Both the position numbers and the translations under genes were made by a program. Shown here piece by piece: positions 1-64,000 of a DNA stretch of 64,000 nucleotides (the stretch's first letter is position 1; each line of letters opens with the position of its first letter). The DNA comes from Opitutaceae bacterium (GTDB lineage: Bacteria; Verrucomicrobiota; Verrucomicrobiia; Opitutales; Opitutaceae), in contig JANQRT010000060.1 of the NCBI GenBank assembly GCA_028284385.1, positions 1 through 64,000 on the forward strand. The letters are read 5' to 3'. Below the pieces are notes generated by a model. That model was not told where the DNA came from and did no database searches. It saw nothing but the letters and a program-made list of their open reading frames with translations.

Positions 1-49
1 ACACCGTGATGTCATCCTTCATAAATGCGGTGGTCCAAGGAAAAAACGC

Positions 50-77
50 TTGCATGAGCAGCAAGGATTTCTACGTT
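50..77 (+). promoter_or_regulatory. Possible promoter of tRNA-Glu
   Basis: A TTGCAT box at 50-55 and a TACGTT box at 72-77 are separated by 16 bases and lie just upstream of the tRNA. The match to a sigma-70 promoter is only partial, so position is the main support. Confidence 0.3.
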
Positions 78-94
78 CTCCCGCTCTTGTTACT

Positions 95-172
95 GTCCCT
101 TTCGTCTAGTCAGGCCTAGGACACAGGGTTTTCATCCCTGCAACAGGGGTTCGAATCCCCTACGGGACGCCA
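95..172 (+). tRNA. tRNA-Glu (anticodon TTC)
   Basis: The sequence folds as a cloverleaf. The anticodon stem CAGGG/CCCTG encloses the loop TTTTCAT with anticodon TTC. The T arm is AGGGG, TTCGAAT, CCCCT. The acceptor 5' strand GTCCCTT pairs with ACGGGAC, with one mismatch at the sixth pair (T100 against C163), and GCCA is encoded at 169-172. The overall layout resembles E. coli tRNA-Glu. The one acceptor mismatch is the only oddity. Confidence 0.93.
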
Positions 173-329
173 CCTTAAAGGGTGAAACGTGAAGGCTGAA
201 TTACGAAGAGGATTCGCCTTTAATGTTGCCTGCCAAGTGTAGGGCATTTGAACCCAGGTTCGACGGAGCGCAGCGGAGATGGGGCATGCGAAGCATGAGT
301 TCGAAGAACTTGGAGCTTGACTCCAGCCA

Positions 330-348
330 ATCCCCTATGGGACGCCAT
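330..348 (+). repeat. Partial direct repeat of the tRNA-Glu 3' end
   Basis: Bases 330-348 match bases 154-172, the T-arm and acceptor end of tRNA-Glu including CCA, at 18 of 19 positions (C163 becomes T339). The upstream part of a tRNA is not recognisable, so this is either the residue of a degraded second tRNA copy or a duplicated integrase target. No integrase gene lies nearby. Confidence 0.7.
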
Positions 349-380
349 CCTTCGCCTAGATCTCTTTCCGGCGAAGGATG
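347..380. repeat. Inverted repeat (hairpin) after the tRNA-end repeat
   Basis: ATCCTTCGCC at 348-357 is exactly complementary to GGCGAAGGAT at 370-379, and C347 with G380 extends the stem to 11 bp around a 12-base loop. No T-run follows, so it is not a classic intrinsic terminator. It could be a processing or REP-like element of the tRNA transcript. Confidence 0.6.
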
Positions 381-475
381 CCCTTTGAAGCTTTAGCGTA
401 GTAGGGCAATGTTCGACTCTCTTGGGCTTCGGATGGCACACCAAACTAAATCGACCGCTACACTTCGAAATACTG

Positions 476-1717
476 TTACCAATTAGTATAAGATCCATCA
501 GGTCGCCAGAGTAGTCCTGAACTGGAGTCGGGGCGTCCTTCGGTGACTTCCAGCTTTTTCTCGCATTGGCTTTCATCTAGCTCCACGCCGATTCCAGGCT
601 GATTTCTTGGATACAATTTACCTTCTCGGAAATCGACGTAGTCGGAATTCAGGTACGAAATGTTCTTAGCGGTACCACCGGTCCACTCCATCATGACGAA
701 TCCGGTGTAGGTGGCCACGCAATGGGTTAAGGCCGCAGTGGCGATGGGCCCTGTGAAATGCGGAATCAATCCCATGTAGTGCGTCTCGCACATCGACATG
801 ATTTTCTTGTATTCAGTAATTCCTGCCGTGTTGGGAAGGGTTGCCCGGTTGTGATCCATCAGATCCTCCTCGACCAGCCGATGAAAATCCCAGCGCATGC
901 CAAAATGCTCGCCCAGAGCTATGGGAACTTTCACTTGTTGCCGGATGGTTTTGTAGAGATGCTGATTTTCCGATCGAATCAGATCCTCTACGAAAATGGG
1001 TTCCAAATCCTCGATGAGATTCGCCAGCCGAATAGCGTAGGGCGTTTCGATTCTCGTGTGAAAATCGATGGCCCATTCGCCATACCCGCTAACCCCTTCC
1101 TTGATTTGCTGGCAATGCTCATGGATGTAGCGAACCTGTTCGTCTTGATCCCAAACCTTTTGACCACGCTTTATCCCTCCGGTGCGAAAGGCTTTGAAGC
1201 CGGCTTGTACGCAATTTCTGGCTACTTCCGAAATGTCCTTGGCTCCGTCTGAAGGGAAGCCTGTCGAATAGAGATAGATGTAGTCGCGCAGTCGCCCGCC
1301 AAGCAGGTTGTAGACTGGCTGATTCAGCAGCTTCCCCTTGATGTCCCACAAAGCGATATCCAAAGCTCCGATGGCGTGTTGCAGCTCTCTGCCTCCAGGA
1401 TAGAATAGCCCTCGCAACATCAGTTGCCAGATGTGTTCGGTTCGCATCGGGTCTCGGCCGATCAGCCACGGGGCAAGATTTTCTACGAGATCGGGAGTTC
1501 CTCCCTCGCCGATGCCTTTGGTCCCGTCGTTGCACTCCACCACTACGATTCCTTTAGCTTGGGCAAATCGATGAACCTTGTAATTTGGCGGGTCATAAAA
1601 AGTGACTTTGGTCACTTTTCGATCGGAATTCGTCGACTCGTTGGCAATCGCCGACGCGTTCACGACGCTGGCTCCCGCGCCTAACGCGGCCGTCTTCAAA
1701 AAGTGTCTACGTTTCAT
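476..1717 (-). CDS. Mandelate racemase/enolase-superfamily sugar acid dehydratase, Tat-exported
   Basis: This is a 413-residue enolase-superfamily protein that probably dehydrates or racemises a sugar acid. It opens with a twin-arginine signal, KRRHFLK at residues 2-8, followed by a hydrophobic stretch ending near ANES, so it should be exported folded. The barrel carries D218-F-H220, E244 and E270 as the expected metal-ligand and catalytic positions, and H320 as the distal catalytic histidine. The D-x-H pattern plus a distal His resembles the galactonate/mannonate dehydratase subgroup, but the substrate cannot be read from sequence. A Tat signal is unusual for this family, although it recurs in Planctomycetes and Verrucomicrobia. 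The ATG at 1717 is the natural start because the Tat motif follows it immediately. The antiporter gene lies 16 bases upstream on the same strand. Confidence 0.85.
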   Translation of the reverse strand: MKRRHFLKTAALGAGASVVNASAIANESTNSDRKVTKVTFYDPPNYKVHRFAQAKGIVVVECNDGTKGIGEGGTPDLVENLAPWLIGRDPMRTEHIWQLMLRGLFYPGGRELQHAIGALDIALWDIKGKLLNQPVYNLLGGRLRDYIYLYSTGFPSDGAKDISEVARNCVQAGFKAFRTGGIKRGQKVWDQDEQVRYIHEHCQQIKEGVSGYGEWAIDFHTRIETPYAIRLANLIEDLEPIFVEDLIRSENQHLYKTIRQQVKVPIALGEHFGMRWDFHRLVEEDLMDHNRATLPNTAGITEYKKIMSMCETHYMGLIPHFTGPIATAALTHCVATYTGFVMMEWTGGTAKNISYLNSDYVDFREGKLYPRNQPGIGVELDESQCEKKLEVTEGRPDSSSGLLWRPDGSYTNW

Positions 1718-1733
1718 GCGATCTCGACTGGGT

Positions 1734-4061
1734 TTACGACTGCGGTTTTTCTGATTTCGAATGGGAACTCAAGTCCGCTTTAAATCGTTCCACATCCTCC
1801 TCGCATCCCATGATCAACAGCATGTCACCCTCGATAATCTTTTCGTACGGACTCGGTCCGACGATGCGTTCATCCTCGCGTTGTATCCCAACAATGGTTA
1901 CATCGTAGTCTCCTTTGATGCCGGTTTCAATAATCGGCATGCCAGACCATTGACAGAAAGGGGGAACGATCGTTCGATCAAAGTGAAATGGAAAGGCGTG
2001 CGTTTCCTGATCCGCTTCTTCAGCTTTGGCTTCCAATAGCTCGGTGGCCGCATTGATCTGGCTAGTTTCCCCAAGCAGGAAAATATGGTCATTTGGATAC
2101 AGGCGTGTTGACGGCAGAATTTCAGTCAAGTCGTATCCTGAGCGTTCAATGCCTGCAATCGAGGCTCCCGAGGCCTTCCTTAGATCGACTTCCCTGATGC
2201 TCTTCCCTGCCCATTTGGAATCGGAAGCGAGTGTCACTGGCTCGACTTTAATGTGCCAGGGCTGACGAGCGCGAAGCCTGTCAAGATTAGCCGAAATCCG
2301 TTGAGAGATCCGCTGCTCCACCTCTTGGTTCATCGACTGGAGAAATGTCATCTCGATGTTGTGATGCATTCTTACCAGGCGTTTCCAGAAAATCCAGCCT
2401 ACTAGGGCAGTCAAAATCAGGAACGCTATAAAGATGGCCCCCGATGGGAAGAAAGGAGCGGCGACCACCAGAAAGACGCTTCCATAAACGAAGAGGAGAA
2501 TCAAAAGTATCAAAATATTGAATACCGATCGATAAGGACCCTTGGAGAATTGCTGAAAGGTAGGACTGCTGAAAGCGGTATCCGAAAAAAGGAAAACCAG
2601 CACATTCAAGTTTCGCATCGTGTCCACCAGGAAAGGCATGCTTACGAGTAATGATAATATGAAGACCGATTGCTGGAAAAGCGATTTCGAGACGGGAAGC
2701 ATCTCCGGTGGCTCCACGTTATTTGAAATCGTGGCGGCCGCGATGATGACTCCGTTGATTATCAAGAAATGTATCCCGATTCTCAGGACAGGCTTTCGAG
2801 CGAGTTTAAGGAAGACGCTTCGATCAAGGGAAAGCTTTACCGTTTCCTGCCATCGTGAATACAATTCGCAGAATTCCTTGGCATGGCTTGGGGCTAGCTT
2901 TTCTATGGTTCCAAGGATGCGGGTCTCGTTTTTTATCAAGGCTGGCGTCAATAGAATCGTGACGAACGCTATGCCGGTTGCGATGGAGTAAAGGTCCGGG
3001 CTTATCGCTCCATACATCGCTCCTACGGAGACGATGACGAAACTGAATTCCCCGATTTGCGATTTGATGAGCGAGGATCGTCCCGCTTCGCGACTTGATT
3101 GGCCTGCTAGAAAGAGTCCTAGCCAGCAGGAGGTGAATTTTCCAACAATGACGACGACGGAAAGGATGAGAATAGCCGGAGCGTGATTCCACAAGCCCAT
3201 CGGTTCGATGAGCAAGCCAACCGAAACGAAGAACAAGGCGCTAAACATGTCTCGCAACGGTTCGGTCAGATTCTCGATTCGCTTGGCCAGTCGCGTCCCA
3301 GAAAGGATGGCTCCTGCTAGAAAGCCGCCTAAAGCCCAGGAAAACTGGAAGCGTTCGCCTAGAAGGCTGACCGCGAAGATCAGGCCCAGTGTGGCCAAGG
3401 TTATGTTTTCCGCCGCGCCACTGGTTTCCAACGCCTTTATCAATCGCGGCGAACTGATTTTCCCGACTAGGTAGACGACCACAATAAACATGCCTACGAT
3501 AAGAATGGATCGCATAATGGCCTGTATGTCTAAAGCCCCTTGCTGGGCCATTCCCGACAGCATGCTCAACAGCAGAATCGCCAGGATGTCTTCCAACACT
3601 AGTATCCCTACAGTCATTTGGGCATGAGGTCGATGAATATCGCCCTTCTCGCGAATCAGCTTTATGGATACCATCGAAGAACTGATTGATAAGAGGCCTC
3701 CGAAAAACCATCCATTCATAGCTGACAGTCCCAGCCACAGGCTGGCCTGCATGCCGATGAAGAGCATGAACAGCGTCTGTAGAGCCAAGGCTGCAAAGGC
3801 GGGTGTGAAGACTTTTTTCAGTCGCTCCAGATCGAACTCCAAACCGATGTAGAACATCAGGAAGATCACGCCTAACTCGCTCAGCCCCTGGGCGTTCTCG
3901 ACGCTAACCAGAGCATGCCAAAGCCCTATGTGCGGCCCTAGAAAAAAGCCTGCCGCAATGTAGCCGAGAAGCGGCGGCAGCTTAATGCGTTGGCAGATCA
4001 ATGCCGCGATGGCGGCGCCTACCATTATCCAAGCGAGATCGATTAGCAGCGAGCCATGCAT
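1734..4061 (-). CDS. CPA2-family cation:proton antiporter with C-terminal TrkA-C domains
   Basis: This is a membrane antiporter of the KefB/RosB type that exchanges K+ or Na+ for H+. The first 390 residues or so form a multi-helix exchanger domain beginning with a hydrophobic helix and the PLLGYIAAGFFLGP motif. A second hydrophobic block of about four helices follows (roughly residues 430-590). Two TrkA-C (RCK_C)-like domains end the protein (roughly 620-690 and 700-775), each with the S-I-x-E/x-x-G pattern and a D-x-L/I-x-x-x-G end. No NAD-binding TrkA-N domain is visible between membrane and tail, unlike KefB. The ATG at 4061 is preferred; a TTG three codons upstream (4070) is the alternative. 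It lies divergent from the lipoprotein gene. Confidence 0.88.
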   Translation of the reverse strand: MHGSLLIDLAWIMVGAAIAALICQRIKLPPLLGYIAAGFFLGPHIGLWHALVSVENAQGLSELGVIFLMFYIGLEFDLERLKKVFTPAFAALALQTLFMLFIGMQASLWLGLSAMNGWFFGGLLSISSSMVSIKLIREKGDIHRPHAQMTVGILVLEDILAILLLSMLSGMAQQGALDIQAIMRSILIVGMFIVVVYLVGKISSPRLIKALETSGAAENITLATLGLIFAVSLLGERFQFSWALGGFLAGAILSGTRLAKRIENLTEPLRDMFSALFFVSVGLLIEPMGLWNHAPAILILSVVVIVGKFTSCWLGLFLAGQSSREAGRSSLIKSQIGEFSFVIVSVGAMYGAISPDLYSIATGIAFVTILLTPALIKNETRILGTIEKLAPSHAKEFCELYSRWQETVKLSLDRSVFLKLARKPVLRIGIHFLIINGVIIAAATISNNVEPPEMLPVSKSLFQQSVFILSLLVSMPFLVDTMRNLNVLVFLFSDTAFSSPTFQQFSKGPYRSVFNILILLILLFVYGSVFLVVAAPFFPSGAIFIAFLILTALVGWIFWKRLVRMHHNIEMTFLQSMNQEVEQRISQRISANLDRLRARQPWHIKVEPVTLASDSKWAGKSIREVDLRKASGASIAGIERSGYDLTEILPSTRLYPNDHIFLLGETSQINAATELLEAKAEEADQETHAFPFHFDRTIVPPFCQWSGMPIIETGIKGDYDVTIVGIQREDERIVGPSPYEKIIEGDMLLIMGCEEDVERFKADLSSHSKSEKPQS

Positions 4062-4250
4062 TCTGTTCAAACATATCAGCGTCTGATAGAGTCAGGTCAA
4101 TTGAATACAAGTCGTAGTCGAAACCTATCCTAGCAACTGGATTATCGAGGTGAATGGTTTCCATAAAATCTCCTTTCATCCGCCACAGCTTTGGCGCATT
4201 GATGGTATCGATAAATGAACCTCGCTCCTAATTCACGGTCACGAAGCGCT

Positions 4251-4907
4251 ATGCGTTTCGCAAATTTCTCCTTTCTGCTCTCTCTCTTGGCCCTTGCTGG
4301 CTGCCAAACCGCCTACTACGGAGCCATGGAGCAATTCGGAGTCCACAAGCGCGATATTCTGGTTGATCGGGTGGAGGATGCCAAGGATGCCCAGGAGGAT
4401 GCCAAGGAGCAGTTCGCGAGCGCCTTTGACGAATTTCTGGCGGTTTCCGAAGTCGATCTCGGAGAACTGAAAACCACCTACGACAAGCTCCAGGCTGCTT
4501 TTGACAAAAGCGAGCAACGAGCCAATGAGGTGAATGAGCGCATCAACAGCATAAGACGCGTTGCCAAGGCCTTATTCAAGGAGTGGAAGTCCGAATTGGA
4601 CCAATACACTAACCAGGATCTGCGAGCTGCTAGCGAAACTCAGCTCGAGTCGACCGAGTTGCTCTATGATCAATTGATTGGAGCCATGGATAGAGCCGCT
4701 TCAAAAATGGATCCCGTACTAAACGCCTTCCGGGACCAGACTCTTTTCTTGAAGCATAACTTGAATGCCCAAGCGATCGCCGCCTTGAACAAGACCTCGC
4801 TTGCTCTGCAAGATGAAGTGAATATTCTGATACAGCAGATGGAGGCGTCGATTCAAGAGGCCAACGCGTTTATCGAGAAGATGCGAATCGGTACCGCTGA
4901 TGGATGA
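4251..4907 (+). CDS. DUF2959-family lipoprotein, coiled coil
   Basis: This is a small lipoprotein of about 218 residues. From the ATG at 4251 it has a textbook type II signal, with a hydrophobic stretch ending in the lipobox LALAGC. The rest is acidic, lysine- and glutamine-rich helix with long heptad-like runs. The start of the mature protein (TAYYGAMEQFGVHKRDILV) is typical of the DUF2959 family, whose function is unknown. An in-frame ATG at 4215 would place 12 polar residues before the signal and is less likely. The last 8 bases overlap the start of the PrsW-like gene, so the two are almost certainly cotranscribed and translationally coupled. Confidence 0.82.
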   Translation: MRFANFSFLLSLLALAGCQTAYYGAMEQFGVHKRDILVDRVEDAKDAQEDAKEQFASAFDEFLAVSEVDLGELKTTYDKLQAAFDKSEQRANEVNERINSIRRVAKALFKEWKSELDQYTNQDLRAASETQLESTELLYDQLIGAMDRAASKMDPVLNAFRDQTLFLKHNLNAQAIAALNKTSLALQDEVNILIQQMEASIQEANAFIEKMRIGTADG

Positions 4908-6513
4908 GAAGCTGCGTCGGCTGATTTATCGGAAAACCCGCAGTCGAGCCTTTCTCTGGAAGCTGGGGCTTGCTATCGTCCTCCTGGGCCTGGTCTTGGG
5001 ATTCCTTCTCGATTTTCTCCAAGTAGGGAAGAGCCATTCTCTCCAAACGCGGCTTGAAGTCGAGACAGCCATTTTCGACATGAGCAGCGGACAATTTCGT
5101 GAACCAGATTCGGACGAAATCGTTGACCAATTAATAACCGCTTCCGCGGATCCCGAGGTCGAATTCCCGGACTTCTTGAAGTGGATGCCATTGTTGAAAG
5201 TCGGACTTCCCGAAGAAAAATTTTCCGAAGTTACTAAGGCGATCGAGTTGCGGTTTGGCATTGAGCAAGCCGATCTTCTACGCGACTTTTTTCTGGTGGT
5301 AGCCAAAGGTTCCGATGCGGCTTTGGAGCGAATAGCCAAGAAAGCGGACCAGGACCCGCCAGAACGTTGGGCGAATCAGATTCTAGGCGAAGTCGCCGAG
5401 CTGAAACGCGACTTTGGCCAAGCCTACCTCCGCTTTAAGACTGAAGGCCTGCATCCGGACGCTGAATACGCGCGACAAAAGACGATTCGCATTCTTCTTT
5501 TGCGAGAGGACTACGAGGAGTTGGCGAGACTGAAGGAGGAGCCGGTTTTCTCTGATGTTTTCACTCCTTCGGTTTCTCTGCAGAGCGCCATCCATTCTCG
5601 AGACTGGTGGCAGATCATTCGATTGATCCCAGCCACTCAAATGGCCGGAAAACATTTAGGAATCTATTTGATCGCTGGTTTGGTCGCTCTGGTTTGGGCG
5701 ATTCTGCTTCTTCAGCTTGGCCAAATAGAGAAAGAGAATTTCAAGGTTTTGGGGCTCTGCCTGGCGGGATTTTTACTGGGCGTTCTCAGCATCACTCCGA
5801 CGCTTTTTCTAGTGATTCTGCAGGACGATATTCTTTCCTTCCAGCGTAGTGGCGATTGGATACAGGTGTTTGCCTACTATATTGGGGGTGTCGGGTTTCG
5901 CGAGGAATTCTGCAAACTGCTTCTCTTTATTCCCTTAGCTCCGATATTGGCCAAGCGACGAAACGAATTGGAGACATTGATCGTAGCTAGCTTTGTTGGG
6001 CTTGGCTTTGCTGCGGAAGAGAATCTTAATTACTTTATGGATACTTCCGGTCTCAGCGCGACCAGCAGATTCCTGACCGCCAATTTTTTCCATATTACCC
6101 TGACCGGCATTGCCGGACTTTATCTTTGCCGTGTCTGGAGACAGGGATTTCGCGGATTCAACGAATTTCTTTACGCATTTGGCATCGTAGTGATCCTGCA
6201 TGGTTGTTATAATGCGTTTCTCTCGATTAGCGAGATACAGGAAGGCGGGTTTATTGCCATGGCTCTTTTCATTCTTCTCTCCAAATTCTATTTTGCGGAG
6301 ATCCACAGCCAACACCGTTCTTCGCAATCCACTTTCAGCGTGACCAGCGTTTTTGTAATTGGATTATCACTACTGATCGCTTCGATGATTGCCTATCAGT
6401 CAAGTCTAGTAGGTCCATCGCTGGCCCTGCAGCTCATTGTTCCCGAGCTGCTCGGAAGCGCCATCATTCTCTTCATGTTTTTCCGCGAATTTAGCGAGTC
6501 GATTGGGAGCTGA
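4900..6513 (+). CDS. PrsW-like intramembrane metalloprotease
   Basis: This 537-residue protein has one N-terminal transmembrane helix (about residues 20-42), a soluble, mainly helical 210-residue domain, and then seven or eight membrane helices. The membrane part carries the PrsW/CPBP-superfamily catalytic signature: E335-E336-x-x-K339, A-E373-E374-N375 in the motif GLGFAAEENLNY, H398 in FFHIT, and H434 in ILHGCYNAF. These residues bind the metal in the membrane. PrsW family members cleave membrane-anchored anti-sigma factors in Firmicutes; the target here is unknown. The N-terminal soluble domain is longer than in typical PrsW and may recognise substrate. It overlaps the upstream DUF2959 lipoprotein gene by 8 bases. 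Confidence 0.85.
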   Translation: MDEKLRRLIYRKTRSRAFLWKLGLAIVLLGLVLGFLLDFLQVGKSHSLQTRLEVETAIFDMSSGQFREPDSDEIVDQLITASADPEVEFPDFLKWMPLLKVGLPEEKFSEVTKAIELRFGIEQADLLRDFFLVVAKGSDAALERIAKKADQDPPERWANQILGEVAELKRDFGQAYLRFKTEGLHPDAEYARQKTIRILLLREDYEELARLKEEPVFSDVFTPSVSLQSAIHSRDWWQIIRLIPATQMAGKHLGIYLIAGLVALVWAILLLQLGQIEKENFKVLGLCLAGFLLGVLSITPTLFLVILQDDILSFQRSGDWIQVFAYYIGGVGFREEFCKLLLFIPLAPILAKRRNELETLIVASFVGLGFAAEENLNYFMDTSGLSATSRFLTANFFHITLTGIAGLYLCRVWRQGFRGFNEFLYAFGIVVILHGCYNAFLSISEIQEGGFIAMALFILLSKFYFAEIHSQHRSSQSTFSVTSVFVIGLSLLIASMIAYQSSLVGPSLALQLIVPELLGSAIILFMFFREFSESIGS

Positions 6514-6528
6514 TGGTCGGTTAGAGTC

Positions 6529-7401
6529 TTATTTTGGAAAATGAGTATCCAATAAATCGATAAGCTCCTGCTTTGACCGGTCGAGATTCGGATGGTCGAT
6601 CTTCTTGAGAATCTTGCGAGCAGCGGTGTGATGCTGCAATTCGTAGCGTGTCTTCGCCATATAAAGCTGCGACATCTGCTTCTCGAATTCGCCTGGCGCC
6701 TGGAGGACGAGCTCCTGCCATTGCTCGAGCGCCTTGATCCAATCGGGCTTCGTCACGTCGAAAAAGCTTTGAGCATAGCGTAGCCGGTATTGCCAGTGAT
6801 CCGGGGCGAGTTCGACCGACTTTCTGAAATTCTCCTGCATCAGCAAATCCAGGGATTTGTTGTCGTACATTTTCTCCGCCACGAACAGCTTTCGATAGGC
6901 ATGCATCAAGTTTCCGATTTGATGATGGTAGAGCGGCTCATCGGGATCCAGTTCGGTGGCCATGAGATAGAATCCAAGGGCTTCGGTGAATTCCCCTTCC
7001 TCAGCCATGTAGTTGCCAAGCTGGTTTTTCACTACCGGAATGGTCGGATCCAGTTCGTCTGCTTTGACGAACATGGCGTTGCTCGCGTCACGTTCGCCTA
7101 CTCGATGGAGCATTAGTCCGTAGGAAACGAAGGCGGGGGCGTATTCCGGAGCCGCTTTAACGAGTCGTTCGTAATCGCTGACGATTCCCTGCAGCTTGGT
7201 TTGCACGCGCTCGACATCCGCCTTCTCGATGGCTCTGGAGTATTCGTCGTAGGCCTCTTGCTCGCGGACGTTGAGTTCCTTAAGGATGAACTGGGCCATC
7301 GACTGGGTCGTCGGCTCTTTCTTCTTTTTGGCATAAGCCGCTCCGAACAGCAGCGTGCTGATAAGGGCAAATCCGGAAAGAGCGTGGAAACATTTTCGCA
7401 T
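6529..7401 (-). CDS. Secreted tetratricopeptide-repeat protein
   Basis: Starting at the ATG at 7401 the protein has a signal peptide (MRKCFHALSGFALIS to about AYA) followed by a lysine-rich segment. About six helical repeats then match the TPR pattern, for example P-A-F-V-S-Y-G-L-M-L-H-R-V-G and V-K-N-Q-L-G-N-Y-M-A-E-E-G. It is probably a periplasmic or outer-membrane-associated scaffold. An upstream extension of 25 codons in the same frame is open but would bury the signal peptide, so I reject it. It ends 15 bases from the stop of the convergent PrsW-like gene. Confidence 0.75.
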   Translation of the reverse strand: MRKCFHALSGFALISTLLFGAAYAKKKKEPTTQSMAQFILKELNVREQEAYDEYSRAIEKADVERVQTKLQGIVSDYERLVKAAPEYAPAFVSYGLMLHRVGERDASNAMFVKADELDPTIPVVKNQLGNYMAEEGEFTEALGFYLMATELDPDEPLYHHQIGNLMHAYRKLFVAEKMYDNKSLDLLMQENFRKSVELAPDHWQYRLRYAQSFFDVTKPDWIKALEQWQELVLQAPGEFEKQMSQLYMAKTRYELQHHTAARKILKKIDHPNLDRSKQELIDLLDTHFPK

Positions 7402-7594
7402 TACTAATAGGACCCCATTGGCTAGGTTTGTTTCAAATCTAAAACGATTCTTTGCAGGGCAAGCGACGATTGGCAAATGCTACCTTTTTGATATAAATAT
7501 TTTCTAGTTGGGTGTTTGACGATGTTTTTTATTTTCACCCATCAATAGAAGCGCATTCTCATGACAGTGAAAAATCCCCCTCGCTAAGGTAGAT

Positions 7595-8293
7595 ATGTAT
7601 CGTAATCTGGATTCAACAAAGGTCATCGACACGATCGCTTTGCTGGGCAAGCGGATCGACGAGCGATTTCCTTCTTCAAAGCTGAAAGCGGTTTGCGATG
7701 AACTGGGCGTGTTGGCCAAGGAATCGAAGACGCGAGCCGAATGGATCAGTCGGCCTCAGTACGGACTACGCGTTGCCATTGGAATCCTGATACTTCTGGC
7801 GACGGTTGCATTGGTATTCAGTTTTACGATATTTGATATCGGCGTTGAGGCTTTTTCCATGAAGGATTTTGTTGTTTACACAGAAGCGGCGATCAACGAT
7901 CTGATTTTCATTGGAATCGCCGTGTTTTTTCTAGTGACCATCGAGATTCGCATAAAGCGGAAGAGAGCCCTTGTCGCCTTGAAAGAACTACGTTCGATTG
8001 CCCATGTGATCGATCTTCACCAATTGACCAAAGACCCGCATCGAGTGAAGGGTCCCAAGCTAATCACGCCTTCTTCTCCAAGGGAGGATATGACGGTTTT
8101 CGAACTCTCCAGGTATCTCGATTATTGTAGCGAAATGCTTTCGCTAACGGGCAAAGTCGCGGCTCTCTACGCCCAGCATTTTGGGGATTCAGTGGTGATT
8201 GCCGCGGTCAATGAAGTGGAGACGCTTACCACGGGTCTTAGCCAAAAGGTTTGGCAAAAGCTGATCGTGCTCAAGCAGCCAGATGCGGAGTAG
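7595..8293 (+). CDS. Hypothetical membrane protein with two transmembrane helices
   Basis: I do not recognise this 232-residue protein. It has a soluble N-terminal helix region of about 55 residues, then two transmembrane segments (about 60-82 and 102-122), then a basic cytoplasmic-looking tail of about 110 residues that is helical and ends in a charged region. The start ATG has an AAGG purine run about eight bases upstream. Its own promoter should lie in the 118 bases shared with the divergent TPR gene. Confidence 0.75.
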   Translation: MYRNLDSTKVIDTIALLGKRIDERFPSSKLKAVCDELGVLAKESKTRAEWISRPQYGLRVAIGILILLATVALVFSFTIFDIGVEAFSMKDFVVYTEAAINDLIFIGIAVFFLVTIEIRIKRKRALVALKELRSIAHVIDLHQLTKDPHRVKGPKLITPSSPREDMTVFELSRYLDYCSEMLSLTGKVAALYAQHFGDSVVIAAVNEVETLTTGLSQKVWQKLIVLKQPDAE

Positions 8294-8347
8294 GCTAGGT
8301 TTCTTTTATGACAAAACCTGGTATTGCTTGCGCCTAGGATTGAATCC

Positions 8348-9253
8348 ATGCCGTTTCTCGACATGAAGGAAGTGGAGTATTTTATTGTAGACGTTTTCGC
8401 CGAGCGAAAATTTGCCGGCAATCAATTGGCCGTATTCATCGATAACGGACGGCTATCGACGGAGGAAATGCAGGCGATCGCTTGCGAGATGAATTTTTCC
8501 GAAACGACCTTCGTGACCTCGATTGAGCCGCGTAATGGAGGGTATGATACGAGAATCTTCACGCCTGTTTCAGAAATGCCTTTTGCCGGTCATCCCACTC
8601 TCGGCACTGCCTTAACGCTCCAGCAGAAGATCGTCGGCAAACCCGTCGATCGCCTGTCTCTGAACTTGCAGGTGGGCCAGATCCCCGTAGAGTTCGTTCC
8701 ACAGGCCGAGGAGCCTCCGATTCTTTGGATGACCCAAAACGAACCTGAGTTTGGACGGGTTTTCGATCCGCCCTACATAGCTCGTCTTCTAAGCATCGAG
8801 GAATCTGCTATTGATCAGCGAGCTCCGACGCAAATGGTCTCGACGGGATTGCCGACGGTCATTGTTTGCGTTAAAGACCCGGAAACCCTCCGGAAGGTAT
8901 CGATAAATCAGGACGTTTATCGCTCTTTTATCGATGGTCTTGGAGACGTGAATATTTTCGTGTATTGCCATCAAGGTTACACCCAGCAACAGAATTTTTC
9001 GGCTCGTGTTTTCGCTGACTGGGCAAGGGTGCCGGAAGATCCAGCTACCGGCAGCGCCAACGGCTGTTTCGCCTCTTACCTTCTCAAACATCGAATTCTG
9101 GATACTGGCGAGGTGGACGTCGTAGTTGGTCAAGGCTATGAGATTGGTCGCCCCTCTCAACTCTATCTCAAGTCGCGCTACGTTGACGGCCGCATCGAAC
9201 CAAAGGTAGGGGGTCGCGCTTTCATTGTTGCCAGTGGCAAAATGGAAGTGTGA
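8348..9253 (+). CDS. PhzF-family isomerase/epimerase-like protein
   Basis: This 301-residue protein belongs to the PhzF family (diaminopimelate-epimerase fold). Conserved elements are YFIVDVFAERKFAGNQLAV near the start, E52 in MNFSETTFV at the position of the PhzF catalytic glutamate, the PFAGHPTLGTA loop, and the late DPATGSANGC loop. Members outside phenazine operons have unknown substrates, and no phenazine genes are nearby. The ATG at 8348 has an AGGA about eight bases upstream; a TTG at 8324 is a weaker option. Confidence 0.88.
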   Translation: MPFLDMKEVEYFIVDVFAERKFAGNQLAVFIDNGRLSTEEMQAIACEMNFSETTFVTSIEPRNGGYDTRIFTPVSEMPFAGHPTLGTALTLQQKIVGKPVDRLSLNLQVGQIPVEFVPQAEEPPILWMTQNEPEFGRVFDPPYIARLLSIEESAIDQRAPTQMVSTGLPTVIVCVKDPETLRKVSINQDVYRSFIDGLGDVNIFVYCHQGYTQQQNFSARVFADWARVPEDPATGSANGCFASYLLKHRILDTGEVDVVVGQGYEIGRPSQLYLKSRYVDGRIEPKVGGRAFIVASGKMEV

Positions 9254-9338
9254 TACGAGCTGCGAAATTTGGCGCTCGCCATTGTCGGATAGGCTGTGGC
9301 ATGCATACTGCCCACCCAATCAACTGCCCTTGAATATA

Positions 9339-9818
9339 ATGAAGAATATTCTCTGCGTCCTTATTTGCTTCCCGTTTCTTGCCTATTCCGGAGAGAAAAT
9401 CGTCTCCCAGTCCAACATTAGCGCCAATCAAGCCAAATATCTGGGCGAAATGGCGATTGAAGCGGCGAAGGAGATGGATCGTGTGATAACAGTGGGTATC
9501 TCGGACGCGGATGGTTTTCTGGTCTACTTGCAGACTATGGATGGAGCTAAGCGAGCGACGGTTCGAAACGCTGCGGACAAAAGCCACACGGCTGCCTTGA
9601 AAAGGAGAAATTCCGCTGGACCGAATTCCAAGCCTGTTCCCAAAGGCCAGCTAAGTCCTGACAGCCCCTACATCGGGCGCTTGGTTGTGATGCGAGGTGG
9701 CGTTCCCATCTTTCATGATGATATGGTTGTTGGCGCTATTGGTGTCAGTGGAGCTACTGGCGAGGAAGATGAGCAAATCGCTCTGGCAGCCTTGAAAAAA
9801 TCGGGTTTGGCTAACTAG
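9339..9818 (+). CDS. Secreted GlcG/HbpS-family (heme-binding-like) protein
   Basis: From the ATG at 9339 the protein has a signal peptide (MKNILCVLICFPFLAYSG) and a roughly 140-residue GlcG/HbpS domain. That domain is marked by an early block of small residues, GISDADGFLVYLQTMDGA, and by the C-terminal GAIGVSGATGEEDEQIA. HbpS of Streptomyces binds heme and senses redox stress; many other members have no known role. It sits between the PhzF-like and sulfatase genes on the same strand, and the sulfatase start follows 20 bases after its stop. Confidence 0.8.
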   Translation: MKNILCVLICFPFLAYSGEKIVSQSNISANQAKYLGEMAIEAAKEMDRVITVGISDADGFLVYLQTMDGAKRATVRNAADKSHTAALKRRNSAGPNSKPVPKGQLSPDSPYIGRLVVMRGGVPIFHDDMVVGAIGVSGATGEEDEQIALAALKKSGLAN

Positions 9819-9838
9819 ATCCCTAAATCGATAATAAC

Positions 9839-11407
9839 ATGCGATTCGTTTATTCTGTATTCATTTTTCTGATCAGCGGTACACTCTTGGCCGAGGAGCC
9901 TCGACCCAATTTTCTCTTTGTGGCGGTGGATGACTTGAATCACTACACGAGTTTTCTCTCCGAAGAGAAAGGCAATTTCTTTAGTTTGATCTACCCGAAT
10001 GAACGCGTTCGCCGTCGTGTTGCCAAGAGGGCAACGCCTAATTTGCAACGGCTGGCTGATCAGTCGACCGTATTTACTCGCGCCTACTGCGCCTCCCCGC
10101 TCTGCGGACCGTCGCGAACCGCATTGATGACAGGCGTTCCGACCCATGTTTCTGGATACTACGAACACAATGTCCACTTTCGTCGCTATGAATCGCTGGC
10201 CGACGTGGTAACGCTGCCTCAGTATCTGAGGAGCAAAGGCTATTTTACGACCGGATTAGGGAAAATCTATCATACCGGAAGAGTTAGTAAGGAGCGTGGG
10301 GATTTTCCGGATACTAAGTATTCATGGGATCGGTGGGTGGAAGTGCAAACTGGGGTTGGCGGTCCGGGCATTGAGAGGTCGAATTCCAAATACAGTCCAA
10401 ACTATGACCGTCTGAAATTCGGACCCTCGAATCTGAGTTCAGATCAGACCCACGATTATCGGACGGCTCAATTCGCCAGTCAGCTCTTGCTTTCAGGAGA
10501 AGCGGAGATCGAGGATCTCCATGGTGAAGTCCAGTCCGTTAAGCTGCCTGAGGACCAGCCGTTTTTTCTAGCCGCTGGACTATTCGCTCCCCATTTGCCC
10601 TGGCATCCACCTGCCAAGTTCTTCGATCGCTTTCCGACTAGAGAAATGGCGATTGATAGCGAGCTTGAAGAGTGGGTGCGACAGGATGCCGAGGATCTTC
10701 CCGATGCGGGCAAGGTTTTTCTGGATCATTTCTTCGATGGAATCATTCGCCATGGCAACATGGTAGATGGTCCGGGGGGCGGGATCGAAGCCTGGAAGGC
10801 GTCGATCCAGGGCTATCTCGCAACCATAGCCTTTGCCGATCATTGCTTAGGGCAACTGATTGACGCGTTGGAAGAAAGTGAATACGGTGGCAACACTGTA
10901 GTCGTTTTATGGAGCGATCATGGCTGGCAGTTCGGCGATAAAATGCGTTATCGTAAACATGCGCTATGGGATGCGGCTAATCGTTGCGTTCTCATCATGC
11001 GTGATCCGCGAATATCGGAATCTGCCGTTGGTTCCCGTTCGGATCGAATCGTTAGTCTCCAGCATCTTTACCCGACTATTACGTCATTGGCCGGTTTAGA
11101 AACGCCTTCTCACGTTCATGGGCATGATCTTACACCCCTGCTGCAGGATCCGGCAGGGCCTTTCGATGAAACGATCATCCACACCTATCTAGAAGGCAAC
11201 CACACGATTCGAACGTCAGAGTACCGATATATACGATACAATGATAACTCCGAAGAACTCTATTTCTGGAAGGAGGACCCCTTCGAATACGTCAATAGAG
11301 CCGCCCTCGATCCTGGCCAGGACAAGAAAGGCCAGGAAGTTCTCAAAGCGATGAGAGTTGTGATGAACGAATACCTCGGCCGCGACGCGGCATTCTACCG
11401 AAACTAG
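9839..11407 (+). CDS. Secreted type I sulfatase (iduronate-2-sulfatase-like)
   Basis: This is a 522-residue sulfatase with a signal peptide (about 1-18). Metal ligands D31-D32 lie in FVAVDDLN. The formylglycine motif is C89-G-P-S-R93, the C-x-P-S-R signature of type I sulfatases that need a maturase. The stretch FLAAGLFAPHLPWHPPAKFF and the later SDHG motif resemble iduronate-2-sulfatase-type enzymes, so it probably removes sulfate from a polysaccharide in the periplasm or outside the cell. The actual substrate is not known. Its TAG stop overlaps the convergent oxidoreductase stop in a shared CTAG (11404-11407). Confidence 0.92.
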   Translation: MRFVYSVFIFLISGTLLAEEPRPNFLFVAVDDLNHYTSFLSEEKGNFFSLIYPNERVRRRVAKRATPNLQRLADQSTVFTRAYCASPLCGPSRTALMTGVPTHVSGYYEHNVHFRRYESLADVVTLPQYLRSKGYFTTGLGKIYHTGRVSKERGDFPDTKYSWDRWVEVQTGVGGPGIERSNSKYSPNYDRLKFGPSNLSSDQTHDYRTAQFASQLLLSGEAEIEDLHGEVQSVKLPEDQPFFLAAGLFAPHLPWHPPAKFFDRFPTREMAIDSELEEWVRQDAEDLPDAGKVFLDHFFDGIIRHGNMVDGPGGGIEAWKASIQGYLATIAFADHCLGQLIDALEESEYGGNTVVVLWSDHGWQFGDKMRYRKHALWDAANRCVLIMRDPRISESAVGSRSDRIVSLQHLYPTITSLAGLETPSHVHGHDLTPLLQDPAGPFDETIIHTYLEGNHTIRTSEYRYIRYNDNSEELYFWKEDPFEYVNRAALDPGQDKKGQEVLKAMRVVMNEYLGRDAAFYRN

Positions 11408-12396
11408 GAGACTGGAGTCGTTTCCACTCTTTTCCCAGTTTTCCAGGATTCGAGGCAGGCCATCGCGAGTTTTAAAACCCTGAGTCCGCGATCCGCATGC
11501 ACGGGAGGCTCTTCTCCTTCGCGAAAAGCTTTTAGGGCTTCGTCGTAATGCTTGTCGAAGGTCGTGCTGAATTGCCGGTCGCTGTCGTTGAAGTAACCGG
11601 CCTCCCAGACTTCGGATGATTCGTTGTGATTCGAATTGAATTCGTATCGCTTCGAGGTGTTCTCGATCCATACACGCCCCTTCTCGCCGATAATCTCATG
11701 GTAGTGAGATTTCGGGTACTTGTAAGAACTATCGTTCGAACCGATTAGCGTCCCAACGGCCCCGTTTTTGAATCTTAGCGAAATAGACATGGAGTTGTGC
11801 TGGCGTCCTTCGATTTCCGTGAATTCCGCCATAACGGAGCTAATGGGGCCGCAAAGATGTTCCAGCGTGTTGAAGCCATGGCTTTGCATCGCAATGAGTC
11901 CCGTAAAGTCATCGTCATTTCCAGGTCTTCCTCCTGTGAATTTCCAAGTTGTGGAGCAAATCTGGCCTAGCTTGCCGTCCTGTATCGCTTGATACGCCGT
12001 TTGATAGGGAATCGCGTAGTGATGATTGAAGTTAATGCCGAACCAAAGGTTTCGCTTAGCTGCCTCTTCTGTAAGAATGTCCGCCTCTTTCATCGAGTAC
12101 ACCAGTGGCTTTTCGGCGAAAATCGGATAGTCAGCTTTTATGACCCTCAATGTCGGCTCGAAATGGGCTGTATTCGGAAGGCTGATATGCACAAGATCCG
12201 GTTTTTCAGCTTCAAGCATTTTTTCGATATCCAAGTAATAGCGAGCACCATATTTTTCCGCTCGCGCTTTGGTTTTCTCCTCTGTTCTTCCGCATACGGC
12301 CGCGAATTCGACATCGGGGTGGGCGTCCAGAATACGCGCATGCTGATCTCCCCAACCTCCAGCTCCGATTAAAACTACTTTAGTTCGATTGGACAT
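11404..12396 (-). CDS. Gfo/Idh/MocA-family oxidoreductase
   Basis: This 330-residue NAD(P)-dependent oxidoreductase has the N-terminal Rossmann motif VLIGAGGWGDQHARI, the catalytic-loop EKP motif in IFAEKPLVYS, and a C-terminal alpha/beta substrate domain. Such enzymes oxidise or reduce sugars, inositols or sugar acids. It stands next to recQ and the sulfatase rather than in the polysaccharide locus, so catabolic use is plausible. Confidence 0.88.
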   Translation of the reverse strand: MSNRTKVVLIGAGGWGDQHARILDAHPDVEFAAVCGRTEEKTKARAEKYGARYYLDIEKMLEAEKPDLVHISLPNTAHFEPTLRVIKADYPIFAEKPLVYSMKEADILTEEAAKRNLWFGINFNHHYAIPYQTAYQAIQDGKLGQICSTTWKFTGGRPGNDDDFTGLIAMQSHGFNTLEHLCGPISSVMAEFTEIEGRQHNSMSISLRFKNGAVGTLIGSNDSSYKYPKSHYHEIIGEKGRVWIENTSKRYEFNSNHNESSEVWEAGYFNDSDRQFSTTFDKHYDEALKAFREGEEPPVHADRGLRVLKLAMACLESWKTGKRVETTPVS

Positions 12397-12450
12397 GCCG
12401 AAGAGAAATAGGAACGAGACGGGCTAAGCAATGAAACATTAATACGATAG

Positions 12451-14307
12451 TCAGCCTTCGTTAAATCTTTCCGCGTCCGGATTTGCTGCGAGGTATTCCT
12501 TGATGGCCTCTATAAAAGTCTCGCCGTATGCCTCCAGTTTTTTGATACCAATACCGCTGATTTCGGTAAGCTGGTCCTCGTTGACTGGATAATCTCGAGC
12601 CATTTCGCGAAGGGAGACGTCAGAGAAAATAATGTAGGCAGGAACTCCCTTCTCGTCGGCAATCTCCTTGCGAACTGCCCTAAGCGTGGTGAAGAGATCT
12701 TCATCGCATTCGATGCTTCCGGTTGAAGCTTGGGCCTTGGCTGGCTTTTGCGCGGCGAGGGCGGGGCGTGTTAACTGAATGGGCGAGCGTTCTCTCAGTG
12801 CCTGCTTGCCCTTTCCAGTCAGGCTAAGGGTGCCAAAGGCTTCCGCATTTTGATCGATGTATCCTTCTCGGATGAGCTCGCGACCAAAGGCTTGCCACTC
12901 GTTTCGCTTATGCTCCTGGCCGATATCGTAAGTAGACAAACGGTCGTGGCCCCACTTACGGATCTTCTCGTTTTTGCTGCCTAAAAGTATATCTACGATG
13001 TGGTTAACCCCCACGCCAAAGCTGCTTACTTGGCTGACTCGGAAGATGCAGGACATGAATTTTTGAGCGGGCAGGGTTCCATCGAAGGACTGTTTGGGCT
13101 CCAGGCAATTGTCGCAATTTCCGCAATTTCCCGCGGTCCATTCCTCCGAGAAATAGCCAAGAAGGACCTTTCGTCGGCAATCTCTTGACTCTGCGTAGTG
13201 AACCATTTGCCGTAGTTGGTCTTTGGCGACTTCTCTCTCTTTAGGATAGCTGATTTCCGCAATGAACTGTAGTTGTTTTGCCACGTCGCCTGGACTAAAG
13301 AAAAGCAGGCAGTCGGAAGGAAGGCCATCGCGTCCAGCTCGACCGGTTTCCTGATAATAGCCCTCTATATTTTTGGGCAGATCCTGATGGATGACGTAGC
13401 GGACATTCGGTTTGTCGATTCCCATGCCGAAAGCGATCGTCGCGCACATGACTTTGCATTCGTCGCGAATAAAGGCCTCCTGATTTTCAGCTCTTTTCTT
13501 CGGGGTCATGCCAGCGTGGTAGGGGAGGGCCTCTACGCCATTCTGCTGTAGTCGCTCGGCCAGCTGTTCGGTAGCCTTGCGCGAGTAGCAGTAGACAATG
13601 CCGCTCTCGAATGGCTTGCTTTGGATGAACTTCAGGATTTGGCGAAAGACCGCTTGTTTCGTCTCGATGCGGTAGGCCAGATTCGGCCGATTGAAGCTGG
13701 CTACGAACGACTTGGGTTCTTTCAAGCGTAGTTGCAGGACAATGTCGTTGCGAACCCTTTCCGTAGCCGTAGCCGTCAAGGCCATGAAAGGCGTATCCGG
13801 AAAAAAGTTACGTAGTTTGGAAAGCTGGCGATATTCAGGTCGAAAATCATGTCCCCATTCGCTAATGCAATGGGCTTCATCGACTGCGAAGCGAGAAACG
13901 TTCCATTGCCTAAGATCTTCCAGAAATCCGGAGAGCATCAAACGCTCTGGAGCCACATAGAGTATTTTGTAATCTCCCGCGAACAACTTGGCATAGCGCT
14001 GCCTCGCGTCGGTTTTATTGAGGGATGAATTCAAGTAGGTCGCGTGAATGCCATTCGCTTCCAATCCATCCACCTGGTCTTTCATAAGGGCGATGAGCGG
14101 GGAAATGACGACGGTCAGACCCTTGTCGACAATGGCTGGCAATTGGTAGCATAACGATTTTCCGCCTCCGGTTGGCAATAGAGCAAAAACGTCCCGGCCG
14201 GACATCGTTTCATCGATGATCTCCTTTTGCAGAGGTCGGTATGAATCGTGACCGAAATAGCGTTTGAGGGCTTCGTCTAGCTGATAGGTACTCGGAGATG
14301 CAGGCAT
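12451..14307 (-). CDS. recQ: ATP-dependent DNA helicase RecQ
   Basis: This is a 618-residue RecQ with all expected parts. Walker A is GGGKS at 47-51 and the DEAH box is at 143-146. The helicase C domain ends near residue 340 with QETGRAGRDGLP. The zinc site is C377, C395, C398 and C401. An RQC winged helix (about 420-490) is followed by an HRDC domain (about 545-610). It unwinds DNA in recombination and repair. Length matches bacterial RecQ, and the ATG start leads straight into the first conserved helix. Confidence 0.97.
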   Translation of the reverse strand: MPASPSTYQLDEALKRYFGHDSYRPLQKEIIDETMSGRDVFALLPTGGGKSLCYQLPAIVDKGLTVVISPLIALMKDQVDGLEANGIHATYLNSSLNKTDARQRYAKLFAGDYKILYVAPERLMLSGFLEDLRQWNVSRFAVDEAHCISEWGHDFRPEYRQLSKLRNFFPDTPFMALTATATERVRNDIVLQLRLKEPKSFVASFNRPNLAYRIETKQAVFRQILKFIQSKPFESGIVYCYSRKATEQLAERLQQNGVEALPYHAGMTPKKRAENQEAFIRDECKVMCATIAFGMGIDKPNVRYVIHQDLPKNIEGYYQETGRAGRDGLPSDCLLFFSPGDVAKQLQFIAEISYPKEREVAKDQLRQMVHYAESRDCRRKVLLGYFSEEWTAGNCGNCDNCLEPKQSFDGTLPAQKFMSCIFRVSQVSSFGVGVNHIVDILLGSKNEKIRKWGHDRLSTYDIGQEHKRNEWQAFGRELIREGYIDQNAEAFGTLSLTGKGKQALRERSPIQLTRPALAAQKPAKAQASTGSIECDEDLFTTLRAVRKEIADEKGVPAYIIFSDVSLREMARDYPVNEDQLTEISGIGIKKLEAYGETFIEAIKEYLAANPDAERFNEG

Positions 14308-14487
14308 GCGGTATCTTCCGGAAACAGAAAAGCAGGTGTCCGGTCCGGATCAATGCTGAAGCGCCCATGTCTGAAGACCGAGGCCGGTTCCTGAAGTTTG
14401 TGAAAATGGAATGATTCCGCCGATATTCTCAGTTTAAGCTTTGCCGGCGCATGCAACCCTATGCACTGATACGTACTCACTAATTAG

Positions 14488-15450
14488 ATGAAAAACTCAT
14501 TTCGCCTTCCATTCATTGTTTCCTTTTTCGCCTTGATGCCTGTCATCTCCCTGCAAGGAGCCGAATCTAGCGTAGAGGAATTTAAAGAGAGCCTCCGAGC
14601 GGCGTCGAACGATCCTGAGGTGGATTTCGACTCCTTGGTTGCGGAAGCTCGCGAAGCAGGCGTCAAAGAGGCTTTTGTTTTGCAGGCCACTGTATTCAAG
14701 AAACTTGCGCGGCGAGATATCGACGGATCGCTGGGCACTATCGATCAGTTGCTTGAAGTGGCGGATGACTTGGATTTCGGACCCAGCGAGAGTTTTCTGT
14801 CCAAACGCCAGATTGTAGGCTTCGCCAGTGCCCTACGGGCTTTTCAAGCGTATGAAACGAACAACTACGAGGACTTTGAAAAGCATGCGGCTAAGGCCTT
14901 TATCGATGCGCCGAGCTACGTCGAGGCATTTGGCCTGCTCAGTTTGCTGTCCGAGATGAGGGCAAGCGAGGCTCGAGATTTAGCGATGGCGGATCTGCGT
15001 ATCCCGATGGAAATGGAAATTTCTAGCGTGGATGGAGAGTCGCGAACGCTGCAAGATTGGCTTGGGGGAAACCAGGCTCTGCTTATCGATTTTTGGGCGA
15101 GCTGGTGTGGGCCGTGTATCCAGCTCATGCCTCAATTGAAAGCCAAAGCCGAGGCGTTGGCGGATCAAGGCGTGCTGGTTATCGGAATGAATACCGACAA
15201 AGGAAGCAATCAAGTGGAACTGGCTAAGAAGATTCAGGATCAACATGAAATGCATTCCTTGCCGTGGCTTCTCGAGCCAAATACGGCTCCGCTGGGTTCG
15301 CTTTTGATGATAAACTCGATACCTCGCATGATCCTGGTTGGCCAAGAGGGAAACATTCTCTACAACGGGCACCCGATGGATCCCACGCTCAAGCAGGCCT
15401 TGGCGAAGCTGGACGTGACTTTGCCGGACGGCAATCTGGCTCATCGTTAG
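14488..15450 (+). CDS. Secreted TlpA-like thiol:disulfide oxidoreductase
   Basis: This 320-residue protein has a signal peptide (about 1-23), a 150-residue helical N-terminal domain, and a thioredoxin-fold domain from about residue 170. The active site is W206-C207-G-P-C210 inside DFWASWCGPC, typical of TlpA/ResA-type periplasmic reductants. A late proline in NSIPRMILV is in the cis-proline position. It probably reduces disulfides in the envelope. It is followed 78 bases later by dusB on the same strand. Confidence 0.87.
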   Translation: MKNSFRLPFIVSFFALMPVISLQGAESSVEEFKESLRAASNDPEVDFDSLVAEAREAGVKEAFVLQATVFKKLARRDIDGSLGTIDQLLEVADDLDFGPSESFLSKRQIVGFASALRAFQAYETNNYEDFEKHAAKAFIDAPSYVEAFGLLSLLSEMRASEARDLAMADLRIPMEMEISSVDGESRTLQDWLGGNQALLIDFWASWCGPCIQLMPQLKAKAEALADQGVLVIGMNTDKGSNQVELAKKIQDQHEMHSLPWLLEPNTAPLGSLLMINSIPRMILVGQEGNILYNGHPMDPTLKQALAKLDVTLPDGNLAHR

Positions 15451-15528
15451 GCTACGCTTCTTGAAAACGGATTGCCTTGCTACGGCTTTTCGTTTTCCTG
15501 CATCGATCCGAGTTTCGGGTAATTTCGA

Positions 15529-16623
15529 ATGAAGATCGGCGATATACAACTTGAGACCAATCTTTGTCTCTCCCCTTTGGCCGGCTACACCAATCTTCCG
15601 TTTCGGCTGACGATTAAGACGTTGGGCTCTCTGGGTCTGGTCACGACCGATCTAGTCAATGCTCGCTCGCTGCTCGAAGGGCGTGAGCTGGCTTTCAAAA
15701 TGATCGCCACCGATTCGCGGGAGCAGCCCATGTCGGTGCAGCTTTTCGGCGGCGTCAAAGAAGAGATGCGTGATGCTGCGCTCATGGTACAGGAAAGAGG
15801 CGCTCAAGCGGTGGATATCAACATGGGTTGCCCCGTAAAGAAAGTGGTTAAAACCGGTAGTGGTTCTTCCATGATGAGGAATCTGGAGCAAACGGGGGAG
15901 CTGGTTAAAGCCATGGTGGACGCCTTGGATATTCCGGTAACGGCGAAAATGAGACTTGGATGGGACGACGAGAATCTGACCGCTCCCAATTTGGCCAAAA
16001 CGCTTCTGGATGTCGGAGTATCCGCGATTTTCGTACATGGCAGAACGCGTGCTCAAGGGTTTTCAGGTGGCGTGAATTTGGAGGGCATTCGTAAGGTGAA
16101 GGAGGCGGTAGATAGTATTCCCGTGATCGGAAACGGTGACGTTACTACGCCTGAAGCGGCTCGAATCATGTTGGAGGAGACCGGTTGCGATGGCGTGAGC
16201 ATTGGTCGCGGCGCTTTCTACAACCCCTGGATTTTCCAGCAGACTGAAAGCTATCTAAAATCCGGCATGATCCCGCCGGGTCCGAGTTTTCAGGACCGCG
16301 TCTCCTTGATGCGGATACATTTGCAGAGGATGATCGATTTCTATGGTGAAGATCGAGGCTGCATACAGTTTCGAAAAGTGGCTCCCTGGTATGCCAAGCG
16401 ATTCGGTCCTTCCAAACGATTCAAGGACCAAGTGGTTCGTCTCAAGAGCTTGGAGCACTTTGAGGAGATCCTCGTAGACTATCTAGAATGGAGACAACAA
16501 TATTGCGATGCAGATGGCGAGTTGCTGCCGCGTTTCCGGCCGCCTAGTCCGTATTCATCAATCACTGACCCATCATCTGGCGACAGAATTAAAGTGCCGA
16601 AGGGTCCAGTAGAGAAATGGTAG
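15529..16623 (+). CDS. dusB: tRNA-dihydrouridine synthase B
   Basis: This 364-residue flavoenzyme reduces uridines in the tRNA D loop. It shows the FMN-barrel start SPLAGYTNLPFR, catalytic C101 in DINMGCPVKK, the lysine/arginine motif TAKMRLGWDD, the histidine loop FVHGRTRAQGFSG, and IGNGDV and GRGAFYNPW near the barrel end. These match DusB. A bidirectional hairpin terminator follows its stop. Confidence 0.93.
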   Translation: MKIGDIQLETNLCLSPLAGYTNLPFRLTIKTLGSLGLVTTDLVNARSLLEGRELAFKMIATDSREQPMSVQLFGGVKEEMRDAALMVQERGAQAVDINMGCPVKKVVKTGSGSSMMRNLEQTGELVKAMVDALDIPVTAKMRLGWDDENLTAPNLAKTLLDVGVSAIFVHGRTRAQGFSGGVNLEGIRKVKEAVDSIPVIGNGDVTTPEAARIMLEETGCDGVSIGRGAFYNPWIFQQTESYLKSGMIPPGPSFQDRVSLMRIHLQRMIDFYGEDRGCIQFRKVAPWYAKRFGPSKRFKDQVVRLKSLEHFEEILVDYLEWRQQYCDADGELLPRFRPPSPYSSITDPSSGDRIKVPKGPVEKW

Positions 16624-16641
16624 GTTATTTATAGAAACGAA

Positions 16642-16669
16642 AAAGCCTGATTCGCACGAATCGGGCTTT
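16642..16669. terminator. Bidirectional intrinsic terminator between dusB and cheA
   Basis: The arms AAAGCCTGATTCG and CGAATCGGGCTTT are complementary except for one G-T pair, with a tight loop. A-rich and T-rich flanks on the two sides let it end transcription from both dusB and the convergent cheA. Confidence 0.85.
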
Positions 16670-16693
16670 GGGAGTCGTCGTTGCTAAAATTGA

Positions 16694-19357
16694 TTAGGCT
16701 ACGGAAATGAGGGTGGCTGGATCCAGGATCAGGGCTATCGTTCCGTCACCTAGTATCGCTCCACCGGATACGCCTGGAATACCTTGCATCATCGAGCCGA
16801 GGCTTTTGATGACCACCTCCTGCTTGCTGACCATGTCGTCTACCAACAAGCCGCATGGCTTTCCTGTTGTTTCGACGACGACAACGGTCGCATCGCGTGG
16901 ATCGGTAATGGCCTTTGGAATTTGAAAATGATCGTGCAGTCGGAATAGCGGGATGATTTTCCCTCGAATATTGAGGATTTCCTCGTTGCCCTGAATCTTG
17001 GCCAAGGTTTGTTCATCCGGACGCAAGGCGACTTTGACCGAAGTCGTTGGCAAGATGAAGCGATCGTCGCCCACTTTCACTACCAGGCCATCAACGATAG
17101 CCATAGTGAGTGGCAATAGAATTCTGAATACAGAACCTTTTCCAAGTTCGGACTCGATCTCTACCTTGCCTCTCAGCTTCTCGATATTCTTTTTCACTAC
17201 ATCCATGCCGACGCCGCGGCCTGAGATGTCGGTGATTTGCTCGGCGGTGGAGAAACCTGGCGCGAAAATGAGTTTGAAGATCTCTTCTCTGGAAAGGTTC
17301 TCGTCTTCCCGAACGACCCCGTTTTTGATGGCCTTCTGCAAAACCTTTTCCGCATCGATCCCTCTTCCATCGTCGGAAAGTTCGATTACAATGCTGCTAC
17401 CTTGATGGTAGGCTTTAAGGGCCACGTAGCCTGTGTCGCTCTTGCCGACCGCTTCGCGATCCTCTGGCGGCTCCAAGCCGTGATCGAGAGCATTGCGGAT
17501 CATATGAACGAGAGGATCTCCGATTTCCTCGACTACATTGCGATCCAGTTCCGTGTCTTCTCCGGATACTTCGAAACGAACTTTCTTCCCGGATTTCGCA
17601 GCGAGATCACGAACGATGCGGCCCATCTTCTGGAAAGTCGGCTTGATGGGAATCATGCGCAGCGCCATTGAAGTGTGCTGCAGCTCTTTGGTGATGCGGG
17701 TAAGCTGAGACATGTTCCGCTGGAAAACGGAATTGTCATGGGCTTCGTCTTTCGAGCATTCGTGCAGCTGGCTTTGGACGATTACGAGCTCGCCCACCAT
17801 ATCCATCAAATTGTCCAGCTTCCAAGTGTTGACTCGGATGGAAGCGCTTTCGGTAGCCTTTCGCTTTACCGTGTTCTGCGCGGGAGCTTGAGCAGCGACC
17901 GGAGCGGGTTCCGCTTTCTTTGGCTCCTCTGGTTTCAGTTCGGCTAAAGCTTGATCCATCGCAGCGAGATCTTCCTCCGAAGATCCAACCTCTTCTTGCG
18001 ATCCAGGGCTTTCGCCAGCCGGCAGGTTGGTCTCAGCGGCTCCGGCAGGTTCGCCGGTTAAATTGGCATACTCCTCTGGACCCTTCATGGCCCATCTCGC
18101 TTTTACCATCAAATGGCTGACTGGAATAATTTCAGAGGGGAGCGTTCCGTCTGCCAAAGCGTCGGAGATTTGCTCGATCAGCCTGGAAATGGTGTCCTTC
18201 GATTCGAGAACGAGATCGATAACTCCGGTAAAGACATTGAGCTCGTCGTTGCGAACCAGATCCATCAACGACTCGACCTCATGAGCGAGGCGATTGACCG
18301 GTATGAGATTCAGAAAACCGGCGACTCCCTTGATGGTATGGAAGGAGCGGAACATGGAATTAATAGCGTCGCGATTTCCGACATCCTGCTCCAGTTCCAG
18401 AACGGCAGTTTCGATTTGCCCTAGATGATCGACTGCTTCCGTATGAAATTCTTCGAGGAGTTCCTTGTTCTCCTCCATGTTGAGATCCATCACCACGTCG
18501 AATTCGGCGAACTCCGCAGCGAGGCCACCGTCCTCCTGGTCGTTGACAACCTCTTCCGTTTGGGCTGTCTCCACATATTCAATACTTGGCTTGAAAGGCA
18601 TTGGCTCGACGCCGGATTTCAATTCGTTGAGCGACGATTCCAGCCAGATATTGAACTCGGTCAGGATCTTGATGCCCTGGCTATCCATTGGCTTGGCCGC
18701 GTCCACCAAAGCGTCTATCTTCTGGAAAACGGGTTCTACTGCGGTTAAGACCACTTGTCTGGCTTCAAACGAGCTTTGGAAATCCTGCAACAAGCTGTAA
18801 ATCGGCAGCATTCCTTCATCGCTACCAGGTTCGGCTAGCACGAGTTCTGACGAGAGGGTACTACCCAGTTGGCCGAAATCCTGGATTTCAATTTCCGTCC
18901 AGTCGATCTTGCCTCCCTGGATTTCCTCCTTGGCTTCCTGAAAGCCAATGGGTTCGTCTTCGGACGGTTCGGGATCTGCAGGAATCTCAATGTCGGCTAA
19001 TTCGGATTCGCCGTTCTGCTGTTCCGATTCTCCCTCCGCAACGTAGGATTCCATCTCCTTCCCATCGCGTATCCGATAGAGTGAATCGGCGCACCAGTTT
19101 GCGAAAGTCTTCATCGCCTCAATGGTCGCTTCATCGAAAGGCTCCGCTGTGTCGAGCTTTGGTTGAAGCATGTCCTGGATCGCTTCGACAGCTTCGTTGA
19201 GAGCATTGTCCTCGGGCAAGGAGTCGGCAATGTCGTTTACCAGGCTGTATATGGGGATCAGGCCATCGTCCTTTCCTGGCTGGGCCATATGGGATTCGGC
19301 GGCCAGTCTGGTGACGATATCTTCAAACTTAGTTATTTCTTCTTGTGACCACGCCAT
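16694..19357 (-). CDS. cheA: CheA-like chemotaxis histidine kinase with duplicated N-terminal domain
   Basis: From the ATG at 19357 the protein has 887 residues. The Hpt domain contains phospho-acceptor H340 in FRSFHTIKGVAGF. Dimerisation, HATPase (EIGDPLVHMIRNALDHG, and a G2-type GRGVGMDVV) and C-terminal CheW domains follow, so it is a complete CheA. Before the Hpt are two copies of an unrecognised domain of about 100 residues (roughly 3-99 and 152-252), joined by an acidic linker. No cheW, cheY, cheR or MCP gene is next to it; the nearest partner is the hybrid kinase upstream on the same strand. A GTG start 72 bases upstream (19429) is possible. Confidence 0.9.
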   Translation of the reverse strand: MAWSQEEITKFEDIVTRLAAESHMAQPGKDDGLIPIYSLVNDIADSLPEDNALNEAVEAIQDMLQPKLDTAEPFDEATIEAMKTFANWCADSLYRIRDGKEMESYVAEGESEQQNGESELADIEIPADPEPSEDEPIGFQEAKEEIQGGKIDWTEIEIQDFGQLGSTLSSELVLAEPGSDEGMLPIYSLLQDFQSSFEARQVVLTAVEPVFQKIDALVDAAKPMDSQGIKILTEFNIWLESSLNELKSGVEPMPFKPSIEYVETAQTEEVVNDQEDGGLAAEFAEFDVVMDLNMEENKELLEEFHTEAVDHLGQIETAVLELEQDVGNRDAINSMFRSFHTIKGVAGFLNLIPVNRLAHEVESLMDLVRNDELNVFTGVIDLVLESKDTISRLIEQISDALADGTLPSEIIPVSHLMVKARWAMKGPEEYANLTGEPAGAAETNLPAGESPGSQEEVGSSEEDLAAMDQALAELKPEEPKKAEPAPVAAQAPAQNTVKRKATESASIRVNTWKLDNLMDMVGELVIVQSQLHECSKDEAHDNSVFQRNMSQLTRITKELQHTSMALRMIPIKPTFQKMGRIVRDLAAKSGKKVRFEVSGEDTELDRNVVEEIGDPLVHMIRNALDHGLEPPEDREAVGKSDTGYVALKAYHQGSSIVIELSDDGRGIDAEKVLQKAIKNGVVREDENLSREEIFKLIFAPGFSTAEQITDISGRGVGMDVVKKNIEKLRGKVEIESELGKGSVFRILLPLTMAIVDGLVVKVGDDRFILPTTSVKVALRPDEQTLAKIQGNEEILNIRGKIIPLFRLHDHFQIPKAITDPRDATVVVVETTGKPCGLLVDDMVSKQEVVIKSLGSMMQGIPGVSGGAILGDGTIALILDPATLISVA

Positions 19358-19606
19358 AGTGGGAATCGTTGTCAGGGGATCGTGCGGTCTAATACCGTAG
19401 TTTTCAGTAGAGTCTTCATCGTCCAACACCGATGATGGCTTGAGTAGAAAAGCTCGTGTTGGAGTCAGCTCTATTCGCTATTGGCCGTGATAGACAGATA
19501 TCGAGCTCCGTTTTGCGTCGGTTTTACAAGATGAAGGTCCTTTTATTGGACTTCTTCATACGAAAACTCGAATGAGCCTCGCTAGAAAGCGCCGAGCTGG
19601 ACTGCC

Positions 19607-21592
19607 TTACTTTTTTTCCGCTTCCTGGAGAAGACGCTGAACAGTCGAGAGGGCGCTTTTCAATGCGAATGGCTTCTTTAGGATAACGGCGTCTTCAGGC
19701 ACATTGAATTGATGTGCGATCTCCTCGGAATAGCCGGTCATATAGATGACTTTCATCTGAGGATTCTTTTGCAGGAGCCGATCCGCCAGCTCAGACCCTC
19801 GCATTTTAGGAAGAATAAGATCTGTGATGAGAAGCTTGATATTGGCTTTTGACTCTTCAAAGAATTCAAGAGCATCCTCCGCCTGATTGGTCGAGAAGAC
19901 CTCATAATTATACTGGACTAGGAGTCCAGAGAGACAATCGCACCATATCTCATCGTCTTCCACCACTAGTATCGTTTCGCGGCTGGCCGACACCAGATTT
20001 TCGACAGGAAGGTCAGCATCTCCATCCTGTTTATCCTTTCGTGTGGCGACTTGGGGAAGAAAGATGCGAAATCGGGTTCCTTTTCCAATTTCACTGGCTA
20101 CTTCGATATGGCCGTTGGCCTGCTTGACGATGCCATAGACCGTGGCTAAGCCAAGTCCCGTTCCTTTGCCCGTCTCCTTGGTAGTGAAGAACGGCTCGAA
20201 TATGTGTCTCTGCGTTTCCTCGTCGATGCCCATTCCATTGTCCTGGAAAGTGAGAATCATGTAAGGCTTCGGCTCCATGTACTCTGGGAGCTCTCCCTCT
20301 GCTTCCTCGCTGGAACAGCCAAACATGTTCAGCGATATTTCCCCGCCATTGGGCATGGCGTCTCGGGCGTTCGTAGTAAAGTTGATCAGAATCTGCTCCA
20401 GGGCCGTTCGGTTGATATTAACGTAAAGAGGGTCCTCCTGGAAATTCAGATGAAACCGAATGTTCTCAGGTATCAATCGACGCAGAATTTTCTGCATATC
20501 CCGGGTGACCTTTACCGCATCCAGAACTTCCGGCTTAAGATTCTTGTTTCTGCGGCTGAAGGACAGGAGTTGTTGGGTCAGGTCGGCTGCGCGTTCAGCC
20601 GCCTTTCGAACCTCTGTGAGGTACTTGCGGTTCGGATCGTCCTCCGAGGCCTTGTCGAGAATCAAATCCGAGAAAGAGAGAATGACAGCCAGGATATTAT
20701 TAAAGTCGTGGGCGATGCCTCCGGCTAGGCGGCCAATGGCCTCCATCTTCTGCGACTGGAAAAGATCTTGTTCCAGTCGGCGAATCTGGCTCACGTCGCG
20801 TTGGATAACGACATAATTTGCCACTTTTTCTGCGGATTCGTGAACCGGGAAAATCTTCCAAGCCAAGATGAACTCGCTCCCATCCTTTTTGTAGCCTACT
20901 GTTTCGCCAGCAGCGACGTGGCCTTCCTTCAGGTCGTTGACCATCTCTTCAATCACCGAGGGATCGGTGCTGGGGCCGTTCAGAATGGAGATGCTTTTGC
21001 CGACCACTTCCAGGTCTTTGTATCCTGTTATTTCTGTAAAGCCGTCGTTAGTGTAGAGGATCTTGGCGTCTCCATTCTCCCAGTTGCTATCCGTGATGAC
21101 GACTCCCTCGCCGATGCTTTTCAGGGCCGTCGCGATAAGCCGGATTTGAGCATTGGTCGACTCCTGTTCGCTCAAGTCTCCCAGGAAAAGCAATGCCCCT
21201 GACAATTCGGGATAGGTAGGATTGGCGTTGGGCTTAAGCTGGAAGCTTATCAGCGCTTTCGAGCCATCTTCACGACGAATATAGGCTCGTGAAAGCGCGA
21301 GTTGAGGGTTGCGATATTTCTCCGATGTCAGGTCGATGCGCTCGTCGGTATATGGGTCGAATGCCGCGAAAATGTCGTTGATAGGCTTACCCTCGGCATC
21401 CGAGAGAGGTGTTCCCAGGAGCTTCTCGGCGATCGTGTTGCATCTCTCGACGTGACCGTAGCGATCCAGCACGACGATGCCTTCTTTGGAGAACTCCAGT
21501 AGGGATTCCAATAATCCTGAGGCCTTAGCTAACTCGCTTCGAATCTCGTCGCCGGCGATGGAAGTGGAGTTTTCTAGTGAGTAGTCGGACAT
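19607..21592 (-). CDS. PAS-PAS hybrid sensor histidine kinase with receiver domain
   Basis: This 661-residue kinase is cytoplasmic, as no transmembrane helix is seen. Two PAS domains occupy about 22-145 and 150-275. A HisKA domain with H295 in [13 protein letters not shown] follows. The HATPase (about 395-515) has N, G1 (DNGMGID) and G2 ([13 protein letters not shown]) boxes. A C-terminal receiver has acidic residues D546-D547, phospho-acceptor D591 in [13 protein letters not shown] and the late KKPF lysine. It senses a small molecule or redox state through PAS and may feed the nearby CheA, although no direct link is shown. Confidence 0.92.
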
Positions 21593-21714
21593 TTAGGAGA
21601 GATGCTTCGTGAAAAAGGAAACTGATCGAAATTTACGAAAATAGCAATGTTAGGTTTCAATCCCTAGTATTTTCAAAGCTGTAATGCGAATTTGGCTACA
21701 ACCAAAAGTGCTTG

Positions 21715-22710
21715 CTATTTTGAGGCTTGCTGGAGGATTCTGACTACCTCCAAGCCCATTTTCCCATCGGTTGATGGCTGGCGGTTTTGTTGAATGCATC
21801 GAACGAATTCATTTGTCTGTACGCTCAAGGGCTCGGGAAATTCAATGTTCGGGACCGTTAGGTTACCCATTCGCTTGATTAGCTGGAATTGGGCGAAGGA
21901 CTCGATAGGTTCCAAACCGCGTATTGGATTTTTCTTGTCGATGCCTCGATCATAGACGGAGATTTTGGCATCTGGAGAGACGTCGTTGTATACTACCATC
22001 TTCTTGCTTCCCACTATCGTCATTTCCCTTGTCTTTTTAGGGTGCAGCCAGCTGCAATGGATATTGGCCGCTATACCGCTTGGGAACTTCAGATCGATGA
22101 ATCCGATATCGTTGATGCCTTCCTGCAAGAAACTGTGCCCATATCCTCGAACGTGGGTCGGGTATTCGCCTGTCAAATACAGGAGAATTGAAATATCATG
22201 AGGAGCGAGATTCCATAGGGCATCGACATCGGAGCGCACGCGCCCCAGGCTTAGTCTTTGCGAATGAATGCAATAGATTTCTCCCAGCTCTTGAGCATCG
22301 ATCAGGCGCTTCAATTCACGAACCGCATTGTTGTAGATGAAAACATGTCCCACGAAGAGGATTCTGCTGTGCTTATGGGCAATTTCTACCAGCTCCTCCG
22401 CCTCTTGGACATTTGAGCAAAGGGGTTTTTCTATAAAGACGTGCTTTCCCCCTTCTAGGGCCAGTTTTGCTAGTTGATAGTGAGTGGCGGCCGGTGTAGC
22501 AATGGAGACGGCACGAACCTCATCATCGTCTATCGCGTCTTGGATGTTCGTTGAGGTGGGAATGGCTGGAAAGCGCTCCCTGGCCCTTTGAAGATTGGAT
22601 TCGTCCTGATCGATGATCCAATTCATCTTGCAGTCGGGGGTGGCCGCGAAGTTCCTGACCAGATTAGGTCCCCAGTAGCCAAAACCGAAATGAGCGATTT
22701 TCGTATTCAA
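21715..22710 (-). CDS. Gfo/Idh/MocA oxidoreductase, WlbA/WbpB-like
   Basis: This 331-residue oxidoreductase begins with the Rossmann loop GFGYWGPNLVRN and has FIEKPLCSNVQEAEE and the NLAPHDISILLYL motif. Those blocks match the N-terminal part of the 51.5-kb fusion protein closely, so the two are paralogues. WlbA/WbpB enzymes oxidise C3 of UDP-GlcNAcA. The start is a TTG at 22710, with GGA about 12 bases upstream; no ATG lies nearby in frame. It is the last gene of minus-strand block B, preceded 30 bases upstream by an acyltransferase. Confidence 0.85.
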   Translation of the reverse strand: MNTKIAHFGFGYWGPNLVRNFAATPDCKMNWIIDQDESNLQRARERFPAIPTSTNIQDAIDDDEVRAVSIATPAATHYQLAKLALEGGKHVFIEKPLCSNVQEAEELVEIAHKHSRILFVGHVFIYNNAVRELKRLIDAQELGEIYCIHSQRLSLGRVRSDVDALWNLAPHDISILLYLTGEYPTHVRGYGHSFLQEGINDIGFIDLKFPSGIAANIHCSWLHPKKTREMTIVGSKKMVVYNDVSPDAKISVYDRGIDKKNPIRGLEPIESFAQFQLIKRMGNLTVPNIEFPEPLSVQTNEFVRCIQQNRQPSTDGKMGLEVVRILQQASK

Positions 22711-22740
22711 AACTGTATCCAGAATTTGGTGAAAAATCTG

Positions 22741-23214
22741 TTATTGGCTTGGTAATTCGCGAATCAGTTTTGCCGGATTGCCCGCGTAGATGCCGGGTCT
22801 GTCGATATCCTTTGTGACGACGGCTCCCGCCCCGATCACGACGTTATCGCAAACTTCGATCGGCAATATGGTAGCATTGCTCCCGATGGATACGTGATTC
22901 CCGATTTTCGTCTTTTTCCAATTATCGACGTTTGGATCGGGTTTGCCTTCTTTGAATAAATCGTTGATGAACATGACGCCGTGGGCGACGAAACAATGAT
23001 CACCGATATCGACATACTCACAAATGAATGAATGCGATTGGATACGCGTGTTCTGCCCGACCGAAACATGCCTCTGTATTTCGACAAAAGGCCCTACAAA
23101 ACTGTTGTTTCCGATTGAGCAACCATAGAGGTTTGCTGGTTCGATGACGGTTACCTTCTCCCCGAACGTCACATCAACGATTCCAACGCTTAGCTTTCTG
23201 GGTGTGTTCTCCAT
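22741..23214 (-). CDS. Hexapeptide-repeat acyltransferase, WlbB/WbpD-like
   Basis: This 157-residue left-handed beta-helix protein shows successive hexapeptide turns (VIEPANLYG, IGNNSFVGPFVEI, VGQNTRIQSHSFI, IGDHCFVAHGV), a catalytic-type histidine in the CFVAHGVMFIND segment, and the closing IYAGNPAKLIRELP. Such enzymes transfer acetyl groups to amino sugars. With the adjacent oxidoreductase it forms a split version of the fused protein encoded at 51.5 kb. The ATG at 23214 is preferred to a TTG four codons upstream. Confidence 0.83.
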   Translation of the reverse strand: MENTPRKLSVGIVDVTFGEKVTVIEPANLYGCSIGNNSFVGPFVEIQRHVSVGQNTRIQSHSFICEYVDIGDHCFVAHGVMFINDLFKEGKPDPNVDNWKKTKIGNHVSIGSNATILPIEVCDNVVIGAGAVVTKDIDRPGIYAGNPAKLIRELPSQ

Positions 23215-23288
23215 TGAATATAACAAAGTTGGTTATTCTGTTTTCGGCAAATCTAATTGCTAATTCATTACCGCTAACTCCCAGGCTT

Positions 23289-24953
23289 TCACGTATCCAT
23301 TTTCTCCACAAACGAGCCTAGCCGATTTCTGAGTTGGCGTTTAATATCCTCAGATTCGCTGGAGTTCGTTGAGGGCTCTGTCGAAAGCCGTTTGCCCATT
23401 ATGACGTAGATCCATTTTAGTTCGATACACGATGAGATCAAAGGCAGGCGTTCCGAAAAAGATTTTACCTCTTCTTGAGGGAGCAGGGAGGCTAAGGTAG
23501 ACTTCCAGTCTTCGTAAAGTTCGCGGGGCGCGGGATAGCGTGGCTGAGCAAAAAAGTCCGAAATCGTCTTCGCGGGATCATCCCATCCTGCATATTCGAA
23601 GTCGATAAACCGTATCGAACCGTCTTTCGCGAATAGAGCGTTGTGCAGGCCAAAATCGGACGGGCTAATGATCAGAGCTGCAGGGCTTATCGGCTTTCGA
23701 AATAGCTCGCTGGAAATCATACGCTTGGCTAACTTCTGAAAAGCGTCCTCTAGTTCGATTTGTATCCAATTAGCCAGTTCGTGCTCAACCTCATTTGCTT
23801 TGGCTCTTGCTAGCCATAAGTTGCGGCGTTTCGAAACCAAGTCTAGATGTTCCTGCAGCGTATCGCAGGATTCGGCGGCGCGCGGCATTTTTTTCGCTTT
23901 GGATAAGTCCTTCTTTTGCTGAAGATCCAGTAGGAATTCGAGAAAGCGGTTCCAAATTTCTAATGGAGCGTCAGTTTCATCAGGCCAAAGAGCGCCTTCT
24001 TCGAGGGTAAGGATCGCTGCTTTTGCGTTAGCATCGGTTTCAAGCAGGGTTGGAGTCCTTCTACCTTCGAGTTCCTCTGAGTAGCTTAAGAATTTCACTT
24101 CGTGAGCGAACCTATCGCGATAATCGCTGAGAGATTGCTTGTAGATCTTTCCGAAGAGAACCCTTCCATCGCTCGTTCTCAGCGAATACGAGCGATTATT
24201 CATGCCGCCTCTCAGCTCTTCTATGTCCAACAAGCTTGTGCTCAAGCGGTTTTGTATGAGTCCGCTAAATACGACTTTTGGCTCTCTCGAATCATTGTCC
24301 TCGGAATTCTCCTGATCCAAGGGTCTTTCAGACGGACGGGAGCTATCAATTATCGAGGAAATTTCCTTCCAAGTTCGGATTCTTCTTAGCTTGCCCTGAA
24401 GTTGGTTGCCAAGATCTTGGCCTGGCTCGAATAGGAGTGATAGCGTTCCCCTGGGAAAGTCGATATCTCGAAGCGTTTCCGGGAGGTCGTCGATAAACCA
24501 ATTGCAGCGTTCTCTGGCAATGCGCTTTAGCTTCTCCTTTCGCGTAGACTCGAAGAAAGCATGATGATCTATATCGAATTCCGCGCTCAGCAATCGAGGA
24601 AAATTTTCGTGTATCCAATTTTTAGCAGCCTCGATAAGATTGTATGGAAGACCCGCTGTCGGGTAAATCGACTTATGGCTAATGACGCGGATCGAGTGAC
24701 CATTTGCTATCCAGCGAAGAAGAGAGGCTTCGACATCTGGGAATGGCTTCGCTTCAATGATCATCCGTCCGTAGGCCAATCCTTGAATGCGGCTCCATTC
24801 CCATTCTCCCCCCTTTCGCATTCGCATGAGATTTCTTAGTTCGGTCTTCGGGGAAGTCTCGCCGTTGAGCTTGATGCCTAGTTCGTCGGCGATTTTTAGA
24901 AAGACACTATCATAGCATATAAGCGTATTGTCGAAATCGATACCGATAATCAT
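23289..24953 (-). CDS. HAD hydrolase-like / aminoglycoside-choline kinase-like fusion
   Basis: This 554-residue protein joins two enzymes. Residues 1 to about 200 are HAD-like: D6-x-D8 in IGIDFDNTL, S92 in VISHKS, and D155-D156 in NWFIDDLPE. Residues about 230-550 resemble the APH/choline-kinase family: a glycine-rich RGGMNNRSY loop, a lysine in FGKIYKQ, the catalytic loop S-D433-F-G-L-H-N438, and the metal motif D451-F-E-Y-A-G-W-D. A linker rich in D, E and S joins them. It could phosphorylate and dephosphorylate sugars or carrier intermediates. The HAD motif is good enough to be active. It starts 16 bases after the alcohol dehydrogenase stop. Confidence 0.8.
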   Translation of the reverse strand: MIIGIDFDNTLICYDSVFLKIADELGIKLNGETSPKTELRNLMRMRKGGEWEWSRIQGLAYGRMIIEAKPFPDVEASLLRWIANGHSIRVISHKSIYPTAGLPYNLIEAAKNWIHENFPRLLSAEFDIDHHAFFESTRKEKLKRIARERCNWFIDDLPETLRDIDFPRGTLSLLFEPGQDLGNQLQGKLRRIRTWKEISSIIDSSRPSERPLDQENSEDNDSREPKVVFSGLIQNRLSTSLLDIEELRGGMNNRSYSLRTSDGRVLFGKIYKQSLSDYRDRFAHEVKFLSYSEELEGRRTPTLLETDANAKAAILTLEEGALWPDETDAPLEIWNRFLEFLLDLQQKKDLSKAKKMPRAAESCDTLQEHLDLVSKRRNLWLARAKANEVEHELANWIQIELEDAFQKLAKRMISSELFRKPISPAALIISPSDFGLHNALFAKDGSIRFIDFEYAGWDDPAKTISDFFAQPRYPAPRELYEDWKSTLASLLPQEEVKSFSERLPLISSCIELKWIYVIMGKRLSTEPSTNSSESEDIKRQLRNRLGSFVEKMDT

Positions 24954-24969
24954 TTTCGTGGACGAAAGA

Positions 24970-26001
24970 CTAATAATTCATTACAGCATGGATAACCTCT
25001 CCCTTTCGCATTTTCGATATCAGTTCGTCTACTTCTTGAAGGCTTCCCCGATGGGAGATCATTGGTTTTGGATCAAATTGATCATTCTGAATCATGCGAA
25101 CGAGTCTAGGAATATCCTCATGAGGCTGGCTGCCTCCCCCCTCAGATCCGGTGAGCAATTTCCCGAAATGGAGGGGTAGAGTATGAATGGATACGGCTTT
25201 ATCGTGAGACATCACGCCGTAAAGGACACATCTTCCTTTCGGTTGCGTCAGACTGTAGCAACGCTCAATGATAGACGGATTTCCTGTTCCATCGAGCGTA
25301 ATATCCGCGCCCCTTTTTCCGACAATAGCTTGTACTTGTTCGGTGATGTCTTGGCTCGAGCCGTCTAATGTATGCGTCGCTCCGAATTGTTTGGCCATCT
25401 CTAGTTTATGCGGGAAAAGATCGACGGCGACGATGGGATGCAAGCCGGCCAATTTGGCTCCAAGAATGGCTCCGAGCCCAATGCCGCCAGCTCCGAAAAT
25501 CACCAGGGATTCGCCGATCCTCGCCTTGGCGTCTCGATTGATAATGCCGAAGCCGGTTGTTAGCGTGTCGGCTAGTAGAGCCGCGATTTCCAAGTCCAGA
25601 TCTTCAGGAATCCTGGTAACGCGATTCTCCGAAAGGACTGCCCAGTGGTTGAAGGTGGTAATCCATCCCGCATTGATGGTTTGGGATCCACGCTTATATT
25701 TTGGCGGTCGAGACTGAACCCCTGCTCCAGGTCTCCAATGGGCAACTACATGATCGTCTGGTTTAACGGTCGTGACTTCCGGTCCGACTTCGCGGACGAT
25801 TCCTCCCGCTTCATGTCCGAGAAGGTGAGGCAGCCATCGATCCTCTCCTTTAACGCCGTCAATCTCTCCGATTTGGCTGCCGCAAATGCGGGAGGTCTTA
25901 AGTTCGACTAGAACCTGACCGTATTCAAGTTTCGGTATTTCCACTTCATCGAGTTCAAGTGGCTGTTTAAGCTGGGTTAGAATGGCCGCTAGCGTTTTCA
26001 T
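24970..26001 (-). CDS. Zinc-type alcohol/sugar dehydrogenase (MDR family)
   Basis: This 343-residue MDR dehydrogenase has catalytic zinc positions C-G-S-Q in SRICGSQIGE and LLGHEAGG, and a Rossmann loop IFGAGGIGLGAILGAKLAG. The four-cysteine structural zinc lobe is absent, as in several sugar-alcohol dehydrogenases. It probably oxidises a sugar or its precursor in the polysaccharide locus. The ATG at 26001 overlaps the upstream methyltransferase stop as ATGA; 20 further upstream codons in frame are open but overlap the methyltransferase. Confidence 0.87.
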   Translation of the reverse strand: MKTLAAILTQLKQPLELDEVEIPKLEYGQVLVELKTSRICGSQIGEIDGVKGEDRWLPHLLGHEAGGIVREVGPEVTTVKPDDHVVAHWRPGAGVQSRPPKYKRGSQTINAGWITTFNHWAVLSENRVTRIPEDLDLEIAALLADTLTTGFGIINRDAKARIGESLVIFGAGGIGLGAILGAKLAGLHPIVAVDLFPHKLEMAKQFGATHTLDGSSQDITEQVQAIVGKRGADITLDGTGNPSIIERCYSLTQPKGRCVLYGVMSHDKAVSIHTLPLHFGKLLTGSEGGGSQPHEDIPRLVRMIQNDQFDPKPMISHRGSLQEVDELISKMRKGEVIHAVMNY

Positions 26002-26660
26002 TCGAAGAAAATAAATCCATGGTCTCCGGTGTATCCGGTTTCCTTGAACCACCAATCCCATTCCTCAGGAGAATGGAAGGCTTCGCAAGTGAGCTGCCAG
26101 TATAGCAGATTGGCCTTCTCGCTTTCGTTTCGGTAGGATTCTACGCAAATGAACTTTTTGTCTTTTCCGACGCGTTCGATCTCCTGAAGAGCCTTGTGGA
26201 GATCATAGCACCGCAGATTGTGTAGCGTTGTTATCGATACGACGAATTCGAACGCATTGTCCTCGAAGGGCAAGCTGCTAGCGTCGCCTTTAACGATCCT
26301 GTTCTTTATTTCCGGCTTAGCGTGTTCGATAGCGTATTCGGAAATGTCGAGACCTGTAACCTCTATTCCTGGAACGACTTGGGTGAAATCGTAAAGCAAA
26401 TAGCCCTTCCCGCATCCCACGTCGAGAATTCGATCCCCTGGCTTCAACTGGTAATGGTCTTTCATGGCTCTGGCCACTTTTTCCCAGCGACCGTCATAGC
26501 GCATGCCACCGTATCCAGTTTTTCGATCGCCATCCCAGTAGTCGTATCCCCATTGCTTTGCGAGTTCCGCCGCTTTGGCTTTCGGGTATTCGGTGACCCT
26601 GGCGACGTAGTCTCGCTTGGTCTGCTTATGGACAAGTCCTATGAAATCGAGATAGGCCAT
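25998..26660 (-). CDS. Class I SAM-dependent methyltransferase
   Basis: This 220-residue protein has motif I RILDVGCGKGYLLYDF, the acidic motif II VTGLDISEYAI, and motif GDASSLPFEDNAFEFVVSI before the fourth strand. It is probably a sugar or lipid methyltransferase. It is coupled by ATGA to the dehydrogenase and follows the transketolase C-subunit gene by 16 bases, so it belongs to the same operon. Confidence 0.87.
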   Translation of the reverse strand: MAYLDFIGLVHKQTKRDYVARVTEYPKAKAAELAKQWGYDYWDGDRKTGYGGMRYDGRWEKVARAMKDHYQLKPGDRILDVGCGKGYLLYDFTQVVPGIEVTGLDISEYAIEHAKPEIKNRIVKGDASSLPFEDNAFEFVVSITTLHNLRCYDLHKALQEIERVGKDKKFICVESYRNESEKANLLYWQLTCEAFHSPEEWDWWFKETGYTGDHGFIFFE

Positions 26661-26676
26661 AGGTTGAAAGTAAGAA

Positions 26677-27600
26677 TTATGAAGTGACTTCGAGAATGCG
26701 ATTTAAGAAATGGCCCGCGGTCAAATCTAGCATGCCGCGAGCTTCGGTTTGGTTCGCGGTTCTGTGGAAGAACTCGTTTTGAGCGCCTAGTCGATGGATC
26801 AATCTTGTGTCACGGTTTTGACTGTTAGCCCATTCCAGAATCGCTGTGCCAAGACCGCCGTTTCGATTGTGTTCCTCGATCACGAAGATGGGTTTTTCTC
26901 TTTTGAAAAGCTTGTTTAGGAGCTCCTCGTCGAGATGAGAAATCGTATGAAAACTATGGAGACTGGTTTCGATTCCCTGCCGGCTTAGGGTTTCCGAGGT
27001 TTCTTTAGCGAATGGAAGAAGATTGCCGCTCGCCAAAATCGATGCGTCGTCTCCGTCTCGGAGCGGAATGGCCTTTCCGATTTTGAAATCCGCAATGCGG
27101 TCTTTGTGAACCAGTGGTTCTCGTTTCTTTCCTATGCGCAGATAGGTCGGCTTTCCAGATTCATAGGCCGCTCTGAGCCCTGCTCGAACTTCCCAAGCGT
27201 CACCAGCTGATATGATTTGCATCCCGGGAATGGCTCTCATTACGGCTATGTCTTCCATAGAATGATGCGTTCCGCCGTTCGAAGCGTAGGAAAGCCCCCC
27301 TCCAACGCCTACAATCACCACGGGCAGGTTGTGGTAGCCTATATCGAGACGTATTTGTTCATAAGGACGAAAAATTAGAAAGGAGGCGATGGTATAAATG
27401 ACAGGTCTGAGCCCTGAGAGAGCCATGCCGGCAGCCATGCCAACCATGTTCGCTTCCGCGACCCCGCAGTTCAAAAAGCGATCGGCATAGCGCTCTTTGT
27501 AAGTATCGAAAAGCCGGTTGCCAATATCGCCGCTGAGGAGGGCTAGCCTCTTTTTTTCCGAGGCTAGCTGGACGATCTCGTCTGCGAACGCGTTTCTCAT
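26677..27600 (-). CDS. Transketolase C-terminal subunit (pair 1)
   Basis: This 307-residue protein matches the pyrimidine-binding and C-terminal domains of transketolase. E49 in NCGVAEANMVGMAAG is the catalytic cofactor-activating glutamate. GGTHHSMEDIAVMRAIPGM matches the transketolase domain, and the C-terminal domain lies at about 180-300. It pairs with the N-terminal subunit encoded 27 bases upstream to form a heterotetramer that transfers a two-carbon ketol unit using thiamine diphosphate. Split transketolases occur in archaea and in some sugar clusters. This pair differs from the second pair in this window. Confidence 0.9.
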   Translation of the reverse strand: MRNAFADEIVQLASEKKRLALLSGDIGNRLFDTYKERYADRFLNCGVAEANMVGMAAGMALSGLRPVIYTIASFLIFRPYEQIRLDIGYHNLPVVIVGVGGGLSYASNGGTHHSMEDIAVMRAIPGMQIISAGDAWEVRAGLRAAYESGKPTYLRIGKKREPLVHKDRIADFKIGKAIPLRDGDDASILASGNLLPFAKETSETLSRQGIETSLHSFHTISHLDEELLNKLFKREKPIFVIEEHNRNGGLGTAILEWANSQNRDTRLIHRLGAQNEFFHRTANQTEARGMLDLTAGHFLNRILEVTS

Positions 27601-27627
27601 GATTCTAGGTTGATAGGCTGTTGGCGC

Positions 27628-28449
27628 TTAGGAATTTAGAGTGATCAAGCCAAGCTCCCGTTTCGCGAGTTCCACCTCCTCTTTTGTCGGGATGCGATAG
27701 TGCCAATTATTGTCATCCTCCATGAAGGAGACGCCTTTGCCTTTTACGGTATCGGCGATGATCGCGGTTGGGGTTTCCTGGCTCGATTCGCATTTTCGCA
27801 AGGCTGAAAGAAGTTCATCGAAGCTGTGCCCATCGATCCGATACGTGTTCCATCCAAAGGACTCGAACTTCTTTTCCAGAGGCTCTAGGCTCATCACTTC
27901 CTGACTGCGTCCTGTGGCTTGCCATTTATTGAAATCGACAATGGCGCAGAGGTTTCCTAGTTTGTGGGTGGGGGCGAACATTGCCGCTTCCCAAATCGAG
28001 CCTTCATTGCATTCGCCGTCACTTAAAAGAGTGAATACGCGATTATCTAGTTTCTGGATACGATTCGCCAAAGCCATCCCAACTGCTACTGATAGTCCAT
28101 GTCCAAGGGATCCGGTTGCTAGATCGATACCGGGAATGCAGCCAGGAATAGGATGTTCCGGGAGCCGAGAGTCCGCCTCTACGTAAGTGGACAGCTCCTC
28201 CACGGGAAAGTATCCTTTCTTCGCTAGGGCCGCGTAAAGTGTAGTGACGGCGTGGCCTTTACTGAGAATGAAGCGATCCTGCTGAGGTTCTTCTGGATTT
28301 TGGGGATTGATGTCCAAGATTTCCCAATACAATGCGGCGATTATATCAGCGCATGACAAGGAAGAGCCCAAATGCGGTGTTCTTCCTTTAAAGGAGAGCT
28401 CGATGGCGATCCCTCTGAGTTCATTCGCGATCTGCTGCAATTCGCTCAT
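27628..28449 (-). CDS. Transketolase N-terminal subunit (pair 1)
   Basis: This 273-residue protein is the thiamine-diphosphate-binding half. Conserved elements are GHLGSSLS near residue 26, GSLGHGLSVAVGMALA, and the cofactor motif S143-D-G-E...N174 (usually GDG...NN; the first G is S here). It reads directly into the C-subunit gene. The ATG at 28449 abuts the upstream epimerase stop with no spacing. Confidence 0.9.
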   Translation of the reverse strand: MSELQQIANELRGIAIELSFKGRTPHLGSSLSCADIIAALYWEILDINPQNPEEPQQDRFILSKGHAVTTLYAALAKKGYFPVEELSTYVEADSRLPEHPIPGCIPGIDLATGSLGHGLSVAVGMALANRIQKLDNRVFTLLSDGECNEGSIWEAAMFAPTHKLGNLCAIVDFNKWQATGRSQEVMSLEPLEKKFESFGWNTYRIDGHSFDELLSALRKCESSQETPTAIIADTVKGKGVSFMEDDNNWHYRIPTKEEVELAKRELGLITLNS

Positions 28450-29397
28450 CTAGACAGCTTTATCGAGCCCTAAATTCACCATGGTCTTTATGTTGTGGTG
28501 AATGTCTTCGTTCTGAAGCGTTCCCTGTTCGAACAGCTCGATGACCTCATCCATTGCGGTCTCGACTCCGTATTTGGGTTCGAAGCCAGTGGATAGCAGT
28601 TTTTTCGAGTTCAAACGATAGCTGCGAGGATCATTGGATGGCGTGACTACGATCTTGGCTCCCGTTTTCGCCGCCGCCTTCTGAGCGATTTCCATAATGG
28701 AGAGATTTTCGAATCCCGCATTGTAGACACCGGTCAATTGCGGATTGTCCAAGAAATGATGGTACACGCGTATCATATCCTTAAGGTGGATATTCGGTCT
28801 CGTCTGGTCTCCGCCGAAAACGGTGATCTCACCCCTGGTAACGGCTAGCATTGTCAGGATGTTAACCGAGAGATCGAGCCGCATGCGTGGCGAGTAGCCG
28901 CATATGGTTGCCGGACGGATAATCTGGATGGCGATTTCGTCGGTGTAGCTAAGTAGTACACGTTCGCTAACCATTTTGGTTTTATTGTAATCGGAGATTG
29001 GCACTAGCGAGAGATCTTCCGTGACTTCTGGCTCCTCCTTGACCCCGTAAACGCTTCCCGAGCTGGCATAGATGAATTGCTTGACGTCGTGATCGATGGC
29101 TTTTTCTACGAGGAACTTGGTGGCAAGAGCGTTGACTTCCCAATTCAGCTTGGAGTTGAGATCGCTACAGGGATCATTCGCAACATTGGCCAGGTGGACA
29201 ACCGCTTCGATTCCCTCCATAGGTATTGAATCTACATCTCGTATATCCGTTTCAATGATACGAAGATTTTGCCCCTCTTGGAGGTGATTGCCAAACCACA
29301 TGATATCGACGCCAACTATATCGTGGCCGGATTTAATGAGGGACGGAATCAGCTGGGTGCCAACGAATCCGCATGAGCCTGTGACGAGGATTTTCAT
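28450..29397 (-). CDS. NAD-dependent epimerase/dehydratase (extended SDR)
   Basis: This 315-residue sugar-nucleotide SDR starts with VTGSCGFVGTQLIPSL, has the catalytic triad in YASSGSVYG and Y-N-K-T-K, and carries the IIRPATICGYSPRMR motif of GalE/RmlB relatives. It probably epimerises or dehydrates an NDP-sugar. Its stop touches the start of the transketolase N-subunit gene. Confidence 0.88.
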   Translation of the reverse strand: MKILVTGSCGFVGTQLIPSLIKSGHDIVGVDIMWFGNHLQEGQNLRIIETDIRDVDSIPMEGIEAVVHLANVANDPCSDLNSKLNWEVNALATKFLVEKAIDHDVKQFIYASSGSVYGVKEEPEVTEDLSLVPISDYNKTKMVSERVLLSYTDEIAIQIIRPATICGYSPRMRLDLSVNILTMLAVTRGEITVFGGDQTRPNIHLKDMIRVYHHFLDNPQLTGVYNAGFENLSIMEIAQKAAAKTGAKIVVTPSNDPRSYRLNSKKLLSTGFEPKYGVETAMDEVIELFEQGTLQNEDIHHNIKTMVNLGLDKAV

Positions 29398-29429
29398 CGC
29401 TTAATCAAGTGAGAGCGCTCTCGATCAAT

Positions 29430-30194
29430 TTACAAGGCGGATGTTGGCTTCGAATAAAGACTTTCGGGAACGAGAAAGACTTTTTTGCCTTTGATCGTAG
29501 TGTATGGTGGCTCGAAGCCTGGCATCGACAGCGCTCGAATATAGCGATCAATTTTCTCCGCGTCCCAATCTAGGTCTATCTGTTTGAGCGTTTCGATCTC
29601 GCTTCTCAGATGGAAGCCGCTTCGACGCGATTTGCGATATGCTTCCTGAGGGGTTAGGGTGTAATTATCTCGAGCGATATTTTCGAGACCCCTCTTGAAT
29701 AGCTCGATCGAACTCTGGTAAGCGAGCTGGTAAAGTTCTGTCACTTCAACGCCCGGAGGGACAGGAAATCTGATTTCGTCGATTATGGCTCCCGAATCGA
29801 TTCCGGGCTCTAGCCGATGCAGCGTAACGCCGAATTCGGTATCGCCGTTGATGATAGCGAGGCTGAATTGATTGCAGCCTCGATATTCGGGAAGGGGTGC
29901 CATGTGGAGATTGACGGCCAGTTCCTTCGCTCTATCGATGTGGCTCTTCTTTAGTATTTGGTGATGCTGGACTGAGATGATTAGATCTATGTCTTCGAAA
30001 TCCTCCAGAGCATCCAAGGCATGACGCGTTTGGACGCCGTGTTCGGCACAGAATTCGACTAGGCTTCCAGGCATACCGGTTTCCTTCGTGAAAACGGCAA
30101 GGAGGTTCAGGTTCAGCGTATCCAAACTTTGAATCAAAAACTCTAGGCAGGATTGCCCTATCTTTTTACTTCCTAGGTAAACGACGTTCTTCAC
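29430..30194 (-). CDS. Formyltransferase-family protein, probable sugar N-formyltransferase
   Basis: This 254-residue protein has the methionyl-tRNA formyltransferase catalytic set N95-x-H97...D133 in NLHMAPLPEYRGCNQF and GVTLHRLEPGIDSGAI; the H-to-D spacing equals that of E. coli Fmt. In a polysaccharide operon this fold usually formylates an amino sugar using N10-formyl-tetrahydrofolate. It lacks the full OB-fold tRNA-binding domain of Fmt. The start codon is GTG at 30194. Confidence 0.8.
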   Translation of the reverse strand: MKNVVYLGSKKIGQSCLEFLIQSLDTLNLNLLAVFTKETGMPGSLVEFCAEHGVQTRHALDALEDFEDIDLIISVQHHQILKKSHIDRAKELAVNLHMAPLPEYRGCNQFSLAIINGDTEFGVTLHRLEPGIDSGAIIDEIRFPVPPGVEVTELYQLAYQSSIELFKRGLENIARDNYTLTPQEAYRKSRRSGFHLRSEIETLKQIDLDWDAEKIDRYIRALSMPGFEPPYTTIKGKKVFLVPESLYSKPTSAL

Positions 30195-30236
30195 GTGGGA
30201 TATTGCTTCGCTAAAGGATGGTACATCGTTACATGC

Positions 30237-31373
30237 TCAGTCGAAAAGTCTATCGAGTTCATGGATAACTCGTTCGCATCGGTTTTGCAAATTATGATCA
30301 TTGAGAGTCCGGCGTTGCCCGGCTTTCGCGATCTTTTCTCTTTCACTTGGATTGTCTCGCAGATACTTGATCTTTTCTAAAAGCTCTTCCTCTGAACGGT
30401 AGACAACGATTTCTCGGTCTTCCTCGAAAAGATCGGATACATTTTCCCCCGTATCTGTTAGAAGGCAGGAGCCTACACCTGTCGTCTCAAACATACGCAT
30501 ATTTCCGATGTAAGGGCTGATTGCTTCTGTATGGATATTGAAGACGATGTCGGATCGCTGGAGTATATTGAGCATTTCCAGTCCGAAACACGCTGGATTT
30601 GTTCGGTAGGGAACGGCTTTCGTAAAAGGCTGAATATCCTTTCGCTTGGCGAAAGGGCTGGCCGACTCGGACTCGGTAATCCAGAAAGTCATATCTGTTT
30701 GATCGGCAAGGCGTCTTAGTTGGTGATAGCGTTTAGTGTGATGGATTCCATGGCCTCCGTATCCAGAATATCCCATAAAGCTCAGCGGATATGTGGGCAC
30801 ATCAGGGAATCCGTATGACTTCAGATTTTCTAGCGCGGCCGGATCGAAACTGTGATAGACGAGTTCTGCTCTTAGTCCTTCCTTAGTGAATGCATTGTAC
30901 TCGTTTGGGGTACCGGCAAAGATCAAATCCAAGTCGGCGAGTTCGCCAAAAGCTCCAGGAAAGCCTTTGAATGCGACTATTTTTTTTAAGTGTGGATAGT
31001 ACTGTTTTAAGCGCTTGCGCACGAAGTGCGGAATGCAATGAATGTCCTGTAGATACAGAATTTCTGGTTTGTAGGTTTCTATTTGCGCTAGAATCGTATC
31101 GACACGCCATTGTGATGGAGAGATCGAAGCGTTATTCTCCACGGCCCACTGCTTTTGTAGAGTTTCCAGGTCGCACACTATTATCTCTGCCTCATGTCCC
31201 AGTTTCTTCATTTCATTACGAAAAGAGTTGAGATGCACGGGCAGGTATTCCTCCAAGCGTTTCAAATGCTCCTCATAGGCCAGCGCCTTAATCGATTCAT
31301 GCTGACGATAAAATCGTCGAATACAGTCATCGAAATGCAGTTGAAGAATTTTTAGAATTCTTAGAGATCTCAT
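30237..31373 (-). CDS. Glycosyltransferase, CgeB/PF13524-like
   Basis: This 378-residue GT-B-type protein has a variable N-terminal half and a C-terminal part with the CgeB pattern EAISPYIGNMRMFETTG, then EEELLEKIKYLRDNPSER. Such proteins are known from spore coat and surface glycan loci, where they are presumed glycosyltransferases. Donor and acceptor are unknown. The start is an ATG just downstream of an 82-base gap. Confidence 0.75.
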   Translation of the reverse strand: MRSLRILKILQLHFDDCIRRFYRQHESIKALAYEEHLKRLEEYLPVHLNSFRNEMKKLGHEAEIIVCDLETLQKQWAVENNASISPSQWRVDTILAQIETYKPEILYLQDIHCIPHFVRKRLKQYYPHLKKIVAFKGFPGAFGELADLDLIFAGTPNEYNAFTKEGLRAELVYHSFDPAALENLKSYGFPDVPTYPLSFMGYSGYGGHGIHHTKRYHQLRRLADQTDMTFWITESESASPFAKRKDIQPFTKAVPYRTNPACFGLEMLNILQRSDIVFNIHTEAISPYIGNMRMFETTGVGSCLLTDTGENVSDLFEEDREIVVYRSEEELLEKIKYLRDNPSEREKIAKAGQRRTLNDHNLQNRCERVIHELDRLFD

Positions 31374-31455
31374 GGAGATAGTTTTAGATTATCGAAGATA
31401 ATTCTATTTTTCATATCGAATTCTTCACTACAGATAATCGGTTACTTAAGTCGAT

Positions 31456-32586
31456 CTAGTCGATTTCAAAGTTAGGCAATGGACCCGGCAAAATCACCCT
31501 AGTCAAGGGAATATCAAGTCGATTGACTACGTTTTCAGCTATAGTAGTGGGGAGAGGAAATGCGATTAGCGAGTCTTCCGGAATTTCCTCGGGGGCGAAA
31601 ATAGGGCATTCCAAATGTCGTCTGCCAATTCGATTGGGATCTTCATCAATAAAAAAGCCGACTTTTTCTCCAATTTCTTGATACAACCATGTAGCTCCGA
31701 TTGAAGTCCCGAAGATCCCAATCGGATTTGGCACGTTGGAAATTTTTTCTATGCATCGCTGGCGAAACTTCTTTAGCCAAGCGAGCGCGTGTTTAATAGT
31801 CTCTATCTCCGCTTCGGTATCGGATTTTATGGCAGTTCTAAGGGTTACTCTCGTTTTCGTCGCTATGATTGAGATCTCTTTTGATATCCAGTCGGTTGAA
31901 ATGAGTACGACCTCGAATCCACTAGTACATAATAGTCTAGTTATCGATTGTTTTGTGAAGTGGCTACAATGATCATAGATCGCAAGTTCAAATGGGTTTT
32001 GAATATAGTATGGCAACTCGATGAAGAGATGCCCCCCTCTTTTAAGTTTCGAAGAGATATCAGCTAGAAAACTTACTGGATCTGTAATATGCTCGAGTAC
32101 GTGTACAATCGATACTAAATCATATTGTCCTGGAATCCCTTCAAGATTAGTCGTAAAAAAATCTTTGACACCTGGAATATTCAATACTCTTTGACGGTGC
32201 AATTCATTGACTTCTGAACCATATAAATTCCAGCTTTCCAATCCTCTGCTGAGTTCCGATAGAAAAGTTCCATTACCGCAGCCTATATCTAAAGCATCTC
32301 CAATGTTGGCTATCTTTATATTCGCTAAAAGCTTCTTTACGATGAATGCGGAACGCGCAATAGGTAATTGGAGGCCATCTCCGAAAACGGATTGATCTTT
32401 GCCATCGGCTTGGTTATACGGCTGGTACTGATTATATATTCCTTGAACACGTTCTCTCCATTTAGAATCTGTCAATTTGCAAATTCTCCCAAGTTTTTCT
32501 TCAACGCCTAATCTAATTTGATACGAAAGTGGCTTACAATCTGAACTAACGGATTTTAGTCCATCGCTCTCAATTACCTTCATCAT
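31456..32586 (-). CDS. Methyltransferase with C-terminal Rossmann-like module
   Basis: This 376-residue protein has a class I methyltransferase domain (motif I ALDIGCGNGTFLSEL at about 98-112, acidic loop near 124-128, VLEHITDP near 163). After about residue 286 a second fold begins with IGIFGTSIGATWLY and continues with FFIDEDPNRIG, then CPIFAPEEI. This tail matches the same module found on four other proteins in the locus. It probably methylates a sugar. Two adjacent ATG codons form the start. Base composition is lower in G+C than in the flanking housekeeping genes. Confidence 0.8.
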   Translation of the reverse strand: MMKVIESDGLKSVSSDCKPLSYQIRLGVEEKLGRICKLTDSKWRERVQGIYNQYQPYNQADGKDQSVFGDGLQLPIARSAFIVKKLLANIKIANIGDALDIGCGNGTFLSELSRGLESWNLYGSEVNELHRQRVLNIPGVKDFFTTNLEGIPGQYDLVSIVHVLEHITDPVSFLADISSKLKRGGHLFIELPYYIQNPFELAIYDHCSHFTKQSITRLLCTSGFEVVLISTDWISKEISIIATKTRVTLRTAIKSDTEAEIETIKHALAWLKKFRQRCIEKISNVPNPIGIFGTSIGATWLYQEIGEKVGFFIDEDPNRIGRRHLECPIFAPEEIPEDSLIAFPLPTTIAENVVNRLDIPLTRVILPGPLPNFEID

Positions 32587-32628
32587 GCATCTTAAGTTTT
32601 CTGAAAGAACGATTAGTAAGAGCGCGAC

Positions 32629-34167
32629 CTAAAAATTAAGTAGAGTCATGCCTCCTTTTATCAATTTAGCCTTGTTGACGCTTTCTTCGTTGCCTACGAT
32701 TTTTACAGCTTGGGCGCCAGCAAGCTGACCTAGAAAGGTCCCAAGTGCTATTGGAAGATCGCATTTTGCCGCCAGAGAGCAAAGAGAGAAAAATGCGTCG
32801 CCTGCTCCAATTGTATCCACAACTTGGTTCTCAAGGCGAACACAGGTTGCAGTTTGTCCGTGGCTATCGACTCCGATCGCTTCTTTAGCTCCTCTGGTAA
32901 TCCAGGAGACCTTACTCCCAAGGCTCTCGCTTAACTCTCTTAGATCTTTCTCTGGCTCAAGGTTCTGCTTCGCTCGATCAAGCATGAGTTCGTGTTCATC
33001 GATCGAGAATGCGTTTACTCGTTGGTACTGCCTAGAAATTAGATTGTATCCGTGATTATAGCTATTTGTTTGACAGTTAAGTGAAAGGAATGGCGATTCC
33101 GCTTGTACAAAATCTCGCAGCTTTTGGGTCATTAATCCGTGCCCAAAATCCCCGACTACGACGAGATCGTAGTCGGCTATGCGTTTAGCAAGCTTTCCGA
33201 TGAGCCTATTTTCCAATGATGGATTAGCATATTGAGGATCTATGTAATTGATCGAAAAAATTTTTCCTAGCTCTTGACTTCTTTTAGATAGTTCCACGAA
33301 GCGTTGCTTGATGATTGTGGTGTAAGTTTCATCGTGCTCAAGAAAGAGTCCGGGTTTAATGTATGCTTTATCTAGTAGAGCTGGCAGCCATGGTTCCGTT
33401 CCTGCAATGCTCGCGAAATCAACATTTTCACTGAACTGACGTAAGTGGCGATAGATGGCCAAAGCTCCTCCAAGATGCGTGTCCTCTTTAATGAAACGTG
33501 TCGAAAGGACCCTGTTCTTCGATGCCAAGCCTTGAACTTGCACATAGGAATAGCGATCCAGTATGATGTCGCCAATAACCAGGATCTTGAGCTTGGCAAA
33601 GTCTTCTACCGTTTTTCTAAATGTTTCGGGCGGGAAATCCTCGGCCAGATCCCTGCAGAAAGAACGAGTTGCTTCTGGAAGATGCTCGAAGTGGTTGTTT
33701 AGCAGTTTGGAGGAGCTGAAAACAACCGATCCGACGTACTGAATTTCAGCTCCCAGTCGCTCCACTGCTGTGACGTCATTAGCCATGTTTCCCGTAGGAT
33801 CTGCATTTGAGTTCTCATATTCCTTGCCCTTGCAGTAAACGTCCGGACGAACTTGATTAATCGCTTCTACTGCGGCCGGGTATGGAACCGTTGCCACAAT
33901 GTCTACGCTTTCGAGTGCAGCTATGGATTTGCACCGCAGCTTTTCATTGAAATGCGGACGCCCCGGCCCCTTGTTCACATGGTCGTCGCCGGTTATCGTG
34001 ACGACTAGAACGTCCCCCAGAGCCTTCGCCTCTTCAAAGTGGACTATGTGTCCGGGATGGATAAGGTCGAATGTGCCGTGGCATTGAACTACCCGTTTTC
34101 CTTCTTTTCGATAAATTTCGAGGGCTTCTGGGATGTTTTCGAAAGCGATTACCTTTTGGATTGGCAT
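32629..34167 (-). CDS. HldE-like bifunctional protein with reversed domain order (cytidylyltransferase then kinase)
   Basis: This 512-residue protein has a nucleotidylyltransferase domain first (HGTFDLIHPGH at 30-40, the H-x-G-H signature) and a PfkB-type sugar kinase second, with GAGD at 454-457 and catalytic D457. E. coli HldE has the kinase first and the adenylyltransferase second. The kinase domain begins near residue 190 (ILVIGDIILDRYSYV). It may make an NDP-heptose or a related sugar, or use CTP and another substrate. A 143-base gap upstream may hold its promoter. Confidence 0.85.
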   Translation of the reverse strand: MPIQKVIAFENIPEALEIYRKEGKRVVQCHGTFDLIHPGHIVHFEEAKALGDVLVVTITGDDHVNKGPGRPHFNEKLRCKSIAALESVDIVATVPYPAAVEAINQVRPDVYCKGKEYENSNADPTGNMANDVTAVERLGAEIQYVGSVVFSSSKLLNNHFEHLPEATRSFCRDLAEDFPPETFRKTVEDFAKLKILVIGDIILDRYSYVQVQGLASKNRVLSTRFIKEDTHLGGALAIYRHLRQFSENVDFASIAGTEPWLPALLDKAYIKPGLFLEHDETYTTIIKQRFVELSKRSQELGKIFSINYIDPQYANPSLENRLIGKLAKRIADYDLVVVGDFGHGLMTQKLRDFVQAESPFLSLNCQTNSYNHGYNLISRQYQRVNAFSIDEHELMLDRAKQNLEPEKDLRELSESLGSKVSWITRGAKEAIGVDSHGQTATCVRLENQVVDTIGAGDAFFSLCSLAAKCDLPIALGTFLGQLAGAQAVKIVGNEESVNKAKLIKGGMTLLNF

Positions 34168-34310
34168 TTATTTTGGGAGGATTGCGATAAATTTGACGAA
34201 TTCGGATAAGGCTGCCAGAGCAAATTGTAAAAGATCCTGTCGTCTCTATCGAACTGGGCTGTTATACTCCAAGAGAGGCTATTCTCTAGGCTGTCCATTA
34301 AGTGTTTGAA
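34168..34310 (-). promoter_or_regulatory. Intergenic gap with a possible promoter for the HldE-like gene
   Basis: Read on the minus strand, TTTACA followed 17 bases later by TATCCG lies upstream of the ATG at 34167. The -35 element matches five of six bases and the -10 only three, so this is a weak candidate. It is the largest gap inside minus-strand block B. Confidence 0.25.
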
Positions 34311-35597
34311 CTATCTTGGTAGAAAAGTGCGTTCACTAGCCCAAACGGCTAGTCTTGGGGTTTGCGGAAAACGCTCCGTACAGATGTTGGCCATTTCCTC
34401 TTCGAAGGACTTGGATGAGAGAATAATAAGATCGTTAGGACCGGCCTTGGTCTCCTCAATGCTTTGAGTCGGGATTCCTAGAAAGCTCTTTCTTTCAACA
34501 GGCGAGCTCAGCAGCACCGCGTCTATTTCTGGCAGGTTTAAGCGTCTCCAGGCTGTAATCAATATTTCTGAATGTCTTCCGGCTCCAAAAACCATGCATT
34601 TTGAAGCGCTTGGAGCCAGGTGTGAGCGCATTAACTTGATGTGTGATGAGAGCGCTTGGAAGATGCTTTCTCCCATGCCCCTGCTTAAATCGATTTTATT
34701 CGTTGCAGTCCCATTTCTCTCTTTTTCCGGCATCAAGAAATTTTGCGCTCTCGCGCTGGAACCGACTTTTGCAGTGAAATCTCTGCCGAACATTTCGAGC
34801 ACGCCTGACGCTCTGAATCTATCGGCAATTAAAGGATCGGATTTTTCGATAGCTCTCTGTAGATTCTTCAAAATTTTCGTATTTCTCGATTTGTTTGCGA
34901 TGCCTGAATTTCCGTAGGAACTCGACCTTAGTCTGAATCCTGAAAGTGGGATTGGGCAGTAGCAAATTCCATATTTGAAAGCTATCGAGTGAAAGGCGAA
35001 CCAGTCTGCATACCAGAGGAACTCTTTCGATAAGCCGCCCATCTCCGTGATGGTTTGTCTTCTTACAAAAGTGGATGCTCCGTGAATGAGTGTTTCTGCG
35101 CCAAGTCTTGCCGTTAGTTCGTCGGGAGATAAATAGCTGGGGCGCTCCGAGAATCTTAATTGTTCTGTTCGACCTTCCTCGACGGATTCTCCAAAATACG
35201 TTGTGTCGCCACAACAAATATGCGCATCTGGATTTCGACATAGAATCGCGTAAGCAGCTTCGAAGGAATCCGGAAGCGATATATCGTCTGCAGCCCGGAA
35301 AAGGATGAAATCGCTTCTCGCCGCTAATAAGCCTGTGTTTTGAGCAGCAATGGCCCCTTTATTTGATTTATGTTCGATTAGCCTAACAACAGAATGGTCG
35401 CTTTCCAATTTATGGGCGGCTTGGAGGTGCTTTTTTGCAGAGCCGTCATCGACTATGATTATTTCGCTGGGGCTAAGGTTTTGGTTTAAGGCGCTCTGCA
35501 CGGCCTCGCCCAGATACTCGCCTTGATTGTAGTGAGGAATCACTACGCCAATTGTCATGTCGTGGTCTGGGCTAATACCCTTCATTGGAGTCTTCAT
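34311..35597 (-). CDS. Family 2 glycosyltransferase with C-terminal Rossmann-like module
   Basis: This protein of about 428 residues has a GT-A glycosyltransferase domain (VVIPHYNQGEYLGEAVQSAL, IIIVDDGS, FRAADDISLPDS, and a later WYADWFAF). Its last 97 residues start with KCMVFGAGRHSEIL and continue with LLSSPVERKSFLGIPTQS, matching the module also seen on other locus proteins. It probably builds the polysaccharide repeat. The exact start is uncertain: ATG at 35597, 35585 or 35558 are possible, and the first two overlap the upstream sulfotransferase-like gene. Confidence 0.82.
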   Translation of the reverse strand: MKTPMKGISPDHDMTIGVVIPHYNQGEYLGEAVQSALNQNLSPSEIIIVDDGSAKKHLQAAHKLESDHSVVRLIEHKSNKGAIAAQNTGLLAARSDFILFRAADDISLPDSFEAAYAILCRNPDAHICCGDTTYFGESVEEGRTEQLRFSERPSYLSPDELTARLGAETLIHGASTFVRRQTITEMGGLSKEFLWYADWFAFHSIAFKYGICYCPIPLSGFRLRSSSYGNSGIANKSRNTKILKNLQRAIEKSDPLIADRFRASGVLEMFGRDFTAKVGSSARAQNFLMPEKERNGTATNKIDLSRGMGESIFQALSSHIKLMRSHLAPSASKCMVFGAGRHSEILITAWRRLNLPEIDAVLLSSPVERKSFLGIPTQSIEETKAGPNDLIILSSKSFEEEMANICTERFPQTPRLAVWASERTFLPR

Positions 35598-36789
35598 CAA
35601 GGTATAGATCTGGATACAGACGAAGGAGCTCTTGTAAGATTGGCGTAGCTTCAAGAATCAGCTTAACTTTTCTGTTGTAGGCCGCGATATGATCGCGATT
35701 GAAGTATCTTTTCCAGACATGCTTTCCACCAGAGTAGCCTCTGGGATAGCGTTCCGATGAAACGACGCGCATTTCTTTAAAGCATGCCGTTGCTTTTTCA
35801 AAGAAATCAATATCTTCGTCGGCGAGTTCTTGGCCGGGAAACATCGCTTCGAAAATGCTCTGCATGGCGTCTTGTCTTCCTTCGAAGAAATCCTCGTACT
35901 TGAGTTTGGTCAGATTCGAATAAGGCGCGATCGAGAGCCATCTTGCATACCAAAAAAGAAGCTCATTCAGCGTGAGGCCGTCTATTAGCCTTGCCATCCC
36001 CGCTTCAACGGAATCCGAAAGATATTCCTTTTCGATAAGAGAGACATTGTTTGGAAAATGATTAGTTACTGGCGTAAGCGGCCCAGTCTTTTCCCTATCG
36101 TTACAATAAATGGCAACCAGTGAATCCGCTGGATGGCGGAAAATGATGGTAATGCTTCGACCCATTGTCTCTATGAATTGCAAGAGCCTGTAACTCAAGG
36201 GCTCGTGGCTTCGATAGACATTGCTTGAAAAGGGTAGATTTCGTACTATTCCCTGAAGCGACGTATCGGAACCAGTAATACGAATGGAACTAATGGGCTC
36301 TAGCTTCAGATGCCAGTCTGGTCCGTATTTCTTTTGTAGATAATCAACACAACTATGTATAATCCTAGATGCGGTTTTTGGAATGGCGAAGATAAAGTTC
36401 AACCGCTTTTTCAGGTATTCTATTTCCGCTTCCGTGAAGTCATCAGCTGTCCAGGAAATGGATCGAGATGTCTGTTCCGCAAATGGATTTTTAATGATAG
36501 AGTCTTCACATGGGCTTAGGCTTCTAGCATGGTCGAGCCATATATATACGTTCTTTTTCAAAAGACCCATCGACCGGATCTGATTGATTATTTCCTTCCA
36601 CCAAGTGCTGGCCACCACAAGTGACTCGATTTTTCTTTTCGGGAGTTCGCTTGGGCTCAAAACAGGAACTCCATCGATACGTTTTCCTACCAGGTCGGAA
36701 TTATTATCGACAAAATAAGTAACCTTGTCCATATGGCGCAGACATCGTCTTCCCATCGATCCCGCTCCAAATATTATAATGTCACTCAT
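35572..36789 (-). CDS. Sulfotransferase-like protein with N-terminal Rossmann-like module
   Basis: This 405-residue protein starts with the module (IIIFGAGSMGRRCLRHM, FVDNN, GVPVLSPSEL) over about 90 residues. A sulfotransferase-like domain then begins near residue 130. Its PAPS 5'-phosphate loop reads FAIPKTAS (canonical PKSGTT or PKTGT), so the loop is shifted; later IIFRHPADSLVAIY resembles the 3'-phosphate motif. It could sulfate the polysaccharide, a marine trait, but activity is not certain. It is the first gene of minus-strand block B. Confidence 0.75.
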   Translation of the reverse strand: MSDIIIFGAGSMGRRCLRHMDKVTYFVDNNSDLVGKRIDGVPVLSPSELPKRKIESLVVASTWWKEIINQIRSMGLLKKNVYIWLDHARSLSPCEDSIIKNPFAEQTSRSISWTADDFTEAEIEYLKKRLNFIFAIPKTASRIIHSCVDYLQKKYGPDWHLKLEPISSIRITGSDTSLQGIVRNLPFSSNVYRSHEPLSYRLLQFIETMGRSITIIFRHPADSLVAIYCNDREKTGPLTPVTNHFPNNVSLIEKEYLSDSVEAGMARLIDGLTLNELLFWYARWLSIAPYSNLTKLKYEDFFEGRQDAMQSIFEAMFPGQELADEDIDFFEKATACFKEMRVVSSERYPRGYSGGKHVWKRYFNRDHIAAYNRKVKLILEATPILQELLRLYPDLYLDEDSNEGY

Positions 36790-37193
36790 TGTATTTAAAA
36801 TTTGAATTCATATAATGCTCAGAAGATCGAAATCTCGATAGAATGATTACCTTTAGCTGGTCGAAAGCGCTTGAGTAAATCTAATCGTTCCAAGAAAAGA
36901 CGACGAGGACAATTCGAGAAAAACGGACCGGGTTTGCTATCTCAAGGCTTCTAATCAGATAGTCAAGTGGTTCTTCTAATTCCATCGAGCTTGAGCCAAA
37001 TCTTTATCCTGATGTTTTCTTTTGCTCTCCGACATATCATAGGCGTATCCGTGGATCCTGTTAAAAAATAGTTAATCCGCATCTCCTCATCGCAAACACA
37101 CTTGCTTACGGAAGTACGAAGAAAGCTTGGATGTAACTTGATGAGCTGTTTCGTTGACACAAAGCTAACTGCTTTAGAAATAACCTCCGGTAT
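36790..37193. other. 404-base intergenic region between divergent genes
   Basis: This AT-rich gap separates the divergent starts of the sulfotransferase-like gene (minus) and the TPR-methyltransferase gene (plus), so promoters in both directions are expected. A TTGACA hexamer at 37154-37159 is present, but no good -10 lies at a suitable distance before the plus-strand ATG. I see no repeats, RNA motifs or convincing small genes. Confidence 0.5.
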
Positions 37194-38156
37194 ATGGATA
37201 TTCAAAGGCTTTTTGACCGAGGGTTTGCCGAATGCGCTAAGGATGTGCAGCTGGAAGTTCCTCTACGCATCTACTGCTTTGGTTGCCTTTTGGCCTCCGA
37301 AAAGAAATGGTCTGAGGCCCTTAGCATTTATCGAGCGCTTGAAGCTGGAAATTGGCAACTGCATTTTGTCTACTATGCGATTGGAGCCTGTCTTGATCGA
37401 TTGAACCGTTTAGAGGAAGCTATAGAATATTATGATAAATCATATAGCGTTTCCATTAGAAATGCGTGTTTGATTAACAAATATAGAAATCTAAAATTGA
37501 TTTATGGACCGACTCCTCCAGATCATATTTCGACAAAGCTACGCGAAATTGAAACCCACGTTAGATCTGCTAAAAGGGAGCATCTAGTCGAGCAAGATAA
37601 TGATTCTTCCCATGGATATGCTAATTATTACGACAACGAAGACTACATTGATAGCTACTTAAAAGAGTTCGAATCCTATTTCGAAAAAGGCGATTCAATA
37701 TTGGATGTCGGATGCAATGTGGGTAGTAAGCTATACGGTTTCTATAGAAAAGGATGTAGAAATAACGGAGGTATAGAGATTAATGCCAATGCGGTTCAGG
37801 CTATGAAAAAAACATATCCCGATTTATATAGTGATTCTACTATCTATGTTGGAGATGCGGACGAAGAAATGAAAAAGATCCAACCACTATCTTATGATGT
37901 CGTGCATTTGCATTACGCCTCAGCGGGAATTTTCCATTCGGAAACGATAGCCAAATTCTTTCAAGTCGCTCGCAAGGCTGTATTTTTCTGTGACGGTGTA
38001 GAGCGAAATCCAGCTATTTTGCACGGTGGGTTGTTCTTCCATGATTTTGAAGGCATCGCTGAATCGACCGATTTTCAGTGTGCGGATAAGTTGGTCCGCA
38101 AGAAAGACAATCGCTGGAATCGTCAGGGAACACGTTGGATATATATTAAGAAATAA
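37194..38156 (+). CDS. TPR-like / SAM-dependent methyltransferase protein
   Basis: This 320-residue protein has an N-terminal helical, TPR-like half (YYAIGACLDRLNRLEEAIEYY) and a C-terminal class I methyltransferase with SILDVGCNVGSKLYGF and GIEINANAVQAMKK. Substrate is unknown. It is the only plus-strand gene inside the minus-strand locus, is unusually AT-rich (16 G+C of 60 in bases 37441-37500 by my count), and ends 8 bases before the convergent RmlD-like gene stop, so it may be a late insertion. Confidence 0.78.
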   Translation: MDIQRLFDRGFAECAKDVQLEVPLRIYCFGCLLASEKKWSEALSIYRALEAGNWQLHFVYYAIGACLDRLNRLEEAIEYYDKSYSVSIRNACLINKYRNLKLIYGPTPPDHISTKLREIETHVRSAKREHLVEQDNDSSHGYANYYDNEDYIDSYLKEFESYFEKGDSILDVGCNVGSKLYGFYRKGCRNNGGIEINANAVQAMKKTYPDLYSDSTIYVGDADEEMKKIQPLSYDVVHLHYASAGIFHSETIAKFFQVARKAVFFCDGVERNPAILHGGLFFHDFEGIAESTDFQCADKLVRKKDNRWNRQGTRWIYIKK

Positions 38157-38164
38157 ACGGTACT

Positions 38165-39037
38165 CTATTCTTGCCAGTTGCGTGCGATAAATGCAATTGC
38201 GGACGAGATATCGAGATAAGGATCTTCGTAAATACTACTCATAACGCTACAGCGCAATCGCGTATCAAGAGGTCGTATTATTTTGTTATCGATATCTGAG
38301 AAAACGACTTTCTCAATAAGAGCAGGATTTGCCTTCATGGCCTCAGCTATTAGCATACTAAGGTCGTATCTGCTAAATGCTTGAGGACTACATAGATTGA
38401 CTTTCCCCTGTATACCTGAGGCTTGCAAAGCCCTCACTCGCTTGACAATATCCTCAATCCAGGTTGGATTGAATAATAAATCGAAAGCCGCTTTTTGTCG
38501 CTGTTTTTTAAATATGCTTTCAGCGATTTGATCGAAAAGCGTGCCATCGCCTTTCTCAAGACCGTAAACTTTGCTGAGTCTGACTACGAGATTCTTGCGG
38601 GTTCTATTAAAAATCGCGTTTTCGATTTGCAGCTTCTGCTTTCCGTATGCGGAGATTGGCGATGGAATAGAGTTATCATCGTATGGGGCTCTGTTCCCAT
38701 CGAAAACGTTATCGCTAGATAAATATATTATTGAAAGACCTAGTCGATTGCATTGGTCAATCAATTCAAGTGTTCCTTGTACGTTTACCATCGCTGTCTC
38801 GCTCTCCGATTGCTGGCATTTCGAAATACTTGTTTCAGCTGCAGCGATGAGTACTGAAGTATGATCGGTTTCTACTAGGTTCAGCGCCTGCAAGTCGGGG
38901 CTGCGCAAATCAAATGGCGCTAGATCAGTTCTTTCGGATGTGAAGCGGGTGCCAATGCAATCAGGATAATCTAAACGATAAGCCCTTAAGAGATGAGAGC
39001 CGATATATCCGCTTGCTCCTATTATTGCCGTTTTCAT
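38165..39037 (-). CDS. RmlD-like NAD(P)-dependent sugar reductase
   Basis: This 290-residue SDR has the Rossmann loop IGASGYIGSHLLRAY and the catalytic YGKQK in SAYGKQKLQIENA. It resembles dTDP-4-dehydrorhamnose reductase and related sugar-nucleotide reductases. It is the last gene of minus-strand block A, starting 7 bases after the upstream gene stop. The nucleotide carrier is not determined. Confidence 0.85.
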   Translation of the reverse strand: MKTAIIGASGYIGSHLLRAYRLDYPDCIGTRFTSERTDLAPFDLRSPDLQALNLVETDHTSVLIAAAETSISKCQQSESETAMVNVQGTLELIDQCNRLGLSIIYLSSDNVFDGNRAPYDDNSIPSPISAYGKQKLQIENAIFNRTRKNLVVRLSKVYGLEKGDGTLFDQIAESIFKKQRQKAAFDLLFNPTWIEDIVKRVRALQASGIQGKVNLCSPQAFSRYDLSMLIAEAMKANPALIEKVVFSDIDNKIIRPLDTRLRCSVMSSIYEDPYLDISSAIAFIARNWQE

Positions 39038-39044
39038 GATTAGA

Positions 39045-40706
39045 TTAATCGACGGCTATCAGGTCTAAAGGTATGATGCGTAATCTTTTTATTGGAATGC
39101 CCATGGCGATAAGCTGCTTGTATATAGCTAGGGCATATTCACTCGCTATCCAAATTTCATCAAAAAGTTTCGATTCCAAGTCTCCGGGCGAAATGATGAG
39201 AACACCTTTATGCTTTTCTCCCCATTTATTCCTGTCGTTATCGCAGAATGCCAGTACGTTCTCTGATGTCACCAATCTTTCTTTACAACGATTTCCTCCT
39301 GTACTAGCTCCGAAGATAATTATATCTTTGGAGGATCTCTCTTCGAAAGACCACTTGTCATTGAATGATGGTTTCGCGTCTATTGGGAAACTAAGCTCTT
39401 GGCGAATTTTGTCTCGTATGTCGCCTTCAATTTCAGGATGAGCTTCAATCAGCTCTCTATAAAAAGACTGAAGGGCTGGCGCGTGCGTTACTTCCTTGCA
39501 ATTCTCTAATCTGTGCCTAGCGGTGCGAATATCATCGAATCTGGTCAGAGCTTCTTTTGCCTGATAGAAAGCCTCTTCTCCTCTACCAGTTCTCTCGAGA
39601 GTATCGATCCGATTAAACCAAGTATCTGGTGAATCATGATAGAATGCCACAGCAATGGCGGACCAGTCCCAGGCGTCGTGAATCGCATTAGAGGTGAGCG
39701 CCGTTTGTGATTTCCGTATCAGTGTATCTAAGGATGGCAAAGCTTTTCCCTCGATGCGGGTTGCTAGAAGTTCGAACGCCTTCTCGATGGTTTCTCTTCG
39801 ATCATCTTCCCAAATGGTGAGCTGAAGCTCATTATTGCATGGCCAATGCCGTCCAGGGTAATATTCGTAATGAGTTGTCCAGTGTTCAAGACTTGCAGGG
39901 TTTTTCCCCTCCGATATCGGCTTGAAGTATAAGTAACGGGTCTTTTTGTTTACGTAGCACAGAGATGCTGGCCCATTATTTATGGAAAGATTGATATAGC
40001 TTTCTTGGTAAAGAGCTGCTCGAATTTCTATATTGAAAGCCGCTTGTGGAAGATGGGAAAACGAGTTCAGTCTGCTGTCTTGGATTAGAGCCTTTTCAGT
40101 GTCGGGAATGAAAACCGGCTCATACTCTGGAGCTTTCGATTTCAAGGATTTCGCGAAAGCGATCCAGTCATCAAGCGAACTGTTACGTTCTACTGTATAG
40201 CTAGACTCGCGTAGGGTAATGGTGACAATTTTCTTTTCTGGAAAAAGCTTGGATTTCCATTCTCGGATAAACTGTAATGCTTGATCTGCTACAATGATAG
40301 ATCCTAATACTGGTTTTGGATCCCTCATCATATGGGCATTAGAATAGATTGTTGTTGGATTTTCTATAGAGTAGTCTGGGGGATACAAGACCGCATTCGA
40401 GTGCGCTAGAATTTGTTTTAGCTCCTCTCTAGAACCAAGAATTTGGATACTTGTTGCTGGACAAAACGCACTGAAAGCCGATTGAACTATTTGGCGAAAT
40501 CTCCATCGAGCGTTTTCGAGATCATATCTGGTGCTGTATCCTGTATCCGCTCGCGTCTTACTCCATGGCACGAAAATGATAGTTAGATTGGAGCATCTAG
40601 AACTTTCGAACACCGGCATCATGAGTCCGATGTAATGGATAGCGTCGTAAGCGCATGGCGTTATCTCCAAATCATAGATGGCTAGAAATGTGTCCTTGTT
40701 TGGCAT
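39045..40706 (-). CDS. Putative glycosyltransferase-like protein with C-terminal Rossmann-like module
   Basis: I do not recognise the main part of this 553-residue protein. Residues 1 to about 330 look like a GT-B-type or similar transferase (KIVTITLRESSYTVERNSS, SINNGPASLCYVNKKTRYL). A helical region with TPR character follows (about 340-450). The last 96 residues are the module (DIIIFGASTGGNRCKERL, AFCDNDRNKWGEK, VLIISPGDL) shared by four other locus proteins. Function is inferred from location only. Confidence 0.68.
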   Translation of the reverse strand: MPNKDTFLAIYDLEITPCAYDAIHYIGLMMPVFESSRCSNLTIIFVPWSKTRADTGYSTRYDLENARWRFRQIVQSAFSAFCPATSIQILGSREELKQILAHSNAVLYPPDYSIENPTTIYSNAHMMRDPKPVLGSIIVADQALQFIREWKSKLFPEKKIVTITLRESSYTVERNSSLDDWIAFAKSLKSKAPEYEPVFIPDTEKALIQDSRLNSFSHLPQAAFNIEIRAALYQESYINLSINNGPASLCYVNKKTRYLYFKPISEGKNPASLEHWTTHYEYYPGRHWPCNNELQLTIWEDDRRETIEKAFELLATRIEGKALPSLDTLIRKSQTALTSNAIHDAWDWSAIAVAFYHDSPDTWFNRIDTLERTGRGEEAFYQAKEALTRFDDIRTARHRLENCKEVTHAPALQSFYRELIEAHPEIEGDIRDKIRQELSFPIDAKPSFNDKWSFEERSSKDIIIFGASTGGNRCKERLVTSENVLAFCDNDRNKWGEKHKGVLIISPGDLESKLFDEIWIASEYALAIYKQLIAMGIPIKRLRIIPLDLIAVD

Positions 40707-40720
40707 CCTAGCTTTGGCCT

Positions 40721-42982
40721 TCAGTTTAGATGGCCCTCTAGCGCATCAAGGGCCTGCCAGAAGCGTTCTCCATGATTTTTATGTCCCTGCCAAATTTCAG
40801 GTATGAAAGAAGCTCCCGGAGCTGTTTCTTCAATTACTTCGCAGAGCCTATCGAAACGAATATCGCCGCTTCCAATTGGCAAACCTTCCTCGCCCGTGCC
40901 CGAGGCGTCAGCTATATGTAGATGCGCAGAAATGGGGCCAAGTATGCTGGCTGCTTCATATATGGAGTCTCCGCTATGATGACACCAGAGAGCCGTATGA
41001 GAGGTGTCGAAGCAGATCCTGTAACCATATTTATCGCAAAAGTTTCGTATGGATTCGGGTTCAAGAAAGAGATTGTGATACCGCTGTCCTCCGAAATGCC
41101 AGGGGAAGGGGGGCATGGTTTGAGGTATAATCTCGACATTGCGTGTATCGATTTTTTCGAGACCTGCTAATAGAAGATCGACTCGTTTTTGTCTCTCGTG
41201 GACAGACAGAGGCTCATGTTGGCTGAAACCGCCCACATTTGTTACAAGCGGGATCTTTTTCGTGGCTGGGAAGTAGTGACCGATTTCGGAAGCGATCTCT
41301 ACAACGCGTTGAAACTCTTTAATTGATTCTTCGCGGTACGCCTTGTTTGGAGAACACAAATCCAAAGTATGATCGTGTTGGAAGAGTTCGGGGGAGTGGA
41401 CTACGAGACCGTAGGAAAATTCAGTTGAGAACACAGTCTCAAGCTTTGTGGATAAATCGTGATAGCTTAGATGGAATTCGAGAAGCGTGGGATTTGAAAG
41501 TGAAGCGATAGAGAGAAAGTCGTGATAACGCACCGGGATTCCCCAAGGGCGAGAAAACGAGTATTTTCGCGCTTTCGAGCGTTTTTCATCCAAATCATTA
41601 TTGAAGAAAAAATCGCCCGGCTTCATTGCCCGCTGAGCGATTTTGCCAATAAGGCTCTTTTTCATATAAGGCGGTAGGCCGCGGCCGGGACTTTTAACGG
41701 CGATGTGCTTTTCGGTTATGCGATCTCCAGGATGTATTGAAATATTCGCTACAAGGCTCTTGGCAAGCGTCTCCCTATTTATCAGTTCTCCTTGGGTGGG
41801 AGTCCTTGGGCGAGACGAACCTGCGGCCTCCTCAACATGGCGAATCGCTTCAACCATTTTTTTAAACTCGTCTGGCAAAAGGCTGACCTTGTGGTCATTG
41901 CCCTCCCAATCCTTATTTAATGTGAAATGCTTTTCAATAATTTTCGCCCCCCTTGCAACAGCCGCAATTGCGATAGAGCTACCACGCTCGTGTCCTGAAT
42001 AACCAACTACCCCTTTGGATATCTCTCTTAAGCGATCCAAGTAGTTGAGATTGATATCCTTGTACGGGGCTGGATACGTCGCGTTGCAGTGCAGCAAAGC
42101 AAAGCGAGCTCCACATTCCTTCAGAACCGCTATCGCTTCCTCTATTTCAACTTCTGTCGACATTCCTGTGGAGACGAGAACCGGTTTGCCTGTTTCGGCG
42201 ATTGAGCGAAGCAGGTCGTGATTACTAAGATCAGCCGAGGCGATCTTGTATGCCGACATTCCAAACTGCTCCAATTCGCCAAGACTTTTTTGATCCCAGG
42301 GCGTGCAAAGAGCTAGGATTCCTTTTTCGCGACAGTAGTCGAAGGCTTCACGCATTTGGGCGGGAGAGAGCTGCGTTCTGGATAGTAGATCTATGGTGTA
42401 CTGAGCTCCTAGATCTTCGTCGTCTAGCGATATCTTACTATTGCCGACTGATCGGTAGAGTTCGGCCATGTCGCGCATTTGGAATTTGACGCAATTCGCG
42501 CCGGCATCGATGGCGGCATCAACCAAGTCCTTCGCAGCGGAAAGGCTGCCGTTGTGATTATTGCCAATCTCGGCAATAATGAATGCTGGGGCGCTTTCGC
42601 TTATTTCTCGTTTCTCGATGAACAGTTTTTCAGAGCGTTTGCGCGAACGGGCGATCGCGACAAGTCGTCCTAGATTATCAACTACAGGCATGAATACGAT
42701 TCGATCGCTAAGAAGACTTTCGATTTTCTTTACCGGCGTTCCAAGCAGTATGGATTGAAAATCGCCGTTTACGGCTTCTTTGGTGGGTCTGCTCAAGTCT
42801 AGGCCTTCATTATTGAGCGCCCATCTTCGAAAGTCGCCATCGGTCAGAATGCCATGCAGTACCCCATCTTCGGATACTGCGGCTACGAATCGCTCCTCGT
42901 TCTCGTCAATGCGTTTTAAAGCTACTGCTAGAGAGTCTTCAACATGGACGCATAAACGCTTAAGATCACGTTCGAATATCAT
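40721..42982 (-). CDS. CBS-NeuB-SAF-TIM-barrel fusion (ulosonic acid synthase)
   Basis: This 753-residue protein combines four parts. A CBS pair (about 1-115) has LTDGDFRRW, as seen in legionaminic-acid nucleotidyltransferases. A NeuB domain (about 130-385) has IIAEIGNNHNGS, VKFQ and the metal-ligand-type EKHFTLNK. A SAF domain spans about 405-465. A xylose-isomerase/AP-endonuclease-2-like TIM barrel (about 475-750) has possible metal ligands D659, H662, H689 and E729 in CFDTSHTALW, HLHIADASG and FIPEIWQGH. NeuB enzymes condense a sugar with PEP; the barrel may isomerise the substrate or product. It overlaps the upstream methyltransferase by ATGA. Confidence 0.88.
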   Translation of the reverse strand: MIFERDLKRLCVHVEDSLAVALKRIDENEERFVAAVSEDGVLHGILTDGDFRRWALNNEGLDLSRPTKEAVNGDFQSILLGTPVKKIESLLSDRIVFMPVVDNLGRLVAIARSRKRSEKLFIEKREISESAPAFIIAEIGNNHNGSLSAAKDLVDAAIDAGANCVKFQMRDMAELYRSVGNSKISLDDEDLGAQYTIDLLSRTQLSPAQMREAFDYCREKGILALCTPWDQKSLGELEQFGMSAYKIASADLSNHDLLRSIAETGKPVLVSTGMSTEVEIEEAIAVLKECGARFALLHCNATYPAPYKDINLNYLDRLREISKGVVGYSGHERGSSIAIAAVARGAKIIEKHFTLNKDWEGNDHKVSLLPDEFKKMVEAIRHVEEAAGSSRPRTPTQGELINRETLAKSLVANISIHPGDRITEKHIAVKSPGRGLPPYMKKSLIGKIAQRAMKPGDFFFNNDLDEKRSKARKYSFSRPWGIPVRYHDFLSIASLSNPTLLEFHLSYHDLSTKLETVFSTEFSYGLVVHSPELFQHDHTLDLCSPNKAYREESIKEFQRVVEIASEIGHYFPATKKIPLVTNVGGFSQHEPLSVHERQKRVDLLLAGLEKIDTRNVEIIPQTMPPFPWHFGGQRYHNLFLEPESIRNFCDKYGYRICFDTSHTALWCHHSGDSIYEAASILGPISAHLHIADASGTGEEGLPIGSGDIRFDRLCEVIEETAPGASFIPEIWQGHKNHGERFWQALDALEGHLN

Positions 42983-43665
42983 GACTTTGATAAGATCGAA
43001 AATAGATGCCGATCAAATGTACTACCAGAATAGGTTTTCGAAATGCTGTCTATAAAGTCCATTTCCCATAACGGAATTAAATCCGGGAACAGTTTACGAA
43101 TGTCATCAGTCGTTTTGACGTATTTGCCGAAAGACATCGTATCCGGCAGATGATAACTTAGGGCGAGCAAACCGTTTTTCGCTAACAATGATGAGATTCG
43201 CTGGCAAACTTCGTGAATTTCTTCATCTTTGAAGTAGCATATCGTTTCAAAGCACGTTATTAAATTCATGCCTTCAAAAGGCTTCCAATCTTTGTCCTCT
43301 AGTAAATTCGCTACTTTGAATTCCATGCCTTTTCGCTGCTGAGCCTTGGCAATCGCGTTGGTAGAGATATCCACTCCATGGGCCTTCACGTTTTCGCCGA
43401 AAATCGCTTTAGCCATATTCGCTATACGCTCTGTGAAAATTCCCAAGCCGCAACCGATATCCAAGAATTTCAACGTCCCCTCTTTCTTTGGCGAAAGCAA
43501 TTGGGCAATGCAATTCAGATAAATATTGTGAGCGAAGTTGTCGGCGCTTGAAACTTGCCCATGCGGGTCGTCGCAATTCGAATACATGCCATTGAAATCG
43601 CGAATGAAGGAAAATCCTTTCTCGTCGTTCGAGAAGATGTATTGATTATGGTTATACTTCGGCAT
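42979..43665 (-). CDS. SAM-dependent methyltransferase
   Basis: This 228-residue class I methyltransferase has motif I FLDIGCGLGIFTERI, the acidic loop AHGVDISTNAI, and ITCFETICYFKDEEI. It overlaps the NeuB fusion start by ATGA and begins 6 bases after the SDR stop, so it is cotranscribed. It may methylate the ulosonic acid or its precursor. Confidence 0.85.
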   Translation of the reverse strand: MPKYNHNQYIFSNDEKGFSFIRDFNGMYSNCDDPHGQVSSADNFAHNIYLNCIAQLLSPKKEGTLKFLDIGCGLGIFTERIANMAKAIFGENVKAHGVDISTNAIAKAQQRKGMEFKVANLLEDKDWKPFEGMNLITCFETICYFKDEEIHEVCQRISSLLAKNGLLALSYHLPDTMSFGKYVKTTDDIRKLFPDLIPLWEMDFIDSISKTYSGSTFDRHLFSILSKS

Positions 43666-43671
43666 GATTCG

Positions 43672-44493
43672 CTAGCATATAGTCCAGCCTCCATCGACAA
43701 CCAGGTTGGCTCCAGTCATGTAGGAGGAGGCATTGCTGGCCAGAAATTGAAGAGCTCCTATATAGTCGTCCGGGCAAGCCATGCGGCCTAGCGGCGTTCG
43801 CGTTGCGTAATTTACGACGAAGTCCGGGTCTTGATCGTTTTCAACGCCCCCTGGCGATAGAGCATTCACCCGGACACCGGAAGAGCCCCAGTACGCAGCC
43901 AAATAGCGAGTAAGTTGAATAACGGCCGCTTTCGAAGTGGGGTAGGCTGGAGACTTGAAGAATCGCTGCTCTCCGCGCTTGTTCTGATAAAGCGACTGGT
44001 CAGGGGCAACGATGCCGTACGTAGAAGCGATATTGATGATGTTCCCGCTTCCGCGTGACGCCATTTCTGAGCCAATCGCTTGGCAGCATTGGAAAACGCC
44101 CGTGACATTGACATCCATGATGGCTTGCCATTGCTCGAGCGAAAGATCCTCGAACCTGCCTCTCATGGCCGAATCTCCTACGTCTTCGATTTTTTCATTG
44201 ATAGCCGCATTGTTGATGAGCGTGTCGATTGTTCCGAATCTCTTAATGACTTCGTCTTTAGCCGCTTCAATGGACGAGCGATTGGTAACATCGCATCGAA
44301 TTCCCAGCGAATCGCCGCTTAGCGTATCGGAAAGTTCTATACACCGGTTCTCGTCTAAATCAGTGACTACCACATGAGCTCCTGCCTCCGAAAGCCCGCG
44401 ACAATAAGCTTTGCCAAGTAGCCCTAGGGCGCCGGTTAGAAAAACTACCCTTCCGTCGATTTTCAAGCTGCCGTTTGACGCGATCTCTGACAT
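43672..44493 (-). CDS. Short-chain dehydrogenase/reductase
   Basis: This 273-residue classical SDR has the cofactor loop TGALGLLGKAYCRGL (residues 20 onward), NNAAINEK, the catalytic serine in NIASTYG, and YPTSKAA (Y-x-x-x-K). Its place between the class III aminotransferase and the methyltransferase/NeuB genes suggests it modifies the same sugar; PtmA-like SDRs occupy this place in legionaminic-type loci. Direction and substrate are unknown. Confidence 0.88.
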   Translation of the reverse strand: MSEIASNGSLKIDGRVVFLTGALGLLGKAYCRGLSEAGAHVVVTDLDENRCIELSDTLSGDSLGIRCDVTNRSSIEAAKDEVIKRFGTIDTLINNAAINEKIEDVGDSAMRGRFEDLSLEQWQAIMDVNVTGVFQCCQAIGSEMASRGSGNIINIASTYGIVAPDQSLYQNKRGEQRFFKSPAYPTSKAAVIQLTRYLAAYWGSSGVRVNALSPGGVENDQDPDFVVNYATRTPLGRMACPDDYIGALQFLASNASSYMTGANLVVDGGWTIC

Positions 44494-44497
44494 CGAT

Positions 44498-45784
44498 CTA
44501 GTATTTCGTTTTCCGGAAAACGGGAAGAACAGGGTCGCCCTTGAGCGATTCCTCTACTGCTCCCTTCGAAACGGCCTTATGCGTGATAGGAAGGCATTCT
44601 TTGTAAGCTTCGAGGATAGCATCGATCTCGGAATCCTGATGGCTAAAAGACAGGTTATGGAATCCGCTCCAGAGCATGCCGCATCGAATCATCTCCTGCT
44701 GTAGAAGCGACTTTATCAGCAAGGCGTCGATTTCCTTATGGTTGATGGTTACGAGCGATCGACAAGGGAAGCCGACGCAAGCCAAATAGTCGGCCTCAAT
44801 CGATGCGATAAGTTCATTCAACTCGTCCTTAAGTCGCTGTCCTCGCTCGGAGACCAAGCGGCAAACGTCGTTTTCCTCGATTTCATGGATAGTTGCCTTG
44901 GCGGCTGCTAGCGAAAGGGCTTCTCCGCCGAAGGTCGTATAGAAAAAAACCTCGTTTTCGAGAAGATCCATAATCTCCGCTTTGCCGCTGATCACCGAGA
45001 GCGGCATGCCATTGGCGATCGCTTTCGAGAAGAGGGCCAAATCCGCATCGACGCCGAAATACTCTTGGGCGCCACCTAGATCCAATCGGAAACCGGTCCA
45101 CATCTCATCGAATATCAGGACGGCTCCCTTTTCGTCGCAGGCCTGGCGTACTTGATTGAGAAAATCGTTCTTCGGATCTTCGAAAATGGCGGGTTCCAGG
45201 ATGACTCCAGCCACCGATTCATCCAGCTTTTCGATCAGGCTTTCGATATCGTTGTAAGCGAAGACGCCGGTCAGTCGCTTTACGCCGTCTGGGACGCCGG
45301 CGTTGGCAGGGAGCGTTCCCGCATACCAGGCATGCCAGCCATGATAGCCGCAGCAGAGAACCTTTTCTCGCCCTGTATGAGCTCTTGCCAATCGAATCGC
45401 CGCGCTAACGACGTCCGCCCCTGTCTTGCTGTAACGGATACGCTCGGCATTGGGCACGACGCGCGAAATCAACTCCGCAACCTCAACCTCAAGCGGATGC
45501 ATGAGACTAAAGGTCATGCCCTTTTCGAGCTGTTCGCGAACGGCTTCATCGATTTTGTTGTAACAATATCCCAATGACAAGGGACCAACTGCCATGTTGA
45601 GATCGATATATTCGTTGCCATCAACATCCCAAACCTTGGCCCCGCTTCCCCTCTCAAGATAGACGGGCGCGACGCCACGAACGAATTGAGTTGGCCCTTT
45701 TGCTATGGTTTGAGTTGCGGACGGGATAAGGGTTTCGGCGCGGTTTAGGAGATCGAGAGATTTGGAAATATTTGGGTACGGCAT
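44498..45784 (-). CDS. Class III aminotransferase (glutamate-1-semialdehyde-aminomutase-like)
   Basis: This 428-residue PLP enzyme has the class III pattern: FDEMWTGFR (D226) and K254 in LFSKAIANGMP. The N-terminal part AKVWDVDGNEYIDLNM resembles HemL/glutamate-1-semialdehyde aminomutase, but the surroundings point to a sugar-linked role. It probably installs an amino group on a keto intermediate made by the adjacent transketolase or SDR. It starts 9 bases after the transketolase C-subunit stop. Confidence 0.9.
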   Translation of the reverse strand: MPYPNISKSLDLLNRAETLIPSATQTIAKGPTQFVRGVAPVYLERGSGAKVWDVDGNEYIDLNMAVGPLSLGYCYNKIDEAVREQLEKGMTFSLMHPLEVEVAELISRVVPNAERIRYSKTGADVVSAAIRLARAHTGREKVLCCGYHGWHAWYAGTLPANAGVPDGVKRLTGVFAYNDIESLIEKLDESVAGVILEPAIFEDPKNDFLNQVRQACDEKGAVLIFDEMWTGFRLDLGGAQEYFGVDADLALFSKAIANGMPLSVISGKAEIMDLLENEVFFYTTFGGEALSLAAAKATIHEIEENDVCRLVSERGQRLKDELNELIASIEADYLACVGFPCRSLVTINHKEIDALLIKSLLQQEMIRCGMLWSGFHNLSFSHQDSEIDAILEAYKECLPITHKAVSKGAVEESLKGDPVLPVFRKTKY

Positions 45785-45793
45785 AGGTCGCTA

Positions 45794-46696
45794 TCAACTA
45801 GAATGGATATCTAACAGTCGAGAGGCGAGTTTATCAGGAGAAAATCCTTCATAATCAAGGACATCGTTGAATTGTCCTGCCCGGTACCAAGTAGTTAACG
45901 CGATTGGCTCGATTTTGCAATTCAGGCCCCGGCGAGCGGAGAATTCCGCAATAGCCGTGAAGAGCCCTCCCGTGGCAAGATGGTCTTCGACGGTTACGAT
46001 TTGATCGTGACTTGCCAGCAATTCCGTCAGCGGATCCTCGTCTAGCTGGTGAAGAAAGGGCAAATGGGCAATGGTTGGTTTGAGGCTGGAACTTTCCAAA
46101 GTAATGGCAGCCCCCAAGATCTCGGAGAGCAGGATCCCAGTGGTGAGGACAAGCAGACCTTCTCCTCTTCTCGGAATCTTGGTCTTGCCGACTCGCTCGC
46201 AGTTCAAAAAGCCCGTTGGGGCTGGGCGTTCGTTGTAGCGAATGTAGTAAGGCTGGGGGGCAAGAATCACCTCCTCTAAATGCTCTAGCAATTCATCCTG
46301 GCATGAGGGACAAAAGACACCCATGTTCGGTATGGATCGCATGATCCCTATGTCCTCGATGGCTTGATGCGTTGGTCCGTTTGCTTCGCTTAGGAATCCT
46401 GGAATGAATCCCGAAAGCTTTACCGGAAGGTTGGCGATTCCAGCATCTGTTCGAACGAATTCGAAGGCTCGCATGGTCAGAAAGGGAGCGAGGGCGTGCA
46501 GCACAGGGATCTTCCCTCTCAAGGCAAGACCGGATGCCATCCCTGCCATCGTTTGCTCAGCTATGCCAACGTCGATAAACCTTTCGCCGAGGATGTCGGG
46601 AAGATGGCGGATATGGATACGGTTTTCGGCCGTCATTACGATCAGGGCTTCATTTCGGTCAGCGATTTCCTTGAGTTTGCTTTCGTAGGGACTCAT
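45794..46696 (-). CDS. Transketolase C-terminal subunit (pair 2)
   Basis: This 300-residue protein carries the transketolase pyrimidine-binding and C-terminal domains. DVGIAEQTMAGMASGLALRG contains the catalytic glutamate, and ANGPTHQAIEDIGIMRSIPN matches the domain core. It overlaps the N-subunit gene stop by ATGA, so the two are made together. It is clearly diverged from pair 1 at 26.7-27.6 kb. Confidence 0.9.
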   Translation of the reverse strand: MSPYESKLKEIADRNEALIVMTAENRIHIRHLPDILGERFIDVGIAEQTMAGMASGLALRGKIPVLHALAPFLTMRAFEFVRTDAGIANLPVKLSGFIPGFLSEANGPTHQAIEDIGIMRSIPNMGVFCPSCQDELLEHLEEVILAPQPYYIRYNERPAPTGFLNCERVGKTKIPRRGEGLLVLTTGILLSEILGAAITLESSSLKPTIAHLPFLHQLDEDPLTELLASHDQIVTVEDHLATGGLFTAIAEFSARRGLNCKIEPIALTTWYRAGQFNDVLDYEGFSPDKLASRLLDIHSS

Positions 46697-47511
46697 TTCG
46701 CGTAGGCTTCCGAAAGTTCGGTTTTCATGGACTCTACTCTTTGCTGATCGGCTTTCACAAACCAGCCTAGCGCTTTTTGCTCGATGCTAGGAACGCCCTT
46801 ACCTCGGATCGTTTCAGCAATGACAACTCCCGGCTTGTTGGTTGCCATTTCCGTCAACGACTCGAAGGCCGACTGAATTGAATCGAAATCATGGCCATTG
46901 CAGGTCGCGACTCTCCAGTTAAAAGCTTTGAATTTTGCTTCCAACGGCTCTAGCGGACTGAGTTTTTCCGTGGTGGTGTTGGCCTGGAACCCGTTTCGAT
47001 CGATAATGGCGATTAGATTTTCCAATCTCTGTGAGGCTGCCACTTGAGCGCTCTCCCAAACGGAACCTTCGTTGAGTTCACCGTCGCCCATGAGAACGAT
47101 TGCCTTCGCGTTCGTTTTATCGATCTGCATGGATTTCGCGACGCCGCAAGCGACGGAGAGAGCATGGCCCAGAGAGCCTGAATGAAATTCGATTCCCGGA
47201 ATCTCGCGGTTCGGGTGCCAGTAAACCGTATCCATTATTTCAAGATGATTATCTAGTCGGCCCTTTTCGAAGAAGCCTAGCTCCCCCAGAACCGCATAGA
47301 GTCCTGGAACACCGTGTCCTTTGGAAAGGAGGAAGTAGTCGCGATCTGGAGATTCCGAGGTCTCCGGAGAAACGTTCAGGAAACAACGGTACAGCCATGT
47401 TGCGACATCGACTATCGAAAGGGACGCCCCTAGAAAGCATCCTCCTTTGCCCGACATCGATATGCAGGATTTGCGAGCTTCCAGAGCGATAGATTCCAGA
47501 TCGCTACTCAT
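46693..47511 (-). CDS. Transketolase N-terminal subunit (pair 2)
   Basis: This 272-residue protein is the cofactor-binding half of transketolase, with GSLGHALSVACGVAKS and the thiamine-diphosphate motif GDGELNEGS...DRNG. The ATG at 47511, which overlaps the upstream cytidylyltransferase stop by 8 bases, is preferred to an ATG 45 bases upstream because it leads directly into the conserved region. It pairs with the next gene. Confidence 0.9.
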   Translation of the reverse strand: MSSDLESIALEARKSCISMSGKGGCFLGASLSIVDVATWLYRCFLNVSPETSESPDRDYFLLSKGHGVPGLYAVLGELGFFEKGRLDNHLEIMDTVYWHPNREIPGIEFHSGSLGHALSVACGVAKSMQIDKTNAKAIVLMGDGELNEGSVWESAQVAASQRLENLIAIIDRNGFQANTTTEKLSPLEPLEAKFKAFNWRVATCNGHDFDSIQSAFESLTEMATNKPGVVIAETIRGKGVPSIEQKALGWFVKADQQRVESMKTELSEAYAK

Positions 47512-48310
47512 CGATAATCTTGGTTTGGTTGCTCGAGATGGTGGATAGGTCATCAAGATGATGGCGATACCAATTCACCCCTGCGTACTTGGCATTGATC
47601 TGCATGATTTCCGGTTTGGCATCCAAGAGATCAAGAATATCCTCTAGAGTGAAGCATGAATTTTTTGGATACAGCTCTTCGTAGACGTTTTTAATGAATT
47701 CATAGTCTTCTTGGTAGTCGATAGTCCATCGATGGCTCATGGAAAGATTCGTTCCTTTGTCATCCATGGTGAAGTTGGCGATTTGGAATATCCCTTCTGT
47801 ATTCCAGAAATAAGGCGTCGTATGTTCGCGCTCATACGGTTTGCTTGCCTCGCGCCATGCTCTCTCCAACGCATCGAGGGACATGATTTCGACGTCATTG
47901 CCATCTGGATAAGTTGCTGGGTGAAGATTGCTGACGAAATCGATAGGCTGGGAATCTAAGAATACTTTTATTCCTCTATCGATTATTTTGGGGTCTATCA
48001 AAGGAACGTCCGATGGGATTTTAAGAATAGCATCAGCCTGAAGCTGTTTGGCTGCTTTATAGTGTCGATCCAAGAGATCATGCTGTGAGCCGCGAAAGCA
48101 TGTGTATCCAGATATCCTGCACAAATCTTCCAGTCTTTCGTCCTCAGGCGAGGTGGAGGTAATCACGGCTACCTCGCTCGCCAATTCGCAAATACTTACG
48201 CGCTCGAGAAATCGTTCGAGAAGCGTTTTGCCTAGGATAGGCTTAAGAATCTTGCCTGGCAGGCGAGTCGATCCCATTCGGGCTTGGACGAGTATGACGA
48301 TGCGTTTCAT
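47504..48310 (-). CDS. SpsF/NeuA-family cytidylyltransferase
   Basis: This 268-residue nucleotidyltransferase begins with VQARMGSTRLPGKILKPILG, the signature of SpsF-type and CMP-sugar synthetases, and has ILKIPSDVPLIDPKII in the metal-binding region. It probably activates the product of the nearby NeuB fusion as a CMP-sugar. It overlaps the transketolase N-subunit start. Its start lies one base after the module gene stop. Confidence 0.87.
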   Translation of the reverse strand: MKRIVILVQARMGSTRLPGKILKPILGKTLLERFLERVSICELASEVAVITSTSPEDERLEDLCRISGYTCFRGSQHDLLDRHYKAAKQLQADAILKIPSDVPLIDPKIIDRGIKVFLDSQPIDFVSNLHPATYPDGNDVEIMSLDALERAWREASKPYEREHTTPYFWNTEGIFQIANFTMDDKGTNLSMSHRWTIDYQEDYEFIKNVYEELYPKNSCFTLEDILDLLDAKPEIMQINAKYAGVNWYRHHLDDLSTISSNQTKIIDE

Positions 48311-48311
48311 T

Positions 48312-48719
48312 TTAGAGTCCCGCCCTTCTGAAAATCGCTAGTAATCGTAATAGAAAATGAAGCGACATTATCCCCATTAACGCGAAAGCTGTTTTCGCTT
48401 GTCGTTGCTTGATCGGTTTTCCAGAGAGAAATTCTCTCGATATCAATATGATTTTTGAAGCGGGTATGCCAATGCTCAATAACTGATCGCAAATTTCATC
48501 GGAATAGTGGCTGGCTATCAGGATCTGGTCGAATTCCACATCTGGGATACGATCAGGGTCGAGAACTCTATACCCAAAGAAGGCAGCTGCTTGCTTTGAT
48601 CGATCATTGTCTGCGAAGGCTATGACTTCCTCGCCTGGCTGAAGAGCTTGGAAGACTTTTATTCCTCCTTTGCTGCATCCGAAAATGATCACCCTGCTCG
48701 ATTCGCAATCTTCTCTCAT
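48312..48719 (-). CDS. Stand-alone Rossmann-like module protein
   Basis: This 135-residue protein consists of the module alone (VIIFGCSKGGIKVFQAL, AFADNDRSKQAAAFFG, YRVLDPDRI, ILIAS) plus a C-terminal hydrophobic helix (about 108-135). It overlaps the upstream GT-B-like gene by ATGA. Its function is unknown. The module also appears fused to four other proteins in this locus, suggesting a shared nucleotide- or partner-binding role. Confidence 0.75.
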   Translation of the reverse strand: MREDCESSRVIIFGCSKGGIKVFQALQPGEEVIAFADNDRSKQAAAFFGYRVLDPDRIPDVEFDQILIASHYSDEICDQLLSIGIPASKIILISREFLSGKPIKQRQAKTAFALMGIMSLHFLLRLLAIFRRAGL

Positions 48720-50242
48720 AGTAGTTCCGATTCGATGTCCAGCTGTCTATGCAACGCGTTTATCGTTTCTACTAAGGGCCTGCTAGCTGTAGCGTCCTCA
48801 TTTAGTTTTCCCTTATCCAAGCAGTGACGAATCAGCTCGATACAACCGTCTAGATCTTCGCAAAATTTCAAGTTCCCAGCGGCGATCTCATTTTGGAAGA
48901 TGATGGCGCCATGCTTTAGCATCGTTACCGAGGGTACGCCCATTTCACGCGCTTCGATGATAACCGAGGAAAATCCCGTGAAGTGAGCATCTGCGTGTTG
49001 TAGAATCGTGTAAAGCGGCCATTTGCTGGGGTATTCGATCTCGAAATTTGCGATGCCAAGAGTTTTCGCGCTCCTCTCGAGCTCCTCGTTTCGAATTTCA
49101 TACTCAAGTGGATGCATCCGAATGAGCCAATACCATTCTTTAGGAGCTCTAGCAATCGTCGCTAGAGTGAGATCCACCGATTTCGAGACGTACTCAGGAG
49201 TGGCTAGTATGACAGGTCTACCCTTGAGTCTCGCGAAGCGTTTAGTCGCCATTGAATCTAGCTTTTTTACGAATGCTACCCTCTTTTCTCGCCACATTTT
49301 CATGAGAGCATTTCCCCCCTCAAAGCTCTGATGGTAGTTTGTCTTCACAGCCCATTCATCGATCGTCCTTTTCTCGAACGCGCTCCAGCTCCAAAAAACC
49401 TTGGGAAGGCTTTTGTATCCGTTTGATGGGCACCGATTCCATCGGCCATATGCGTGATGCGTTGGATCTTGTCTGCCGTGGGGAAGTTCGACTGTTGGTA
49501 TCCCCAGTCTGCGAGCGGCTGTGCAAACCGACCAGCCATAAGCATTATAGCAAAGCACTATATAGATCAATTTCGGTTTAATGAACTGCAGTATTCTCGT
49601 CCAGATTTCCGTCATGCGAAAAACTAGATTCGCCATTCGCAGGCTGCGATGCTCGTTCATGTAGATGCCAATGTCTGATTCTCGCCTTACGTACTCAAAG
49701 AGCTCGCGCAATTCCTTGACTGGAGTCATCGATTGTCTTGAGGGAGCTGATACAGCAAAAATTTTTGATAGCGAATTAATGACATATTCGTTTACGTAAA
49801 TACTGCTGCGATAGCGAGGGAATCGTTCGAATGAGCGAAGAGGCTCTATATGCTCTGTTGAAAGGCCAGAGCTTTGGTAAGCGTCGCGAAAAGGATCGCA
49901 CAGGCGGTGGTAGTGCCGACCCAAGATATCCATACGAGTATTGTTGTCGGCCACAAAAAGAACTTCGGCTTTTCGTTTAGGAAAGACCCCGCTTTGCTGG
50001 TCATCGAACAAAGCCTTTAAATAACCTGCGAAGTTGTTGGTTTCCGCCTTCCAGCGGCTAGAGAGCCAGGTAGGCGAAGCTTTTTCAATGCGCTTCGACT
50101 CGATGACATCGCCCTCCGTCAAGTCAAAGCCCATGTGTGTTCGTATTATAGGCCAAAGCTCTATATTTAAGCTCGTCCACTGATCTACTGGAAAGCTTTC
50201 CTCCAAGTGATTAATGAACTCAATGGCTTCCAATGGATTCAT
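48716..50242 (-). CDS. Putative GT-B-type surface polysaccharide transferase
   Basis: I do not recognise this 508-residue protein with confidence. The C-terminal half resembles the capsule-biosynthesis/CDP-glycerol-transferase fold (ELPHGRQDPTHHAYG, then WLIRMHPLEYE, then HFTGFSSVIIEAREMGVPS), which points to a GT-B transferase. The N-terminal 150 residues look helical. It is the second gene of block A, 35 bases after the DegT aminotransferase. Confidence 0.68.
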   Translation of the reverse strand: MNPLEAIEFINHLEESFPVDQWTSLNIELWPIIRTHMGFDLTEGDVIESKRIEKASPTWLSSRWKAETNNFAGYLKALFDDQQSGVFPKRKAEVLFVADNNTRMDILGRHYHRLCDPFRDAYQSSGLSTEHIEPLRSFERFPRYRSSIYVNEYVINSLSKIFAVSAPSRQSMTPVKELRELFEYVRRESDIGIYMNEHRSLRMANLVFRMTEIWTRILQFIKPKLIYIVLCYNAYGWSVCTAARRLGIPTVELPHGRQDPTHHAYGRWNRCPSNGYKSLPKVFWSWSAFEKRTIDEWAVKTNYHQSFEGGNALMKMWREKRVAFVKKLDSMATKRFARLKGRPVILATPEYVSKSVDLTLATIARAPKEWYWLIRMHPLEYEIRNEELERSAKTLGIANFEIEYPSKWPLYTILQHADAHFTGFSSVIIEAREMGVPSVTMLKHGAIIFQNEIAAGNLKFCEDLDGCIELIRHCLDKGKLNEDATASRPLVETINALHRQLDIESELL

Positions 50243-50277
50243 GAAGAGGCTCTTGGAGCAAATCGTTTCTACTTCGT

Positions 50278-51387
50278 CTATAAAATCGCTTGAGCCAAGC
50301 TGGCTGCCACGTAGCGGATTTGCTCGACTGTTATATCGGGGAAAATGGGTAGAGAAAGCGTTCTCGTCATTTGTTCGAATGCTACGGGAAAGTCATTTTG
50401 CTGGTATCCATGAACCTGATATGCCTTTGAAAAAGGAAGAGCTAGTGGATAGTGGATTCCAGAAGAAACGCCTGCCTTGTTTAAGACTTCTCTCACATGG
50501 TCGCGTTTGTCGACTTCGATTGCGAATACGTGGTAGACATGAGTTCGGTCTGATGGCGTTTCCTGAAATGATAGGCCGATTTTGTGTAAGGCTTTCCGAT
50601 ATTCTGAGCCTGCCTCCTGGCGTTTTCGCGTCCACTCTTCGAGGTGTTTCAACTTTACTGAGAGAAAGGCGGCTTGGATCCCATCCATTCGACTATTTCG
50701 TCCCTCGAATTCGTGATCAAATCGTCCACTACGGCCATGGTCCGTAAAGCGCTTCGTGCGAGTTGCGAGATCATCATCGTTGGTGATAATGCAGCCTGCG
50801 TCCCCAAGACATCCTAAATTCTTGCCTGGAAAGAAACTGAAGGTGGCGAGGTCTCCGAACGATCCAATCGGTTGGTCTTTATAAAAGGCTCCATGCGCTT
50901 GAGCCGCGTCTTCTATTATTTTCAAATCATGTTCGGAAGCGATTGCTACGATTTCATCCATATCGGCGGGCAGGCCGAAGAGGTGTACGGGAATAATGGC
51001 TTTAGTTCGAGAATTGATTACCGCTCTAATTTTTGTTGAATCAATATTTTTAGTTAAGGGGTCGACGTCGACAAAGATTGGCCTAGCTCCCACGTGACTG
51101 ACTGCCTCTGCAGTCGAGATCCAAGTGCGAGCGGGAACTATGACTTCGTCTCCGGAGCCGATTCTCAAGACTCGCAAGGCGATTTCGATGGCGTCCGTTC
51201 CATTGGCGCAGGCAATGCAGTGCCGCGCTTGGCAAAATCGCGCAAAATCCTTTTCGAAGGCGGCTACGAATGGGTTTCCTTCTTTGCCGATAAATTGACC
51301 CGAATCAAACACGTCCTCAAAGGCTTCGATCAGAGGCTGTTTGAGCTGTTCGTGCTGCTGTTGGAGATCGTTGAAGGGGACCTTCAC
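50278..51387 (-). CDS. DegT/DnrJ/EryC1/StrS aminotransferase, WbpE/WlbC-like
   Basis: This 369-residue sugar aminotransferase has the PLP lysine K189 in FSFFPGKNLGCLGDAG and an early substrate loop IACANGTDAIEIALRVL. In UDP-diacetamido-uronic acid pathways this enzyme aminates the C3 ketone made by WlbA/WbpB. The next gene on the divergent strand encodes that oxidoreductase fused to the acetyltransferase. The start is GTG at 51387, heading minus-strand block A. Confidence 0.92.
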   Translation of the reverse strand: MKVPFNDLQQQHEQLKQPLIEAFEDVFDSGQFIGKEGNPFVAAFEKDFARFCQARHCIACANGTDAIEIALRVLRIGSGDEVIVPARTWISTAEAVSHVGARPIFVDVDPLTKNIDSTKIRAVINSRTKAIIPVHLFGLPADMDEIVAIASEHDLKIIEDAAQAHGAFYKDQPIGSFGDLATFSFFPGKNLGCLGDAGCIITNDDDLATRTKRFTDHGRSGRFDHEFEGRNSRMDGIQAAFLSVKLKHLEEWTRKRQEAGSEYRKALHKIGLSFQETPSDRTHVYHVFAIEVDKRDHVREVLNKAGVSSGIHYPLALPFSKAYQVHGYQQNDFPVAFEQMTRTLSLPIFPDITVEQIRYVAASLAQAIL

Positions 51388-51525
51388 ACTAGAAATTCAA
51401 TTTCGTTTACAAACGGTGGTCTTTGGTATCGATAGATTCATAACCAGCTGCGTCAAGGACACTTGGCTAATGCGTTCCTCTCCGCCAGCGATTGCCAGCG
51501 TAAATAGATACATTTAGCTTTTCAT
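51388..51525. promoter_or_regulatory. Divergent promoter region of blocks A and C
   Basis: The 138 bases between the GTG start of the DegT gene (minus) and the ATG of the WlbA/WlbB fusion gene (plus) are the natural place for promoters of the two large operons that they head. I cannot identify specific boxes with confidence, and see no repeat or hairpin of note. Confidence 0.4.
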
Positions 51526-53136
51526 ATGCCTCGATCCTCTTCCTCCAATCAGCCTAAAGTCGCTTTGATCGGGTACGGCTACTGGGGAAGGAATCTGGCA
51601 AGGAATCTTCATCATTTAGGGGCTTTGGCAATCGTGTGCGACTGCGATGCGTCTGCGCTTGAGACTGCTCGGGCGGACTTGGATGGGGTTAAATTCTCTG
51701 ACGATTTCGAGTCGACTTTGAAGAACGCAAACGTGAAAGGCGTTGTTATTGCCACGCCCGCCGCAACACATTTCGAACTTGGAATGAAAGCTTTGGCGGC
51801 AGAAAAAGACGTGTTGGTAGAAAAGCCGCTCGCGCTTGATCTGGCTGAGGCGAGAAAAATGGTTGATTTGGCAGAGACTCAAAAGCGTATTTTGATGTGT
51901 GGCCACCTCCTCCACTACCACCCTGCTGTTCGTCGTATGAAGCAGATCATTGCGTCTGGGGATTTGGGGGAAATTAGATATGTAGCGGCTACTCGACTTA
52001 ATTTCGGAAAAATTCGCTGGGAGGAAAGTGTTCTTTGGTCGTTTGCTCCTCACGACTTGTCGCTTCTTCTTTCTATCTTGGGCGAACGACCTTCGAGCGT
52101 TTCAAGTGTCGGTGGCGCCTTTCTGGACGATCGCGTGGCCGATGTTACCACTACGTTTCTTTCCTTTCCAAATGGAGCTAAGGCTCACGTCTTCATTTCT
52201 TGGCTACACCCTTTCAAAGAACAGAAATTCGTAGTTGTAGGGGAGAGGAAGACGATAGTCTTCGACGACACCGAACTGCAGAATAAACTCATGTTGTTCG
52301 ATAGCGATATTCATTGGGAAGGCGGCAGACCGATTCTGTCGAAATCCGATGGGACTCCAGTCAAGTGTGCCGATGAAGAGCCGCTTGCCAATCAGTGTAT
52401 CCAATTCTTACGATCGATTTTAACTCGCGAACCGCCTATCACCAATGGTCGGGAAGCTTTATCAGTTGTGGCTGTTCTGAGAGACTGCCAACGTTCCTTG
52501 GAAAACAGTATGGATTTTGAAAGGAAATTGAAACCCGAATGCGACGATATTAAAATCCACCAATCGGCGGAGGTCGAGGACGGCGTTGAGATTGGAGAAG
52601 GGACGCAAGTGTGGCGTTTTTCGCATATCCGAGGCCCTGCATGTATTGGCAGAAATTGCCGAATTGGCCAAAATGTGACGATTGGGCCCAACGCCTCGGT
52701 AGGTGACGGTGTCAAGATACAGAACAATGTTTCTGTCTTCGAAGGGGTTATTCTAGAAGAGGGTGTATTTTGCGGTCCTTCCGTGGTCTTCACAAATGTG
52801 CGACACCCGCGGTCTCGTTTTCCGAAAACCGATTGCTTCGAGAAGACGATTGTACGTCGTCACGCCACGCTGGGAGCTAATTGCGTGATTGTCTGTGGTA
52901 TTGAAATAGGCGAATACTCCTTTGTAGGAGCTGGAGCGGTCGTAGTTAAGTCTGTTAGGCCCTATGCTCTCATGTTAGGCAATCCAGCAAAGCAAGCAGG
53001 CTGGGTAGGTCGTCATGGAGTTCGATTGGAAAAACGGGAGTCGGACAACGTGCTGGTCTGTCCGGAAAGCGGTTGGGCCTATCAGGTCAATGGAACGGAC
53101 CAAAGCCTTGAACTTTTAGAGGGAGAGGAAGTTTAG
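51526..53136 (+). CDS. Fused WlbA/WbpB oxidoreductase and WlbB/WbpD acetyltransferase
   Basis: This 536-residue fusion has a Gfo/Idh/MocA oxidoreductase ([12 protein letters not shown] at 16-27, VEKPLALDL at 98-106, H176 in [12 protein letters not shown]) followed from about residue 342 by a left-handed beta-helix acetyltransferase ([62 protein letters not shown]). The two usually separate enzymes oxidise C3 of UDP-GlcNAcA and acetylate the new amine. A short extra tail has a VCPESGWAY motif of unknown role. It sits beside the DegT gene and 9 bases before the epimerase gene. Confidence 0.92.
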
Positions 53137-53145
53137 AACGCGTCC

Positions 53146-56100
53146 ATGAAGGCAGTCACCATCGTCGGCGCTCGACCTCAATTTGTGAAAGTCGCTCTGT
53201 TGAGGAAGACGCTGCTGGCCTCAGGTGTACATGACATTCTCGTTCATACGGGGCAACATCACGATGTAGAGATGTCGGACGTCTTTTTTAAGGAGCTGGA
53301 AATCGGTCCTCCAGATGTCAACCTGGGAATCTTCTCGGGAAAAGATGGAGCTTGTATCCATCAAATGATTACTCCCATTGAAGAGGTCCTCGCGGCAGAA
53401 AGGCCATATGTAGTTATCGTTTTTGGCGACACTGCATCGACTTTGGCTGGGGCCTTGGTTGCAAACCGCCTTAATATTCCTGTAGCTCATGTCGAGGCGG
53501 GTTTACGCAGTTTCAACTCTAATATGCCTGAAGAAGTGTACCGAGCAAACACTGACAGGATTGCTCGTTGGCTTTTTGCCCCTAGTCAAGTCGCGGTCGA
53601 TAATCTACGCGCCGAGGGGATTGATGCGGGTGTTGAAGTTGTAGGCGACGTCATGCGTGACGCCGTTGATATATTCAGTCCGATAGCTGAGAGAAAAAGC
53701 AAGGTGCTACAAGAGCTTGATCTTGTGGAAAACGGATATGCAGTTGCCACTTTCCATCGCCAAGATAATGTTGATAATGTTGAGATCCTCTCGCAAATCT
53801 TGGCTGGGCTTAAAGAAATCGGAGACAAAGTAGTCTTTCCAGTTCATCCAAGAACGAAAAGGCGACTTAGCGAGTTCGGTTTAGGACTGCCAGCCAATGT
53901 TGTTGAATCTAAGCCATTCGGCTATCTTGATACGCTCAAACTCGTCATGTCGGCTAAAGCGGTCGTTACGGATTCGGGAGGTTTGCAGAAAGAGGCCTAC
54001 TGGCTTGGGTCGCCTTGCCTGACTATTCGTTCCGAAACGGAGTGGGTCGAAACCGTTGAATCGGGATGGAATATCTTGGCGGAAGCAGATCCAAGAAGCA
54101 TGGTGAATGCGTATCAGCGTTTGGATCCGCCGCGAGAGCGTCCGAATCTTTATGGAGATGGACAGGCATGTCGGCGAATCGTGGATACTCTCATTAGTAG
54201 ATCGAAAAAAGAGAGTGCTCCCAGGAAGCCTAAGTCTGTCCAGGGAGTAGAATCAGACTGCTGGGCATTTGATTTGGCGGCCTTCCGTAGTCAAAGTAGA
54301 CTTGCTTTCCCACGATGGGTCGGATGGACCGAAGCTTTATTGAATTCTTGGCCTGGACGATTTTTCCTTAGCCGCTCTATCCCTTGCGACGAGCGGAAAA
54401 CGCTTCTAGCTCGGTGCCAGTCGGTTGCTGATCGGTCTGATTTACGCGATGGAAAGATCCTAGATGAGGAGGGCTTTTCTTCTAGTAATATCCAAGGGAT
54501 GCTTTCATTAGCGGAGGTGGACCACGCTACGCTTTCCAGGCTTCCCAAGTGTCAATTGGCGATAGCTTTTGGAGGTGATAACGATGCTGACCTGCATAAG
54601 CAATGGACTGTCGCTCAAAAACTTGGTGTCGACTTGCTTATTTCAGAGCTGTTACCAGACGAATTGCCTATCAAGTTCGAACCCCAGGAATTGGATAGCT
54701 TTTGCCGGCAGTTTTTCTTTTTGGGACCTGCATTGCATGTTCCGGAAATTGAGGCGAACGAATCCCGAAATATTAATGAATTTGGTATAGTTTTCTATTG
54801 TCCTCGAGAGGACGCATTCGACAAATCACTGCTAGCGACCTTGGCTGTGGAGGACGACATTAGTAGTTATATAATGGTTACCGAGCGTTCTAGTTTGCTA
54901 AAGGCTCTAAAACAGGCCAATATTTGCCTCTCTTTCGCCTCTCTTCCGCAACAAGTTCAAGAAGCTGAGCTCTTTTGCAAGGCTTACGATATAAGGTTCG
55001 TCGATTTGGGGGCGAGCATGGCTTCGCCTTTTCGTTCGATTTTTTACAGTATGGCGTCTCCCCAGTTTGAATCTTTCGAGGTTCCTACGAGGGAGAGGTC
55101 CGAGATCAAGCGCTTGCGCGAGGCGATTGACTGGTGCAAAAGATTAAGAAAGCGATGCCGCGTCATTTCGTCCGAAGAAACCATACGATGGTGGGATCAA
55201 TTTTCAAATAGTAGGATCAGCGAACTTCTCGAACGGCTTGGACGCCCCGAAGATAGCAAACTCGCGAAAGAGCGAGATAATTTAGCAATAGAGGCGTTTT
55301 ATTGTCCCGATAATTTGGAGACGCTTTGGGAATATCCTTCAGATGGGGACACAACAAGTGTTGGTTTGAATAATTGGGTGGGCAGGCCCCTTTCTGGACG
55401 CGTTGCGGCAGGATTGTGCGACAACCTTCACCGGCTTCCATTTGAATTGGTCGACGTATCCAGAACTATGAGATTCTGCTCCCGGGCAACCTTGTTTTGG
55501 AAAATAGACAAAGCAGACAAGGAAGCTTTGGTTTTCTGGTTGAGAAAAGCTCTGCTGCAGAGAACGATCAAAGCCGAAGATGCTGAGGCTGTAATAGATC
55601 GCTTCGATCGTTTGAAGTCCGGTATTGTTAGACAAATCAGCCTCCTTGCGAGCTCGCTGGCTAAGATCCTTGCCGAGATCGGCGAGCAGCTGGAGGGGAG
55701 TCGGCGGCGGGAATGGTTTGAACTGGCCGTCTTCCTTTACGATCGAATGCTCGACGAGGATTGCCCTTGGCAGGGCGACAGGTATCGATTGCTGGCCATG
55801 AACGATCGTTCCCTTGAGGCTCGGGCACTCATGGACTATAATCACGGTCGCGGGATTGTTTCAGAGTACGATAGGGCGGTGCTTGCTATGGGTATTCTTG
55901 GCCCTATTCAAACGCGACTGATCATTCCCGCATTTAGGGCATCGAAACAGGTTGATCTGGATCTGGCTAAAGAGCTTCTCATCCGCGAACTGAAACCTGG
56001 AGTAAATTCCCAAAATGCAATCGCCTTGTTGGTTTATATAGGGGGGCTTCAAGGAGACGTGGAATTGCTGCTTCGTGTCCTCCGTGAGAGCGAAGGTATC

Positions 56101-56598
56101 GATGAATTTCAACGTTCACTGAGAGAAGATCAGGTCCGAGCATATTATTGGCTGGGAGATGAGTGCAGAAATCAAGACGATCTTCGCTTACCACACTCTT
56201 TTACAATGGAACCGCCGGTCAATAGTTTTGGGGTCACTCTTTTAGCCAGAGTAGCATGCCGAGAAATACGTGAGGTTAGAAGCTTGCTTGAGCAATCTAC
56301 TGTATCGGGAATCCTAGCAGAGCTTTCTACATTAAATCCGCGAGGGTTGAGTTTTTTTCATTCGTTTTGCTCCGTGGCTCTGTCCCGATTGGGGTATTCT
56401 ATTGAAGCAATGCGTCTTCTTATTTTGGGTACGCGTTTTTATCCTCAAAATAAGGTGTTCGAATCGAAATTCGGATTATCTGCCGATCTGCGAAGCGCAT
56501 TTCACGATCGCTCTCATTCGGAGCTAGTCAGGAGGTTCATGGACATTGTTGAAAGAGAGACAGAAAAAGCGTTTTCTTTGGGTAAATTCTTTAAATGA
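53146..56598 (+). CDS. WecB/WbpI-type UDP-HexNAc 2-epimerase with 790-residue unknown C-terminal extension
   Basis: Residues 1 to about 355 are a non-hydrolysing UDP-GlcNAc 2-epimerase: GARPQFVKVALLRKTL, HTGQHHDVEMSDVFF, EAGLRSFNSNMPEEVYR, and DSGGLQKEAYWLGSP. The next 790 residues match nothing I recognise. A middle part (about 380-660) looks alpha/beta, with repeated hydrophobic strands such as LAIAFGGDND. The last 350 residues look mainly helical, with leucine-rich repeats of helices. Usual family length is about 360-380, so the extension is real and the frame is continuous. It overlaps the next GT2 by ATGA. Confidence 0.88.
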   Translation: MKAVTIVGARPQFVKVALLRKTLLASGVHDILVHTGQHHDVEMSDVFFKELEIGPPDVNLGIFSGKDGACIHQMITPIEEVLAAERPYVVIVFGDTASTLAGALVANRLNIPVAHVEAGLRSFNSNMPEEVYRANTDRIARWLFAPSQVAVDNLRAEGIDAGVEVVGDVMRDAVDIFSPIAERKSKVLQELDLVENGYAVATFHRQDNVDNVEILSQILAGLKEIGDKVVFPVHPRTKRRLSEFGLGLPANVVESKPFGYLDTLKLVMSAKAVVTDSGGLQKEAYWLGSPCLTIRSETEWVETVESGWNILAEADPRSMVNAYQRLDPPRERPNLYGDGQACRRIVDTLISRSKKESAPRKPKSVQGVESDCWAFDLAAFRSQSRLAFPRWVGWTEALLNSWPGRFFLSRSIPCDERKTLLARCQSVADRSDLRDGKILDEEGFSSSNIQGMLSLAEVDHATLSRLPKCQLAIAFGGDNDADLHKQWTVAQKLGVDLLISELLPDELPIKFEPQELDSFCRQFFFLGPALHVPEIEANESRNINEFGIVFYCPREDAFDKSLLATLAVEDDISSYIMVTERSSLLKALKQANICLSFASLPQQVQEAELFCKAYDIRFVDLGASMASPFRSIFYSMASPQFESFEVPTRERSEIKRLREAIDWCKRLRKRCRVISSEETIRWWDQFSNSRISELLERLGRPEDSKLAKERDNLAIEAFYCPDNLETLWEYPSDGDTTSVGLNNWVGRPLSGRVAAGLCDNLHRLPFELVDVSRTMRFCSRATLFWKIDKADKEALVFWLRKALLQRTIKAEDAEAVIDRFDRLKSGIVRQISLLASSLAKILAEIGEQLEGSRRREWFELAVFLYDRMLDEDCPWQGDRYRLLAMNDRSLEARALMDYNHGRGIVSEYDRAVLAMGILGPIQTRLIIPAFRASKQVDLDLAKELLIRELKPGVNSQNAIALLVYIGGLQGDVELLLRVLRESEGIDEFQRSLREDQVRAYYWLGDECRNQDDLRLPHSFTMEPPVNSFGVTLLARVACREIREVRSLLEQSTVSGILAELSTLNPRGLSFFHSFCSVALSRLGYSIEAMRLLILGTRFYPQNKVFESKFGLSADLRSAFHDRSHSELVRRFMDIVERETEKAFSLGKFFK

Positions 56599-57374
56599 GG
56601 AAAATTTACATACTGCTCCCAGCTTATAACGAATCAAGCTCGCTGCCACGGCTTTTACCGAAGATTGCGGATGCCATGTCTGATCAGGATTGGAATTATG
56701 AAATCATCGCCTGCAATGATGGCAGTTCGGATGATACGCGATCTATCTTTCTGCAATTCAAAAAGACTATGCCAATCCGACTTATTGACCACTGGATAAA
56801 TCGAGGCTTAGGCGAAACGGTGAGGGATCTTTTTGAAGCAGTTTCAAAAGAATGTGATGATGATGATGTCATTGTTCGTTTCGATTGCGACGATACCCAT
56901 GAACCCTCGGTGATTCGGAAGCTTGTTGCTCGTCTTGATGAAGGTTTCGATGTCGTGACGGCATCGCGGTTTGCTAAAGGAGGAGGGCAGATGGGTGTCA
57001 GCGCCTACCGATCATTCGTTAGCTTGATGGCGAACTGGATCATGAAACTTGTTTTTCCAATAAAGGGGATTCGCGAATATTCCTGCGCCTATCGGGCTTA
57101 TCGTGGCTCTTTGGTTAAGCGCGCGATTCGCGTTTTCGGAAATGACTTCATTCAGCTTAAAGGCATGGGCTTTACGGGAAGCGTAGAAAAGCTGGTCAAG
57201 TTGAAGATGCTTGGAGCTAGATTTGCCGAGGTTGGCTTCGTTTTGCGCTACGATCAAAAGCAAAGCGATAGCAAGATGGTAACGAGCGTGACAGCATTGG
57301 GGTATTTTGTTTTGCTAATGCTTTACCACTGGCCATGGGGTGGTTGGCGACGTAGCAAATTCTTCGATACTTAA
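56595..57374 (+). CDS. Family 2 glycosyltransferase (DPM1-like)
   Basis: This 259-residue GT-A enzyme has ILLPAYNESSSLPRLLPKI, the DDGSSDDT motif, and the divalent-metal region DCDDTHEPSVI. A hydrophobic stretch near residues 225-245 may associate with the membrane. It resembles polyprenyl-phosphate-sugar transferases and could transfer a first sugar to a lipid carrier. It overlaps the epimerase fusion gene by ATGA. Confidence 0.88.
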   Translation: MRKIYILLPAYNESSSLPRLLPKIADAMSDQDWNYEIIACNDGSSDDTRSIFLQFKKTMPIRLIDHWINRGLGETVRDLFEAVSKECDDDDVIVRFDCDDTHEPSVIRKLVARLDEGFDVVTASRFAKGGGQMGVSAYRSFVSLMANWIMKLVFPIKGIREYSCAYRAYRGSLVKRAIRVFGNDFIQLKGMGFTGSVEKLVKLKMLGARFAEVGFVLRYDQKQSDSKMVTSVTALGYFVLLMLYHWPWGGWRRSKFFDT

Positions 57375-57381
57375 TTGTAGG

Positions 57382-59268
57382 ATGTGTGGTATTTGCGGAT
57401 TTTTCGGGGAATCGCGTTCTTCTGCAGAACGAAACGAAATTGCAGATCGAATGTCTGTAAAGATAGCTCATAGAGGTCCAGATGATCTAGGCTCTTTTTC
57501 TGATAGCAATGCAAGCCTGCGGCATCGTAGATTAGCGATTATCGATATTGCAGGAGGAAGCCAGCCAATGCTCTCGGATGATCGGCGGTACGTATTGGTT
57601 TTCAATGGCGAAATCTATAATTTCATCGAGTTGCGTCAGGAGCTGAAAGCTATAGGTCAAACCTTTCGGACGAAATCCGACACGGAGGTTCTGCTTCAAG
57701 CGCTGATCCGGTGGGGTAAGGATTCATTGCCCAAGCTAAATGGAATGTTTGCGTTTTGTTTTCTGGACACGAAGACCGGGGATTGGATTCTCGCCCGTGA
57801 TGCAATTGGCATCAAGCCGTTGTACTGGACCCAAGTAGGGGAGGAGTTTGTTTTCGCTTCGGAGATCAAGGCATTGCTCGAGCATCCTAGTCTTGCTTCT
57901 CGATTGGATGGCCAAGCTTTGCAGGAGTATTTGGCCTTCCAGTTCTGCCTTGGAGAGCGAACGCTATTCGAGGGCGTTCGGAAGTTGTTGCCTGGAACTT
58001 GGATGAGTGGAAGGAATGGGAAACGTCTAGAGATCGGAACGTATTGGGAGCCTAACTACAATATAGATGAGACGAAAACTGAAGAAGAGTTTCTTGATGA
58101 TCTGCTAGGGCTTCTCGAAGATGCGGCAAATTTGCAGCTACGCAGTGATGTTCCTCTTGGGTGCTATCTTTCAGGTGGTCTGGATTCAAGCGCCGTTTCG
58201 CTTCTTGTCAGTAAAAGGCTAGCTAAAAGGATGCCGCTTTTTCATGGCCGTTTCGTTGAGCCATTAGGGTATGATGAATCTCGATACGCGAAGGTTCTTG
58301 CCGATTCTATCGGAGGAGAGTTGCATATTGCCGAGCCATCCGCAGCTGACTTCGTCAATTCCATGCCTGAAATAATCCATTGCATGGATGAGCCAGTAGC
58401 GGGACCCGGTGTTTTCCCGCAGTACATGGTCAGCAAAGAAGCAAGTAAGCAAGTGAAGGTAGTATTGGGAGGACAAGGTGGTGACGAGATATTCGCGGGA
58501 TACGCTCGCTATCTGGTCGCTTATCTTGAGCAGGCGCTCAAGGGAGCGATTTTCAGAACCCAAGAAGAAGGCAACCATATTGTAACGCTTAGTTCCATTG
58601 TCCCCAACTTAACGGTGTTGCAGCAGTATCATCCGCTGATGTCTCGTTTCATGTCGGAGGAGCTTTTTGGGCCGATGGACCGACGATACTTCAGGCTTAT
58701 CGATCGCATGGATGGTAACAACGATATATTGTCTAGCGAAATGAAAAGCAGTTTCGATGGAGAGACTCTTTTTTCGAACTTTCAAAGTCTCTTCAATCAT
58801 GTTCAGACAAAATCTTATATCAACAAGATGCTTCACTTTGACATGCGTACCATGTTGCCATCGCTGCTTCAGATCGAGGATCGGGTCAGCATGGCTTGGG
58901 GATTGGAATCTCGTGTTCCGCTGTTGGATACAAGGATTGCGGATTTAGTAAATAGAATGCCACCCAAACTGAAGTTCAAGGGTGGCAGGACTAAGCACAT
59001 TTTTCGAAAAGCTCTTGATGGATTGGTCCCTGAGGCCATTTTCTTGCGCGAAGACAAGATGGGATTTCCTGTACCTTTGCATGACTGGATAAGCTGCTCA
59101 CCCGTTCGAGATTTTGTTGGCGATACGCTTTTAAAGCGAGCTTCCTTGCAAAGGGGAATTTACAAGCCTCAAGCTTTACGTAGTTTAATTGATGATAAGC
59201 GCCCATTCGGGCGAGCGCTTTGGGGAGCTCTATCGCTAGAGCTTTGGCATGAACAATTCATCGACTAG
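57382..59268 (+). CDS. asnB: Asparagine synthase (glutamine-hydrolysing)-like amidotransferase
   Basis: From the ATG at 57382 the protein has 628 residues. The start codon is fixed by the N-terminal nucleophile Cys2 in MCGICGFFGES, a class II glutaminase. GEIYNFIELR and the ATP-binding loop SGGLDSSAVSLL (PP-loop) are present. Within a polysaccharide operon, such proteins often amidate uronic acids or peptides instead of making asparagine. The next gene overlaps its last 20 bases. Confidence 0.88.
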   Translation: MCGICGFFGESRSSAERNEIADRMSVKIAHRGPDDLGSFSDSNASLRHRRLAIIDIAGGSQPMLSDDRRYVLVFNGEIYNFIELRQELKAIGQTFRTKSDTEVLLQALIRWGKDSLPKLNGMFAFCFLDTKTGDWILARDAIGIKPLYWTQVGEEFVFASEIKALLEHPSLASRLDGQALQEYLAFQFCLGERTLFEGVRKLLPGTWMSGRNGKRLEIGTYWEPNYNIDETKTEEEFLDDLLGLLEDAANLQLRSDVPLGCYLSGGLDSSAVSLLVSKRLAKRMPLFHGRFVEPLGYDESRYAKVLADSIGGELHIAEPSAADFVNSMPEIIHCMDEPVAGPGVFPQYMVSKEASKQVKVVLGGQGGDEIFAGYARYLVAYLEQALKGAIFRTQEEGNHIVTLSSIVPNLTVLQQYHPLMSRFMSEELFGPMDRRYFRLIDRMDGNNDILSSEMKSSFDGETLFSNFQSLFNHVQTKSYINKMLHFDMRTMLPSLLQIEDRVSMAWGLESRVPLLDTRIADLVNRMPPKLKFKGGRTKHIFRKALDGLVPEAIFLREDKMGFPVPLHDWISCSPVRDFVGDTLLKRASLQRGIYKPQALRSLIDDKRPFGRALWGALSLELWHEQFID

Positions 59269-60607
59269 GCAGAGCTTTCTTCTTAACGCCAAAATCAGAC
59301 ATGATTGGGCACTTGAAAATCTGTCATGCTATTTTGGTGACAAATTAGATATCATAGATGAACTCCCCTTGAAGCGGCTGGAGTCGCTCGATGCCGGACC
59401 GTTACCGCCGAGATTATGCACAGTCGCTCTACCGGATTGGGCGAACCATTGTGGAGTGGAGGGAGTTATTCTGGTTCCGGAATCCCTATCAAGAGATTCT
59501 TGGGATTCGGTCCCTTGGTTGGACGTCGCTGCGTGGTACATGAGTTCGGTTGCAGAGCGTGAATTTGAAGCCGAGAGAGGTCCTATCTTTTCAAATTCTT
59601 TTCGACTGAAAGGCTGGGATCCTCGTCTTTGGAAGTACGCCTGGGCTAATCGTATCGCTCTTTTTTTACGAGAATGGGCAGGCCGTAAACGCGGAGAGGT
59701 CGTCGACGTTCTGTTTGGAGGGAAACCCCAAGCGCGATTGATACTCTCTCACGACGTTGATGCTATTTCTAAAACACTACCGATTCGGGGAAAGCAGACA
59801 TTTCGTATCTTGGCGAAAGCGCTCCGACGTCTAGGAAGACTCGATATTCCAGGCGCCCTAAATGCTTGTTTTAGTGCTTTGTCTTTTTTCTTCTCTTCTC
59901 CATCATATGATCGATTTGCCGAAATCATAAAAATGGAGAAATCGCTGAAAGCGAAGAGCTTGTTTTTCGTATATCCTAATGATGAAGATCGGCGTGGATT
60001 GAAAAAGTGGATACTCGATCCCTCATACCGTCTCAATTCTCCTGTATTTTCGTTCCTTGCCGAGAGGGTAAAAGATCATGATGCTTTTGTCGGCAGTCAT
60101 CCGTCTATCTTCCACTGGCGCGATACTCACTCCATCAGTCGTGGACGTGATCGATTAGAAAAGCGCTTTGAACGCAGTATTAGTTTCTGTCGTCAGCATT
60201 GGCTCAAATTCTCATTTGCCGACACCTGGCACTGTCAACGTGAAGCCGGCTTTCATATCGACCTTACTTTAGGCTTCAATGATCGGCCTGGTTTCCGCAA
60301 TGGATCGGCTCTTTTATTGAAGCCAGATCCATGTGAGCAATTCCGGACAGCTCCTATGGTTTTGATGGACTCGCATTTGTATGATTGTCGTGATTATGAT
60401 CAAACGGAGCGAATCAGTGAGATGCGCCACTGGCTTCAAGAGCTTAACCAAGTGGGTGGAATCGCTTCAGTCATTTGGCATCAGCGCGTTTTCGCTCCCG
60501 ACTACGGCTGGAGAGATTTATACGTTAAGATGCTCGAACTGGCCAATGACTTGGGAATTGAATTTGCGGATCCTGAGCAAATTGCTTTGCTACGAAGAGA
60601 GCATTGA
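59249..60607 (+). CDS. Polysaccharide-deacetylase-like protein
   Basis: This 452-residue protein has the deacetylase motif L-S-H168-D169-V-D171 near residue 168, then a second His in FVGSHPSIF and later DTWHCQREAGF and GFNDRPGFRN. The 160-residue N-terminal region is not recognised. Position next to the asparagine synthase suggests it acts on the same sugar. No signal peptide is visible, so it probably works in the cytoplasm or on a lipid-linked intermediate. It overlaps the preceding gene. Confidence 0.78.
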   Translation: MNNSSTRQSFLLNAKIRHDWALENLSCYFGDKLDIIDELPLKRLESLDAGPLPPRLCTVALPDWANHCGVEGVILVPESLSRDSWDSVPWLDVAAWYMSSVAEREFEAERGPIFSNSFRLKGWDPRLWKYAWANRIALFLREWAGRKRGEVVDVLFGGKPQARLILSHDVDAISKTLPIRGKQTFRILAKALRRLGRLDIPGALNACFSALSFFFSSPSYDRFAEIIKMEKSLKAKSLFFVYPNDEDRRGLKKWILDPSYRLNSPVFSFLAERVKDHDAFVGSHPSIFHWRDTHSISRGRDRLEKRFERSISFCRQHWLKFSFADTWHCQREAGFHIDLTLGFNDRPGFRNGSALLLKPDPCEQFRTAPMVLMDSHLYDCRDYDQTERISEMRHWLQELNQVGGIASVIWHQRVFAPDYGWRDLYVKMLELANDLGIEFADPEQIALLRREH

Positions 60608-60810
60608 TGACATTCTGGAGACTAGGCTTTGTTCCCACATTCTGTACGCTTCTGGAACGTTTGTATCTGAAACTCGTTAAGATCGAATGCATCGATAAGG
60701 TCTCGACCATCGAGAGTGATATGCGAAAATTCTTGGTAGTCGAAGGACCGACGCTCTATCCCTTGCGAATCGGAGGCTTTAACTTCACTCTTTTAGCGTC
60801 TTCAGAGTAA
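60607..60810 (+). CDS. Small unknown protein, possibly a gene remnant
   Basis: A short frame of about 67 residues starts at an ATG whose first base is the last base of the upstream stop (TGATG), with a TTG one codon earlier as alternative. The end PLRIGGFNFTLLASSE resembles the last strand of some class I methyltransferases, so it could be the 3' remnant of one. It precedes the PhyH-like gene by 28 bases. I have no domain evidence. Confidence 0.4.
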   Translation: MTFWRLGFVPTFCTLLERLYLKLVKIECIDKVSTIESDMRKFLVVEGPTLYPLRIGGFNFTLLASSE

Positions 60811-60838
60811 AAAAGCGAATATAGGATCTTAACGTGTT

Positions 60839-61690
60839 ATGAGTGGATTTTCGAAGGAAAAGTATTTGGACATTGGTTACGAAGTCGTCTCCTTGTCGGA
60901 TAACGAGGAATTTCTAGCTCTTGCTGATCAGGCTTCTCTTTATGTCGACGACCTATCAAGTCAACGAGTGAAAACCCAGACTCTTTGGAAGTCCAAGAAC
61001 AATACCATCAAGCAAGCGGTCAATGCCCATCGCCACTTGGAATCTTACAAGAGCTTGTTGGAGTCCGACGCGATTCGAGATATCATCCTAGCTGTTTTCG
61101 AAGAAACTCCCTGTTACATCACGGGTTCCAAGCTTAGTCTGAAACACGTCGGCGAAACGCAGATTTGGTACGCTCATCAGGATCGCGCTTATCTTCAGAA
61201 CACCGAGCTGAAGTGCGCGACTTTCGGTGTCTTGCTCGAAGACTGTGGGGAGGCGAATGGAGCTATCCACGTTATTCCGGAGTCGCACAAGGCCGGCTTG
61301 GTCAAGCATGACATTGTCTTCGAGCCGTCTGAGAAGGAGCCCCAGATCAAGATCCCCGGAGTCGATTCGAGTCGCGCGGTCGCGCTTGAGGGCAAGAAAG
61401 GCGACGTGCTTGTATTTGATGGAGGAACCATACATTTTTCTGGCGAGAACAGTGCTGGTGGGAAGCGGCCTATTTTCATTTTCCAAGTTCAGGAGGTTGA
61501 GGGCATCCCTCTCGAAATAGATGGGAGCCTGGCAGTTGTATTCAACTACCAGTACGAGGAGAGTCTCGACCTGCGTTCTGTTCGTCGGAAGAAGCGACTG
61601 AGAAATCTTCTCGTGTATCCCGTTTTGAAGAAGGCGCTTTACTTTTGCAAAGCGGTGGGGTTGCTAAAGCTCATTCGACTCACCAAATGA
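60839..61690 (+). CDS. Phytanoyl-CoA dioxygenase (PhyH) family protein
   Basis: This 283-residue protein has the iron(II) triad H113-x-D115...H199 in WYAHQDRAYL and FDGGTIHFSGENS, with R210 placed to bind 2-oxoglutarate. GVLLEDCGEANGAIHVIPES is typical of PhyH. It probably hydroxylates a sugar, lipid or amino acid linked to the locus. It overlaps the convergent methyltransferase gene tail-to-tail by 27 bases. Confidence 0.88.
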   Translation: MSGFSKEKYLDIGYEVVSLSDNEEFLALADQASLYVDDLSSQRVKTQTLWKSKNNTIKQAVNAHRHLESYKSLLESDAIRDIILAVFEETPCYITGSKLSLKHVGETQIWYAHQDRAYLQNTELKCATFGVLLEDCGEANGAIHVIPESHKAGLVKHDIVFEPSEKEPQIKIPGVDSSRAVALEGKKGDVLVFDGGTIHFSGENSAGGKRPIFIFQVQEVEGIPLEIDGSLAVVFNYQYEESLDLRSVRRKKRLRNLLVYPVLKKALYFCKAVGLLKLIRLTK

Positions 61691-62551
61691 GTCCGCCTTT
61701 TTTACGCTCGCGTAAATCATGAATCCTAGTTTTCTGTCGAGGTAGAGATGTAGCCAGTGTGGGATCCCAATAGGTAAGGTTCGAGCTGGAAAGTGGTGAA
61801 CGAAGAGAGATTCCACTTTGAATTCCGGTTCTAGCAGCTCGATAAATTCATTTTTCGAATACGCCTTGCCTATGGGATTCTTCTTTCCGTCGTACATGCG
61901 AATCAACTGGTCGATTTCTTTTACCGAATAGATTGTTTCTCGCTCTCGACCAGCGAATTTGGCTCCGAGAAATGCTGCCATTTTGCCCAAAGGATAGAAA
62001 CATCTCCAATTTCTTAATACGAAATTCTTGTAGTATACTCCGATAAGGGCAGTGCCTCCTTGCTTGAGAACTCGGTGGAATTCGCGAACGCAGGATTTCG
62101 TATTCGGAGTGTGGTGAATAACGCCGATGCAGTTGATGTGATCGAAAGAGCTACTTTCGAAGCTCATGTTCTCGGCGTTTTGCAGAGAAACTTGTAGCTG
62201 GACATTGTAAGCTTTGGCGCGTTCTCGAGCGAGTTTGACCGCTGCCTCCGTCAAATCGCAGGCGTGGATCGGTCGATCCGTTTCCCGAGCGAGTTCAACG
62301 CTCCAGAAACCCGGGCCGCAGCCTACGTCGAGGATCGAATCGCTTTGCCGCGCCCGAGAAAAGATGCGTTCGTCGAGCTTTCCGGCGAAGCAATCGTCGA
62401 TAATGATGCTTCTCTGTTCTTCGAAGAAATCGGTCGTGCCTGCTTCGTATCGAGATTCTCCCGTAAAAAGGGGATGCTGCTCCCAAAAATCGCGTACGTC
62501 ATCTATGGTAGCTTCTCTCGATTCGCCTAAGTCTGTCTCGCTCGGAGGCAT
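61664..62551 (-). CDS. Class I SAM-dependent methyltransferase
   Basis: From the ATG at 62551 this is a 295-residue methyltransferase with motif I SILDVGCGPGFWSVEL, the acidic loop HACDLTEAAVKLA, and NAENMSFESSSFDHINCIG before the fourth strand. The tail is hydrophobic and aromatic (HFPARTLPIGIPHWLHLYL), so it may associate with lipid. The frame is open to 62851, and an ATG at 62656 would put its start two bases from the alternative start of the divergent radical SAM gene, so I chose 62551. Confidence 0.83.
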   Translation of the reverse strand: MPPSETDLGESREATIDDVRDFWEQHPLFTGESRYEAGTTDFFEEQRSIIIDDCFAGKLDERIFSRARQSDSILDVGCGPGFWSVELARETDRPIHACDLTEAAVKLARERAKAYNVQLQVSLQNAENMSFESSSFDHINCIGVIHHTPNTKSCVREFHRVLKQGGTALIGVYYKNFVLRNWRCFYPLGKMAAFLGAKFAGRERETIYSVKEIDQLIRMYDGKKNPIGKAYSKNEFIELLEPEFKVESLFVHHFPARTLPIGIPHWLHLYLDRKLGFMIYASVKKADSFGESNEL

Positions 62552-62714
62552 GGATCGATAGAATCGCGATAGGCAGGTTCTGCAAGCGCTATCGAGAGGA
62601 GGCTTTGTCGTCGGTCGCCAGTTTTCGTTTGCCCTAGGCTGATTTTGCGAAAGCATCGTGAACCTCGTCGACTTGATTAGCCGAGCGAACGAGTCTACAT
62701 TTCGAGATTCATCT

Positions 62715-63869
62715 ATGTTAGCCGAGGTTAAGAAAGCGATTCGAGCGAAGAAGCATCCGGGAATTGATTCTAGAGTGGGTTTTGGGCGTCTTGCTAGACA
62801 GGCTGCTCCCTTTGTATTCAGCCCCACTGGAAAAGCAGCTCCTCCCGTCACGATTTACTGGTCCATCAATAGCGTCTGCAATCTCGCCTGTAAAATGTGC
62901 GACGTGGGTATGGCCAACGAGGACTCGAATTTCTATCGAAATTTGCGTATCGATGGATCCAAGACGGATTTTCCGATAGACGCGTTCAAGCGCATCATCG
63001 ACGAGGTAGCGCCTTTCAAGCCCATGCAGGCGATTACGAGTACCGAGCCTTTGCTTTATCGACCTCTCGGAGAGGCGATCGCGTACACGGTGAGGAAAGG
63101 GATGAAAATCAGCATCACCACGGGTGGCTACACCTTGATAAACCGCGCTGAGGAACTTGCTGAAGCGCGGCTCAGCCGACTTTGCGTGAGCATCGATGGG
63201 CCTCCCGATTTGCATAACTCGATCAGAGGGAGGAAGAACAGTTTCGAGCGATCAGTCGAAGGGATTAAGCTCTTTAGAGAAGCGTGTAGTCGCATCGGAC
63301 ATACGGCGGAGATCTACCTTCTCTGCACGATTACTTCCTTCAACTACTCTTCTCTCGTCGAATTTTATGAATCGGTAGCCGATCTGCCGGTCGATAGCGT
63401 GGGCTTCAGTATCTATAATTTCGTGACGCATGAAATGGCTGAAGAGCACAATCAGCGTTGGGGAGACCGCTACCGGGCGACTCCCAATTGCATCGGCGGC
63501 GAGAACGATCCCAAGCAAGTCGACAGCGCCCTGCTTTTCGAACAGACTCAGGAAGTCAAGCGATTGGACGCTGAAGCCGGCAAGGCGGTTTTCTACTATG
63601 ACTATGACCAGGCGGGTTATCATCGCTTCTTCCATGAAACGGACCAATTTATGACTAGCCGCCGTTGCATGGTGAATTGGTTTATCGCCGAGATCATAGC
63701 GGACGGGACGATGATTCCTTACACTCGCTGCTACCATGTGCCTTTCGGAAACGTGATCGATCAACCGTTTTTCGATGTTTGGAACGGAGAAAAAGCTCGG
63801 GCATGGCGAAAGGAACTGCGTAAGCAAAAGCGGTTCGAAGCCTGTAAGCGATGCGCGTTGGTCCTTTGA
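62715..63869 (+). CDS. Radical SAM/SPASM-like protein
   Basis: From the ATG at 62715 the protein has 384 residues. The radical-SAM cluster is C55-x-x-x-C59-x-x-C62 in SVCNLACKMCDVG. LSRLCVSIDGPPDLHN is the typical later strand. The C-terminal cysteines (RRCMVNW, YTRCYHVPFGN, EACKRC) suggest a SPASM-type second cluster. It could modify a sugar, lipid or peptide. A GTG at 62658 is an alternative start. The next gene overlaps its end. Confidence 0.87.
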   Translation: MLAEVKKAIRAKKHPGIDSRVGFGRLARQAAPFVFSPTGKAAPPVTIYWSINSVCNLACKMCDVGMANEDSNFYRNLRIDGSKTDFPIDAFKRIIDEVAPFKPMQAITSTEPLLYRPLGEAIAYTVRKGMKISITTGGYTLINRAEELAEARLSRLCVSIDGPPDLHNSIRGRKNSFERSVEGIKLFREACSRIGHTAEIYLLCTITSFNYSSLVEFYESVADLPVDSVGFSIYNFVTHEMAEEHNQRWGDRYRATPNCIGGENDPKQVDSALLFEQTQEVKRLDAEAGKAVFYYDYDQAGYHRFFHETDQFMTSRRCMVNWFIAEIIADGTMIPYTRCYHVPFGNVIDQPFFDVWNGEKARAWRKELRKQKRFEACKRCALVL

Positions 63870-64000
63870 CTTTCTCGGATACAACTGATGCCGCATCGTT
63901 TTATTGCGGCGCTACTTGGAAGCTGGCCTTGGAGGAGCATCTCAAGAAACCGTACGTCGGAGTGGCAGGTTTGCCGCTATACCGCTGCCGCTCTTTAAGA
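63851..64000 (+). CDS. Start of an unknown gene cut by the window edge
   Basis: An ATG at 63851 opens a frame that runs to the last base without a stop, giving 50 residues that start MRVGPLTFSDTTDAASF. It overlaps the radical SAM gene by 19 bases, as is common in this locus. I cannot recognise the product from so short a piece. Confidence 0.55.
   Translation, partial: MRVGPLTFSDTTDAASFYCGATWKLALEEHLKKPYVGVAGLPLYRCRSLR

Follow-up and report, generated by a model that had tools for sequence, protein, structure and literature searches.

A putative single-gene fusion of a WbpI/WlbD-like UDP-sugar 2-epimerase with a 790-residue C-terminal extension in an Opitutaceae bacterium

The window analyzed here comprises positions 1 to 64,000 of contig JANQRT010000060.1 (assembly GCA_028284385.1) from an Opitutaceae bacterium. 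An open reading frame on its forward strand (53146-56598) begins with ATG and encodes 1150 residues in one frame with zero internal stops, in agreement with the continuous frame reported in the initial annotation. Its TGA stop codon (56596-56598) shares bases with the ATG of the next gene at position 56595, forming an ATGA overlap. The predicted product includes a complete non-hydrolysing 2-epimerase domain (residues 1-349; 53146-54192, +), a charged Ser/Lys/Pro-rich linker (SRSKKESAPRKPKSVQGVES; 54193-54258, +) that contains a run of six A at 54205-54210, and a long C-terminal extension, hereafter the tail, whose residues 361-1150 correspond exactly to 54226-56595. The tail can be described in two parts, neither of which matched a family. 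Part 1 (residues 361-655; 54226-55110, +) shows a possible strand/helix alternation, and part 2 (residues 656-1150; 55111-56595, +) is predicted to be almost all helix, both on low-confidence models.

The upstream gene (51526-53136, +) encodes a Gfo/Idh/MocA 3-dehydrogenase (WlbA/WbpB-like) joined to a left-handed beta-helix hexapeptide acetyltransferase (WlbB/WbpD-like), which belongs to the same pathway. Seven other fetched loci with WbpI-like epimerases carry this WlbA-WlbB type fusion as well, whereas near relatives in the family have the dehydrogenase and the acetyltransferase as separate genes. A divergent neighbour (50278-51387, -) encodes a DegT-type aminotransferase, a candidate for the WbpE-type step. 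The preceding pathway steps are therefore represented next to the epimerase by these two genes, and nucleotide-sugar dehydrogenases are located elsewhere in the genome. The downstream gene of the ATGA overlap (56595-57374, +) encodes a family 2 glycosyltransferase of the polyprenyl-phosphate sugar type and is followed by a glutamine-dependent amidotransferase of the asparagine synthase type (57340-59268, +) and by a VimE-like deacetylase of 452 residues (59249-60607, +). The last protein had no Pfam match; its residues 162-431 were matched below the curated cut-off (E 4.6e-15) by NF053580, the VimE deacetylase model, whose name refers to UDP-2,3-diacetamido-2,3-dideoxyglucuronate. It is possible that this protein carries out a substrate-diverting or editing step.

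Several other products encoded in the window were recorded. The 753-aa product of 40721-42982 (-) is an unusual multi-domain sialic-acid-type synthase with a CBS-like start, NeuB, SAF and a xylose-isomerase-type TIM barrel. The sugar cluster also includes a 553-aa protein (39045-40706, -) with no Pfam or NCBIfam match. A 508-aa protein (48716-50242, -) without a Pfam match was weakly matched by a BFO_1060 family glycosyltransferase model (E 3.6e-5), and a 320-aa protein (37194-38156, +) combines tetratricopeptide repeats and a methyltransferase domain. In the 512-aa product of 32629-34167 (-), a cytidylyltransferase-like match at the N-terminus precedes a PfkB-like kinase match at the C-terminus, and HldE has the reverse domain order.

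The epimerase domain was recognized by Epimerase_2 (PF02350; residues 28-349, E 7e-93, 311.6 bits against a cut-off of 30.6) and by TIGR00236 (residues 1-349, 275.8 bits against a cut-off of 210). The domain is complete; its end had previously been placed near residue 355, but both models end at about residue 349. The closest solved structures were 8sxv/8sxy (E 5e-101), followed by 4neq (4e-77) and E. coli WecB 1f6d (5e-36). Residues R10, Q12, K15, Q37, H38, D95, E117, E129, H204, R205, H234, S277, E283, R295, E299, and W300 are all kept. Among them, K15, D95, E117, E129, and H204 are the counterparts of Lys15, Asp95, Glu117, Glu131, and His213 of the E. coli enzyme in the 8sxv/8sxy alignment. 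The conserved residues binding substrate or allosteric UDP-GlcNAc were described for the T. thermophilus structure (PMC10622841), and all of these conserved residues are present here. Moreover, Trp300, within a TEWVE motif, occupies the place of the substrate-reading Trp307 (T. thermophilus numbering). At the pocket positions Ala18 and Tyr96 (T. thermophilus numbering), the present protein has Val16 and Phe93, and Tyr132 takes the place of an Asn that is near-invariant in relatives.

The domain was initially assigned to the WecB type. Membership of the WecB superfamily holds, as the catalytic residues are shared with the WecB/MnaA UDP-GlcNAc 2-epimerase of E. coli and TIGR00236 scores over its cut-off, but WecB is the more distant relative and differs in the substrate-reading motif, which is TEW in the present protein. 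On the other hand, the whole domain (residues 1-349) aligns with the UDP-GlcNAc3NAcA 2-epimerases (WbpI of P. aeruginosa; 8sxv/8sxy of T. thermophilus) and resembles them in ligand-binding and allosteric residues, in Trp300, and in its pathway neighbours. The genome encodes a second epimerase, which has a TERP motif and stands alone, so the two enzymes probably have separate jobs. Because of its structural relatives, the kept residues including Trp300, the pathway neighbours, and the TERP motif of the second copy, the enzyme is better named a WbpI/WlbD-type epimerase, with UDP-GlcNAc3NAcA as its probable substrate. The solved enzymes of this kind have about 370 residues and are tail-less, whereas the present protein carries 790 residues more.

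The codon statistics support the tail being coding over its full length. Along the extension, frame 0 had the highest codon score of the six frames or was level with the mirror frame. The score of the whole extension reached z = 9.9 relative to base shuffles, and when it was divided into four sub-segments, each was 3.2 to 5.6 SD above the shuffles. Furthermore, the chance of 790 codons without a stop at the same composition is about 4e-19. The tail thus looks like a genuine protein, and the initial annotation, which had argued the same from codon use and the ATGA overlap, is borne out in this respect. An antisense open frame of 168 aa (55339-55845, -) has a codon score near that of the sense frame and probably mirrors the codon bias of the sense strand.

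The tail (residues 361-1150) had no credible match in Pfam, NCBIfam, PHROGs, PADLOC-DB, or the PDB sequences, which agrees with its earlier description as a 790-residue extension of no recognised family. By searching its own genome and 95 relatives, 384 class, 252 family (including one of the same genus), and 387 phylum genomes, sets which overlap, no relative beyond chance was found. Nothing similar occurred in viral contigs, plasmids, or phages, and exact peptide patterns, which are sensitive to close relatives only, did not detect the tail in the genome contigs searched. A search for proteins consisting of the extension alone had been suggested, and none was found in the class, family, and phylum genomes or in the genome contigs. 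The fetched loci contain 137 other epimerase frames, some of them one gene fetched twice, and every one ends at most 60 residues past the domain; the longer ones owe their length to the N-terminal side. In the genome searches, the other epimerase open frames were at most 532 aa long versus 1153 here. A literature search for epimerase fusions found none. The tail has thus been found so far in this genome only.

Several candidates for the tail were rejected. A degenerate second copy of the epimerase was considered, and hhalign of the epimerase to the tail gave no match. A likeness to KpsC/KpsS-like capsule synthases was seen by eye, but Pfam was silent even at E 10 on segments; the KpsC/KpsS family is almost missing from related genomes. 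Matches to the FRB domain (PF08771, E 0.03-0.19) and to squalene epoxidase (E 0.19) were below cut-off and implausible, and were taken as chance. In related genomes, weak similarities (E 0.002-1) were short and scattered, and the best of them sits in an apparent outer-membrane efflux lipoprotein. In profile comparison (hhalign) with 52 families assembled from proteins of the fetched loci, part 1 scored at the level of reversed and shuffled controls. The score of 34 between part 2 and one family was spurious, since the matched frame is antisense to an apparent DUF1592-type cytochrome gene.

Structure prediction gave no defined fold. With a single sequence as input, AlphaFold2 reached pLDDT 37 for the full tail and 38 for a 238-residue piece (residues 415-652), and Foldseek with this piece returned no match. 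Because of these low values, the models support no fold claim. Both place predicted strands only in the first third and helices thereafter, so the strand-then-helix order agrees with the one alpha/beta and one helical part proposed in the initial annotation, but they provide no evidence of a fold for either part.

We hypothesize that the gene encodes a two-part protein, in which the epimerase (residues 1-349) would be connected by the flexible charged linker to an orphan module (residues 361-1150). The epimerase would invert C2 of UDP-GlcNAc3NAcA to form UDP-ManNAc3NAcA, with UDP-GlcNAc as the likely allosteric activator, judging from the family and the kept residues. Residues of about 361-655 may represent a sugar transferase, or a part resembling one, that has diverged strongly, and residues 656-1150 may form a helical part docking to partners or the membrane, so that the rare sugar would be handed on at its site of synthesis. 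Such a tail, fused to its own sugar supplier, is our leading guess for its function, though a weak and tentative one. In L113, a locus from Verrucomicrobia of the same class whose upstream gene is likewise fused, the end of the epimerase gene is overlapped by a gene for a family 4 GT-B glycosyltransferase. For this reason it is a reasonable guess that here the next enzyme is attached covalently and carries a helical docking part. The strand/helix order predicted with low confidence in residues of about 458-630 would suit Rossmann-like halves and is loosely similar to that of GT-B enzymes, which share with the tail the position after the epimerase. However, the tail has no detectable sequence or profile similarity to the GT-B enzymes, no Pfam or NCBIfam glycosyltransferase family model matched it, and its sequence matched neither a glycosyltransferase nor the epimerase domain of the same protein. 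A separate glycosyltransferase gene (56595-57374) also already follows. Among other loci that carry the dehydrogenase-acetyltransferase fusion, the next gene is not constant and encodes an amidotransferase, a flippase, Wzz, or a polymerase, so that gene position is a poor guide to the function of the tail. The bolder proposal would see in the tail a novel protein family, whose fold or transferase activity would be new and which would pass the rare sugar directly from the UDP-ManNAc3NAcA-making epimerase to the next step; this is harder to credit, and we consider it rather unlikely.

A non-catalytic scaffold, that is a mainly helical platform on which UDP-ManNAc3NAcA pathway enzymes gather, or a tether of the epimerase to the membrane or export machinery, is about equally likely as the transferase reading and is held just as tentatively. 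Both functions had been suggested for the extension in the initial annotation. The scaffold is consistent with the last 500 residues being mostly helical by low-confidence prediction, with a weak 50-residue match to a helical-looking protein in related genomes, and with the finding that no recognisable catalytic motif was seen in the tail. Residues 709-742 of the extension resemble a tetratricopeptide unit by eye, but the best position-specific score was reached by 35% of shuffles, and Pfam repeat models did not match the tail segments even at E 10. The tail could also be fast-evolving or newly arisen and joined recently, with no set role, to an epimerase that still works, which would fit the finding of a tail homologue in none of the 252 family genomes or elsewhere in the searches. 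However, the 790 stop-free codons with normal codon use and the tight packing of the operon before and after the gene are suggestive of selection, and this origin appears quite improbable.

These readings all take the frame as one gene. Alternatively, the gain or loss of one base in the A6 run during assembly could have merged two genes, a hidden frameshift of the kind raised in the initial annotation; the first gene would encode an epimerase of 362-367 aa and the second an orphan protein. The position of the run coincides with the linker, and the epimerase would have 362 residues with an additional A and 367 with one removed, both normal lengths. With 58 runs of at least six in the 64 kb, the chance of one falling within a linker of 30-40 bases is about 3%, and every other epimerase frame measured stands alone. 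On the other hand, any wrong frame would be expected to close early, with off-frame stops every 20 codons or so, and the linker has a composition ordinary for an interdomain stretch. A coding signal is already present in the 91 codons at the start of the tail (z = 3.2, codon score versus base shuffles). Moreover, the added A would leave the tail with no start codon upstream of the run, the deleted A would provide only overlapping ATGs with no clear ribosome-binding site, and the in-frame starts downstream likewise have no clear ribosome-binding site. We therefore consider such a join improbable; if true, the locus would contain a normal epimerase gene and, next to it, an orphan gene. We prefer the reading as one fused protein, with a probability of roughly 85%.

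This architecture is new on a known enzyme and is so far known from a single genome. A real fusion would mean that a sugar-nucleotide 2-epimerase is attached covalently to a large partner, an arrangement found in none of the relatives examined. It would offer a direct handle on whether rare sugar nucleotides are channelled in bacterial surface-glycan pathways, and might establish the tail as a new family.
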